Positions 1 through 49,069 of a stretch of 49,069 nt of DNA are shown piece by piece. Numbering within the stretch: the stretch's first letter is position 1; every line of letters starts with the position of its first letter. Where the stretch lies: the NCBI GenBank assembly GCA_025456015.1, contig JALOLK010000003.1:1-49069 (forward strand), written 5' to 3'. The position numbers and the translations under genes were made by a program. This DNA is from Candidatus Nanopelagicales bacterium. Its GTDB lineage: Bacteria; Actinomycetota; Actinomycetes; S36-B12; CAIYMF01. Below the pieces are notes generated by a model that ran no database searches, was not told the DNA's origin, and saw only the letters and a list, made by a program, of their open reading frames with translations.

Positions 1-1499
1 CCGGGCTCGTGCAGGTGCGGGGTGTGGCCGGAGCGCTCGAAGGTGACCAGCTGCTTGGTGGGCGCTGACAGCTGCTCGAACCACTGCCGGGCCAGCACCG
101 CGCGCCCGGGGGCCTCGTGCTCGCCCTCGACGACGAAGATCGGGACGGCGAGGCTGGGGACGTCGCGGCGGAAGTCGACCTCCTGGATCTGCGGGTACAT
201 CAGCGCGAACGTGTCGATCAGCGCGGCGGCTGAGCGGACGGTCTCGGTGAGGGAGTACTCCTCCACGAGCAGGTTCGCCGGGTACGTCGACCGCGCGTCG
301 TGGTCGGCGCCATGGGTGAAGTCGTGCCACTCCGGGTTCGACGCGATGGCCACGGGGTAGGCGAGCATGTTGGTGTACGGCGGTGGCCCGATGGCGCGCA
401 GCTGCTCGGCGAAGCCGGTGTCGCCGACCCGCTCGGCGTAGGCCACGCTCTCGGCGTACATGAGCGTGTCGGTCTCCTGCTGGTCCACCATCTGCCCCGA
501 GCCGATGTAGGCGTGGAACAGGTCCGGTCGCGCCTGCACGGCCAGGACGCCCAGGGTGCTGCCCCAGGAGCTGCCCAGCAGGTAGATCCGATCCTCGTCG
601 AAGCGGTCGCGCAGGTACTCGGTGACCTCGATCGTGTCGGAGACCGCCTGGGCCACCGTGAGGGTGTCCAACGGCTCCAGGGCACTGGCCGACTTGCCGG
701 TCCCGCGCTGATCCCAGGTCGCGACCGTGAAGTGCTCCTCCAGCGGCTCACCGGCGTAGCGCATCGAGCCCAGCGCCGTGCCGCCCGGGCCGCCCTCCAG
801 GAACAGCAGCACGGGGGCGTCGACATCCTGGCCGCGCAGCATGATCCACTGGTCGTGCCCGCCGATCGGGACGGCGGTCAGCTCGGCGATGCTGCCCGGC
901 AGCGGCTCGCCGTTCGCGCCGAGGATGGGATCGGTGCTGGCCGGGCGCGCCAGGGCGGCGGCCAGTCCCACGACGGCGAGGGTGGCCAGCACGAGGGATG
1001 TGCCGCGCGCGGCGCGCCAGAAGGTCCGGCCCGATGGGGTGGCGGCGGGGTCGTCCGGCAGCGGGGTGCCACCGAGCCCTTGGCGGCGGGCCAGGGCTGC
1101 CCCCCAGAACGCCCCGACCACCATCGGCAGGCCGATGACCAGGACGGTGAACCCGCGCCCGACGACCAGGGCGAGGATGCCGTAGAACCCGTCGAGCCGG
1201 ATGGCGTCGACCGTGGGTCCCACGGCCCCCACCCGCCCGAGCTCGAACGCAGCCCCGAACGCCGCGGGCGCGAGCAGGGCCGCCCACCGGCTGGCCATGA
1301 GCCACCCGGCGAGGAGCCCCACCGCCGCACCGAGCAGCAGGGCTGCCAGCGACTGCGCCGTCGTCATCGGGCCGCGGGGCATCGCCCAGGCCAGGGCCAG
1401 GCCGGCGGCGGCAGCACCCAGCAGGGCTGCGGCGACCCTCGTCCACCCGCTGGCCATCGTGGCCTGCGTGGGTGGGCGGGTGGTCCGCGTCGTGGTCAT
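1..1499 (-). CDS. Membrane-anchored alpha/beta hydrolase (proline-iminopeptidase-like), runs off left edge; absent from the supplied ORF track
   Basis: Own translation from ATG at 1499: MTTTRTTRPPTQATMASGWTRVAAALLGAAAAGLALAW..., about 5 hydrophobic segments, then LFLEGGPGGTALGS, TWDQRGTGKSA and YLLGSSWGSTLG (nucleophile elbow). ATGA overlap with the upstream gene's stop. Confidence 0.85.
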   Translation of the reverse strand, partial: MTTTRTTRPPTQATMASGWTRVAAALLGAAAAGLALAWAMPRGPMTTAQSLAALLLGAAVGLLAGWLMASRWAALLAPAAFGAAFELGRVGAVGPTVDAIRLDGFYGILALVVGRGFTVLVIGLPMVVGAFWGAALARRQGLGGTPLPDDPAATPSGRTFWRAARGTSLVLATLAVVGLAAALARPASTDPILGANGEPLPGSIAELTAVPIGGHDQWIMLRGQDVDAPVLLFLEGGPGGTALGSMRYAGEPLEEHFTVATWDQRGTGKSASALEPLDTLTVAQAVSDTIEVTEYLRDRFDEDRIYLLGSSWGSTLGVLAVQARPDLFHAYIGSGQMVDQQETDTLMYAESVAYAERVGDTGFAEQLRAIGPPPYTNMLAYPVAIASNPEWHDFTHGADHDARSTYPANLLVEEYSLTETVRSAAALIDTFALMYPQIQEVDFRRDVPSLAVPIFVVEGEHEAPGRAVLARQWFEQLSAPTKQLVTFERSGHTPHLHEP

Positions 1500-2116
1500 G
1501 GTCGCTTCCTTCCGGAGTCATGGATCCAGGTGGCCAGGGCCAGGCCGATCCCGGCGAGGATGGCCAGGACCCCGATGGCGGTGGGTACTGCGACGCTGCG
1601 GACGACGTCGGGGGCCAGGTCGTCGCCGACTGCGAGCGTGGCGGCCGCGGAGCGCGAGCCCGCCTCGGCGTCGCTGCCCACCTGGTAGGTCCCCGTGCGC
1701 GCGGCGTGGAAGACCGCCACGGCGGTGCCCACCCGTCCCGGCGCTCCGGGGACGTCGTAGCGCAGGTCCAGGGCGTAGGGGCGCACCTGCACCTGCGCCC
1801 CCTGCGGGCCGATCACGGTCAGGTCGGCCGCCTCGAGGGGGACCGGTGCGGCGCCCTCCAGGTAGATGACGTGCGAACCCGTCTGGCTGATCGCCACGGA
1901 CGTGACGCCGGGCACTGCGGTGCGCGCGAACTGCTCCGGGCGCTGGACCTGGTCCAGGAAGCCGGTGACCGCCCAGATGGCGGCAGCCGTCGCGCCGAGC
2001 ACGGCGACCAGCACGGCCAAGCCGTAGCCGCGGCGGCCACCACGCGCCCGGGCGGGTGGGCGTGCCCCTGCCGAAGCCGGGCTGGCGGGCTGGCGAGGGG
2101 TGGTCGGGCGATCCAT
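1496..2116 (-). CDS. Hypothetical membrane protein (N-terminal TM, extracellular domain, C-terminal TM)
   Basis: In-frame subset of ORF 1496..2179 starting at MDRPTTPRQ; TM-like GYGLAVLVAVLGATAAAIWAVTGF and SVAVPTAIGVLAILAGIGLALATW; stop overlaps the ATG of the next gene. Confidence 0.7.
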   Translation of the reverse strand: MDRPTTPRQPASPASAGARPPARARGGRRGYGLAVLVAVLGATAAAIWAVTGFLDQVQRPEQFARTAVPGVTSVAISQTGSHVIYLEGAAPVPLEAADLTVIGPQGAQVQVRPYALDLRYDVPGAPGRVGTAVAVFHAARTGTYQVGSDAEAGSRSAAATLAVGDDLAPDVVRSVAVPTAIGVLAILAGIGLALATWIHDSGRKRP

Positions 2117-2310
2117 GGGGACTCCTGGCTCGGTGCGTCCTTCCCCCCAAGGGTCGACCTGTCGGGTCTGCGGGGGCATCGGTCCCCGGAGCCAACTTGC
2201 GCGGCAGTCCGGGGGGGCACGGGCATCCCGGGATCCGTCTGGGGACGGACGGCCGGCGGCAGTCCCCAGACGGAGGCCGTGCGGGGGTCACGCGCAGTAG
2301 CGTCAGGTGC

Positions 2311-3489
2311 GTGAACGAGGCACTGGCGAGGATCCGACGCCTCGATGCCCAGCGTCCCTGGGTCCTGGACGCGGTCCTGGCGGTCGTGATCTTCGTCGCC
2401 GCCGCGGCCTCGGCGGCGACGCCCGCTGCCCAGTACCGCGACCCGGACGCGATCGTCTACGTGCTGATCGCCCTGAGCGCCGCGCCGTACGCCCTGCGCC
2501 GGCGCTGGCCCCTGGCGGTCCTGGTGCTCGCGTCCATCCCCGTCCTCGCGCTGCTCGCCCTCGGGTACAGCTCGGCGGTCATCGGAGCCGCGCTGTTCCT
2601 GGCTGCCTACACCGTGGCGGCCCACGCGGACAGCCTGGTGACGGCCCTGGCCATCGGGTACGCCGCGCTCATGATGGTGCTCGTCGCCGCGGTGGCTCCG
2701 ACTGCGATGGGGATCGCAGCCCTGGTCACCAACCTCGCGCTGTTCACCGGGGCCTTCGCCCTGGGCCGCAGCGCGCACGTCCGCCGCGAGAACGTCGCCC
2801 TGCTCCAGGAACGGGCGCAGCTGGCGGAACGGGCGCGGGCGGACGAGGCCCGGCAGGCGGTGGCCGACGAGCGGCTGCGCATCGCGCAGGAGCTGCACGA
2901 CGTGCTGGGCCACTCCCTGGGTGTCATCGCCCTGCAGTCAGGGGTCGCGGCGCACGTCATCGATCGTGATCCCGCGGAGGCCAAGGCCTCCCTCGTGGCG
3001 ATCTCGCGCACCAGCCGAACGTCGTTGGCCGAGGTCCGTCGGATCCTCGGTGCCCTGCGCACCGACGCCGGGACGACCGGCTACCACCCGCCACCGGGGC
3101 TCAGCGCCCTCGAGGCCCTGGCCACCGAGCTGACCGAGGCCGGACTCCCCGTCCGGATCCACGTCCACGGGGTGCCGGACCAGGTGCCCGCAGCCCTGGA
3201 CCTGACCGCCTACCGGGTCGTGCAGGAGGCGTTGACCAACGTGGTCAAGCACGCGGGCCCGGCCCGGGCCGAGGTCACGGTGCGCTACGAGGACGGCCGG
3301 GTCACGGTGCAGGTGGACGACGACGGACGTGGCAGCGCCGCCCAGGGCCAGGCCCCGGGCGGGCACGGCCAGCTCGGCATGCGCGAACGCGTCGCGGTCT
3401 GGGGCGGCACCCTGCAGACCGGACCCCTCCCCGACGGGGGCTACCGGGTGCTGGCCACCCTGCCCTACGAACCCCAGGAGCACCGATGA
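2311..3489 (+). CDS. NarL-family sensor histidine kinase (HisKA_3/HATPase)
   Basis: GTG start VNEALARIRRLDAQRPWVLDAVLAVVIF; H-box ELHDVLGHSLGVIALQSG, N-box VVQEALTNVVKHA, DDDGRG. Confidence 0.92.
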   Translation: MNEALARIRRLDAQRPWVLDAVLAVVIFVAAAASAATPAAQYRDPDAIVYVLIALSAAPYALRRRWPLAVLVLASIPVLALLALGYSSAVIGAALFLAAYTVAAHADSLVTALAIGYAALMMVLVAAVAPTAMGIAALVTNLALFTGAFALGRSAHVRRENVALLQERAQLAERARADEARQAVADERLRIAQELHDVLGHSLGVIALQSGVAAHVIDRDPAEAKASLVAISRTSRTSLAEVRRILGALRTDAGTTGYHPPPGLSALEALATELTEAGLPVRIHVHGVPDQVPAALDLTAYRVVQEALTNVVKHAGPARAEVTVRYEDGRVTVQVDDDGRGSAAQGQAPGGHGQLGMRERVAVWGGTLQTGPLPDGGYRVLATLPYEPQEHR

Positions 3490-4154
3490 TCCGTGTGGCC
3501 GTCGTCGACGACGAGGCCCTGGTCCGCCGCGGCCTCATGGTCCTGCTCCGCCTCGAGCCGGGGCTCGACGTCGTCGGCGAGGCCGAGGACGGGGCGGCGG
3601 CGATCGCCCTGGTGCGTCGGGAGCACCCGGACGTGGTGCTCATGGACATCCGGATGCCCGGGACCGATGGGCTGGCCGCGACGCGGGCACTGCTGGCGGA
3701 CCCCGACACCGCCGCCACCCGCGTGCTCATCCTCACGACGTTCGACCTCGACGAGTACGTCTTCGGCGCGATCCGCGCCGGCGCCAGCGGGTTCCTGCCC
3801 AAGGACACCACGCCCGAGGAGCTGCTCACCGCGATCCGCGTCGTCGCCGCGGGGGACTCCCTGCTCGCGCCCAAGGCCACCCGGCGCCTCATCGAGGAGT
3901 TCGTCCGGCAGTCCCCGGTCCCCGAGCCCGTCCGCCCACCGGGCCTGGACCTGCTCACCGACCGCGAGATCGAGGTCTGGCGCTGCGTGGCCCGGGGCCA
4001 CGCCAACACCGAGATCGCCGACGAGCTGGTGATCAGCTACGCCACCGCCAAGTCCCACGTCAGCAGCCTGCTCGCCAAGCTCCAGGTCCGTGACCGGGCC
4101 CAGTTGGTCATGCTCGCCTACGAGCACGGCGTCGTGACCCCCACCGTCGAGTGA
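3486..4154 (+). CDS. LuxR/NarL-family response regulator
   Basis: Receiver VAVVDDEALVR, VLMDIRMPG, FLPKDTTPEEL; LuxR HTH LTDREIEVWRCVARGHANTEIADELVISYATAKSHVSSLLAKL; ATGA overlap with the kinase. Confidence 0.95.
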   Translation: MIRVAVVDDEALVRRGLMVLLRLEPGLDVVGEAEDGAAAIALVRREHPDVVLMDIRMPGTDGLAATRALLADPDTAATRVLILTTFDLDEYVFGAIRAGASGFLPKDTTPEELLTAIRVVAAGDSLLAPKATRRLIEEFVRQSPVPEPVRPPGLDLLTDREIEVWRCVARGHANTEIADELVISYATAKSHVSSLLAKLQVRDRAQLVMLAYEHGVVTPTVE

Positions 4155-4157
4155 GGG

Positions 4158-4685
4158 TCAGGCGGTTCCCTGCGGCTCCTCGACCGACACCATCGGGTAC
4201 TCCTCGATGAGGAACCAGGCGCCGTCGCCCATGGCCATCTCGTTGCGCCAGAGCATCACGTCGGGCTGGCTGGCGTCCCACGTGAAGCGCAGGCGGACCG
4301 CAGCGTCGGCCAGCGACTCGAAGACGAGCCGATCCCCGTCGATCCAGCCGCGGTACACCATCGCGTGGCCGTAGTTGTCGACCATGCTCGCCCGGTACTC
4401 GCCGTGCTCGGGGTCCCAGCCGGACACCCAGTGCAGCTGCCAGGTCAGCACGAAGGTCCCGTCGTGCAGGTACTGCTCCTGCTCGAAGTCGCCGACGATC
4501 CAGCGGCCATCCTGGATCTCGTGGACGGTTCCCCGGCCGATGCCCTGCATGGCCGGCGTCCCCGGCCCCATGCCGCCCTCGTGGATCTCGCCGTCCCACC
4601 GGACGTCGCCGAAGAAGCGCCGCAGCGCCTCCATCTCCGCGCCCACGGCGATCGGCCTCGGGACCATGTCCATGCCTGCCACCAT
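4158..4685 (-). CDS. DUF1579-like protein
   Basis: 175-aa ORF, beta-rich lipocalin-like pattern (GRWIVGDFEQEQY...); divergent from the TetR gene. Confidence 0.65.
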   Translation of the reverse strand: MVAGMDMVPRPIAVGAEMEALRRFFGDVRWDGEIHEGGMGPGTPAMQGIGRGTVHEIQDGRWIVGDFEQEQYLHDGTFVLTWQLHWVSGWDPEHGEYRASMVDNYGHAMVYRGWIDGDRLVFESLADAAVRLRFTWDASQPDVMLWRNEMAMGDGAWFLIEEYPMVSVEEPQGTA

Positions 4686-4701
4686 CGTCTCCCTTCCTCG
4701 T

Positions 4702-4733
4702 GCGTACGGCGTACGCGTGCGTACTGCGTACGC
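4702..4733. promoter_or_regulatory. Two tandem 15-bp palindromic operators, probable TetR sites
   Basis: GCGTACG-G-CGTACGC (4702-4716, perfect) and GCGTACT-G-CGTACGC (4719-4733, one mismatch), centres 17 bp apart, directly before the TetR start. Confidence 0.7.
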
Positions 4734-4745
4734 TAGTCTTCGGAT

Positions 4746-5459
4746 GTGAACAGGTCAACCCGAACGACCCGCCACGCAGCCCCCGGTCCCGCTGGCGGCG
4801 CCCGCACCCGTGCCGTCCTGACCCGGGAGGCGATCGTCGCCGCGGGGGTCGAGCTGGTGGAGGCCGCCGGGCCGGAGGCCCTGACCATGCGGGCCGTCGC
4901 CGGGCGGCTGGGGAGCGGGGTCATGTCCCTGTACCGGCACGTCGCGGACCGCGATGCCCTGCTCGACCTCGTCCTCGAGGCCATGGCCGGCGAGATCCCG
5001 GCGACGCCGCCGACCGGCGAGTGGCGCACCGACGCGGCTGCGCTGGCCCGCGACGTCCGCTCGGCGCTGCTGCGGCGACCGCAGCTCACCGTCCTGCTGA
5101 CGTCCCGCTCGGGCAGCGGTGTCGGCGGCCTCGCGGCGCTGGACCGGGCGCTGGCGATCTTCCGCTCGGCGGGACTGGACGAGCGCGAGGCGGTCGAGGC
5201 GAACCACGCCCTGGGCAACCTCGTGGCTGGCGCGGCCCTGTGGGACGCGGTCGGCATGGGCGGGCTGACGGGTGAGCAGCGCCGCGCCAGGCGGCAGGCC
5301 GCTGCGGCGGCGGTCGAGGCGCTGCCCCCGGACGCCTACCCGAGCGTGGCCTGGGCCGGTGGGGCCCTGTTCGCCGGCTCGCCCGACGAACGCTTCGAGG
5401 CGGGCCTGGCGATGCTCCTCGACGGGATCGAGCGCAGGGCTCGCCCCCGGACGGGGTGA
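4746..5459 (+). CDS. TetR/AcrR-family regulator
   Basis: N-terminal HTH LTREAIVAAGVELVEAAGPEALTMRAVAGRLGSGVMSLYRHVADRDALLDLVLEAM. Confidence 0.9.
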   Translation: MNRSTRTTRHAAPGPAGGARTRAVLTREAIVAAGVELVEAAGPEALTMRAVAGRLGSGVMSLYRHVADRDALLDLVLEAMAGEIPATPPTGEWRTDAAALARDVRSALLRRPQLTVLLTSRSGSGVGGLAALDRALAIFRSAGLDEREAVEANHALGNLVAGAALWDAVGMGGLTGEQRRARRQAAAAAVEALPPDAYPSVAWAGGALFAGSPDERFEAGLAMLLDGIERRARPRTG

Positions 5460-5515
5460 CCCTCCACGTTCCCCCCACCGGGCATGGCCCACGCCGTCCG
5501 GAGCAGGCTGGCGTC

Positions 5516-6643
5516 GTGACCATGCTGCTCACCGGCGCCGCCCTGGTGACCCCGGACCGGCTCGTGCCCGACGGCTGGCTCGAGGTCGGCGGCGGGCGCA
5601 TCCTCGCCCTCGGGGCCGGTGAGCCGCCACGGCCCGCCGACCTCGACCTCGGCGGCGGGTACCTGGCCCCGGGGCTCATCGACGTGCACAGCCACGGCGG
5701 GGGAGCAGCCAGCGTCATCGGGGCGGACCCGGCAGCGGTCGCCACGGTCGCCGCCACCCATCGGGCGCACGGCACCACGACGATCGTCGCCAGCCTGGTC
5801 TCGGCCCCGCCCGCGTCGCTGGCCCACGACGTGGCCGCCCTGGCCGAGCTCGCCGACGAGGGCCTGATCGCCGGCACGCACCTCGAGGGACCCTGGCTCG
5901 CGCCGGGCCGCTGCGGGGCGCACGACCCGGCCGCGCTGCGCGACCCCGACCCAGCGGAGCTCGACCGGCTCCTGGCGCTCGGGCGGGGGACCATCCGCAT
6001 GGTCACCCTCGCTCCCGAGCGCCCCATGGGGCTCGACGCCGTCCGGCGGGTGGTGGACGGCGGAGCGATCGCCGCCATCGGGCACACCGACGCCAGCTAC
6101 GAGCAGGTGCGTGCCGCCATCGCGGCGGGCGCCACCTGCGCCACCCACCTGTTCAACGCCATGCCGTCGATGCACCACCGGGCGCCGGGCCCGATCGCCG
6201 CGCTCATCGAGGACGCGCGGGTCACCAACGAGCTCATCCTCGACGGCGTGCACGTGCACCCGGCCGCCGCGGGCCTGGCGTTCCGTGCGGCGCAGGGCCG
6301 GGTGGTGCTGGTCTCCGACGCGATGAGCGCCGCCGGCGTCGGCGACGGGGCGTACCGGCTGGGCCACCTGGCCGTGGCGGTGGTCGACGGCGTGGCCCGG
6401 CTGGCCGACGGCACGATCGCCGGCTCCACGCTCACCCTCGACCGCGCGGTCCGGTTCGCCGTCGAGCAGGTGGGGGTGCCGCTGCAGGCCGCGGTCGCAG
6501 CCGCCACCGCGACGCCGGCCGACCTGCTGGGCCTGGCCGACCGTGGTCGGCTGGTCGTGGGCGCGCGCGCCGACCTGGTGCATCTCGACGCCCGCCTGCA
6601 CCTGCAGGGCACGTGGGTGGGGGGTGCCCCGGTCCGGACCTAG
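5516..6643 (+). CDS. nagA: N-acetylglucosamine-6-phosphate deacetylase
   Basis: APGLIDVHSHGGG, THLEGPWLAPGRCGAHDP, AIGHTDASYEQ, THLFNAMPSMHHRAPGP, LVSDAMSAAG; start GTG 5516 or ATG 5522. Confidence 0.9.
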   Translation: MTMLLTGAALVTPDRLVPDGWLEVGGGRILALGAGEPPRPADLDLGGGYLAPGLIDVHSHGGGAASVIGADPAAVATVAATHRAHGTTTIVASLVSAPPASLAHDVAALAELADEGLIAGTHLEGPWLAPGRCGAHDPAALRDPDPAELDRLLALGRGTIRMVTLAPERPMGLDAVRRVVDGGAIAAIGHTDASYEQVRAAIAAGATCATHLFNAMPSMHHRAPGPIAALIEDARVTNELILDGVHVHPAAAGLAFRAAQGRVVLVSDAMSAAGVGDGAYRLGHLAVAVVDGVARLADGTIAGSTLTLDRAVRFAVEQVGVPLQAAVAAATATPADLLGLADRGRLVVGARADLVHLDARLHLQGTWVGGAPVRT

Positions 6644-6719
6644 CGGAGCCGCGGGGCCGAGGGGGACTCTGCCCGGAGAGCTCCGGCGTGTCGTGCGTTG
6701 CCCCGACGTGCGTCACGGG

Positions 6720-6746
6720 CTATCTTCCCTACCAACCCGATAGGAA
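6720..6746. promoter_or_regulatory. Inverted-repeat element upstream of the SBP gene
   Basis: CTATC-N14-GATAG (6720-6724/6739-6743) with nested TTCCCTA...TAGGAA, 18 bp before the ATG at 6765. Confidence 0.35.
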
Positions 6747-6764
6747 TACACGATTGGAGTCGTC

Positions 6765-7868
6765 ATGCCCGCCCCCACCCGGCCCCGCCCGAGGCCCCTG
6801 GCCCTGCTTGCCCTCGCCGCGACGCTGGCCCTGGCGGCCTGCTCGCCGGGCGGCGCCGCCGAGTCCACCGACTCGGCCAGCGACGAGCCGGCGGCGGCGC
6901 CGGTCAAGACCGTTCGGCTGGGCTTCTTCCCGAACCTGACCCACGCGCCAGCCCTCGTCGGGCTGCAGCAGGGCCTGTTCAAGTCCGCGCTCAAGGAGGC
7001 CGGCGTGACGGTGACCCCGACCGCCTTCAACGCCGGCCCGGACGCCGTGTCCGCCCTCTTCGGCAACTCGCTGGACATCACCTACATCGGCCCGAACCCC
7101 ACGATCAACGCCTACGCCGAGTCCCAGGGCGAAGCGGTGCGCGTGATCGCCGGGGCTGCGTCCGGCGGAGCCGCCCTCGTCGTGCGGCCGGGGATCACCG
7201 AGCCGGCCCAGCTCGAGGGCGCCACGCTGGCCACGCCGCAGCTGGGCAACACCCAGGACGTCGCGCTGCGCTACTGGCTTGGCCAGCAGGGGCTGACCAC
7301 CGACACGGAGGGCGGGGGTGAGGTCTCGATCCTGCCCCAGGCGAACGCGGAGGGACTCACCGCCTTCCAGACCGGCCAGGTCGATGGCGCCTGGGTGCCC
7401 GAGCCCTGGGTGTCGGAGTACGTGCGTGCCGGCGCGACCGTGCTCGTGGACGAGACGACGCTCTGGCCGGAGGGGCAGTTCGTGACGACGAACGTCCTGG
7501 TCCGCACGCAGTTCCTCGAGCAGCACCCCGAGGTCGTCGAGGCGTTCCTCGCCGGGCACGTGGCGGCCCTGCAGTCCATCGCCGAGGACCCGGCCGCGGC
7601 AGCCCAGGCGGCCAACGCCTCCCTGCAGTCGCTGACCGGGGCGTCGCTGGACCCGGACATCCTCGAGCGCGCGTTCGCCGAGGTCGAGTTCACGGCCGAC
7701 CCGCTGCCGGCGACGCTGCAGGAGTCGGCCGACCACGCGGTGGCCGTGGGCCTGCTCGACGAGGCCAAGGTCACCGGTGCCGGCGGCCTGCCCGGCACCC
7801 TCTACGACCTCACCCTGCTCAACCGGGTGCTGGGCGAAGCGGGGCTCCCGGAGGTGGCGGCCCCGTGA
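6765..7868 (+). CDS. ABC transporter substrate-binding lipoprotein (SsuA/TauA/NrtA-like)
   Basis: Lipobox LALAACSPGG; VRLGFFPNLTHAPALVGLQQGLF; operon with ATPase and permease. Confidence 0.9.
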   Translation: MPAPTRPRPRPLALLALAATLALAACSPGGAAESTDSASDEPAAAPVKTVRLGFFPNLTHAPALVGLQQGLFKSALKEAGVTVTPTAFNAGPDAVSALFGNSLDITYIGPNPTINAYAESQGEAVRVIAGAASGGAALVVRPGITEPAQLEGATLATPQLGNTQDVALRYWLGQQGLTTDTEGGGEVSILPQANAEGLTAFQTGQVDGAWVPEPWVSEYVRAGATVLVDETTLWPEGQFVTTNVLVRTQFLEQHPEVVEAFLAGHVAALQSIAEDPAAAAQAANASLQSLTGASLDPDILERAFAEVEFTADPLPATLQESADHAVAVGLLDEAKVTGAGGLPGTLYDLTLLNRVLGEAGLPEVAAP

Positions 7869-8650
7869 CCGGGGCCGTGGTGGACCTGCGCGAGGAGGAG
7901 CTGCCCGCGGGGTCGGCCGCCCCCGTGGCGCTGGCCGTGCGTGGGGCGAGTCGGGTGTTCCCCACCCCACGTGGACCGGTGCATGCGCTGGCCGGGGTGG
8001 ACCTCAGCGTGGCCCATGGGGAGTTCGTGGCCGTGGTCGGCGCGTCCGGCTGCGGCAAGAGCACCCTGCTCAACCTCGTCGCCGACCTCGACCGGGCCAC
8101 GTCGGGCACGGTCGAGCGTGCCGACCGGGTCTCCCTGATGTTCCAGGACGCGACACTGCTGCCGTGGCTGTCCGCCCGCTCGAACGTCGAGCTGGCGCTG
8201 CGCCTGCGCGGCGTGGCCCGTGCCGAGCGGCGCCTCGAGGCCGAGCGGCTGCTGGCCCTGGTCCGGCTGCACGGGGCCGCCGACCGGCACCCGCACGAGC
8301 TCTCCGGTGGCATGCGCCAGCGCGTCGCCCTCGCCCGCTGCCTGGCCCAGGGCACCCGGATCGTCGCGATGGACGAGCCGCTGGGAGCCCTGGACGCGAT
8401 GACCCGCGACCACCTGCACGACGAGATCGAGCGGATCGCCAGCGAGCAGCGCCTCACGATCCTGTTCGTCACGCACAACATGCGCGAGGCGGTCCGCCTG
8501 GCCGATCGCGTCGTGCTCATGGCCCACGGCCGGATCATCCACGAGCAGGTGGTCGGCCTGCCCCGCCCGCGAGTGATGGACTCCGCGGAGGTGGCCACCC
8601 GCGCGGCCGACCTCACGGCCCGGCTGCGGTCCTCGGAGGGCGCGGCATGA
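7865..8650 (+). CDS. ABC transporter ATP-binding protein (SsuB/TauB-like)
   Basis: Walker A GASGCGKSTLLN, signature LSGGMRQRVALARC, Walker B RIVAMDEPLGALD; GTGA overlap. Confidence 0.93.
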   Translation: MTGAVVDLREEELPAGSAAPVALAVRGASRVFPTPRGPVHALAGVDLSVAHGEFVAVVGASGCGKSTLLNLVADLDRATSGTVERADRVSLMFQDATLLPWLSARSNVELALRLRGVARAERRLEAERLLALVRLHGAADRHPHELSGGMRQRVALARCLAQGTRIVAMDEPLGALDAMTRDHLHDEIERIASEQRLTILFVTHNMREAVRLADRVVLMAHGRIIHEQVVGLPRPRVMDSAEVATRAADLTARLRSSEGAA

Positions 8651-9486
8651 GCACGGTGCTGACCCCCGTCGTCGAGGTGCCGGCGCCAGCGCGCCCCGGC
8701 GCCGGGCTGCCCGGGCGCGCCTGGGCCTGGGCGTGGCCCAAGCTGCTGGCCATCGGCCTGGTCCTGGCCGTCTGGGAGGCCCTGGTGTGGACGGGCTGGC
8801 GGCCCGAGTACGTGCTGCCGGGCCCGGCCACCGTGCTCGCCGCGCTCGCCGAGATGCTCGGCACGCCCAAGTTCTGGCAGGCGGTGGCCACGACGCTGAC
8901 CCGCGCGGTCATCGGCTTCGCCGTCGCGCTGGTGGTGGGCACCCTCGTCGGCATCCTCGTGGCGCGCATCCGGCCGCTGCGGCTGGCGGTCGGGGCGCTC
9001 ATCACCGGCCTGCAGACCATGCCCAGCATCTCCTGGTTCCCCCTGGCGATCCTGCTGTTCGGCCTCAACGAGCGCGCCATCATGTTCGTGGTCGTGCTCG
9101 GGGCGGCGCCCAGCATCGCCAACGGCGTGATCTCGGGCATCGATCACGTCCCGCCGGCATTCACCCGGTTGGGCCGGGTGCTCGGCGCGGGGCCCCTGGC
9201 CCAGTACCGCTTCATCACCCTTCCGGCGGCGTTGCCCGCGTACGTGGCGGGGCTCACGCAGGGGTGGGCGTTCGCGTGGCGCAGCCTCATGGCCGGCGAG
9301 CTGCTCGTGATCATCGCGGGTCGCCCCTCGCTCGGCGCCAACCTGGAGTTCGCCCGGCAGTTCTCGCAGGCCGACCGGCTGCTGGCCACGATGCTCGTGG
9401 TGCTGGTGATCGGCATGGTGGTGGACGGGGTGTTCGCCGCTGCGTCGCGACGGATCCGCCGGCGGTGGGGCCTCTCGGAGGCGTGA
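8647..9486 (+). CDS. ABC transporter permease (SsuC/TauC-like)
   Basis: BPD_transp_1-type protein GLQTMPSISWFPLAILLFGLNERAIMFVVVLGAAPSIANGVISGI; ATGA overlap; in frame with ORF 7777..9486. Confidence 0.92.
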   Translation: MSTVLTPVVEVPAPARPGAGLPGRAWAWAWPKLLAIGLVLAVWEALVWTGWRPEYVLPGPATVLAALAEMLGTPKFWQAVATTLTRAVIGFAVALVVGTLVGILVARIRPLRLAVGALITGLQTMPSISWFPLAILLFGLNERAIMFVVVLGAAPSIANGVISGIDHVPPAFTRLGRVLGAGPLAQYRFITLPAALPAYVAGLTQGWAFAWRSLMAGELLVIIAGRPSLGANLEFARQFSQADRLLATMLVVLVIGMVVDGVFAAASRRIRRRWGLSEA

Positions 9487-9492
9487 CGGCGA

Positions 9493-9522
9493 TCCCGGGC
9501 GGTAGGTTCGAGCCGCCCGGGA
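9493..9522 (+). terminator. Stem-loop after the transporter operon
   Basis: TCCCGGGCGG-TAGGTTCGAG-CCGCCCGGGA, perfect 10-bp stem, no U-tract. Confidence 0.5.
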
Positions 9523-9557
9523 CGCCCCGCCGCGGCCGCGGGCAGGGAGGAGCACCC

Positions 9558-11468
9558 GTGAGCCCCACCGACGCTGCCCTGCGCCAGCACCTGGAGGCGG
9601 CGCTGGCTGACGACCCGCAGCAGGTGGACGTCCTGACGCGCTGGGACCGCTGGGGCCCGGACCTGCTCGCGGGCCTGGCCGAGGTCTACCCCCAGCACCC
9701 CGACCTGGCCCGGCGCCTGCTCGACCTCGTCGCGGCCGCTCACCTGCGGCGCAGCGACGCCCTGCGCACCCGCGACCGGGCCCGGCTGCTGGCACCCGAC
9801 TGGTTCCAGCGACCCGACGCCGTGGGGTACGCCTGCTACGCCGACCGGTTCGCCGGCACCCTGGCCGGCGTGGGCGAGCGCGTGGACTACCTGCGCGAGC
9901 TCGGGGTGACCTACCTGCACCTCATGCCGCTGCTGCAGCCCCGGCCGGGCGAGAACGACGGCGGCTACGCGGTCATGGACTACGGCCGGGTGCGCCCGGA
10001 CCTGGGCACCATGGACGACCTCGAGGCGCTGGCCGCCACCCTCCACGAGGCAGGCATCTCCCTGACGCTGGACCTGGTGCTCAACCACGTGGCTGCCGAG
10101 CACGCCTGGGCCGAGGCCGCGCGCGCCGGGGACCCGACCTACCGCGACTACTTCTACGTCTACCCCGACCGCACCGTGCCCGACCAGTACGAGGTGACGC
10201 TGCCCGAGGTGTTCCCCGACTTCGCCCCGGGCAACTTCACCTGGGACGAGGCGCTGCGGGGCTGGGTCTGGACCACGTTCAACGCCTGGCAGTGGGACGT
10301 GAACTGGACCAACCCCGACGTGCTCTGCGCCTACGCGGGCATCATCCTCGACCTGGCCAACCGTGGCGTGGACTGCCTGCGCCTGGACGCGATCGCCTTC
10401 ATCTGGAAGCGCCTGGGGACCGACTGCCAGAACCAGCCCGAGGTGCATGCGATCACCCGCGTGCTGCGCGCAGCGGCCCGGATGGCCGCACCCAGCCTGG
10501 TGTTCAAGGCCGAGGCCATCGTCGCGCCGCGCCAGCTGGTCGCCTACCTCGGCCGCGGCGAGCACGCCGGGCGGGTGTCCGACCTCGCCTACCACAACTC
10601 GCTCATGGTCCAGATCTGGTCGGCGCTGGCCTCCCGCGACGCCCGGCTCATGGCCGTGGCGCTCTCCCGGTTCCCCGACATCCCGACCACGGCCGCCTGG
10701 GCCACCTACCTGCGCTGCCACGACGACATCGGCTGGGCCATCGACGACGACGACGCCGCCGCGATCGGCTGGAACGGCTACGCGCACCGCGGGTTCCTCT
10801 CCGACTTCTACGTCGGCGTGCACCCGGCCTCCTTCGCCGAGGGGCTGGCCTTCCAGGAGAACCCGGTGACCGGCGACCGGCGCATCTCCGGCACCGCGGC
10901 GAGCCTGGCCGGCCTGGGCCTGGCCCGCACGGACGCGCAGCGACGCATGGCGATCGACCGGATCCTGCTCGGCTACGCCATGGTGCTCGGGTTCGGCGGC
11001 ATCCCGCTGATCCACATGGGTGACGAGCTGGCGCTGCGCAACGACGAGGGCTGGGCGAGCGTGCCGGAGCACGCCGACGACAACCGCTGGGTGCACCGTC
11101 CGCGGATGCCCTGGGACGTCGTGCCGCAGCGCCACGACCTGGCCACCGACACCGGGCGCATGTGGGCGGGCCTGCAGCGCCTCGTGACCGTGCGCCGCAC
11201 CCTCGAGCCGTTGCACGCCTCGGCGCCCACGCGGGTGCACGCGACCAGCCACCCGTCGGTGGTCTGCTTCGTGCGCCGCCATCCGGCCGGGGACCTGCTG
11301 CAGGTCTACAACGTCTCGGACGCGACGGTCGCCCTGCCGGTGCACGACATCGCCGGGCACGGCGCGGAGCTCACGCTCGACCGGCTGTCGAACCGCAGCG
11401 TCACGCCCTACCGGGGCGAGCACGTGCTGCGCCCGTACGCGGCGTGGTGGCTCACCGAGGAGCGCTGA
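9558..11468 (+). CDS. Amylosucrase-like GH13 enzyme
   Basis: LHLMPLLQPRPGENDGGYAVMDYGRVRPDLGTMDDLE, LDLVLNHVAAEH, DCLRLDAIAFIWKRLGTDCQNQPEVH, LRCHDDIGW; GTG start in frame with ORF 8733..11468. Confidence 0.9.
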   Translation: MSPTDAALRQHLEAALADDPQQVDVLTRWDRWGPDLLAGLAEVYPQHPDLARRLLDLVAAAHLRRSDALRTRDRARLLAPDWFQRPDAVGYACYADRFAGTLAGVGERVDYLRELGVTYLHLMPLLQPRPGENDGGYAVMDYGRVRPDLGTMDDLEALAATLHEAGISLTLDLVLNHVAAEHAWAEAARAGDPTYRDYFYVYPDRTVPDQYEVTLPEVFPDFAPGNFTWDEALRGWVWTTFNAWQWDVNWTNPDVLCAYAGIILDLANRGVDCLRLDAIAFIWKRLGTDCQNQPEVHAITRVLRAAARMAAPSLVFKAEAIVAPRQLVAYLGRGEHAGRVSDLAYHNSLMVQIWSALASRDARLMAVALSRFPDIPTTAAWATYLRCHDDIGWAIDDDDAAAIGWNGYAHRGFLSDFYVGVHPASFAEGLAFQENPVTGDRRISGTAASLAGLGLARTDAQRRMAIDRILLGYAMVLGFGGIPLIHMGDELALRNDEGWASVPEHADDNRWVHRPRMPWDVVPQRHDLATDTGRMWAGLQRLVTVRRTLEPLHASAPTRVHATSHPSVVCFVRRHPAGDLLQVYNVSDATVALPVHDIAGHGAELTLDRLSNRSVTPYRGEHVLRPYAAWWLTEER

Positions 11469-11503
11469 GCGCCGCTGGCGCCGGGCTCGGCGCCGCTCAG
11501 CGC
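11462..11503. terminator. Bidirectional terminator-like hairpin between convergent genes
   Basis: Perfect 10-bp arms GCGCTGAGCG / CGCTCAGCGC with an inner GGCGCC/GGCGCC pair; contains both genes' stop codons. Confidence 0.6.
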
Positions 11504-13071
11504 GGCTCGAGGTCACTCAGGGCCGGGCCCTCGAGCCGGTGGCCGTCCGCGGTGAACCGCGAGCCGTGCAGGGGGCAGTCCCAGGTGAGGTCGCTGTCGT
11601 TCCACGCCAGGATCCCGCCGAGGTGCGGGCAGACGGCGTCGACCCGATGGGTCTGCCCGGCCACGGTGCAGGTCCCGACCGGTCGCCGCCCCCCGTCGAC
11701 CCGGCCCTCGCCCTCGGCGGGCCGGCGGGCGTCGCCGTCGCGGTGCGGCAGCAGGTGGCCGGCCCAGTCGCGCACCATCCGCCAGCCGACGGTGCCGTTG
11801 AGCTCCAGGCCCGAGACGAGGTCACGCGGGGTCGTGATGCGCGTGCGCAGCGGCTTGGCCCATGCCAGCTCGGATGCCGCGCCGTCGCCCACGAGGTCGG
11901 CGACGAGCATCTGGGCGGCCGCGGCCGCGTTCGTCATCCCCCACTTGTTGAAGCCGGTGGCCAGCAGGATCTGGTCGTTCGAGCGGGGCATCCCGCCGAC
12001 GAAGGGCACCTGCCCGGCGGCCTGGTAGTCCTGCGCGGCCCACGACCACGCCAGCGTCGCGCCGGGGAAGTGCTCGCCGGTCCACGCGTCGAGGTCGGCC
12101 ACGGCGGCGTTGGGTGACGACGAGCGGCCGACGACGTGGCCGTTCCCGCCGACGACGAGCAGCTCGCCGTCCTCGTGCGGCGCGGTCCGCAACGAGCGCG
12201 AGGGGGAGTCCACTGACAGGTACATGCCCTGCGGGATGCTCGCGCCGGCCGGCATCCGGTAGGCCAGCGCGTACGAGCGCTGCGGCTTGAGCTTGGCGAA
12301 GTACAGGCCTCGGTCCAGCACCGGGATGCCCGAGGCCAGCACGATCCGCCGGGCTCGCACCTCCCCGGCCGAGGTGCGCAGCGTCGCGGCCCCGTCGGCG
12401 CCGCCACCCCGGCCGGTGCCGAGCTCGACGCCGGTCACCGTGACCCCCTCGACCACGCTGCCGCCCAGGGAGACCAGCTCGTCGCGCAGCGCGACGCACA
12501 CGTCCACCGGGTCGAACTGCACCTGGTCGGGCAGCCGGATCGCGGCGCGCACGTCGAAGGGCAGCTCGGTGCTGGCGGTGTGCTCCACCTCGAGGCCGGC
12601 CGTGGCGCACGCCCTGGCCTCCTTCGCCACGGTGCTGGCGCCCTGCTCGGTGACCGCGTAGGTCCAGGCGTCGCGGTGCTGGACGGGCACGCCGGCGGCC
12701 TGGCAGAAGTCGAGCAGCCACGCCTGGCCGGCCCGCTGCATCTCGCCGTAGGCGCGTACGACCGCGCTGCCGTGGTGGCCGGCGATGCCGGAGTACACCG
12801 CCCCCTGCAGCAGGCTCAGCTTGGCGGTCGAGTGCCCGGTCGTGCCGGCCGCCACGTGCCGGGCCTCGAGCACCAGGGGTCGCACGCCGCGCCGCGCGAG
12901 CATCACCGCGGTGCTCAGGCCGGTCAGGCCCGCGCCGACGATGACGACCTCGTGCTCGGCCGAGGGATCGGGCAGGGCCGGCCCGGGGCCCGCTGCCGTC
13001 CAGGGCTCCGCGGGGCGGCCGCGCCGGCCCCACCACAGGGAGGTGTGCACCTCGGTCGCGCGCTGGTCCAT
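11497..13071 (-). CDS. FAD-dependent oxidoreductase (DadA-like) with C-terminal Rieske domain
   Basis: VVIVGAGLTGLSTAVMLARRGV; Rieske CPHLGGILAWNDSDLTWDCPLHGSRF. Confidence 0.92.
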   Translation of the reverse strand: MDQRATEVHTSLWWGRRGRPAEPWTAAGPGPALPDPSAEHEVVIVGAGLTGLSTAVMLARRGVRPLVLEARHVAAGTTGHSTAKLSLLQGAVYSGIAGHHGSAVVRAYGEMQRAGQAWLLDFCQAAGVPVQHRDAWTYAVTEQGASTVAKEARACATAGLEVEHTASTELPFDVRAAIRLPDQVQFDPVDVCVALRDELVSLGGSVVEGVTVTGVELGTGRGGGADGAATLRTSAGEVRARRIVLASGIPVLDRGLYFAKLKPQRSYALAYRMPAGASIPQGMYLSVDSPSRSLRTAPHEDGELLVVGGNGHVVGRSSSPNAAVADLDAWTGEHFPGATLAWSWAAQDYQAAGQVPFVGGMPRSNDQILLATGFNKWGMTNAAAAAQMLVADLVGDGAASELAWAKPLRTRITTPRDLVSGLELNGTVGWRMVRDWAGHLLPHRDGDARRPAEGEGRVDGGRRPVGTCTVAGQTHRVDAVCPHLGGILAWNDSDLTWDCPLHGSRFTADGHRLEGPALSDLEPR

Positions 13072-13172
13072 GGGATCCTCCCGTCGCCGGTCACGGCCGC
13101 GCCGTGCGGCCCCGCCGGCTCCTGCCCGCGGGGCGGGAGTTCATCCCGACCGCAACGACCGCGGTGCCCGCC

Positions 13173-14099
13173 TCAGCCGGCCGGCGCCTCACTGGCCCCC
13201 TGGCAGCGCAGCACGCGGGCGGCCAGCGCGTGCCCGGCTGACACGTTGCGCGCGGGGTCCCAGCCGTGTCGCAGCAGGTCCGCGAGGTAGCCGGCGTTGC
13301 AGGCGTCACCGGCGGCCGTGAGGTCGCGCAGGTCGGGCACCGGGGGCACCGGCACGCTCACCACCGGCGCCCCGGCGCGGAACAGCGTGGTGGGCTCAGG
13401 TCCGGACCGGGCCAGCAGGATCGCCTCGGGGAAGCGTGCCAGCGCCGGACCCGGGCGGCCGCCATCGGCCAGGCCGAGCAGGCGGGCCTCGTCGGCGTTG
13501 GCCGAGATGACCTGCGGCGCGCAGGCCGTGAGCAGCTCGAGGAAGGACGCGCGGCCCAACTGCTCGACCAGGCCCACCGAGGACACGTCGATCGAGACCC
13601 AGGCGCCCAGCGCGTGCACCCGCCGGGCGGCGTCGAGGACCGCCTCGGGCGTGGAGCCGTACTCGAACGAGTAGGCCGTCACGTGCAGGATCGCCAGCCC
13701 CGCCAGCCAGTCGGCGTCCACCGGCTGCAGCCGGGCGGAGGCCCCTCGGGAGGGGAACATCGTGCGCTCGCCGTCCTCGTCGACGAGCACCACCACGGTG
13801 CCGGTGCGGTCGCGCACCTGCAGGCGCACGTCGACGCCGTGCGAGGCCAGCTCGGCGCGCAGGGCCACCCCGGCGGGGTCGTCGCCGACGCATCCCAGGA
13901 ACCGGGTGGGGACCCGCGGGCCGGCGAAGGCGGCCACATTGGCCGCCGAGCCGCCCCGCTGCACCGCGATCTCCGCGCGGCTGTCGGTGGCGTGCCGCTG
14001 CGGCTCGGTCTTCCACACGACCACGTCCTGCAGCAGGTCGCCGAGGACGCCGAGCACGCGTGGACCGGCCGCCCCGCCGGGTGGCTCCAGGCCGGCCAT
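13173..14099 (-). CDS. psuK: PfkB-family carbohydrate kinase, probable pseudouridine kinase
   Basis: RGGSAANVAAFAG, DLTAAGDACNAGYLADLL; immediately downstream of a psuG-like gene. Confidence 0.75.
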   Translation of the reverse strand: MAGLEPPGGAAGPRVLGVLGDLLQDVVVWKTEPQRHATDSRAEIAVQRGGSAANVAAFAGPRVPTRFLGCVGDDPAGVALRAELASHGVDVRLQVRDRTGTVVVLVDEDGERTMFPSRGASARLQPVDADWLAGLAILHVTAYSFEYGSTPEAVLDAARRVHALGAWVSIDVSSVGLVEQLGRASFLELLTACAPQVISANADEARLLGLADGGRPGPALARFPEAILLARSGPEPTTLFRAGAPVVSVPVPPVPDLRDLTAAGDACNAGYLADLLRHGWDPARNVSAGHALAARVLRCQGASEAPAG

Positions 14100-14115
14100 C
14101 ACGCGGGACCGACCA

Positions 14116-15033
14116 TCACGGCGCGGAGGCGGCGAGCTCCCGGGCCACCTCGACGGCCAGGGCGATGTTGTGGCGGTAGAGCGCGACGTTGGCCTCGAGG
14201 CTGCGCCCGTCCGTGGCCCGTCGGATCGCGTCGAGCAGGAACGGGGTCGCCGCCTGGCCACCGATGCCCGCGGCCTCGGCGTCGGCCCAGGCCTGCGCCA
14301 CGACGACGTCGAGCTCGGCGGGGTCCAGCTGGTCGGCCACCGGGATCGGGTTGGCCACGAGCACCCCGCTGCTCGCGCCGAGGGCGCGGTGGGTGCGCAG
14401 CAGCGCGGCGACCTGCGCGGGGGAGTCCAGCCGGGCCGGCACGGGATACCCGGAGTCGACCACGTAGAAGCCGGGGTAGCGGTCGGTGCGGTAGCCGACG
14501 ACCGGGACGCCCAGCGTCTCGAAGCGCTCGAGCGTGGCGGCGATGTCGAGGATCGCCTTGGCCCCGGAGCTCACCAGCACGATCGAGGTGCGCGCCATCG
14601 CCACGAGGTCCGCGGACTCGTCGAACGTGGTGGCCGCACCGTGGTGCACCCCGCCCAGGCCGCCGGTGGCGAACACGTCGATGCCGGCCGCGCGGGCCAG
14701 GAACGCCGTCGCGGCGATCGTCGTGCCGGCGCTGGCCCCGATCACCGCGGCCAGCGCGAGCTCGCGCGTGCTGGCCTTCATCACGGTGTCATCGACGGCG
14801 AGCTCCTCGAGCTGGGTCGGAGTCAGCCCGACCGTCGGCACGCCGCGGTGCACCCCGATCGTGGCCGGCACGGCGCCGGCGGCGCGGATGCGCGCCTCGC
14901 CGTCGAGGGCCACCTCGAGGTTGCGCGGCCGGGGTAGGCCGTGGGTGATGATCGTGGACTCCAGTGCGACGACCGGGGCGCCCTCGGCCAGGGCCGTGGC
15001 CACCGCGGGGGCGACGTGGATGGGGCTGGTCAC
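14116..15033 (-). CDS. psuG: Pseudouridine-5'-phosphate glycosidase
   Basis: VVALESTIITHGLPRPRNLEVALDGE, VHRGVPTVGLT, FATGGLGGVHHGA, PIPVADQLD; GTG start VTSPIHVAP. Confidence 0.93.
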   Translation of the reverse strand: MTSPIHVAPAVATALAEGAPVVALESTIITHGLPRPRNLEVALDGEARIRAAGAVPATIGVHRGVPTVGLTPTQLEELAVDDTVMKASTRELALAAVIGASAGTTIAATAFLARAAGIDVFATGGLGGVHHGAATTFDESADLVAMARTSIVLVSSGAKAILDIAATLERFETLGVPVVGYRTDRYPGFYVVDSGYPVPARLDSPAQVAALLRTHRALGASSGVLVANPIPVADQLDPAELDVVVAQAWADAEAAGIGGQAATPFLLDAIRRATDGRSLEANVALYRHNIALAVEVARELAASAP

Positions 15034-15074
15034 GGCGTCATCCTGCCGGAACAGGGCGCAGGTTCTCCCGCGGC

Positions 15075-15128
15075 GCGCATCTGCTCCCGTCGCGACGGGA
15101 GGACATGCGCCGGACGGGAGCATCTGCG
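15075..15128. promoter_or_regulatory. 36-bp imperfect palindrome plus a third half-site upstream of psuG
   Basis: GCGCATCTGCTCCCGTC-GC-GACGGGAGGACATGCGC (15 of 17 pairs) then GACGGGAGCATCTGCG at 15113-15128. Confidence 0.5.
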
Positions 15129-15240
15129 GGGGAGGGGCGACCGGGCCAGCCGTCCGGTCACCCGGATGTCACCCACGGCCACGCGCCGGGGCGCCAGCAG
15201 GCAGGCTGGCGCGGTCGATCCCCTGCTCGGAGGTGCGCCC

Positions 15241-16623
15241 ATGCCCACGCTGTACTCGAAGGACGACCTGTCCCTGCGCGCCTTCACCGAGGAGCGCCCG
15301 TCGAAGGCGCAGCGCGCGGCCGAGGGTGAGGCCCACCGGGCCGAGGTGCCCCTCGAGGCGCACGCCGAGCTGGTCCTGGCCGAGGGCCGGGACGCGCGCG
15401 GCATCCTCACCGCGCAGGAGGCGACCCGCGAGCCGGCCCTGGTGCCCATGCGCTACGAGCGGATGGCGGCCTCGCCGTTCGCGTACCTGCGGGGTGCGGC
15501 CGCCGTGATGGCCGCCGACCTGGCCAACGGCCCCCGGACCCACCTCGACGTGCAGCTGTGCGGCGACGCGCACGTGGCCAACTTCGGCATCTTCGCCTCG
15601 CCGGACCGGCGCCTCGTGTTCGACCTCAACGACTTCGACGAGACGCTGCCCGGGCCCTTCGAATGGGATGTGAAGCGCCTGGCCGCCAGCGTGGCCGTGG
15701 CCGGGCACCACCTCGACCTCAAGCCCAAGCGCATCCGGGCCGCGACCCAGGCCACGGTGGCCAGCTACCGGGAGACGATGGCCAAGCTGGCCCAGCTGAC
15801 CCCCCCGGAGGTCTGGTACGCCCGCATCGACCTCGAGGACCTCATGCTGCGCCTCGAGGGCACCAGCCTTGCCGGCGACGCCAAGCTGGCCCGCAAGGAG
15901 TCGCGCAGGGCCACGGGCGACGTGGCCGTGGGCAAGCTCACCGAGGTGGTCGACGGGCAGCGACGGTTCCGGGCCAAGCCCCCGCTGCTCATCCCGATCC
16001 ACGAGGCCGAGCACGCGGGGCTGACCGACCTCATGGCCACGGCGTTCGCCCAGTACCTCGGGTCGCTGCGCCCCGACGTCGTCATGCTGCTGCTGCACTA
16101 CGCCTACGTCGACCTGGCCCACAAGGTCGTCGGGGTGGGCTCGGTGGGCACCCGGGCGCTGGTCCTGCTCATGGTCTCCGGCGACGGCCACCACATGGTG
16201 CTCCAGCTCAAGCAGGCCAACGCCTCCGTGCTCGAGGAGCACCTCGGGTCCAGCCGCTACGACCACCACGGCCAGCGGGTGGTCGTCGGCCAGCGGGTGA
16301 TGCAGGCCACGGGCGACCCGCTGCTGGGCTGGACCTCGGGCAGCGACGGGATGCACTTCTACGTGCGCCAGCTCAAGGACATGAAGGGTGGGTTCAACCT
16401 GGACCTGCTCGACGCCGAGGACCTGCGCATCTACGGCCGCATCTGCGGCGCGGTGCTGGCCCGCGCGCACGCCCGCGCCGGCGACGCGGCCTCGATCACC
16501 GGGTACCTCGGCTCGTCCGAGGCCTTCGACGTCGCGGTGGCGCAGTTCGCCGAGGCCTACGCCGGGGTCACCTGGGCCGATCACGGGGTGCTGGCCGCCG
16601 AGCAGCAGGCGGCCAGCACCTGA
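15241..16623 (+). CDS. DUF2252 family protein
   Basis: MRYERMAASPFAYLRGAAAVMAADLANGPRTHLDVQLCGDAHVANFGIFASPDRRLVFDLNDFDETLPGPFEWDVKRLAAS. Confidence 0.93.
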   Translation: MPTLYSKDDLSLRAFTEERPSKAQRAAEGEAHRAEVPLEAHAELVLAEGRDARGILTAQEATREPALVPMRYERMAASPFAYLRGAAAVMAADLANGPRTHLDVQLCGDAHVANFGIFASPDRRLVFDLNDFDETLPGPFEWDVKRLAASVAVAGHHLDLKPKRIRAATQATVASYRETMAKLAQLTPPEVWYARIDLEDLMLRLEGTSLAGDAKLARKESRRATGDVAVGKLTEVVDGQRRFRAKPPLLIPIHEAEHAGLTDLMATAFAQYLGSLRPDVVMLLLHYAYVDLAHKVVGVGSVGTRALVLLMVSGDGHHMVLQLKQANASVLEEHLGSSRYDHHGQRVVVGQRVMQATGDPLLGWTSGSDGMHFYVRQLKDMKGGFNLDLLDAEDLRIYGRICGAVLARAHARAGDAASITGYLGSSEAFDVAVAQFAEAYAGVTWADHGVLAAEQQAAST

Positions 16624-16638
16624 CCCGACGCCGGCGGC

Positions 16639-17310
16639 TCAGCGGCCGATCACGACGTCGGTGCCCACCAGGACCGCGTCGAACCCCTCCGGGGTGACCG
16701 CGACGCTGGTCAGCGTCATGCCCTCCGGGACCCCCTCGATCGGCTGGCGGATGGTGACCAGCGCCCGGGCCAGCGAGCTGGCCGCGGCGTCGAGGAACGC
16801 CGGGCCGCCCAGGTCGACGGCCTCCGGCTCGATCACCAGCTCGCCGCCGTCGGCGACCACGGTCCCGGTGGCCCGCACGGTCGTCTCGCGGCCGAGCAGC
16901 GTGACGGTGCGCTGCACGCCGGCCAGGCCCTGGCCCGCGTCGTAGACGGTCACGTCGGAGCCGACCTGGTCGGCCACGGCCGCGAACGGGACCGTGGCGT
17001 CGATCCGCAGCCGGTCGGCGCGCACCCCGTCGTCGCCGAAGCGCACCCCTGAGCCGACCGCGACGACGTCGACCAGGCTGCCCTCCGGGGCCACGACGTC
17101 CTGGCTGCGCAGCTCGACCGCGCCGAGCCAGGTCTCGTCCGCGCCGAGGTCGGCCGGCGGCAGGGCCGCCGGAGGAGCCGCGGTGGGCAGCGGCGATGGC
17201 GCAGCGCCCGAGGACCCCCGCCCTGCCGACCCCAGCGTGAGGGTGAGCACGACGCCTGCCAGGACGACGACCGCCAGGGTGGTCCCCACCCCGAGCAGGA
17301 AGTTGCGCAT
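16639..17310 (-). CDS. LmeA-like (DUF2993) lipid-binding secreted protein
   Basis: N-terminal signal/TM MRNFLLGVGTTLAVVVLAGVVLTL; DUF2993-like repeats (RIDATVPFAAVADQVG..., GGELVIEPEAV). Confidence 0.7.
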   Translation of the reverse strand: MRNFLLGVGTTLAVVVLAGVVLTLTLGSAGRGSSGAAPSPLPTAAPPAALPPADLGADETWLGAVELRSQDVVAPEGSLVDVVAVGSGVRFGDDGVRADRLRIDATVPFAAVADQVGSDVTVYDAGQGLAGVQRTVTLLGRETTVRATGTVVADGGELVIEPEAVDLGGPAFLDAAASSLARALVTIRQPIEGVPEGMTLTSVAVTPEGFDAVLVGTDVVIGR

Positions 17311-17336
17311 TCCGGGAGCCTGTCACGGATCGGTGC

Positions 17337-17870
17337 TCAATGGCCGAGGAAGTCCTTGACGTAGACGATCACCATGGCGCCGACGAGGCCCAGGCCGGCG
17401 GCCATGAGGGCCTCGGTGCGCGACCGGCCGCGCAGCCGGGCGATCGCCCCGCCCATGATGGCCGGCAACGTGGCCAGGGCGATGAGGCTGCCGAGCAGGG
17501 CGTCGTCGCCGTCGAAGAGCACGTACGGGATGCCCGCCACGATCGCCACCAGCAGGCCGCCGGCCAGCCCCGCGCCGGCCTCCTGGATCACGGGGGCCTC
17601 GGCGCGGCCCCCGTCGGCGGTGAAGTGCGCGGCGAACCGGAACGCGAAGAAGTGGGCCAGGATCAGGCCCAGGGCGGTGCCGAACATGGTGGCCAGGACG
17701 GCATGGTCGCTGGGCAGGCGGTCGCGCGGCAGGGCCACCAGGGCTGCGAGCAGCACCAGGGCCACGTAGAGCGCGCTGGCGAAGAACTCCCGGGCCAGGA
17801 TCCGGTGATGCCGGGATCGCTCGTCGTCGCCGGGGATCAGCGGCGGGTCGGTCACGGGGATGCTGGACAT
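17337..17870 (-). CDS. Hypothetical multi-pass membrane protein
   Basis: 178 aa MSSIPVTDPPLIPGDDERSRHHRILAREFFASALYVALVLLAALVAL...; in-frame subset of ORF 17337..18506. Confidence 0.75.
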   Translation of the reverse strand: MSSIPVTDPPLIPGDDERSRHHRILAREFFASALYVALVLLAALVALPRDRLPSDHAVLATMFGTALGLILAHFFAFRFAAHFTADGGRAEAPVIQEAGAGLAGGLLVAIVAGIPYVLFDGDDALLGSLIALATLPAIMGGAIARLRGRSRTEALMAAGLGLVGAMVIVYVKDFLGH

Positions 17871-17902
17871 CGCGGCCTCTCGTGGGCGGGGGCGGGTGGC
17901 GG

Positions 17903-18460
17903 TCAGTCGGCGTCGGGGGTCGCGGCGTCCTCGGCCGCCAGGCTGCGCTGGGTGCGCGCCCAGCGGGCCACGCCCGTGATGAGCTGCACGACCAGGGCCA
18001 GCAGCACGAGGTTGGCGATCATCTGCACGACCACCGTCATCCGGGCGACGTCGCTGACCGCGACGATGTCGCCGAACCCGACCGTGCTCATGATCGTCAT
18101 CGAGAGGTAGATGCCGGCGACCTTGTCGACGGGCTGGCTGAACGATGCCGGGTCGCTGGCCGACAGCGCCACGTAGGTCAGCGAGAAGGACAGCACGAAC
18201 AGCGTCCCGAGCAGGGTGAGCGCCTCGATCGCGGCCAGGCCGGGCTCCGGGTGGCGGATGATCCGGCGGGTCTGGCGGGCCATGACCCACAGCAGGAAGC
18301 CGAGGCTGGCCAGCGAGGTCAGGACCGCGGCCACGGCGGCAGGTCCGGCGTTCACCGGGGTGAGCGCGTAGAGGACCAGCACGGCCGCCACGATGCTGAG
18401 TGGGCGCAGCAGCAGCATGAGGCCCTCCCGCGTGGAGGGCATGGCGAAGGGAGCGGACAC
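17903..18460 (-). CDS. Two-pore-helix potassium channel family protein
   Basis: Selectivity filter STVGFGDIVAVSDVARMTVVVQM preceded by a pore helix. Confidence 0.88.
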   Translation of the reverse strand: MSAPFAMPSTREGLMLLLRPLSIVAAVLVLYALTPVNAGPAAVAAVLTSLASLGFLLWVMARQTRRIIRHPEPGLAAIEALTLLGTLFVLSFSLTYVALSASDPASFSQPVDKVAGIYLSMTIMSTVGFGDIVAVSDVARMTVVVQMIANLVLLALVVQLITGVARWARTQRSLAAEDAATPDAD

Positions 18461-18525
18461 GCGGGCAGGCTAGCCCCGGCCCGGGCGGGCCGGCCCCGAA
18501 GATCACCCCGGTGCAGGGGTGGATG

Positions 18526-21264
18526 TCACCCCGCCGTCGCGCTGGGTGCCGTGGTGCGCCGGCGCCGCCACCACTTCTCCAGCTCCACGGCGACGCCGAA
18601 GACCAGGGCCAGGGCGATGCACGTGCCCCACTGCGCGTCCGTGAGCTCGGTGGTGCGCAGCCAGTCCTGGAGGAACCCCACCTCCGTGGAGGCGATCGTG
18701 ATCGCCACGCCGAGCAGGGTGAGCAGCACGGAGGGCACCAGCGGTCGGGTGAGCACCGAGGCGGTGGTCCGGCGCATCGTCAGGCCGGCCAGGGCGGTGC
18801 CCAGGCCCATCACGGCGTAGGCCATGGTCACCGAGACGGTGGGCACCTCGCTGGAGGGCGTGTCCGGGCCGAGCAGCAGCGGCAGCAGCGACAGCACCCC
18901 GAGCAGCACGCCCAGGCTGATCCAGCGCACGCCGGTGCTGCGGTTGAAGATCCGCTCGGCCGGGTTGCGCGGGGGCAGGTCCATGAGCCCGGGCTCGGCC
19001 TCGTCGATCGTGATGATGATGACCGGGATCACGGCGAGCGTGAAGTTGAGGAACAGCACCTGCAGCGGCAGCAGCGCCACCCCGCCGTTGACGTTGAGCA
19101 TGGTGGCGAGCAGGAACATGCTCACCAGGCCGAACAGCTGGGTGAGCTGGTAGCCGATGTAGGCCACGATGCGGGCGTAGATGCCCCGGCCGAGCTCGAC
19201 GGCATGCACGAGCGTGGCGAAGTTGTCGTCGGTGAGGATCATCTTCGCAGCCTGCTTGGACACCTCCGAGCCGCTGCCCATCGCCACCCCGATGTCGGCC
19301 TGCTTGAGCGCGGCGGCGTCGTTCACGGCATCACCGGTCATCGCCACGACGTCGCCGCGGGCCTGCATGACCTGCACGAGGCGCAGCTTGTCCTGTGGCG
19401 AGACCCGGCCGAAGACGTGCAGCTCGGGCAGCTGGCGCTCGAGCGTGGCGTCGTCGGTCCGGGCGAACTCGGTGCCGAGCATGCCGCCGGGGCCCAGGCC
19501 CAGCTCGCCGGCGATCGCCTGCGCGGTCACCAGGTGGTCGCCGGTGATCATGCGCACGTCGATGCCGGCGCGGTGGGCCACCCGGACCGCCTCGATCGCC
19601 TCCGGGCGCAGCGGGTCGATGATGCCGACCAGGCCCAGCAGGACGAGGTCCTCGACGGCGGCCATCGGGTCGCCCGCCACGGCGTCGGCCTGCTCGACCG
19701 CCATCGCCCGCACGGCCAGGGCCAGCACGCGCAGCCCGTGCTCGCCCAGCCGTTCGTTCGCCCGGTCCACCGCGTCGCGCACCTGCTCCAGCGGCACCGC
19801 CGTGCCGTCGGCGGCCAGCGCTCGCGTGCACCGGGCGAGCACGACGTCGGGGCCGCCCTTCACGAGGCCGACCAGCCGCTGCTGCCCCTCGTACGGCGCC
19901 TCGTGGAAGGTCGCCATGAACTTGTAGGTCGAGTCGAAGGGCACCGTGGCCACGCGCGGGTAGGCCTGCCGCGTCTGCTCCACCGAGACGCCGATCTTCT
20001 GGGCCAGCACCACGACGGCGGCCTCCGTGGGATCGCCGACGACCTCGCCGGAGCGGCTCACCGTGGCGTCGCTGGCCAGGGCCGAGACGTAGGCCAGCGG
20101 GGTGAGGTCCACGGCCGGCGCCCCGGCCACCCCGCGGATCGTCCCGGTCCAGGCGTAGCCCTCGCCGTCCACCTCGTACCAGCTGCCCGCGTAGTACACG
20201 GCACGCGCGGTCATCTCGTTGAGGGTCAGCGTGCCGGTCTTGTCGGTGTTGATCTGGCTGGTCGCGCCGAGTGTCTCGACGTCGCTGAGGTTGCGCACGA
20301 TCGCCTTGGCCCTGGCCAGCTGCTGAGCCCCCATGGCCAGCATCGACTGCACGAACGTGGGCATGCCGGTCGGGATCGCCGAGACCGCCATCGACACCCC
20401 GAGCAGCATGAGCGCCTCGAAGCTCAGGCCCCGGACCAGGCCCACGACGAGGATCAGCGCCAGCGTCGCCCAGGCGACGATCGCGATCTTCCCGGTGAGG
20501 TCGTCGAGTTGGCGCTGCAGCGGCGAGCGGGTGCGCGAGACCCCGCTGAGCATCGAGGCGATCCGGCCCACCTCGGTGGCCATGCCGGTCGCGGTCACCA
20601 CCATGGTGGCCGTCCCCCGGGTCACCGAGGTGTTCTGGAAGAGCATGTCGCTGCGGTCGCCCAGCGGGATGTCGTCACCGACGAGGGCCTCGGCGCTCTT
20701 GCCCACCGGGACGCTCTCGCCGGTGAGGGCGGCCTCCTGGGCCTCGAGGGTGGCGGACTCCAGGATGCGCCCGTCCGCGGGCACGATGTCGCCGGCCTCC
20801 ACCTGCACGATGTCGCCGGGCACCAGGTCGGCAGCCGGGATCAGCAGGACCACGCGGTCGCGGATCACCCGGGCCTGGGGGACCTGCAGGCTGGCCAGCG
20901 CGTCCACGCTGGCGCGCGCCTTGAGCTCCTGGTTGGTGCCCATCACGACGTTGAGCAGGATCAGGGCGACCACCACGGCGGCTGTCGAGCCCTGCCCGAT
21001 CAGGACGCTGACCACCGCGACGGCGACGAGCATGAGCGTCATCGGCTCCATGAGCTGCCCCAGGGCCACCCGGAGCACGGAGGGCTTGGCCTCCTGGCGC
21101 AGGGCGTTCGGGCCGACCCGGGCCAGCCGCTGGGCGGCCTCGGCCGTGGACAGGCCCATCGCCCGGTCGCTGCCCAGGCGCTCGAGGGCGGCCCCGGGCT
21201 CGAGCAGGTGCCAGGCGACCTCGTCGCCGGTCAGGGGGCTGGGGGACTCGATGACCTGGCTCAT
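18526..21264 (-). CDS. Cation-translocating P-type ATPase (P2-like), divergent cation site
   Basis: INTDKTGTLTLNEM phosphorylation site, TGES, MITGDH, MTGDAVNDAAALKQADIGVAMG; ~10 TM. Confidence 0.93.
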   Translation of the reverse strand: MSQVIESPSPLTGDEVAWHLLEPGAALERLGSDRAMGLSTAEAAQRLARVGPNALRQEAKPSVLRVALGQLMEPMTLMLVAVAVVSVLIGQGSTAAVVVALILLNVVMGTNQELKARASVDALASLQVPQARVIRDRVVLLIPAADLVPGDIVQVEAGDIVPADGRILESATLEAQEAALTGESVPVGKSAEALVGDDIPLGDRSDMLFQNTSVTRGTATMVVTATGMATEVGRIASMLSGVSRTRSPLQRQLDDLTGKIAIVAWATLALILVVGLVRGLSFEALMLLGVSMAVSAIPTGMPTFVQSMLAMGAQQLARAKAIVRNLSDVETLGATSQINTDKTGTLTLNEMTARAVYYAGSWYEVDGEGYAWTGTIRGVAGAPAVDLTPLAYVSALASDATVSRSGEVVGDPTEAAVVVLAQKIGVSVEQTRQAYPRVATVPFDSTYKFMATFHEAPYEGQQRLVGLVKGGPDVVLARCTRALAADGTAVPLEQVRDAVDRANERLGEHGLRVLALAVRAMAVEQADAVAGDPMAAVEDLVLLGLVGIIDPLRPEAIEAVRVAHRAGIDVRMITGDHLVTAQAIAGELGLGPGGMLGTEFARTDDATLERQLPELHVFGRVSPQDKLRLVQVMQARGDVVAMTGDAVNDAAALKQADIGVAMGSGSEVSKQAAKMILTDDNFATLVHAVELGRGIYARIVAYIGYQLTQLFGLVSMFLLATMLNVNGGVALLPLQVLFLNFTLAVIPVIIITIDEAEPGLMDLPPRNPAERIFNRSTGVRWISLGVLLGVLSLLPLLLGPDTPSSEVPTVSVTMAYAVMGLGTALAGLTMRRTTASVLTRPLVPSVLLTLLGVAITIASTEVGFLQDWLRTTELTDAQWGTCIALALVFGVAVELEKWWRRRRTTAPSATAG

Positions 21265-21349
21265 GGCTCCTCGTCGGGACGTGCGGGATGGGGGCCGCGA
21301 TGGAGGCGCTGCGTTGGCAGGCTCGCAGCCCGGGCCGCAGCCCTCCGGG

Positions 21350-21375
21350 CGGGGTGACAGCCGCGCGTCACCCCG
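21350..21375. promoter_or_regulatory. Palindrome in the divergent ATPase/MFS promoter region
   Basis: CGGGGTGAC-AGCCGCGC-GTCACCCCG, 9-bp perfect arms. Confidence 0.45.
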
Positions 21376-21404
21376 TCGCCCGCGGGGGCGGGATACTCGG
21401 CGGC

Positions 21405-22658
21405 ATGCAGCTGCGCCGGACCCCGATGACCTGGGCGATCTACGCCTGCGGCGCCGCGTGGGCCTCGTTCATCTACCTCGCCGGCCCGATGGCCCCGGTG
21501 CTGGTCGACGCCCTCGGGGTGCCGCTGGCCTGGGCCGGGCTGGTGGGCACCGCGATGGCGGCCGGGGCGATCACGGCCGCCGCGCTGACCCCCGCGGTCG
21601 TCGCCCGGCTCGGTCGTGACGCCACGATGCGCACGGGGCTGGGCCTGCTCATCGGCGCCCTCGTGCTGCTGGCGGTGGTGCCGACCGCGCTCGGGGGGTC
21701 GGCCGGGTTCGTCACGGCGCTGGTCATCGTCTTCTTCGTGGCCATGGGGGGCGGCGGGCAGCTCAACGCCGGCACCGCCCGGCTCGCCGACGCCCACCCC
21801 GCGCACAGCGCCGCGGTCATCACCGAGGCCAACGCCGCGGCCGCGTGGGTGGGGTTGGCCTCCCCGCTGCTGCTGGGCCTGGCACTCGCGGCAGGGCTGC
21901 CCTGGTGGGCGGGGGTCCTGCTGAGCCTGGGCACCGCGGTGATCGCCCTGACGTGGCTGGTGCTGGCGGGGCGCAGCACGCCGCCGGGCCCGGCTGGCGG
22001 CCACGGCGACGAGGACCCGGAGCTGGTCCTCGTGGTGGCCGACGAAGGCTACGTGACGAACGATCCCGGGCACCCGGCCGACGGGGCCGGACGGCGTCGC
22101 CTGCCCCGGGTGTTTGCGATCGCCATGGTGGCCCTGTTCGCCGCGGTGGCCACGGAGTTCTCCATGAACTTCTGGGGCTCGCCACTCATCCAGGAGCAGA
22201 CCGGGGCCAGCGCCTCCACGGCGACCACCGCCATGTCGTCGCTGGTGCTGGGCATCGCGGTCGGCCGGACGGTCGGCCCGCGGCTCATCCTGCGGTTCGG
22301 CTCGCACGCCATGCTCGTCGCGGGCTTCGGCCTGGCGCTGGTCGGGTTCGCGGTGCTCTGGCTGGCAGGCTCGGTCGGGTTGAGCGTCGTCGGGCTGTTC
22401 GCCTCCGGCCTGGGCCTGTCCACGGTCTTCCCGCTCGTGCTGGACCGGGGCATCGTGCTCTCCGACGGCCAGCCCGACCTGGCGATGTCGCGCTCGTCCA
22501 TCGTCCTCGGCGTCGCGGTCGCGACGGCGCCGTTCGTCCTGGGTGCCCTCGGCACGGTGATGTCCGTGCAGATGGCGATGCTGCTCGTGCCGGTGCTCGT
22601 CGCGGTCGGGGTGGCCGGCGTGCTCGGCTCGCGCCCCCGGGTGCCCGTGCGCGCCTGA
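21405..22658 (+). CDS. MFS transporter
   Basis: MQLRRTPMTWAIYACGAAWASFIYLAGPMAPVLVDALGV..., ~12 TM segments. Confidence 0.85.
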   Translation: MQLRRTPMTWAIYACGAAWASFIYLAGPMAPVLVDALGVPLAWAGLVGTAMAAGAITAAALTPAVVARLGRDATMRTGLGLLIGALVLLAVVPTALGGSAGFVTALVIVFFVAMGGGGQLNAGTARLADAHPAHSAAVITEANAAAAWVGLASPLLLGLALAAGLPWWAGVLLSLGTAVIALTWLVLAGRSTPPGPAGGHGDEDPELVLVVADEGYVTNDPGHPADGAGRRRLPRVFAIAMVALFAAVATEFSMNFWGSPLIQEQTGASASTATTAMSSLVLGIAVGRTVGPRLILRFGSHAMLVAGFGLALVGFAVLWLAGSVGLSVVGLFASGLGLSTVFPLVLDRGIVLSDGQPDLAMSRSSIVLGVAVATAPFVLGALGTVMSVQMAMLLVPVLVAVGVAGVLGSRPRVPVRA

Positions 22659-22684
22659 CGGCCCGCGGCCGGATGGCGACGGTC

Positions 22685-22700
22685 CCGACCGGCCGGTCGG
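22685..22700. repeat. Perfect 16-bp palindrome CCGACCGGCCGGTCGG
   Basis: Direct reading; lies between the MFS stop and the SPFH start. Confidence 0.55.
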
Positions 22701-22742
22701 TGTCGGTCGAGTCCGCTCGAGGGCGGACGTATGCTGCCGTGC

Positions 22743-23627
22743 ATGTCCCTGGGCACTCGGATCGTGCTGGTCCTCGTCGCCGTCCCGCTGCTCGTGTGGC
22801 TCGTCTGGACCGTGGTCCGGGCCTCGCTGGTGACCATCCCGTCCGGCCGGCTCGGCCTGCTCCTGGTGCGTGGCCGGGCCACCGAGGAGGTCCTGCTGCC
22901 GGGGCCGCACTGGGTGCCGGCCCTGCGCCGGCGCCAGGTCGTGGAGTACCCCTCGGTCGAGCTGAGCTACCGGGCCACCGTGGCGCCCGGCCAGCCCTCG
23001 GCCACCGAGGCCTACGGGCCGGCGCTGGAGGTGGCCCTCGGCGACCGCGCGGACGCCGTCATCGGCTACACGGTGCGGTTCCGCCTCGTGCAGGCGAGCC
23101 TGCGCCAGGTGCACGAGCGGTTCGGGCCCGACGGGCTCTGGGCGGTCGTGCGCGACGAGACCGGTCGGGCGATCACCAGCGCGGTGGCCGAGCCGGGGGT
23201 CACGATCGATGCGCTGTTCGGCCCTGAGCGCGAGGTGCTCCAGGAGCGGATCGCCGTGGCCGTGGGTCGGGTCCTGGCCGACGACGGCCTGGAGCTCACC
23301 TCGTTCGCCCTCGGGCCCATCGACCTCGGCCGCGCAGGGGAGCTGATCCAGGCCGTCACCCGTGCCCGCCTGGAGCTGGCCCGCGAGGAGGCCGAGGCCG
23401 CCATCCGCACCGCCCGGGTCCGCCACGACGCCGAGCTGGCGCCGTACCTGGTGGGCATCGGCGATGCCGCGCTGCGCTACCGGCAGACCGACGTGTGGCG
23501 CGACCTCGCGCAGCGCACGGAGCGGGTGACCGTGGCCGTGCCCGGCCTGGGTGCGGCAGTCGACCGGATGGCCCTCGAGGATGAGCCCGCGCCCGGCGCC
23601 GAGCCCGTGCCCGAGGCGGGGGCCTGA
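22743..23627 (+). CDS. SPFH/Band 7 domain protein (slipin-like)
   Basis: MSLGTRIVLVLVAVPLLVWLVWTVVRASLVTIPSGRLGLLLVRGR...; ELARAREEAEAAIRTARVRHDAELAPYL-type C-terminus. A TATGCT -10-like hexamer at 22730 favours this start over 22731. Confidence 0.75.
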   Translation: MSLGTRIVLVLVAVPLLVWLVWTVVRASLVTIPSGRLGLLLVRGRATEEVLLPGPHWVPALRRRQVVEYPSVELSYRATVAPGQPSATEAYGPALEVALGDRADAVIGYTVRFRLVQASLRQVHERFGPDGLWAVVRDETGRAITSAVAEPGVTIDALFGPEREVLQERIAVAVGRVLADDGLELTSFALGPIDLGRAGELIQAVTRARLELAREEAEAAIRTARVRHDAELAPYLVGIGDAALRYRQTDVWRDLAQRTERVTVAVPGLGAAVDRMALEDEPAPGAEPVPEAGA

Positions 23628-24301
23628 TGGCGCGCACGCGCCCCTTCGCCGACCGCACCATCGAGCTCATCGCGGTGATCCTGCTGGGCGTGGCCACGGT
23701 GGGGACCGCCTGGTGCGGCCTGCAGTCCTCGCTCTGGAACGGCCAGCAGCAGGACCTCGGCGCCGAGGCCACCGGCGAGCGGGCCCTGGCCAACCGCCTG
23801 TTCGGCGCGGCCCTGCAGACCGCCGCCTACGACAGCAACGTGATCATCTCCTACGCCGAGGCGGTCCGGGCGGGGGACACCCGGGCCCAGGAGTTCACCC
23901 GCGAGGCCCTCATGCGGCCCGAGCTGCTCCCCTTCGTCGACCGGTGGCAGGCCACGATCGAGGCCGGCGGCCCGACCCCCAACCTGCTCGAGGACCCCGA
24001 GTACCGGGCGAGCCTGACCGGCGACTACCAGGCGGCTGACGCGCGCGCGGTGGAGCTGTCCGACCAGTCCGACGAGGCCGGGTCCGTGGCGGACACCTAC
24101 GTGGTGACCACCGTGCTGCTGGCAGTGGCGCTGTTCTTCGCCGGCGTCACCTCGTCGTTCCGCTACCCCGCCATGCGCATGGCGCTCATCGCGGGCGCGG
24201 GCCTGTGCGTCGCCCTGGCGGCCATGCGCCTGATCGACCTGCCGCTGGCGGCCGAGACCGCCGAGCTGGCTCCGCGCCTGTTCCCGGAGCAAGGCAGCTA
24301 G
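23627..24301 (+). CDS. Hypothetical membrane protein
   Basis: N-terminal TM TIELIAVILLGVATVGTAWCGLQSSLW and two C-terminal TMs; 1-nt overlap with the SPFH gene. Confidence 0.8.
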   Translation: MARTRPFADRTIELIAVILLGVATVGTAWCGLQSSLWNGQQQDLGAEATGERALANRLFGAALQTAAYDSNVIISYAEAVRAGDTRAQEFTREALMRPELLPFVDRWQATIEAGGPTPNLLEDPEYRASLTGDYQAADARAVELSDQSDEAGSVADTYVVTTVLLAVALFFAGVTSSFRYPAMRMALIAGAGLCVALAAMRLIDLPLAAETAELAPRLFPEQGS

Positions 24302-24311
24302 ACCCGCCCGA

Positions 24312-25487
24312 TCAGCCCCGAGCAGCCGCCAGCGCCTGGTCGAGGTCGGCGATGAGGTCCGCGACGTCCTCGACGCCGACCGAGAGGCGCACGAGGTCGT
24401 GGGGGACCGGTCGCCGCGAGGCCGCGGACGACAGGTGGGTCATCGCCGCGGGCACCTCGATGAGCGACTCGACCCCCCCGAGGGACTCCGCCAGCGTGAA
24501 CACCTCGGTCGCCTCGGCCACGGCCCGGGCTGCTTGCGGGCCACCGACCGGCCGGAACGTGACCATCCCGCCGAAGCCGGCCATCTGGGTGGCCGCCACG
24601 GCATGCCCGGGCGTCGAGGCCAGGCCCGGGTAGCGCACCTCGGCGACGTCGTCGCGCTCGGCCAGCCACTGGGCCACCGCGGTCGCGCCGGCGCAGTGGG
24701 CGGCCATCCGCACCCCGAGCGTGCGCAGGCCGCGCATCGCCAGCCAGCTGTCGAACGGCGCGGCGATCGCGCCCAGGGAGTTCTGGTTCGTCGCCAGCAG
24801 GCCGGCCAGCTCGCCCTGCGGGGCGACCAGGGCCCCGGCGACGAGGTCGCTGTGCCCGCCGAGGTACTTGGTCACCGAGTGCACGACCACGTCGGCGCCC
24901 AGCGCGAGCGGCTGCTGCAGCACCGGGGTGGCGAACGTGTTGTCCACGGCCACGAGGGCCCCCGCGGCGTGGGCCAGCTCGGCCAGCGCAGCGACGTCCG
25001 AGACGGTGAGCAGCGGGTTCGAGGGGGTCTCGACCCAGACGAGCCGCGTGCGGCCCGGCTGGATCGCGGCGCGCACGGCGTCGAGGTCGGTGGGGTCCAC
25101 CTGGTCGGTGGCCACGCCCCAGTCCCGGTAGGAGGTGGACAGCAGCCGGTAGGTGCCGCCGTAGACGTCATCGGCGAGCACGACGTGGTCACCGGGTCGC
25201 AGCACGGTGCGCAGCAGGGTGTCGCTGGCGGCCAGGCCCGAGGCGAAGGCCAGCCCCACCGCCGCGGCGCCGGGGGATTCCAGCGCCGCCAGCGCGGACT
25301 CGAACGCGGCACGGGTCGGGTTGCCGCTGCGGGCGTACTCGAAGGCCGAGCGGGGCACCCCGACGCCGTCCTGGGCGAAGGTGGAGGCCAGCACCAGCGG
25401 GGGCACCACCGCACCGGTGACCGGATCCGGCTCCTGGCCGGCGTGCACGGCGCGCGTGCTGTGCCCGACCGTGGACCAGTCAGCCAT
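24312..25487 (-). CDS. metB: Cystathionine gamma-synthase/lyase
   Basis: TRAVHAGQEPDP, HVVLADDVYGGTYRL, VAVDNTFATPVLQQPLALGADVVVHSVTKYLGGHSD. Confidence 0.93.
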   Translation of the reverse strand: MADWSTVGHSTRAVHAGQEPDPVTGAVVPPLVLASTFAQDGVGVPRSAFEYARSGNPTRAAFESALAALESPGAAAVGLAFASGLAASDTLLRTVLRPGDHVVLADDVYGGTYRLLSTSYRDWGVATDQVDPTDLDAVRAAIQPGRTRLVWVETPSNPLLTVSDVAALAELAHAAGALVAVDNTFATPVLQQPLALGADVVVHSVTKYLGGHSDLVAGALVAPQGELAGLLATNQNSLGAIAAPFDSWLAMRGLRTLGVRMAAHCAGATAVAQWLAERDDVAEVRYPGLASTPGHAVAATQMAGFGGMVTFRPVGGPQAARAVAEATEVFTLAESLGGVESLIEVPAAMTHLSSAASRRPVPHDLVRLSVGVEDVADLIADLDQALAAARG

Positions 25488-26853
25488 CGCCGGCCTCCGA
25501 GAGGTGGGCCAGGGCGTCCTGGCGGGTGATCACGCCGGCCGGGGCGCCGTCGGCCAGGACCAGCAGGGCGTCGACCTCGGCCAGCCGGGGCACGACCTCG
25601 GCGACCGGCTCGCCGATGCCGCAGGTCGGCAGCGGCGGGGCCATGTGCTCGCGGATCGCGTCGGACGGCGCGGCCTCGCGCCGGAACAGCAGGTCGAGCA
25701 GGTGCTGCTCGGAGACCGAGCCGACGACCTCGGAGACCACGACCGGTGGCTCGGCGCTGAGCACCGGCACCTGCGAGACGCCGTACTCGGCGAACAGGCT
25801 GATGACGTCGCGGATCGGCTCGTTCGGGTGCACGTGGATGAGCGTGGGCAGGCCGCCGTCGCGTGCGCCCAGCACGTCGCGGACGGTCACCCCGGTGGGC
25901 TCGCGCAGGAAGCCGAACGCACGCATCCAGCCGTCGTCGAACACCTTCGACAGGTAGCCGCGGCCGCCGTCGGGCAGCACGACCACCACGAGGTCGTCGG
26001 GCCCGCCCCGCTGGGCGACCTCGACCGCGGCCGCCGCCGCCATGCCGCTGGAGCCGCCCACGAGCAGGCCGTGCTCGACCGCGAGCCGGCGGGTCATGGT
26101 GAAGGCGTCCCGGTCGCTCACCGCGATGATCTCGTCGCAGATGTGCGGGTCGTAGGCGCTGGGCCAGAAGTCCTCGCCGACCCCCTCGACCAGGTAGGGC
26201 CGGCCGGTGCCCCCGGAGTACACCGAGCCGACCGGGTCCGCGCCGATGATGCGCACCCGCCCACCGCTGGCCTCCTTGAGGTAGCGCCCGGTGCCCGAGA
26301 TGGTCCCGCCCGTGCCCACGCCGGCGACGAGGTGGGTGATCCGCTGGTCGGTCTGCGCCCAGAGCTCGGGGCCGGTGCCGCGGTAGTGCGCCTGCGGGTT
26401 GGCCGGGTTGGAGTACTGGTCGGGCTTCCACGCGCCGGGGATCTCGCGGACCAGCCGGTCGCTCACCTGGTAGTAGGAGCGCGGATCCTCCGGGGCCACC
26501 GCGGTCGGGCACACCTCGACCCGGGCGCCGTACGCGCGCAGCACGGCGATCTTGTCCGCGCTGACCTTGTCCGGGCACACGAACACGCAGCGGTAGCCGC
26601 GCTGCTGCGCGGCGATCGCCAGGCCCACGCCGGTGTTGCCACTGGTCGGCTCGACGATCGTGCCGCCCGGCCGCAGCGCGCCGGAGGCCTCCGCAGCCTC
26701 GATCATCGCCACGGCGATGCGGTCCTTGATCGACCCGCCCGGGTTGAAGTACTCGACCTTGGCGACCAGTCGGGCGGCGTCGGGCCCGGCCAACCCGGGG
26801 AGGTCGACCAGCGGGGTGTTGCCCACCAGGTCCAGCACGTGCGGGTGGATCAT
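25480..26853 (-). CDS. cbs: Cystathionine beta-synthase (PLP domain + C-terminal CBS pair)
   Basis: NPGGSIKDRIAVAMIEAAE, EPTSGNTGVGLAIAAQQRGYR, GVGTGGTISGTGRYLKE, GGSSGMAAAAA; overlaps metB by 8 nt. Confidence 0.94.
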   Translation of the reverse strand: MIHPHVLDLVGNTPLVDLPGLAGPDAARLVAKVEYFNPGGSIKDRIAVAMIEAAEASGALRPGGTIVEPTSGNTGVGLAIAAQQRGYRCVFVCPDKVSADKIAVLRAYGARVEVCPTAVAPEDPRSYYQVSDRLVREIPGAWKPDQYSNPANPQAHYRGTGPELWAQTDQRITHLVAGVGTGGTISGTGRYLKEASGGRVRIIGADPVGSVYSGGTGRPYLVEGVGEDFWPSAYDPHICDEIIAVSDRDAFTMTRRLAVEHGLLVGGSSGMAAAAAVEVAQRGGPDDLVVVVLPDGGRGYLSKVFDDGWMRAFGFLREPTGVTVRDVLGARDGGLPTLIHVHPNEPIRDVISLFAEYGVSQVPVLSAEPPVVVSEVVGSVSEQHLLDLLFRREAAPSDAIREHMAPPLPTCGIGEPVAEVVPRLAEVDALLVLADGAPAGVITRQDALAHLSEAGDG

Positions 26854-26995
26854 CCTGCGCCCTTCGTCTGTGCCGCGGCCGGGTGCGCCCGGGGCGGGAT
26901 CGGATCCGGCAAGGCTGCCACACGGGATCCCGTTGTGCTCGGCCCTCCGGGGGATCGATGAGCCCGGCGATCGTGAGCACCGCGGGGGCGGCTGG

Positions 26996-27496
26996 TTACG
27001 GCTCGGGGTCGGTCACGTCGGCGACCTGCGCCGCGAGGGCGGCGACGAGCTCGGCCGAGTCCACGGTGAACGCGGTGCCGTCGGCCCCGCCGCCGATCGA
27101 GACCGGGCCCGGCGGGATCGCCGCGTCGGCGATCACCGGCCAGGCGCGCAGGGACCCGAAGGGCGTGATCGTGCCCCGGGCGTAGCCGGTGACCGCCGTC
27201 GCGGTCTGGGCGTCGGGCATCGACAGGCGGCTGACCCCGAGCAGCGCGCGCAGCTTGGGCCAGCTGATCGTGCGCCCACCCTGGACGAGCACGAAGAGGA
27301 AGTCGTCGTCGGCGCGGCGCACGACCAGGGTCTTGAGGACCCGCTCGGGCGTGATGCCGCGGGCGGCGGCCGCCTCGGCCAGGCTCGACACGGGTCCATG
27401 CCGCGTGACGGCGTGGGCCACGCCACTGGCCGTGATGGCGACCAGGGCGCGGGCGGCGGGGTCGTCCGGCTCGGGGGTCTCCGGGGTGGCGTCCAT
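26996..27496 (-). CDS. YbaK/EbsC-family aminoacyl-tRNA deacylase-like protein
   Basis: RVLKTLVVRRADDDFLFVLVQGGRTISWPKLRALLGVSRLSMPDAQTATAVTGYARGTITPFG. Confidence 0.9.
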   Translation of the reverse strand: MDATPETPEPDDPAARALVAITASGVAHAVTRHGPVSSLAEAAAARGITPERVLKTLVVRRADDDFLFVLVQGGRTISWPKLRALLGVSRLSMPDAQTATAVTGYARGTITPFGSLRAWPVIADAAIPPGPVSIGGGADGTAFTVDSAELVAALAAQVADVTDPEP

Positions 27497-27531
27497 GGGC
27501 TGATCCTGCCGTGGTCGCAGCCGTGCCGTCC

Positions 27532-28596
27532 TCAGCGCGCAGCGGTGCCCGCACCGATCCCGGCGCGCAGGGCACCGCACGCCTCGAGGAAGGCCTCCCG
27601 GCTGCTGGTGCCCACGCCCGTGGAGTTCACGAAGGCGTGGATGAGGCGGTCGTGCCGGCGCAGGCCGACGGTCACGCCAGCTGCCGCCATCGCCCGCGCG
27701 TACGCCTCGCCCTCGTCACGCAGCACGTCGAAGCCGGAGACCGCCACGTAGGCCGGCGGCAGGCCGGTCAGGTCGCGGGCGAGCAGCGGCGAGACGCGGG
27801 GATCCGTCGCGTCCTGGTCGGCGAGGTAGTGGGTGCGGTACCAGTCCATCTGCTGCTCGGTGAGGAAGAAGCCGTCGCTGAACCGGCGGTAGGACGCGTG
27901 CTTCGTCGACAGGTCGGTCACCGGGAAGAAGAGCAGCTGGAACGCCGGGCGCTGCTCGTCGGCGGTGCGCAGGTCCTGGCAGAGGACCGCCGCGAGGTTG
28001 CCTCCGGCGGAGTCGCCGGCGACGGCGATCCGCGCTGGGTCGTGCCCCCAGGTGCCGGCGCAGGCGACCGCGAAGCGGAAGGCCGCCAGCGCGTCGTCGG
28101 GCGCCGCGGGGAACGGCTGCTCCGGGGCCAGCCGGTAGCCGACGGAGAGGACGCTGGCACCCGAGTGACGGGCGAGGAACCGGCAGGCCGTATCGGCGCT
28201 GTCGAGGCTGCCGACCACCCAGCCGCCGCCGTGGAAGTACAGCACCAGGCGGTCGGCGTCGCGGGCGTCGGCGACGTACCGGCGCCCGCGGATGCTGCCG
28301 GCGGGCGTGGGGATCGTGACGTCCTCGATCGCGTGCATCGGGATCGGGGCGCCGCCGAACAGGGCGGCCTCGGCATCGATCTGGGCACGCGCCTCGTCCA
28401 CGGGCAGCTCCTCGAACGAGGAGCCCGGGATGAGGTTCAGCAGGCGCAGCGCCGCACCGACCTCGGGTTCGATCGTGACCCCGTCGGCGACCGGGAGCGG
28501 CCCGCCGATGAGGCGCTGGATCGAGGTCGGGGCCTTGCCGAGCGCGGTGATGACGCCGCGCTCGACGGGGGTCAGGATGCGGGACAGCTCGGCCAT
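27532..28596 (-). CDS. Alpha/beta hydrolase, HSL-family esterase
   Basis: LVLYFHGGGWVVG, VAGDSAGGNLAAVL, DVLRDEGEAYA, HAFVNSTG. Confidence 0.93.
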   Translation of the reverse strand: MAELSRILTPVERGVITALGKAPTSIQRLIGGPLPVADGVTIEPEVGAALRLLNLIPGSSFEELPVDEARAQIDAEAALFGGAPIPMHAIEDVTIPTPAGSIRGRRYVADARDADRLVLYFHGGGWVVGSLDSADTACRFLARHSGASVLSVGYRLAPEQPFPAAPDDALAAFRFAVACAGTWGHDPARIAVAGDSAGGNLAAVLCQDLRTADEQRPAFQLLFFPVTDLSTKHASYRRFSDGFFLTEQQMDWYRTHYLADQDATDPRVSPLLARDLTGLPPAYVAVSGFDVLRDEGEAYARAMAAAGVTVGLRRHDRLIHAFVNSTGVGTSSREAFLEACGALRAGIGAGTAAR

Positions 28597-28648
28597 GGGC
28601 CCAGCCTGCTCCCGCCCGTCCGGCCGTTGCGCGTCCGGCCGTCGCGCG

Positions 28649-31600
28649 TCAGGTCATCGAGGTGCGCCGGTGCAGCACCTCGGCGCCGGCGGCGAGCACG
28701 TGGCCCGCGCCGAGGTCGCGCAGCACGGTGAGGGCCTGCTCGCGCAGCTGGCTCGCCTGCTCGGCCTGGCCGCGCGCGTCGAGGATGCTGGCGCGGTCGA
28801 GCTGGGCGCACGCGGTCCAGTACGGGTAGCCGAGGCCGTCGAGGGTCTCGACGGCCTGCCGCAGCAGGTCGTCGCCGCCCTGCACGTCGCCATCGTCTGC
28901 CAGCCGCAGCCCCTGGTAGCGACGCAACTGGGCGCGCAGGAAGGGCGGGACGATGCCGATGGGTCGGTCGGAGGCCAGCGCGATGAGCCGGTCGACGACG
29001 TCATGCCGGCCGGCTCGGCGGGCTTCCCCGAGCGCATCGACCCAGGCGTAGCGGAACCACTCGGTGCGCATGCCCTGACTCAGGCTGGCATCGGCCTCGA
29101 CGGCCAGGGATTCGACCACGTCCTCGCCCTGCATCGCCGCGCACTCCAGCTCGAGCCAGCGTTGCACGCCGACGTCCCAGGGGTCCTCGGACTCGGCGCC
29201 CTGGCGCAGCACTGCCAGGCCGTCCGTGAGCTCGGCCACGTCGCCGCGGAACCGCGCGAAGACCCCGACGATGAGGCGCACCCCGATCTGCAGCTCGGGC
29301 GGGTAGCCGAACTCGACCAGCGTGCGGACCATCTCGTCGGCCCCTGCCCGACCACTGCTCCAGTCACCGCGCAGGAATCGGACCTGGGCAAGATTGAGCA
29401 CGGCCATGGCTTCAGAGGTCCGATCGCCACGCTGTCGAGCCCGCTCCAGTGCGAACTCGAAGTGGTCCAGCGCTTCCGGCTCATCGGCCTGCATGGCCGA
29501 GTCACCCAGGTTGACGCGCATGTTCTCGATGCTCATCGGACTCGTGGCGAGCCGAAGCGCTCCCTCGAACGCCACCATCGCCTGGATCGGCCGATCGGTG
29601 ATCTGCATGAGGCTGCCCTGGGTCGCCAGGACGTCGGCGACCAGATTCCGGTCGCCGAGTTCCTCAGCCAGCCGCAGGGCGCGATCCAAGGACGCTGCGG
29701 CGTCGTCGAAGAGGTTGAGCGCCAACTGGCCGGAGGCTCGACTGGCCCAGGCACGCACGAGGAGCGGGATCTCGTCCTCGGATGGCGTGGGGACGCGGTC
29801 GATGATCGCCTGCCGCAGCGCCAAGGACTCCCTGATCCGCCCCTGAACGGCATGACCTCGACCAGCCAGCATGGTCGCTTCGCCCCACTGCAGTGGTGTC
29901 GCGGTGTCCGGCCCTTCGAGCACCTGCTCGGCGAAGTGCAGCATGCGGTCGGAGCGCCCCGCCGTCAGCGCCGCATCACCGGCCCGCAGCAGGGCCGCGA
30001 TCCGCTCGGACCCCTCGGTCATGCTCGCGGCCATGGCGAAGGAGCGCTCGGCGACGTCGGGGGAGCCCACGGTCAGGCCGCGCTCGCCGGCGGCCATGTA
30101 GGCGTGGTGCGCCAGGCGCCGGATGTGCGGCGCGTCCGCATCGTCGGGAACGGCCTCGTACGCACCGCGGTAGTGCGAGGCGAGCACCTCGCCGACGTCA
30201 GCGCTGTCCGTGAACGTCAGTGCGAGGTGCTCGGCGGCGGCGACGTGGCGGGCCTTGCGCTCGCGCTTGCCGAGCATGTCGTAGGCGACCTGGCGCAGCA
30301 TCGCCTGCGCATAGCCGTACTGGCCCTGGTCGGGGGAGAGCCGGCTGCTCTCGACCGCGAGGACCTCCCGGCGGACCAGGCTGCTGAGCACCTCGTCGAT
30401 GCGGTCCTCGGCGATCTCGGCCACCGCCCGGACGGCCTCCCGGGAGAAGCCGCCGCGGAAGACCGACATGCGCATGGCGACGGTGCGCTCGTCGGGGGCC
30501 AGGGCGTCGAGGCGGGAGGCGAGCAGCGAGGTCAGCGAGGGTGGGACGTCGAGGTCGGTGATGGGGCCCTCGAGGACGTAGCGGCCGTCCCGGGCGACCA
30601 CCTGGCCGCGGTCGACCAGGGCGCGGATGGACTCCACGGCGTAGAGCGGGATGCCCTCGGCCTGCTCCACGATGCGGCCGCGCACGCCGGCCGGCATGCC
30701 GGGGACCAGATCGTCGAGCAGCTCGCCGATCGCCTGGTCGGGCAGCCGGTCCAGCCACAGGACCGTCTGGTTGCGGCGACCGGCCACCCAGCTGGTGCGT
30801 CGCTCGAGCAGCTCGGGTCGGGCCAGGCCCAGCACGAAGATCGGCGAGGACGCGGCCCACTCGAGCAGGTGGTCGAGGAAGTCCAGCAGGGCGGTGTCCG
30901 CCCACTGCAGGTCCTCGAAGACCAGGATCACCGGGTACTCGTCGGCGAGGCGCTGGAAGAAGGTGCGCCAGCCGGCCATGAGGTCCTGGCGGTCGAAGCC
31001 ATCCCCGCCGGGCAGGCCGAGCAGGGCGGCCAGGCGCGGGCGCAGGTAGGCGGCCTCCTGCGCGTTGGGGACGTACTGGGCCAGCCCGGCGTCGAGCAGG
31101 CGCTCGGCCTCCGGGTCCGGCGCATCCTCGGCGATCCCGAGGCGGTGGCGCACCGCCTCGGCCAGGGCCCAGAACGCCACCCCCTCGCCGTAGGACAGGC
31201 ACCGCCCGACGTGCCAGAAGGTCATGGCGGCCAGGCCGTCCACGTAGCGGGAGAACTCCGAGCGCAGCCGGGACTTGCCTGTGCCCGGGGCGCCCACCAC
31301 GAGCGCCATGCGCGCCTGGTGGCGCTCGGCGGAGCCGTGGAACAGGTCCTTGACCAGGCGCAGCTCGGAATCACGGCCGAGGAAGCGGGCCTCGAGGCCG
31401 TCCACCCGATCAGTGCCCAGTGCGCCGGCCACGACGCGCTGGGCGCGCCACACCTGCAGCGGCTCGTCCTTGCCCTTGACCTGGTGCACGCCGGCTTCCT
31501 CGTAGGCGATCGAGGCGAGGCTGCGCTGGCGGGTCTGATCGTCGACCAGGACCGTGCCCGGCTCGGCCAGCCCCTGGATGCGGGCGGCGGTGTTCACGCG

Positions 31601-32191
31601 ATCGCCGACCACGAGCGCCTCGCCCCCGGCGCCCCAGCTGGCCGCTTGGCCCGTCACCACCCCCGCGCGCGCCCGCAGGGTCGGGATGCCGGTGGTCTCG
31701 GCCAGGGCCGCGACCGCGTCCACGACGTCGAGCGCCGCGCGCACCGCTCGTTCGGCGTCGTCCTCCTGCGCGACCGGGCTGCCCCAGACGGCCATGACCG
31801 CGTCGCCGATGAACTTCTCCACCGTGCCGGCGTAGCGCTCCACCACTGTGCGGGCGGCGTCGAAGTAGCGGGTCAGCAGCTCACGGACGTCCTCGGCGTC
31901 ACGCTGCTCGGACAGGGTCGTGAAGCCCACGAGGTCGACGAAGAGCACCGAGACCGGGCGGACCTCCTGGGCGGGCGCATGACCCGGGCCGCCCCCCGCA
32001 GGGGCGCCGGTGCTGGTGTCCCCGGCCCGGGCGCCACCGCCGCCCAAGGGCGTCCCGCACTCGCTGCAGAACTTCGCCCCCGAGACCGTCGGCGTGCCGC
32101 ACGACGGGCACACCGAAGCGAGCCGGGAGCCGCACTCCAGGCAGAACTTCGCGCCAGGCGCGCTGGCCGTGCCGCAGTTCGGACAGCTCAC
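28649..32191 (-). CDS. Zinc-ribbon / class III adenylate cyclase / AAA ATPase / TPR-like protein
   Basis: CPNCGTASAPGAKFCLECGSRL and CPSCGTPTVSGAKFCSECGTPL; SVLFVDLVGFTTLSEQRDAEDV, KFIGDAVMAVWG, VVGDRVNTAARIQGLA; Walker A VVGAPGTGKSRL. Confidence 0.94.
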   Translation of the reverse strand: MSCPNCGTASAPGAKFCLECGSRLASVCPSCGTPTVSGAKFCSECGTPLGGGGARAGDTSTGAPAGGGPGHAPAQEVRPVSVLFVDLVGFTTLSEQRDAEDVRELLTRYFDAARTVVERYAGTVEKFIGDAVMAVWGSPVAQEDDAERAVRAALDVVDAVAALAETTGIPTLRARAGVVTGQAASWGAGGEALVVGDRVNTAARIQGLAEPGTVLVDDQTRQRSLASIAYEEAGVHQVKGKDEPLQVWRAQRVVAGALGTDRVDGLEARFLGRDSELRLVKDLFHGSAERHQARMALVVGAPGTGKSRLRSEFSRYVDGLAAMTFWHVGRCLSYGEGVAFWALAEAVRHRLGIAEDAPDPEAERLLDAGLAQYVPNAQEAAYLRPRLAALLGLPGGDGFDRQDLMAGWRTFFQRLADEYPVILVFEDLQWADTALLDFLDHLLEWAASSPIFVLGLARPELLERRTSWVAGRRNQTVLWLDRLPDQAIGELLDDLVPGMPAGVRGRIVEQAEGIPLYAVESIRALVDRGQVVARDGRYVLEGPITDLDVPPSLTSLLASRLDALAPDERTVAMRMSVFRGGFSREAVRAVAEIAEDRIDEVLSSLVRREVLAVESSRLSPDQGQYGYAQAMLRQVAYDMLGKRERKARHVAAAEHLALTFTDSADVGEVLASHYRGAYEAVPDDADAPHIRRLAHHAYMAAGERGLTVGSPDVAERSFAMAASMTEGSERIAALLRAGDAALTAGRSDRMLHFAEQVLEGPDTATPLQWGEATMLAGRGHAVQGRIRESLALRQAIIDRVPTPSEDEIPLLVRAWASRASGQLALNLFDDAAASLDRALRLAEELGDRNLVADVLATQGSLMQITDRPIQAMVAFEGALRLATSPMSIENMRVNLGDSAMQADEPEALDHFEFALERARQRGDRTSEAMAVLNLAQVRFLRGDWSSGRAGADEMVRTLVEFGYPPELQIGVRLIVGVFARFRGDVAELTDGLAVLRQGAESEDPWDVGVQRWLELECAAMQGEDVVESLAVEADASLSQGMRTEWFRYAWVDALGEARRAGRHDVVDRLIALASDRPIGIVPPFLRAQLRRYQGLRLADDGDVQGGDDLLRQAVETLDGLGYPYWTACAQLDRASILDARGQAEQASQLREQALTVLRDLGAGHVLAAGAEVLHRRTSMT

Positions 32192-32287
32192 GGTCCGTTC
32201 TCCCCTGTCGCCTCGACGAGCCAGTCACCTGACCGTCGTCGCCATTGTGACGCCGCGGGGTGAGCCTTCGCGCGGTTCGACTGGTCC

Positions 32288-32327
32288 GGGCCGGCGGCCC
32301 TCCCGCTCAGGAGGGAGGGGCCGGCCC
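32288..32327. terminator. Stem-loop spanning the DUF222 stop codon
   Basis: GGGCCGGC...GCCGGCCC outer stem (8 bp) with inner CCCTCCC/GGGAGGG. Confidence 0.45.
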
Positions 32328-33977
32328 GTCGGCGACCTCCAGCCCGGCAGGCGTGTGCCAGCTCCACCCCGCCGCGGCGCCCTGCTCAGGCGGAGGGTCG
32401 TGCTCGCCGTCGCCGCCCTGCTCCTGCGGGAGCAGCTGCCAGCCGACGTGGGTCTTGAGGTTGTGATGGCGCCGGCAGAGCGGGCCGAGATTCTCCGGGC
32501 TCGTGCTGCCGCGTGGCCACGGGACGGCATGGTCGAGATCGCAGCGGCTGGCCGGCTGGCGGCACCCGGGGAACCGGCAGTGGGGCTCCCGAGCGCGCAC
32601 CAGACGGGCCACTGCCTGGCTGGGGACGTAGCCGCGCGAACCAGTCGCAACGATGGCGCCGGCAGCATCCGTGACCCATGCCCGCCAGGTGCCCTCGGCA
32701 GCCAGCGTGCAGGCCAGGCCCGCAGGTATCGGCCCGACCCCCGGGACCTCGGCCGGATCGTCTGCGAGGCCGAGCAGCACCTGCAGCGGGACGATGACGT
32801 TGATCTCGGGCCGCGGCGCTCGGCTCGGCGCGGTTGGTAGGCCGATGGGCTCGGCCGAGTCTGGCCCTGCCCCGACCTCCGGCCCTGCCCCGACCTCGGA
32901 CCCTGCCCCCATGGCCAGGACCACGTCGACCAGCACGTCCGCCCGCAGCTGGTCCCGCGTGCGCGGCTCCGTGCCGCCGTGCTCCCGGGCCGCATCCTCG
33001 AGGTGCTGGGCCAGGCCGGTGAGCCGGCGGTGCAGGCGGCGGGCGTCGACGTCGCGCAGCTCGGCCACGAGTGTCGCCATGCCGTCCGTTCCCGGGTGGA
33101 CCACCACGCGACGCCGGGCGAACCCGCGGACCCGGGCGGCTCGCTCCTCCTCGGGGACCTGGCGCAGGCGGGCAGCCCGCGCCTGCCGGCTGATCTCGCC
33201 GGCGTGCCACGGCCGCCGGCCGGACGCCAACCGTGCCTGCACCCGGGCCACGACCTCCTCGACCACGCGGGCCGCCGGCCCCTGCTCGAGGTCCATGAGC
33301 TGCTCGGTCACGAGCCGGCCGGCCCACGCGCTGATCGCCCCTGTGGCCACGAGCGCTACCAGCGGGGGATGCGCCGCGAGGGCACGCGCGGCGCCGATGC
33401 GATTGCCCATCGCCCCCGGCGAGGACCGCAGCGCCACCGCCAGCTCCTCGCGGGCCGGTTCCTCCACGACCTGGCCGGTGCTCGCCACCCGGTGCTCCAC
33501 CCGCCGATGGCCGGCTGCCACCGCCAGCGCCTGTGCCGACCCCGCCGCCACCCAGCCCGCGCAGGCCTCCCACGCCGCGGCGATGACCACCTGGCAGGCG
33601 CACGGCCAGCCCTGCGCGTGCCCCGGGATCGGCAGGGCGCCCATGCGATCGGCGGTGTGCGGCAGCGGGCAGGGGAAGGCCGCCGGCAGATGCCCCAGGG
33701 CGGTGGCGAGCATGGGCCCGGCCGGCAGCCACAGCAGCCCGCGGACGTCGTCACGCAGCGGTGCCTCCCACCAGGAGGGCTGCGTCCACGCCGGCCGGGT
33801 GCGCTGCCACTGCTGCCCGAAGACCGCGGCCACGTGCACCGCGAGGGCGGAGCCGGCGTCGGCGGGCGCGGGGGAGTCGGCAGGCCTCGGCGCGATCATC
33901 GGAGCACGCACCAGGTCGGGCAACGCGGTGCCGATGCTCTCCGGCGGCCCCCCGCCGGCGAGGAACAGGACACGCAT
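32307..33977 (-). CDS. DUF222 (13E12) family protein with C-terminal HNH nuclease
   Basis: HNH RCDLDHAVPWPRGSTSPENLGPLCRRHHNLKTHVGWQLLP; CRFPGCRQPA. Confidence 0.93.
   Translation of the reverse strand: MRVLFLAGGGPPESIGTALPDLVRAPMIAPRPADSPAPADAGSALAVHVAAVFGQQWQRTRPAWTQPSWWEAPLRDDVRGLLWLPAGPMLATALGHLPAAFPCPLPHTADRMGALPIPGHAQGWPCACQVVIAAAWEACAGWVAAGSAQALAVAAGHRRVEHRVASTGQVVEEPAREELAVALRSSPGAMGNRIGAARALAAHPPLVALVATGAISAWAGRLVTEQLMDLEQGPAARVVEEVVARVQARLASGRRPWHAGEISRQARAARLRQVPEEERAARVRGFARRRVVVHPGTDGMATLVAELRDVDARRLHRRLTGLAQHLEDAAREHGGTEPRTRDQLRADVLVDVVLAMGAGSEVGAGPEVGAGPDSAEPIGLPTAPSRAPRPEINVIVPLQVLLGLADDPAEVPGVGPIPAGLACTLAAEGTWRAWVTDAAGAIVATGSRGYVPSQAVARLVRAREPHCRFPGCRQPASRCDLDHAVPWPRGSTSPENLGPLCRRHHNLKTHVGWQLLPQEQGGDGEHDPPPEQGAAAGWSWHTPAGLEVADGPAPPS
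32860..32910. repeat. 18-bp minisatellite, about 2.8 units, inside DUF222-HNH
   Basis: TCTGGCCCTGCCCCGACC / TCCGGCCCTGCCCCGACC / TCGGACCCTGCCCCC, encoding GSEVGAGPEVGAGP. Confidence 0.7.
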
Positions 33978-33990
33978 GCGACCCCCGTCG

Positions 33991-34010
33991 ATTCGAACTG
34001 GTGTACGAAT
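33991..34010. promoter_or_regulatory. LexA/SOS-box-like palindrome upstream of DUF222-HNH
   Basis: ATTCGAACTGGTGTACGAAT; one mismatch from the actinobacterial TCGAAC-N4-GTTCGA pattern. Confidence 0.7.
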
Positions 34011-34113
34011 ACTACCACGTCCTCACGAGGTCGTGAAGCGTCGGGCTGGCACGGTGGACGATGGTCTCGTGGGCCGGACCCGGACCGGACTCCCGCGGGG
34101 TAGCGTCACCGGC

Positions 34114-34938
34114 ATGAGGCGGGCCCTGACGGCGGTCGTGCTGCTCGCGCTGCTCCCCGGATGCACCGGCGACGGGCTGGCGCAGCAGCAGTCGCCCTCC
34201 GCCCCACCAGGGCGGTCGGCCACCGCGACGACGGCGTCCCCGCCGGCCAGCATCCCGGCCACCGCCAGCCCGACGAGCACCCCCAGCGCGCGCGCAAGCA
34301 TGCCCACCCCGACACCCGGCGTCCGCGACTCCTCCCGCGACCTGCCCCTGATCGAGGCGGCCGGGCGCGGGGACCGCAGCGAGGTGCGACGCCTGCTCGA
34401 GCGCGGTGCCAGCGTGCGCGCGACCGACCAGCGCGGCCGGACCCCGCTCATCGCCGCCGCCTACGGCAACCACGTGCGCGTGGCCCGCGAGCTGCTCCGG
34501 GCCGGCGCCGACCCCGACGAGAAGGACGCCACGGTGCAGAGCGCGTACCTCATCGCGACCAGCGAGGTGGGCGATGACCCAGCGCTGCTCGAGCTGCTGC
34601 TGGCTGCGGGCGCCGACGTCGCGGCACGCGACTCGTTCAACGGCACCGGCCTGATCCGGGCCGCCGAGCGGGGGTTCCCCGACATCGTCGCGGTGCTGCT
34701 CGCCGCCGGCGTTGAGGTCGACCACGTGAACCGGCTGGGCTGGACGGCCCTGCACGAGGCGATCATCCTCGGCGACGGCTCCCGGCCCTACGTCGAGGTC
34801 GTGCGCCTCCTGGTGGACGCGGGGGCCGACGTCGACCTGCCGTCCGCGCGGGACGGCGTGCGCCCGCTCACCCATGCCCGGCGGGCCGGCCAGGAGCAGG
34901 TGGCGCAGGCGCTGGAGGAGGCTGGGGCGAGGCCGTGA
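34114..34938 (+). CDS. Ankyrin-repeat lipoprotein
   Basis: Lipobox LLALLPGCTG; ankyrin repeats RDLPLIEAAGRGDRSEVRRLLERGASVRATDQRGRTPLIAAAYGNHVRVARELLRAGADPDEKD. Confidence 0.92.
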   Translation: MRRALTAVVLLALLPGCTGDGLAQQQSPSAPPGRSATATTASPPASIPATASPTSTPSARASMPTPTPGVRDSSRDLPLIEAAGRGDRSEVRRLLERGASVRATDQRGRTPLIAAAYGNHVRVARELLRAGADPDEKDATVQSAYLIATSEVGDDPALLELLLAAGADVAARDSFNGTGLIRAAERGFPDIVAVLLAAGVEVDHVNRLGWTALHEAIILGDGSRPYVEVVRLLVDAGADVDLPSARDGVRPLTHARRAGQEQVAQALEEAGARP

Positions 34939-35117
34939 GCCGGTCGCCGTCGCGCGCCGCACGGAGTTGCTCGCCGTCACCTCGCGTGCCCGTCGTGCTC
35001 GCGACCGTCGCCCGCGAGCTCGGACCCTCCCTCGTGGTCCGCCGCCAGCTGCCGACCGAGCGGCCCACGTAGGGCGGCCGGTCGTATCCCGGCCCGTCGC
35101 CCGGGTAGCGCCCCACC

Positions 35118-36635
35118 ATGGCGGGCAGCTACGTCGTCACCGGGGCGTCCAGCGGCATCGGCCTGGCCACGGCGCTGCGACTGGCCCACGAGGGCGCGAA
35201 CCTGACCCTGGTGGCGCGCGCCCCTGAGGCGCTCGAGGCCGCCCGCGCGACGTGCGAGCGCGCGGGCGCAGCGGTGCTGGTCGTGCCCGCGGACGTCCGC
35301 GACCCGGTGGCCGTGGACCGCGCGATCGATGCCGCGGTGCAGCGGTTCGGCCGCATCGACGGCATCGTGCACAGCGCCGCCGTTGCCGCGTTCGGCCGGT
35401 TCGAGGACATGCCCGCCGACGTCTTCGCAGGCACCATCGCGACCAACCTGTTCGGCACGGCCATCGTCGCCCGAGCCGCGCTGCGGAGGTTCCGCACCCA
35501 GGGGCACGGCCGCCTGGTGATCCTCAGCTCGGCGCTGGGCAGCCTCGTCATGCCCTGGATGAGCCCGTACGTCGCGTCGAAGTGGGCGGTGAACGGGCTG
35601 GTGCGGACGCTGCAGATCGAGACGCGGGACAACCGGGAGATCGGGATCGCGCTGGTCGCCCCCGGTGGCGTGGACACGCCGATCTACCGGCTCGGGGCGA
35701 CCTACCTGGGCCGGCACGGCCGCCCGCTGCCGCCGGTGCAGCACCCCGACGCGGTCGCCGCCCGCGTCGTGCGCGCGCTGGAGCGGCCCAGGCGCAGGAT
35801 CTGGCCGAACCCCACCAGCCTGCCCGCGGTCGCGGCCTTCCACGTGGCCCCGGCCGTGTTCGACGCGATCGCCATCCCGCTCATGGCCCGACTCGGCCTC
35901 GAGCACGGCGACCCGGCCGGGCCGACGCCGGGCAACGTGCACGAGCCGCTGCCGCGTCGCGAGGGCCTGACCCGCCAGGAGTCCGGGCTCCCACGCCCGC
36001 AGCGCCTGCGTCGCCAGCCCGCCGGCAGCGTCCGACCGCCCCGGATCGCCGCCGCGTTCGTGGGCCCGGGCGCGTCGGACACCGCACCCGCCACTGCAGC
36101 AGGAGGAGCCCCCATGTCCAAGGCCAGCAAGCCCGGCGTCGTCGTCAGCCGCGAGGTGGGCGCCCCGGCCAGCGCCGTCTGGCAGGTGCTCTGCGACGGC
36201 TGGACCTACGCCAACTGGGTCGTCGGGGCCTCCCGCGTGCGCCAGGTGGAGCCCGACTGGCCCGCCGCAGGCACCCGCATCCACCATGCCGTCGGCGCGT
36301 GGCCCCTGCTCATCCAGGACCACACGGTCTCGCTGTCGGCCACGGCCGAGCGGGAGCTGGCCCTCCAGGCGCGCGGCTGGCCGTTGGGCGAGGCGCGCGT
36401 GGTCATCGCCATCGAGCCGATGGGCGAGGAGCGCTGCCGCATCACGATCTCCGAGGACGCCACCGCCGGCCCCGGCCTGCTGGCGCCTCGGCCGGTCCGC
36501 CAGGCCCTGATCGCGCCGCGCAACAAGGAGGCCCTCTACCGGTTGGCGCTGATCGCCGAGGGCCGCCACGGCAACCGGATCGCCAACGACACCGAGGACG
36601 GCGCCGGCACCGCGTTCTCCGTCGCCTCCGAGTAG
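35118..36635 (+). CDS. SDR oxidoreductase fused in frame to an SRPBCC domain
   Basis: YVVTGASSGIGLATALRL, YVASKWAVNGL; then MSKASKPGVVVSREVGAPASAVWQVLCDGWTYANWVVGASRVR in the same uninterrupted frame. Confidence 0.85.
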   Translation: MAGSYVVTGASSGIGLATALRLAHEGANLTLVARAPEALEAARATCERAGAAVLVVPADVRDPVAVDRAIDAAVQRFGRIDGIVHSAAVAAFGRFEDMPADVFAGTIATNLFGTAIVARAALRRFRTQGHGRLVILSSALGSLVMPWMSPYVASKWAVNGLVRTLQIETRDNREIGIALVAPGGVDTPIYRLGATYLGRHGRPLPPVQHPDAVAARVVRALERPRRRIWPNPTSLPAVAAFHVAPAVFDAIAIPLMARLGLEHGDPAGPTPGNVHEPLPRREGLTRQESGLPRPQRLRRQPAGSVRPPRIAAAFVGPGASDTAPATAAGGAPMSKASKPGVVVSREVGAPASAVWQVLCDGWTYANWVVGASRVRQVEPDWPAAGTRIHHAVGAWPLLIQDHTVSLSATAERELALQARGWPLGEARVVIAIEPMGEERCRITISEDATAGPGLLAPRPVRQALIAPRNKEALYRLALIAEGRHGNRIANDTEDGAGTAFSVASE

Positions 36636-36657
36636 GAGGGCGCAGCGCGCCCGGGGC

Positions 36658-37752
36658 TCAGACGAACCGCGGGCAGACCGGCATCGGGACGGCGAGGTCG
36701 TCGCCGGTCCGTGTGAGCGTGCCGGTCGAGGCGTCCACGTGGAAGGCCGTGATGGCGTCGCTGTCCTGGTTGGCGCACACGAGGTAGCGTCCGGTCGGGT
36801 CGATCACGAAGCCCCGCGGGGTGGCCCCGCCCGAGTCGCTGTGGTGGCGCAGGACCAGCAGCCCGTCACCACCGACCTGGAAGCAGGCCAGGCTGTCGTG
36901 GCCCCGGTTCGACGCGTAGACGAAGCGGCCGTCCGGGGTGACGTGCACGTCGGCCGCCGTGCTCTCGCCAGCGAACCCCTTGGGCAGCATGCCGATCTCC
37001 TGCACCACCTCGAGGATGCCGGTCGCCGGGTCGAAGGCCATGGCCAGCAGCGTCGAGCGCAGCTCGCAGGCCACGTAGGCGATCGGGCGTCGTGGGTGGA
37101 ACGCCAGGTGCCGGGGGCCGGACCCCGCCGGCACGGTCACCTCGGCGTGCTCCTCGAGGCGCCCGGCCGCGAGGTCCATCCGGTACACCATGATCGTGTC
37201 CGTGCCCAGGTCGCAGGACAGCGCCCAGGCGTTCGTCGGATCGGGCACGATGCAGTGCGCATAGGGCTTGTCCTGGCGCTGCGGGTGCACGCTGGACCCG
37301 CTGTGCGCGACGACGTCGGAGGGCTCGCCGATGGTGCCGTCGGGGCGGATCGGCAGCATCGCCACGCTGCCGCTGATGTAGTGCGCCACGAGGGCGTGGC
37401 GACCGGTGGCCTCGATGCTGATGAAGCAGGGGTCCTCCCCGCCGCTGCCCACCGCGTTGATGACCACCAGCGCCCCGTTCACCGGGTCGAGCCGCAGCGC
37501 CGTCACGCCGCCGCCGGCCCGGCCCTCGAAGCTGCCCTTCTCGTTGACCGCGTACACGCAGCCGTTGCGCGGGTGCACTGCCACGAAGGACGGGTTCGGG
37601 AACACCGGCACCGTCCCGCGCATGCCCAGCCGGCCGGAGGCCGGGTCGAACGAGCAGGTGTAGAGGCCCTCGCTGCGGCTTCCCTCCGGCTCGGTGTAGG
37701 TGCCGACGACGAGTCCGGGCACGGCGACGTCCTGCGTGATGGGTCCAGGCAT
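36658..37752 (-). CDS. Lactonase-family beta-propeller protein (Pgl/YbhE-like)
   Basis: FPNPSFVAVHPRNGCVYAVNE, GPRHLAFHPRRPIAYVACEL, HVTPDGRFVYASNRGHDSLACF. Confidence 0.9.
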   Translation of the reverse strand: MPGPITQDVAVPGLVVGTYTEPEGSRSEGLYTCSFDPASGRLGMRGTVPVFPNPSFVAVHPRNGCVYAVNEKGSFEGRAGGGVTALRLDPVNGALVVINAVGSGGEDPCFISIEATGRHALVAHYISGSVAMLPIRPDGTIGEPSDVVAHSGSSVHPQRQDKPYAHCIVPDPTNAWALSCDLGTDTIMVYRMDLAAGRLEEHAEVTVPAGSGPRHLAFHPRRPIAYVACELRSTLLAMAFDPATGILEVVQEIGMLPKGFAGESTAADVHVTPDGRFVYASNRGHDSLACFQVGGDGLLVLRHHSDSGGATPRGFVIDPTGRYLVCANQDSDAITAFHVDASTGTLTRTGDDLAVPMPVCPRFV

Positions 37753-37795
37753 GCGCGGCCACTACCCGTGTCGGCGCGGGCCATCCGAGGACCGC

Positions 37796-39394
37796 TCAGG
37801 CGAACGGCAGCAGCCGCGACCAGGCGGTGCGGACCAGTGCCCGCTGCACGGCACCGGCTCGACCCGCCGCGCGCAGCGCCACCCGCGCGGCGTTCCAGCC
37901 GCATGCCCCGTGCACCCCGCCGCCGGGGTGCGCCGAGGCCCCTGCCAGGTACAGCCGCTCGATCGGGGTCTCCGGGCGGCCCAGGCCCGGCGTCGGGCGG
38001 AGCACGAGCTGCTGGTGCAGCGCCGCGGTGCCGGCGTTCGTCGCGCCGGCGACCAGGTTGGCATCGCTGGCCTGCAGGTCGCACGGGGCCTGCACGAGCC
38101 GGTGGCGGATCGTGGCACGGAACCCGGGGGCCACCCGCTCGACGGCCAGCTCCATCCGCTCGACGTGGGCGGCCACGGCCCGGTCGTCATCGGCCCAGCG
38201 GTGGGGCAGGTGCGTGTAGGCCCACGCCGACTCGGTGCCCGCCGGTGAGCGGGTCGGGTCGGCCACGGCCATCTGGCCCAGCAGCAGGAACGGGCGCTGG
38301 GGCATCCGGCCCACGGACAGGTCGGCGGCGAAGTCCACGAAGCCGTCCACGTCGGCGCCGAGGTGCACGGTGCCCGCCCCGGCCGCCCCGGGGTTCGACC
38401 AGGGGATCGGCGCGTCGAGGGTCCAGTTCAGCTTGAGGGTCGCGTCGTCCCAGCCGAACCGCTCGAGGTCGGCGAGCAGCCTCGCCGGCAGGTGCTCGGC
38501 GCCCACGAGGTCGCGGTACAGGGCAGGGGCGGCGACGTCGGCCAGCACGGCGCGGCGCGCGCGGATCCGCCGCCCGTCGGCCAGCCGGACGCCGACCGCC
38601 CGCCGGTCCACCACCTCGATGCGCTCGACGGCCGTGCCGAGCACGGTGCGGGCGCCCCGCGCCGTGGCCCGGGCGTGCAGGGCGTGGGCCAGGCGGCCCG
38701 CCCCGCCCTGCGGCACCGGGAATCCCACGTCCTGGCCCAGCATGGCCAGCAGCCAGCCGAACAGGGCGCTGCCGGCCCCGTCGGGGCTGAGATCGGCGTG
38801 CATCGCGTTGCCGGTGAGCAGCGCGGGGCCGCCGTCGCCGGCGAACCGCTCCCGGCCCAGGGCGCGGACCGGCAGCGCGGCCAGGCGCGCGAGGTCCAGC
38901 CCGCCGCGCGCACCGGTGCGGCGCAGCAGCTGCAGCACCGCGGCCGCCGGTGGGAACGGCGTGAACAGGGCGTCGAGCAGGGGGTCGCGCACCTGCTGCC
39001 ACTGCCCGACCAGCTCCAGCCACGCGGCACCGTCGCCCGGCGCGAAGGCGTCCAGCGCATCGGCCGTCGCCTCGGGGTCGTGGTGCAGCACGGCGGTGCG
39101 GCCGTCGTCGAAGGCATGGGCGAGCACGGCCGGGGCGCGCACCCAGCGCAGGCCGTGGGCGGGCAGGTCGAGGTCGGCGATGATCGGGCTGGCGGCAGCC
39201 AGGGGGTAGAAGGCGCTGAACAGGTCGGTCACGAAGCCCGGCTCGAGCGCCTCGGCGCTGCGCACGGCGCCGCCGACCGCGTCGTTGGCCTCGACGAGCA
39301 GCACATCCCACCCCGCGTCGGCCAGGGCGTTGGCGGCCACGAGGCCGTTGGGCCCCGCACCGATGACCACGGCGTCGGCCGACTCCGCACCCAT
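37796..39394 (-). CDS. NAD(P)/FAD-dependent oxidoreductase (phytoene-desaturase-like)
   Basis: MGAESADAVVIGAGPNGLVAANALADAGWDVLLVEANDAVGGAVRS; C-term LYLAGASAHPGGGVHGACGWNAARVAL. Confidence 0.92.
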   Translation of the reverse strand: MGAESADAVVIGAGPNGLVAANALADAGWDVLLVEANDAVGGAVRSAEALEPGFVTDLFSAFYPLAAASPIIADLDLPAHGLRWVRAPAVLAHAFDDGRTAVLHHDPEATADALDAFAPGDGAAWLELVGQWQQVRDPLLDALFTPFPPAAAVLQLLRRTGARGGLDLARLAALPVRALGRERFAGDGGPALLTGNAMHADLSPDGAGSALFGWLLAMLGQDVGFPVPQGGAGRLAHALHARATARGARTVLGTAVERIEVVDRRAVGVRLADGRRIRARRAVLADVAAPALYRDLVGAEHLPARLLADLERFGWDDATLKLNWTLDAPIPWSNPGAAGAGTVHLGADVDGFVDFAADLSVGRMPQRPFLLLGQMAVADPTRSPAGTESAWAYTHLPHRWADDDRAVAAHVERMELAVERVAPGFRATIRHRLVQAPCDLQASDANLVAGATNAGTAALHQQLVLRPTPGLGRPETPIERLYLAGASAHPGGGVHGACGWNAARVALRAAGRAGAVQRALVRTAWSRLLPFA

Positions 39395-39562
39395 CCGATC
39401 CCTCCCGATCCGGCCGCAGCCCCCGACCACATCCCCGGCGTGCACCTGCCCCGTCCCTACCCGGCGGCGGTCGGGCCATCCGGTTCCCCGGCGCCGCACG
39501 GCGCGCGCCCGGGGAGCGGCCGCTGGCGCGCGTGTGCCGCCCCGAGCGGCCAGCATGGGGCG

Positions 39563-40936
39563 ATGGCCGACCGGCTGCACGCCCTCGATGCCGTGTGGCG
39601 CGAGATGGAGGGACCGGGGCCCTCGATCGCCATCGGGACCGTCGCCGTGGCCGATGGCCCCAGCCCGGGGCTCGCCGCGCTGGTGGCCCTGCTCACCGAG
39701 CGGCTGCCGCGGATGCCCCGGATGCGCCAGGTGCTGCAGCCGCCGACCGTCGGCCTGCGCCGCCCGGCCTGGGTGCCCGCCGAGCCCTTCGACGTGGCCG
39801 AGCACGTGCACGCCCTGGCCGTGCGGCCCGGTGGTGGCCCGCACCCGGCCACCTTGGACGAGGCTGTGGGCCGCATCATGGAGCGCCGCCTGCCCGACGA
39901 CCTGCCCCTGTGGGATGCCTGGCTCGTCGACGGCCTGGCGGAGGGTCGGTGGGCGCTGGTCTGGCGCGTGCACCACACCGTCGTCGACGGCCTCGGCGCA
40001 CTCGCGCTGCTCGGCGAGGGCTTCGACACCGCGCCCGAGGGCGGCACCACGCTGGCGCAGGCGGTCCTGGCCGGCCGGGCGCAGCCGCGCGGCTGGGACG
40101 CGCGGGCGACCAGCGGCACGGGTTGGGGCGGGCTGCTGCGCTCGGCGCGCACCGGCGCGGCGGACGCGCTGGGCCTGGCCCGCTCGGTCCTGCCGCACGT
40201 CGGGCCCGCGGTGGGGGCCGTCGCCCCGCACCGGCCGAGCTCGCTCACCGGTGCGGTCGACGACCGGCGGCACTGGGTGGGTACGCAGGTGGCCCTGGCC
40301 GACGTCAAGGATGCCCGACGCGCGTTCGGCGTCACGGTCAACGACGTCGTCCTGGCGTGCGTGGCCGGGGGCTTCCGGGCGCTGCTCGAGCACCGGGGTG
40401 AGCCGCTCGAGGGGCGGGTGGTGCGCAACCTGGTGCCGGTCGCGATGGCACCGGCCGCCGACGGCCATGCCGGCAACCGCGTGAGCGGCCTGCTCGGCCA
40501 CCTGCCGGTCGGCGAGCCCGACCCGCTCGAGCGGCTGCGCGCGGTCGCCATGGCCGTGCGCCACGGCAAGGGGTCCCAGCAGGCCGCCACCCTGGCGCTG
40601 TTCATCGACCTCGCCGACCGGGCCGTGCCCAGCGCGGTGCAGGACCTCGCGGTGTCGACGGTCGGCCGCTACGTCCCGGCGCTGTTCATCGACACGCTCA
40701 CCACGAACGTGCCCGGCCCGCAGTTCCCCGTCTACCTGGCCGGCCGGCGGGTCCGCACGCTGTCGCCGATCATCCCGGTGGCCGGGCACACGCCGATCAC
40801 CACGGGCATCGTGAGCTACGACGGGTGGCTGGACGTCGGCGTGAGCGGCGACGGGGCGCACGGCGCCGACCTCGCGGTGCTCGCCGCGGGGATCGGGGCC
40901 AGCGCCGCGGAGTACGCCGCGCTGGCCAGGGGGTGA
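39563..40936 (+). CDS. Wax ester synthase/diacylglycerol acyltransferase (WS/DGAT)
   Basis: HHTVVDG catalytic motif (VWRVHHTVVDGLGALAL); NDVVLACVAGGFRALLEHRGE; TNVPGPQFPVYLAGRRV. Confidence 0.93.
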   Translation: MADRLHALDAVWREMEGPGPSIAIGTVAVADGPSPGLAALVALLTERLPRMPRMRQVLQPPTVGLRRPAWVPAEPFDVAEHVHALAVRPGGGPHPATLDEAVGRIMERRLPDDLPLWDAWLVDGLAEGRWALVWRVHHTVVDGLGALALLGEGFDTAPEGGTTLAQAVLAGRAQPRGWDARATSGTGWGGLLRSARTGAADALGLARSVLPHVGPAVGAVAPHRPSSLTGAVDDRRHWVGTQVALADVKDARRAFGVTVNDVVLACVAGGFRALLEHRGEPLEGRVVRNLVPVAMAPAADGHAGNRVSGLLGHLPVGEPDPLERLRAVAMAVRHGKGSQQAATLALFIDLADRAVPSAVQDLAVSTVGRYVPALFIDTLTTNVPGPQFPVYLAGRRVRTLSPIIPVAGHTPITTGIVSYDGWLDVGVSGDGAHGADLAVLAAGIGASAAEYAALARG

Positions 40937-40976
40937 CGCGGGCCGGGGGCCGCGCGACGGGGGTGGCGGCGTCGCC

Positions 40977-41936
40977 TCAGCGCACGCTCACGTGCACGTG
41001 GTCGTAGTGGTTGGCCGTCGCGGAGCCGCGGTCGGACATGCCGCGCCAGCCGTCGCCGGCCCGCTGCGTGGTCCAGATCCGCTGCGCCCAGATCACCTCG
41101 GTCACCCCGAGGGCACCGGCGTTGGCCCGGACGAACGCCGCGACGGCATCCCCGGTCCCGCCGCTGACCATGATGTCCAGGGCACGTCCGGAGCCGTGGT
41201 TGCCGCCCCCGCCGCGCAGGCCCCCGTAGCTGGTGATCGACGGGAAGGCGTTGCAGACCGCGCGGTGCACGGCGATCGCGTTCGCGGTCAGGCCCGACTC
41301 CACGCCCGAGCTCGCGCAGGCGGCGCTGGACGGCCCGGCCGGGCGCGGCTTGGGCTTGGACGTCGACAGGAAGTCGTCCTTGATCCAGCGCAGCTCGTCG
41401 CGCACGACCACCTGGCGCCACTCGCCGTCGGTCACGTCGGTGATGCGCACCTTGGTACCGCGCTCGAGGACCGTGACCACCTCGCTGTCCATGCCCGGCT
41501 CGGTCCGCACGTTGACGTCGTCGCGGGCGTAGCGCTTGCCGATCACCTCGGGCTCGACCTCGAGGGGCTCGAGCTCCTCACCGGCGGCGTCCACGGCCAA
41601 CGCGGCCGGGACGGGCCCACGCTCGTCGGAGCGGGCGCTGCGGGAGGTCGCGTCGCGGCCACGGCTGGCCAGGGCCTCGACGTCGGCAGCGCTGAGTGTG
41701 GCGGCGGCGACCACGGGGGAGGCGGCCGCGGCGGGCAGGGCCGCGAAGCTGGAGGTGGCGGCGAGGGGCTCGGCGGGCGGGGCGGGTGCGGCCAGGGGCT
41801 CGGCGGCGCTGCCGGCCATGACGCTGGGCGCGAGCAGCGCCGACGCGGCGGCCAGGCCGACGCCGGCGGACAGGACCAGGCCACGTCGCGGGCGGCGCTG
41901 CGGGCACGTGGGCGTGCTGGGGGAGGTGCGGTGCAT
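40977..41936 (-). CDS. Secreted SH3 / ARB_07466-like C-terminal domain protein (cell wall)
   Basis: DDVNVRTEPGMDSEVVTVLERGTKVRITDV SH3_3; ITSYGGLRGGGGNHGSGRALDIMV...HYDHVHVSVR. Confidence 0.88.
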   Translation of the reverse strand: MHRTSPSTPTCPQRRPRRGLVLSAGVGLAAASALLAPSVMAGSAAEPLAAPAPPAEPLAATSSFAALPAAAASPVVAAATLSAADVEALASRGRDATSRSARSDERGPVPAALAVDAAGEELEPLEVEPEVIGKRYARDDVNVRTEPGMDSEVVTVLERGTKVRITDVTDGEWRQVVVRDELRWIKDDFLSTSKPKPRPAGPSSAACASSGVESGLTANAIAVHRAVCNAFPSITSYGGLRGGGGNHGSGRALDIMVSGGTGDAVAAFVRANAGALGVTEVIWAQRIWTTQRAGDGWRGMSDRGSATANHYDHVHVSVR

Positions 41937-42052
41937 CGTTCGGTCGTCCTTCCGGTCTTGCTCGGTGTGCCCGAGGGTTCCGTACGGGCGGCGCGACGTT
42001 CGCGCGCAGGTGCTCGGTGGGCCATGCCCGGACCGCCAGCGGCTGAAACGGC

Positions 42053-42070
42053 GATGTGGTGCAGATCACC
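42053..42070. promoter_or_regulatory. CRP-like palindrome in a divergent promoter region
   Basis: TGTGG-TGCAGA-TCACC vs TGTGA-N6-TCACA (8 of 10 arm positions); part of GTGGTG-CAGAT-CACCAC. Confidence 0.4.
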
Positions 42071-42172
42071 ACGGCGCCGCGGCAGGGCCCGGGCCACGGC
42101 GCGGATGCCGGGTGGCCGGTGCCACCATGCCTCCAGGACCACCCACGGCGCAAATGCGGAAAGGGAACGGGC

Positions 42173-42973
42173 ATGGGGTCGCAGCGACAGCGGGCGCGGT
42201 CCGCGCCAGTCGGAGCCGGGGCTCAGGGGGCAGCCGTCACCTACGACGCGCTGCTCGACGAGGGCCGCACGCTGTACCCGGGGGTGCGCATCGGCCGGCC
42301 CGGCCGATCGCGCGGCTATTGGGCCATGATCACCGCCCTGCGGCTGCTCCGGGTGCGGTACCACGTCCACCTGCAGGGGGCCCGCCACGTGGCCCCCGGG
42401 CCCGCGATCCTCGTGGGCAACCACGTGCACCTGCTCGACCCCGTCATGGTGGTGATGTCGACGTGGTGGCGGGTCAGCGCGTTCACCAAGGTGGAGGCGT
42501 TCGAGGGCAGGGGAGCCGCGTTCTTCCGGATCATGGGGCAGATCCCGCTACGTCGCGGAGACCCCGCCTCGACGGCGTGGGCGATGGCGATGTCGCGCCA
42601 GGCCCTGGCCCACGGCGGGATGCTCGGGATCTACCCGGAGGGCACCCGCTCGCCGGACCCGGGGGCGCTGCACCGGCTGCACAAGCGCGTCCTGATCCCG
42701 GTGCTGCAGGCCAACCCCGAGGTGCCCGTGCACGCCGTGACCACGGCATACCGGCGCCGGGGCCGGTGGCGCCGCGTCGAGGTCTCGGTGCGGGTCTCCG
42801 AGCCGCTGGCGCTGCCCGTGGGCACCGCGGACGCGCAGGAGGTGGCCGATCGGATGCGCGACGCCCTGCTCGCCCTGGGCGGCCAGCGCTACGTGGACCG
42901 CTACGCCCGCGACGTCAAGCGCGAGCTGCGCGCGGTCCGGGCCGGTGCGGGGGCGCGCCACCAGCACGGTTGA
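42173..42973 (+). CDS. 1-acyl-sn-glycerol-3-phosphate acyltransferase family protein
   Basis: NHVHLLDPVMV (NHx4D), LGIYPEGTRSPD, PVHAVTTAYRRRG. Confidence 0.88.
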   Translation: MGSQRQRARSAPVGAGAQGAAVTYDALLDEGRTLYPGVRIGRPGRSRGYWAMITALRLLRVRYHVHLQGARHVAPGPAILVGNHVHLLDPVMVVMSTWWRVSAFTKVEAFEGRGAAFFRIMGQIPLRRGDPASTAWAMAMSRQALAHGGMLGIYPEGTRSPDPGALHRLHKRVLIPVLQANPEVPVHAVTTAYRRRGRWRRVEVSVRVSEPLALPVGTADAQEVADRMRDALLALGGQRYVDRYARDVKRELRAVRAGAGARHQHG

Positions 42974-43028
42974 TGGTTCAAGCGTTTGCTGTCACCATCA
43001 CCCCACGGACGAGGCCGGGGAGGTGCGG

Positions 43029-43820
43029 GTGGACGACGTGCGCGCGATCGCGGCGGGGCAGGGCGGCCCCTTCGACCTCATCGACGGCCTGCCCGTGCAC
43101 CCGCTCGTGGTGCACGGCGCCGTGGTGCTCGTGCCGCTGGCGGCGCTGGGCCTGGTGCTCATGGCGGTCTGGCCCCGGTTCTCCCGCCGGCACGGTTGGC
43201 TCGTCGTGGCACTGGCGGTCGTGGCGGCGGGCGCCGCGGTGGTCTCGGTGCGCTCCGGCGAGGCGTTCCAGGAGCGGGTCGGCGAGCCCGGCTTCGACCA
43301 CGCCGAGCTCGGCGAGGTGCTGCCCTGGCTCGCCGGCGGGCTGGCGCTGGCGGCACTGGTGCTCTGGCTGGTCGACCGACGCGGTGGGGGCGATGCGTGG
43401 GACGACGGCGCGCCGCGACCCCGTGGCGGGGTCCTGCGGCTGCTCGTGGCCGTCGTCGCCATGCTCGTCGCGCTGGCCAACGTGGTGTGGGTCGCCCGCG
43501 TGGGGCACTCCGGCGCCCAGTCGGTGTGGCTCGACGAGGTCAGCGACGGGGGCACCGATGACGACGGCGGCGCCGAGGTGCCGGCCGCGACGTTCACCGA
43601 GGCGCAGGTCGCGCAACGCGACGACGCCGCCGCGTGCTGGACCATCGTCGGCGGCGTGGTCTACGACCTGACCGAGTGGATCGAGCGGCACCCGGGCGGC
43701 CGGGCGCCGATCGAGTCCCTGTGCGGCACCGACGGCACGGTGCTCTTCACCGCCCAGCACGAGGGTCAGGAGGAGCCGGCCGAGGAGCTCGCGGAGTACG
43801 CGATCGGGCGGCTGGCCTGA
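43029..43820 (+). CDS. DUF2231 membrane domain fused to cytochrome b5-like heme domain
   Basis: GLPVHPLVVHGAVVLVPLAALGLVLM; CWTIVGGVVYDLTEWIERHPGGRAPIESLCGTDGTVLFTAQHEGQ; GGGGAGG-like RBS before GTG. Confidence 0.88.
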   Translation: MDDVRAIAAGQGGPFDLIDGLPVHPLVVHGAVVLVPLAALGLVLMAVWPRFSRRHGWLVVALAVVAAGAAVVSVRSGEAFQERVGEPGFDHAELGEVLPWLAGGLALAALVLWLVDRRGGGDAWDDGAPRPRGGVLRLLVAVVAMLVALANVVWVARVGHSGAQSVWLDEVSDGGTDDDGGAEVPAATFTEAQVAQRDDAAACWTIVGGVVYDLTEWIERHPGGRAPIESLCGTDGTVLFTAQHEGQEEPAEELAEYAIGRLA

Positions 43821-43831
43821 CCGGCGCCGGC

Positions 43832-44038
43832 TCAGCCCTGCGCGGCGTCGGGCTGCGCGTGGTGCACGTGCGCATCCGGCCCGGGGAACACCAGCGACTC
43901 GTGGCCGTCGTCGGACCAGCGCACCAGGAACGGGGGCTCGCCGTCGGTGCCGTGCACCTCGAGGATCTCGCCGTCCCGCACGGGCTCTCCCACGTGGGTG
44001 CTCGCCACGGTGATGCGATCGCCGGGGGCTGCCTTCAT
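43832..44038 (-). CDS. DUF1918 domain protein
   Basis: MKAAPGDRITVASTHVGEPVRDGEILEVHGTDGEPPFLVRWSDDGHESLVFPGPDAHVHH. Confidence 0.92.
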   Translation of the reverse strand: MKAAPGDRITVASTHVGEPVRDGEILEVHGTDGEPPFLVRWSDDGHESLVFPGPDAHVHHAQPDAAQG

Positions 44039-44098
44039 GGTGGACCTCCTGGCCGATAGGTGGTGCCTCCATCCTGCACGTCGCCAGCGCACCCGCAA

Positions 44099-44163
44099 GG
44101 GACCCAAGTCCCAGCCGCACGGCCGTGCATCCCGCCGCTGGCTGGCGGGGTGACCTTCGGCCC
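44099..44163. promoter_or_regulatory. Two DosR/DevR-box-like elements
   Basis: GGGACCCAAGTCCC (44099-44112; 12/14 to GGGACTWWAGTCCC) and GTGACCTTCGGCCC (44150-44163; 10/14); centres 51 bp apart. Confidence 0.55.
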
Positions 44164-44225
44164 TCCCCTCCGGCCCGCCGAGGGGCGTTGCATGGGGAGC
44201 GCCCGCGCATCCCGAGGAGGCCGCC

Positions 44226-45539
44226 ATGGGCCACACGCTCGCCGATCCCGACCTCGCCTACCACCGGCTCCAGCAGCGCCTGGACCGCATGCCGACCGGC
44301 GCCCCGGACTCCGCGGCGTTCCAGCGGATCCTGCGGCTGCTGTTCACGCCCGCCGAGGCCGAGCTGGCCGCCCGCATGCCCACGATCTGCCCGCTCGAGG
44401 TGCTCGCGCAGCGCAGCGGCATCCCGGCCGAGGAGCTGGACCCGATCGTCACCGAGATGGCCCGCAAGGGTCTCGTCGTCGACCTCGAGCAGCGCGGCCG
44501 TCGCTACGTGGCGCTCGCGCCGGTGGTCATCGGGTTCTTCGAGTTCACGTTCATGCGGGTGCGCGACGACGCGCCCATCGAGGAGCTGTCCGAGCTGTTC
44601 GAGGAGTACATGTTCGACGGGGCCGGCGAGTTCGCGCACGCGGTGTTCGCCGGCAGCACGCAGATCGGCCGCTCGCTGGTGCGCGAGGAGGCGCTGCCCG
44701 AGGACCCCCAGGTCGAGGTGCTCGACTGGGAGCTGGCCACCCACATCGTCGGTGAGGCGCCGAGCGTCGCGGTCTCCGAGTGCCCCTGCCGCACGCACGC
44801 CGCACTCCAGGGGCGGGCCTGTGGGGCGCCCACGCGCACCTGCCTCACCCTCGGCGCCAGCGCCGACGCGCTGGTCCGCGCCGGCATCGCCGAGCCCATC
44901 AGCAACGCCGAGGGCCTGGCCATCCTGGCGGAGGCGAAGGCCGCCGGTCTGGCCCAGACCGCGGACAACGTCAAGCACGGGGTGGGGTACATCTGCAACT
45001 GCTGCGGGTGCTGCTGCGGGATGATGCAGTCGATCCGGCGGCATGGGATCACCGGGGCCATCGTGTCCTCGAACTGGGTCGCGCACGTCGACCTCGACAT
45101 GTGCCGCGGCTGCAAGAAGTGCTACCGCGCCTGCCCGGCCGACGCCATCACCATGGTCGACAACGAGGGCCAGGGCCTGCGCAAGTACTGGGCCATCGTC
45201 GACCCCGAGAAGTGCCTCGGGTGCGGGGTCTGCGACGAGCGGTGCCGGTGGGGCGCCCACACCATGGTGCCCCGCGAGGCGCGCGTCTTCACCCCCGAGA
45301 ACACCTTCGACCGGATGGTCACGATGGCGATCGAGCGGGGCAAGCTCGGGGAGCTGCTCGTCGACACGCTCGACGGCGCGGGCCCGCACGCGCTGTCCCG
45401 GGCGCTGGCGCTGCTCGTCGAGCACCCGCCGGCGGTGGCCGCTCGCGCCGTCGAGCCCCTGCACTCGGTGTTCCTGCGCGGCCTGCTCGCCGTGGCGCAC
45501 GCGACCGCCCGCAGCGGGGCGGCCAGCACCCCGGTCTGA
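44226..45539 (+). CDS. Cysteine-rich 4Fe-4S dicluster protein with N-terminal helical domain
   Basis: CPCRTH...CGAPTRTC, CNCCGCCCGMM, CRGCKKCYRACPADAI, CLGCGVCDERCRWGA; RBS GAGGAGG. Confidence 0.88.
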   Translation: MGHTLADPDLAYHRLQQRLDRMPTGAPDSAAFQRILRLLFTPAEAELAARMPTICPLEVLAQRSGIPAEELDPIVTEMARKGLVVDLEQRGRRYVALAPVVIGFFEFTFMRVRDDAPIEELSELFEEYMFDGAGEFAHAVFAGSTQIGRSLVREEALPEDPQVEVLDWELATHIVGEAPSVAVSECPCRTHAALQGRACGAPTRTCLTLGASADALVRAGIAEPISNAEGLAILAEAKAAGLAQTADNVKHGVGYICNCCGCCCGMMQSIRRHGITGAIVSSNWVAHVDLDMCRGCKKCYRACPADAITMVDNEGQGLRKYWAIVDPEKCLGCGVCDERCRWGAHTMVPREARVFTPENTFDRMVTMAIERGKLGELLVDTLDGAGPHALSRALALLVEHPPAVAARAVEPLHSVFLRGLLAVAHATARSGAASTPV

Positions 45540-45616
45540 TCCCTGGGCGTCCGAGCCGGTCGCGGCAGCCCGCCCGCCCGCGCGCCCCGGGCCCCGGATT
45601 GCGGCACGCTGGGCCC

Positions 45617-47048
45617 ATGGGCGAGGAGGTGGCCTCCCGCGGGTTCACCCGCGAGGACCGGCAGCGCTACCGCGACAAGGTCCACCGCTGCCTCGACGCT
45701 GACCGGCATGGAGGTCGAGCTCAACCTCGTGGACGCCGAGGGCCGGCCGGCCCTGCGCAACGCCGAGGTGCTGGCCCGCATCGACGACCCGGCCTTCGTC
45801 CAGGAGCTCGGGCGCTTCAACCTGGAGATCAACATCCCGCCGCAGAGCCTCGTCGGGGACGGGGCGGCCCGCTACGAGCGGCAGGTGCGCGAGCAGCTGA
45901 ACGCGGCGGACGCCCGTGCCCACGCCGAGGGCGCCGGGATCATGATGGTCGGGATCCTGCCGACCCTCACGCCCGAGCACATGACCCCCGAGGCGATCAG
46001 CAGCAACTCCCGGTACGCCCTGCTCGACGAGCAGCTCCTGCTGGCCCGGGGCGAGGACCTGCACATCGACATCCGCGGGGCGCACGAGGCGCTGGAGACC
46101 TTCGCCGACTCGATCGCCCCCGAGGCCGCCTGCACCAGCGTCCAGTTCCACCTGCAGGTCAGCCCGGAGGACTTCGCGGACTCCTGGAACGCGGCGCAGT
46201 GCCTGGCCGGCGCGCAGGTGGCGCTCGGGGCCAACGCGCCCTACTTCCTGGGTCGTGAGCTGTGGCGGGAGACCCGCATCGCGCTGTTCACCCAGGCCAC
46301 GGACACGCGGCCCGCCGAGATGAAGGCCCAGGGCGTGCGCCCCAGGGTCTGGTTCGGCGAGCGCTGGATCACCAGCGTGTTCGACCTGTTCGAGGAGAAC
46401 CTGCGCTACTTCCCGGCGCTGCTGCCCCTCGTCGACGACGAGGATCCGGTCGCGGTGCTGGATTCGGGGCGGATCCCCGCACTGCACGAGCTGCGCCTGC
46501 ACAACGGGACCGTCTGGCGCTGGAACCGGCCCGTGTACGACGTGGTCGCTGGGGTGCCGCACCTGCGCGTGGAGAACCGCGTGCTGCCCTCCGGCCCGAC
46601 CGTGGTCGACATCCTCGCGAACGGCGCCTTCTACTTCGGCGCGCTGCGGGCGCTGGCCACCGAGGAGCGGCCGGTGTGGTCACGCATGTCGTTCGGCGCC
46701 GCCGACGACAACTTCCAGGCGGCGGCACAGCGCGGGCTCGACGCCGTCACGTACTGGCCCGGGATGGGGGAGGTGCCCGTGAGCGAGCTCGTGCTGCGCC
46801 GGCTGCTGCCCCTGGCCCATCGGGGCCTGCGCGAGTGGGGGGTCGACCACGACATCCGGGAACGGCTGCTCGGCATCATCGAGGGTCGGTGCGCCTCCGG
46901 GCGCAACGGTGCCCGCTGGCAGGTGGACAGCGTGCACGCCCTCGAGTCGCGCGGCCTCGATCGCTGGGAGGCGCTGCGCCGGATGACCCAGGAGTACCTG
47001 GTGCGGATGCACACCAACGAGCCGGTGCACACCTGGGAGCCGGTCTGA
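45617..47048 (+). pseudogene. GCS2-type glutamate-cysteine ligase family gene with frameshifting N-terminal deletion; intact frame 45708-47048
   Basis: MGEEVASRGFTREDRQRYRDKVHRCLDA in the frame of 45617, then GMEVELNLVDAEG...EACTSVQFHLQVSPEDF...WFGERWITSVFDLFEENLRYFP in the frame of 45708 (+1 offset). Confidence 0.65.
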
Positions 47049-47052
47049 TCGC

Positions 47053-47766
47053 TCAGCTGTCGTAGGGATTGGCCGGCGCCGCGGTGGGCACGGCCGACTC
47101 GACCGCCAGGCGCGGGATGGCGCCCTGAACGCCAGTGTCCCCGCCCGGTTGCCAGACCCCCACGACCTCCACCCAGGTGTCGGCGGGCAGCTCGGGGGCG
47201 CCCTCAGCCCGCACCTTGAGGACGTACGCGTCCGCGGCGCAGCACGCCAGGCCCAGCCTGGTGAGCTGCCAGCCGCCAGCCTCGTCCGGGCTGACGAACC
47301 CGACGAGCCGGACGCGCTGGCCGGCCAGCGTGCGGCCGTCGTCCCAGATCGCCCTGCTGACGAAGTCGCCGACGGACAGGTCCGCCGGGTCGCCCACCAG
47401 GGGTGGGAAGACCGCGGCGCTCGAGGCGACCGGCGCGATGGCGGGCATCCGCTCGGCGGTGAACGCGCCCAGCGGGGCGGCCGGGACGACGAGCACCGCG
47501 GCGACTGGCAGCAGCAGGCCCCACGCGGCGCGCGGGCCGTGGCCGGCGTGCCCGTGCGCCTCGTGCGCCGTGGCGGGGGACTGCGGGTCCTCACGCAGTG
47601 ACTCCCAGAGGGCCAGCCCGCCGAGCCCGACCAGCACCGCGGCCGCGGCCAGCAGGGCTGGGCCCATCCCCGGCTTCACGTAGTTCAGGTGCAGGTCCGC
47701 CAGGACGACACGGGCCACGACGCCGCCGAAGAGGACCAGGACGATGCCCTGCACGGTGCGGTTCAC
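47053..47766 (-). CDS. TIGR03943/DUF1980 family protein
   Basis: VNRTVQGIVLVLFGGVVARVVLADLHLNYVKPGMGPALL; VRLVGFVSPDE...LGLACCAADAYVLKV; GTGA overlap with the permease. Confidence 0.88.
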   Translation of the reverse strand: MNRTVQGIVLVLFGGVVARVVLADLHLNYVKPGMGPALLAAAAVLVGLGGLALWESLREDPQSPATAHEAHGHAGHGPRAAWGLLLPVAAVLVVPAAPLGAFTAERMPAIAPVASSAAVFPPLVGDPADLSVGDFVSRAIWDDGRTLAGQRVRLVGFVSPDEAGGWQLTRLGLACCAADAYVLKVRAEGAPELPADTWVEVVGVWQPGGDTGVQGAIPRLAVESAVPTAAPANPYDS

Positions 47767-48758
47767 AGCAGGGCCCAGCCGACCAGGGAGGCGCTGGCCA
47801 CGGCCACCGCGAAGGTGGCTGGCGCGAAGCGCTGGGCGAAGGAGCGCCCGAACGCGCCGGTCTGCATGGCCACGAGCTTGAGGTCGACCATCGGACCGAC
47901 CACCATGAACGCCAGCTGCGCCACGGGGTTGAACTGGCTCATGCTCGCCGCCACGAAGGCGTCGGCCTCCGAGCAGATGCACATGACCACCGCGAGCAGC
48001 GCGAGCACGAGCACGGACAGCGCGACCTGACCGGCCAGCGAGTCCAGCCACTGCGCGGGGACCAGGACGTTGATCGCGGCGGCTGTGAGCCCGCCCACCA
48101 CCAGGAAGCCACCGGCGTGCAGGAAGTCGTGGGTGGCCGAGCGGTGGAACGTGACCCAGGGGTTGGGGTGGGCCAGGTGCGCCCGCGAGGGCATCCGGAT
48201 CCACTCCTGGCGGCCCAGCGCGAGCCACAGCCAGCCCATCACGATCGCGGCACCGAGGGAGGCGAGCAGTCGGGCCCACACCATCGCCGGGTCGTTCGGG
48301 AACGCCACCCACGTGGCGGCCAGGACGATCGGGTTGATCGCCGGGGCTGCGAGCAGGAACGTCAGCGCCGCGGCCGGCGCGACGCCCCGGGCCATGAGCC
48401 CCCCGGCGATGGGGACCGACGCGCATTCACAGCCCGGCAGCACGAGGCCCGCGCTGCCCGCGACGGGGACGGCCAGGGCGGGGCGGCGCGGCAGCGCCCG
48501 GCGCACCAGCGACGGCGAGACGAACGCGGTGATGGCCGCGGAGAGCAGCACCCCCAGCACGAGGAACGGCGTGGCCTGCAGCACGATCGACAGGAAGATG
48601 GTGGTGAAGGCCGAGAGCGCGGGCTGGTCGGCCCAGTCGATCAGCCAGCGCTGGCCGATGAGGAACGCGAGGAGCCCGAGGTTGAGCAGCAGCAGCGCCG
48701 AGGGGCGCAGCCCCCGGGGCACCGCCTCCGCGTGCTCGGGGTCGAGGGCCGCGCTCAC
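47763..48758 (-). CDS. DUF318/YraQ-family permease
   Basis: LPGCECASVPIAGGLMARG, VVMCICSEADAFVAASM. Confidence 0.92.
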   Translation of the reverse strand: MSAALDPEHAEAVPRGLRPSALLLLNLGLLAFLIGQRWLIDWADQPALSAFTTIFLSIVLQATPFLVLGVLLSAAITAFVSPSLVRRALPRRPALAVPVAGSAGLVLPGCECASVPIAGGLMARGVAPAAALTFLLAAPAINPIVLAATWVAFPNDPAMVWARLLASLGAAIVMGWLWLALGRQEWIRMPSRAHLAHPNPWVTFHRSATHDFLHAGGFLVVGGLTAAAINVLVPAQWLDSLAGQVALSVLVLALLAVVMCICSEADAFVAASMSQFNPVAQLAFMVVGPMVDLKLVAMQTGAFGRSFAQRFAPATFAVAVASASLVGWALL

Positions 48759-48822
48759 GGCAGGAGGATAGGTGTCGTCGGCGACTGGGTCCGGGCACGG
48801 ACCCGCGCGGTCCAGGGGCGGG

Positions 48823-49069
48823 TCACCGTCGCGTGAGCGTCCGCAGGGGCGCGGCCGCGACGGCGAGCACGGCGAAGCCGGCCAGCGCCAGCAGGACGAT
48901 GGTCGGCCCGGGAGGCACGTCCACGTAGTACGAGGTGGCCAGGCCCAGGACGGCCGCGAGCAGTCCGATCGCCATGCCCAGGCCGAGGGTCGAGCGGAAC
49001 GAGCGGGTGACCTGCTGGGCGGCCGCGATCGGCACGATCATGATCGCGCTGACCATGAGCAGGCCGACG
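48823..49069 (-). CDS. ABC-3 family metal (Zn/Mn) transporter permease, C-terminal part, runs off right edge
   Basis: VGLLMVSAIMIVPIAAAQQVTRSFRSTLGLGMAIGLLAAVLGLATSYYVDVPPGPTIVLLALAGF. Confidence 0.85.
   Translation of the reverse strand, partial: VGLLMVSAIMIVPIAAAQQVTRSFRSTLGLGMAIGLLAAVLGLATSYYVDVPPGPTIVLLALAGFAVLAVAAAPLRTLTRR

Follow-up and report, generated by a model that had tools for sequence, protein, structure and literature searches.

In the window, i.e. the whole stretch of 49,069 nucleotides analysed here, a conserved gene of the GCS2 type changes reading frame shortly after its start, which raises the question of whether the break belongs to the organism or to its assembled sequence. 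From ATG 45617, frame 0 encodes MGEEVASRGFTREDRQRYRDKVHRCLD; the conserved continuation, LTGMEVELNLVDAEG, is read in the +1 frame from 45699 onward, contains an ATG at 45708-45710 and is open as far as the stop at 47046-47048 (Table 1). The gene (45617-47048) is present as a single copy in the genome, and automated gene callers would give a 446-aa ORF here. The source genome is a draft assembled from environmental DNA, 2.75 Mb in 163 contigs and 78% complete, of which the window is contig C80; this contig is without Ns and the site of the break lies 3.4 kb from its end. Comparisons were made with a same-genus MAG, Candidatus Nanopelagicales bacterium Prado020 (JALOLH010000058.1), hereafter the sister, whose ortholog is intact, shows 95% protein identity over the full length and adjoins the same ferredoxin-domain gene.

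Table 1. Coordinates in the window of the GCS2-like gene, its parts and its upstream neighbour.
Feature	Position	Strand	Description
Upstream neighbour, 4Fe-4S ferredoxin-domain protein	44226..45539	+	intact; Pfam Fer4_7 and others; syntenic in the sister
Upstream box CACGCT and 6-nt spacer before ATG 45617	45605..45616	+	conserved in the order; probable -10 element of a leaderless-type start
GCS2-like gene, 5' fragment	45617..45698	+	frame 0, MGEEV...HRCLD to the junction; covers residues 1-27 in the alignment with intact homologs
Deletion junction	45696..45699	+	single clean 47-nt gap relative to the sister; 2-bp CG microhomology at 45697-45698
GCS2-like gene, main body	45699..47048	+	+1 frame, LTGMEVELN... 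to the stop; 446-aa ORF from ATG 45708
Internal ATG, Met of GMEVE	45708..45710	+	start of the open ORF made by the frame break; not the natural start

Elsewhere in the neighbourhood, positions 42945-43820 encode a fusion of a DUF2231 membrane domain and a cytochrome b5-like domain. On the minus strand, a 457-aa ORF (47053-48426) holds a TIGR03943-family permease subunit with a DUF1980 C-terminal domain; its listed start is far upstream of the TIGR03943 match and it adjoins a permease-like ORF at 47763-48758.

A 47-nt gap in an otherwise intact gene

The first-pass annotation had proposed that a GCS2-like gene, of which the rest is intact, has its frame broken by the loss of about 50 nt (50 or 53 nt). 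The DNA alignment with the sister bears this out, as it displays one clean 47-nt gap at 45696-45699 with flanks identical at 29/30 positions on each side; hence the approximate size stood, and the two exact lengths exceeded the true one by one or two codons. Opposite 16 codons of the sister (VLARMLREERFDFERP, 48 nt) the window retains a single base, and the breakpoint position is ambiguous by the 2-bp CG. The distance between the CL[D] and G[LM]E[IV]E motifs, which the first-pass annotation had put at roughly 16-18 residues, is 18 residues in 62/62 homologous loci found by motif search, a set that includes a few identical sequences fetched twice. Given this constant spacing, the gap in the window does not reflect chance or natural variation. 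Furthermore, a single continuous HSP (44150-47048) joins window and sister, which argues against a chimeric contig at this site.

The microhomology at the junction was considered as a sign of a biological mechanism and rejected. Indeed, if 47 nt are deleted anywhere in this gene, 20% of positions give at least 2 bp of microhomology by chance, so the CG overlap provides no evidence of such a mechanism. The segment missing from the window holds, in the sister, a perfect inverted repeat of 7 bp around a 7-nt loop (CTCGCGC/GCGCGAG). This hairpin is not present in most other relatives; it is a possible trigger, either of a true deletion or of a polymerase or library error.

The protein family and the start of the gene

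From its sequence, the protein is predicted to be a glutamate-cysteine-ligase-like member of the GCS2 superfamily, and the intact gene would encode a carboxylate-amine ligase of about 492 residues. With the Pfam GCS2 model (PF04107), the window fragment scores 28.2 bits and the sister 32.6, both above the cut-off of 21. The GhExE signature is found as GMEVE (45705-45719), whose G46, E48 and E50 do not vary among 27 aligned homologs. A Foldseek search with a model of the sister protein, of moderate confidence (mean pLDDT 76, pTM 0.81), returned 1r8g, 1tt4, 3ig5 and 2gwc as best matches (probability 1.00), and a GS-type fold as in YbdK and the glutamate-cysteine ligases is predicted accordingly from the model. 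A solved structure close in sequence to the ligase was not found, nor did a literature search retrieve a functional paper on this exact subfamily. In the sister model, residues 12-34 form the first helix and residues 45-54 the first strand; the deletion takes residues 28-43, which comprise the second part of this helix and the linker that leads to the strand. Within this lost segment M32, L33 and F38 are invariant in the 27 homologs.

On the alignments, ATG 45617 is the true start of the gene. A CAnnCT-like (CA(C/G)GCT-like) hexamer stands 6-7 nt before this ATG in 11/11 sequences of the Nanopelagicales group, and 21 of 80 homologs have a [TC]AnnnT hexamer at the same distance, compared to 0-3/80 at control offsets. 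The overall consensus upstream of the ATG in these 80 homologs is G-rich and SD-like. Leaderless starts are known in Actinobacteria and the CACGCT-like box resembles such starts; it is a putative promoter -10 element. As a separate observation, the box at 45605-45616 in this order and the G-rich, SD-like stretch in the consensus of other actinobacterial homologs hint that one ortholog family may have switched between leaderless-type and SD-type starts.

A natural difference in start site, by which the gene would begin at MEVELN and the upstream MGEE... reading would be accidental, agrees with the 446-aa ORF that automated callers would give. Against it, 26 of the 27 upstream residues are the same in the sister and this stretch is conserved throughout Actinobacteria, the box ahead of the ATG shows conservation too, and 80/80 fetched homologs match from residue 1, so that orthologs naturally beginning at MEVELN, the case which the first-pass annotation had named as refuting a deletion, were not encountered. 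The alignments refute this reading and we give it a negligible probability.

Constraint on the remaining gene and other deletions in the draft

An old lesion is expected to show relaxed constraint. Over the remaining gene, dN/dS between window and sister is 0.086, lineage-specific replacements number 9 in the window and 8 in the sister, and none of the window's replacements falls at a position that is invariant in five outgroups. The relaxed constraint outside the lesion that marks a decaying pseudogene is therefore not seen, and since the remainder is without decay, the lesion is either very recent or not in the organism.

About 495 kb of the draft was compared with about 1.1 Mb of the sister, of which about 111 kb could be aligned with the main filter applied; manual resolution did not extend to every multi-gap cluster. 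Within these ~ 111 kb, the draft contains two more sharp intragenic deletions. In rpmE, the gene of ribosomal protein L31 (L293, contig C27, about 8950-9070, minus strand), about 121 nt are missing relative to the sister, which takes the start codon and the first ~ 30 codons. This is the only L31 match in the draft, where the family model was matched only from position 28, in a genome 78% complete whose missing part could hold another rpmE. On contig C21 (L287), at about 2630, a conserved gene lacks 96 nt in frame close to its 3' end, a segment that the sister (L228:16730-18157) keeps. In the sister one comparable break was found, a frame-breaking gap of 7 nt in a P-type cation ATPase (L184) about 400 nt from a contig end; this gene is complete in the window (18526-21264, minus strand), where the gap corresponds to position 20491.

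Several candidates were discarded. Most of the other gaps examined whose length is not a multiple of three lie at gene boundaries or in shadow frames (e.g. rplM/rpsI on C11); gene boundaries also account for the SIMPL/CDP-alcohol transferase gap on C22 and a 32-nt gap on C7. The gap on C23 and a 131-nt gap of the sister (its contig C36) lie in GC-rich stretches that no well-conserved frame spans, and were left out of the count. Scaffold-gap filling was rejected too, as the runs of N are whole contigs under 3 kb that read N and not scaffold gaps.

Origin of the gap and comparison with known systems

The first-pass annotation had left a recent lesion, an assembly error and a restarted gene all open; these can now be ranked, with the assembly error first, the recent lesion second and the restart last. 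We consider that the 47-nt gap is probably an error of the draft assembly or of the underlying DNA library and not a property of the organism. The error is favoured over biology because similar sharp deletions occur in the same draft, one of them in the only detected rpmE; for such a core ribosomal gene, an artefact is the more plausible cause of a lost start. Reads would then not support the junction, and the real gene would be an ordinary intact ligase from ATG 45617. Some points stand against an artefact. A 2-bp join is untypical of graph assembly and a de Bruijn assembler seldom makes a 47-nt deletion in this way; the junction should be present in some read or chimeric fragment; the contig is free of Ns and the site lies 3.4 kb from its end; and the three events come from a limited part of the genome, while a true recent deletion would look alike in this gene. 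A genuine deletion that arose very recently in the strain or population sequenced, i.e. a fresh null allele (pseudogene) too young to decay, is the reading to be weighed most closely against the error, even though we hold it to be unlikely. Short-homology loss by replication slippage or end joining, perhaps aided by the hairpin, would be its mechanism. It accommodates the clean single event with its CG microhomology, the inverted repeat in the sister's missing segment, the intact synteny by which the contig is not chimeric at the site, and purifying selection until now. However, the microhomology weighs little at its chance level, the hairpin is missing from most other relatives, and comparable losses affect other conserved genes of the same assembly, rpmE included.

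It is very improbable that the shortened gene is functional, either through a restart at ATG 45708 or through a +1 ribosomal frameshift giving a protein minus 16 residues. The main frame is indeed fully open and constrained, and by chance the junction sets GACGCT seven bases ahead of ATG 45708, resembling the native CACGCT box. Yet no Shine-Dalgarno sequence was found upstream of this ATG, in agreement with the first-pass annotation, which had seen no obvious ribosome-binding site there, and CTC GAC GCT GAC was not recognised as a slippery sequence. A restart product would lack both the first helix and the invariant Gly of GhExE, a signature that forms part of the Mg/ATP site (PMC2588565); homologs all begin about 46 residues earlier, and among the 62 motif-matched loci no relative has the shortened form. 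Slimmer still are the chances of a natural lineage variant that does without the second half of the first helix and is expressed by leaderless restart at ATG 45708, in which case the deletion itself would have placed the -10-like box ahead of the internal ATG.

If the gap is an error, as we prefer, the locus carries a lesson about data quality, given that callers would annotate a truncated 446-aa ligase and that a survey of this draft could miscount broken genes, the missing start of a ribosomal protein among them. If the deletion is true, the organism would have lost a conserved, uncharacterised actinobacterial ligase in an ordinary, recent event.

Among known systems, the GCS2 family (PF04107), of glutamine-synthetase fold, is the one that the window gene resembles both in its GhExE signature and in a score above the cut-off. 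YbdK (1r8g) is nearest in predicted fold (TM 0.73 by target length), but it is shorter than the ~ 492-residue ligase, which remains far below the NCBIfam cut-off for the YbdK family (TIGR02050, 19.5 bits vs 176.4). It is likewise far below that for EgtA (TIGR03444, 16.4 bits vs 370.8). The Prado020 ortholog (JALOLH010000058.1) is the same gene with the same upstream neighbour, and keeps the 16 codons and the unbroken frame that the window does not. Finally, a survey of 126,564 genomes concluded that many frameshift or stop pseudogenes are assembly errors, with low coverage as a main cause (Cooley and Wright 2024, PMC11017572). The window gene is like these spurious draft-genome pseudogenes in having a single frame-breaking indel in a constrained gene, and differs from them in that its gap is of tens of bases and not of one or two.
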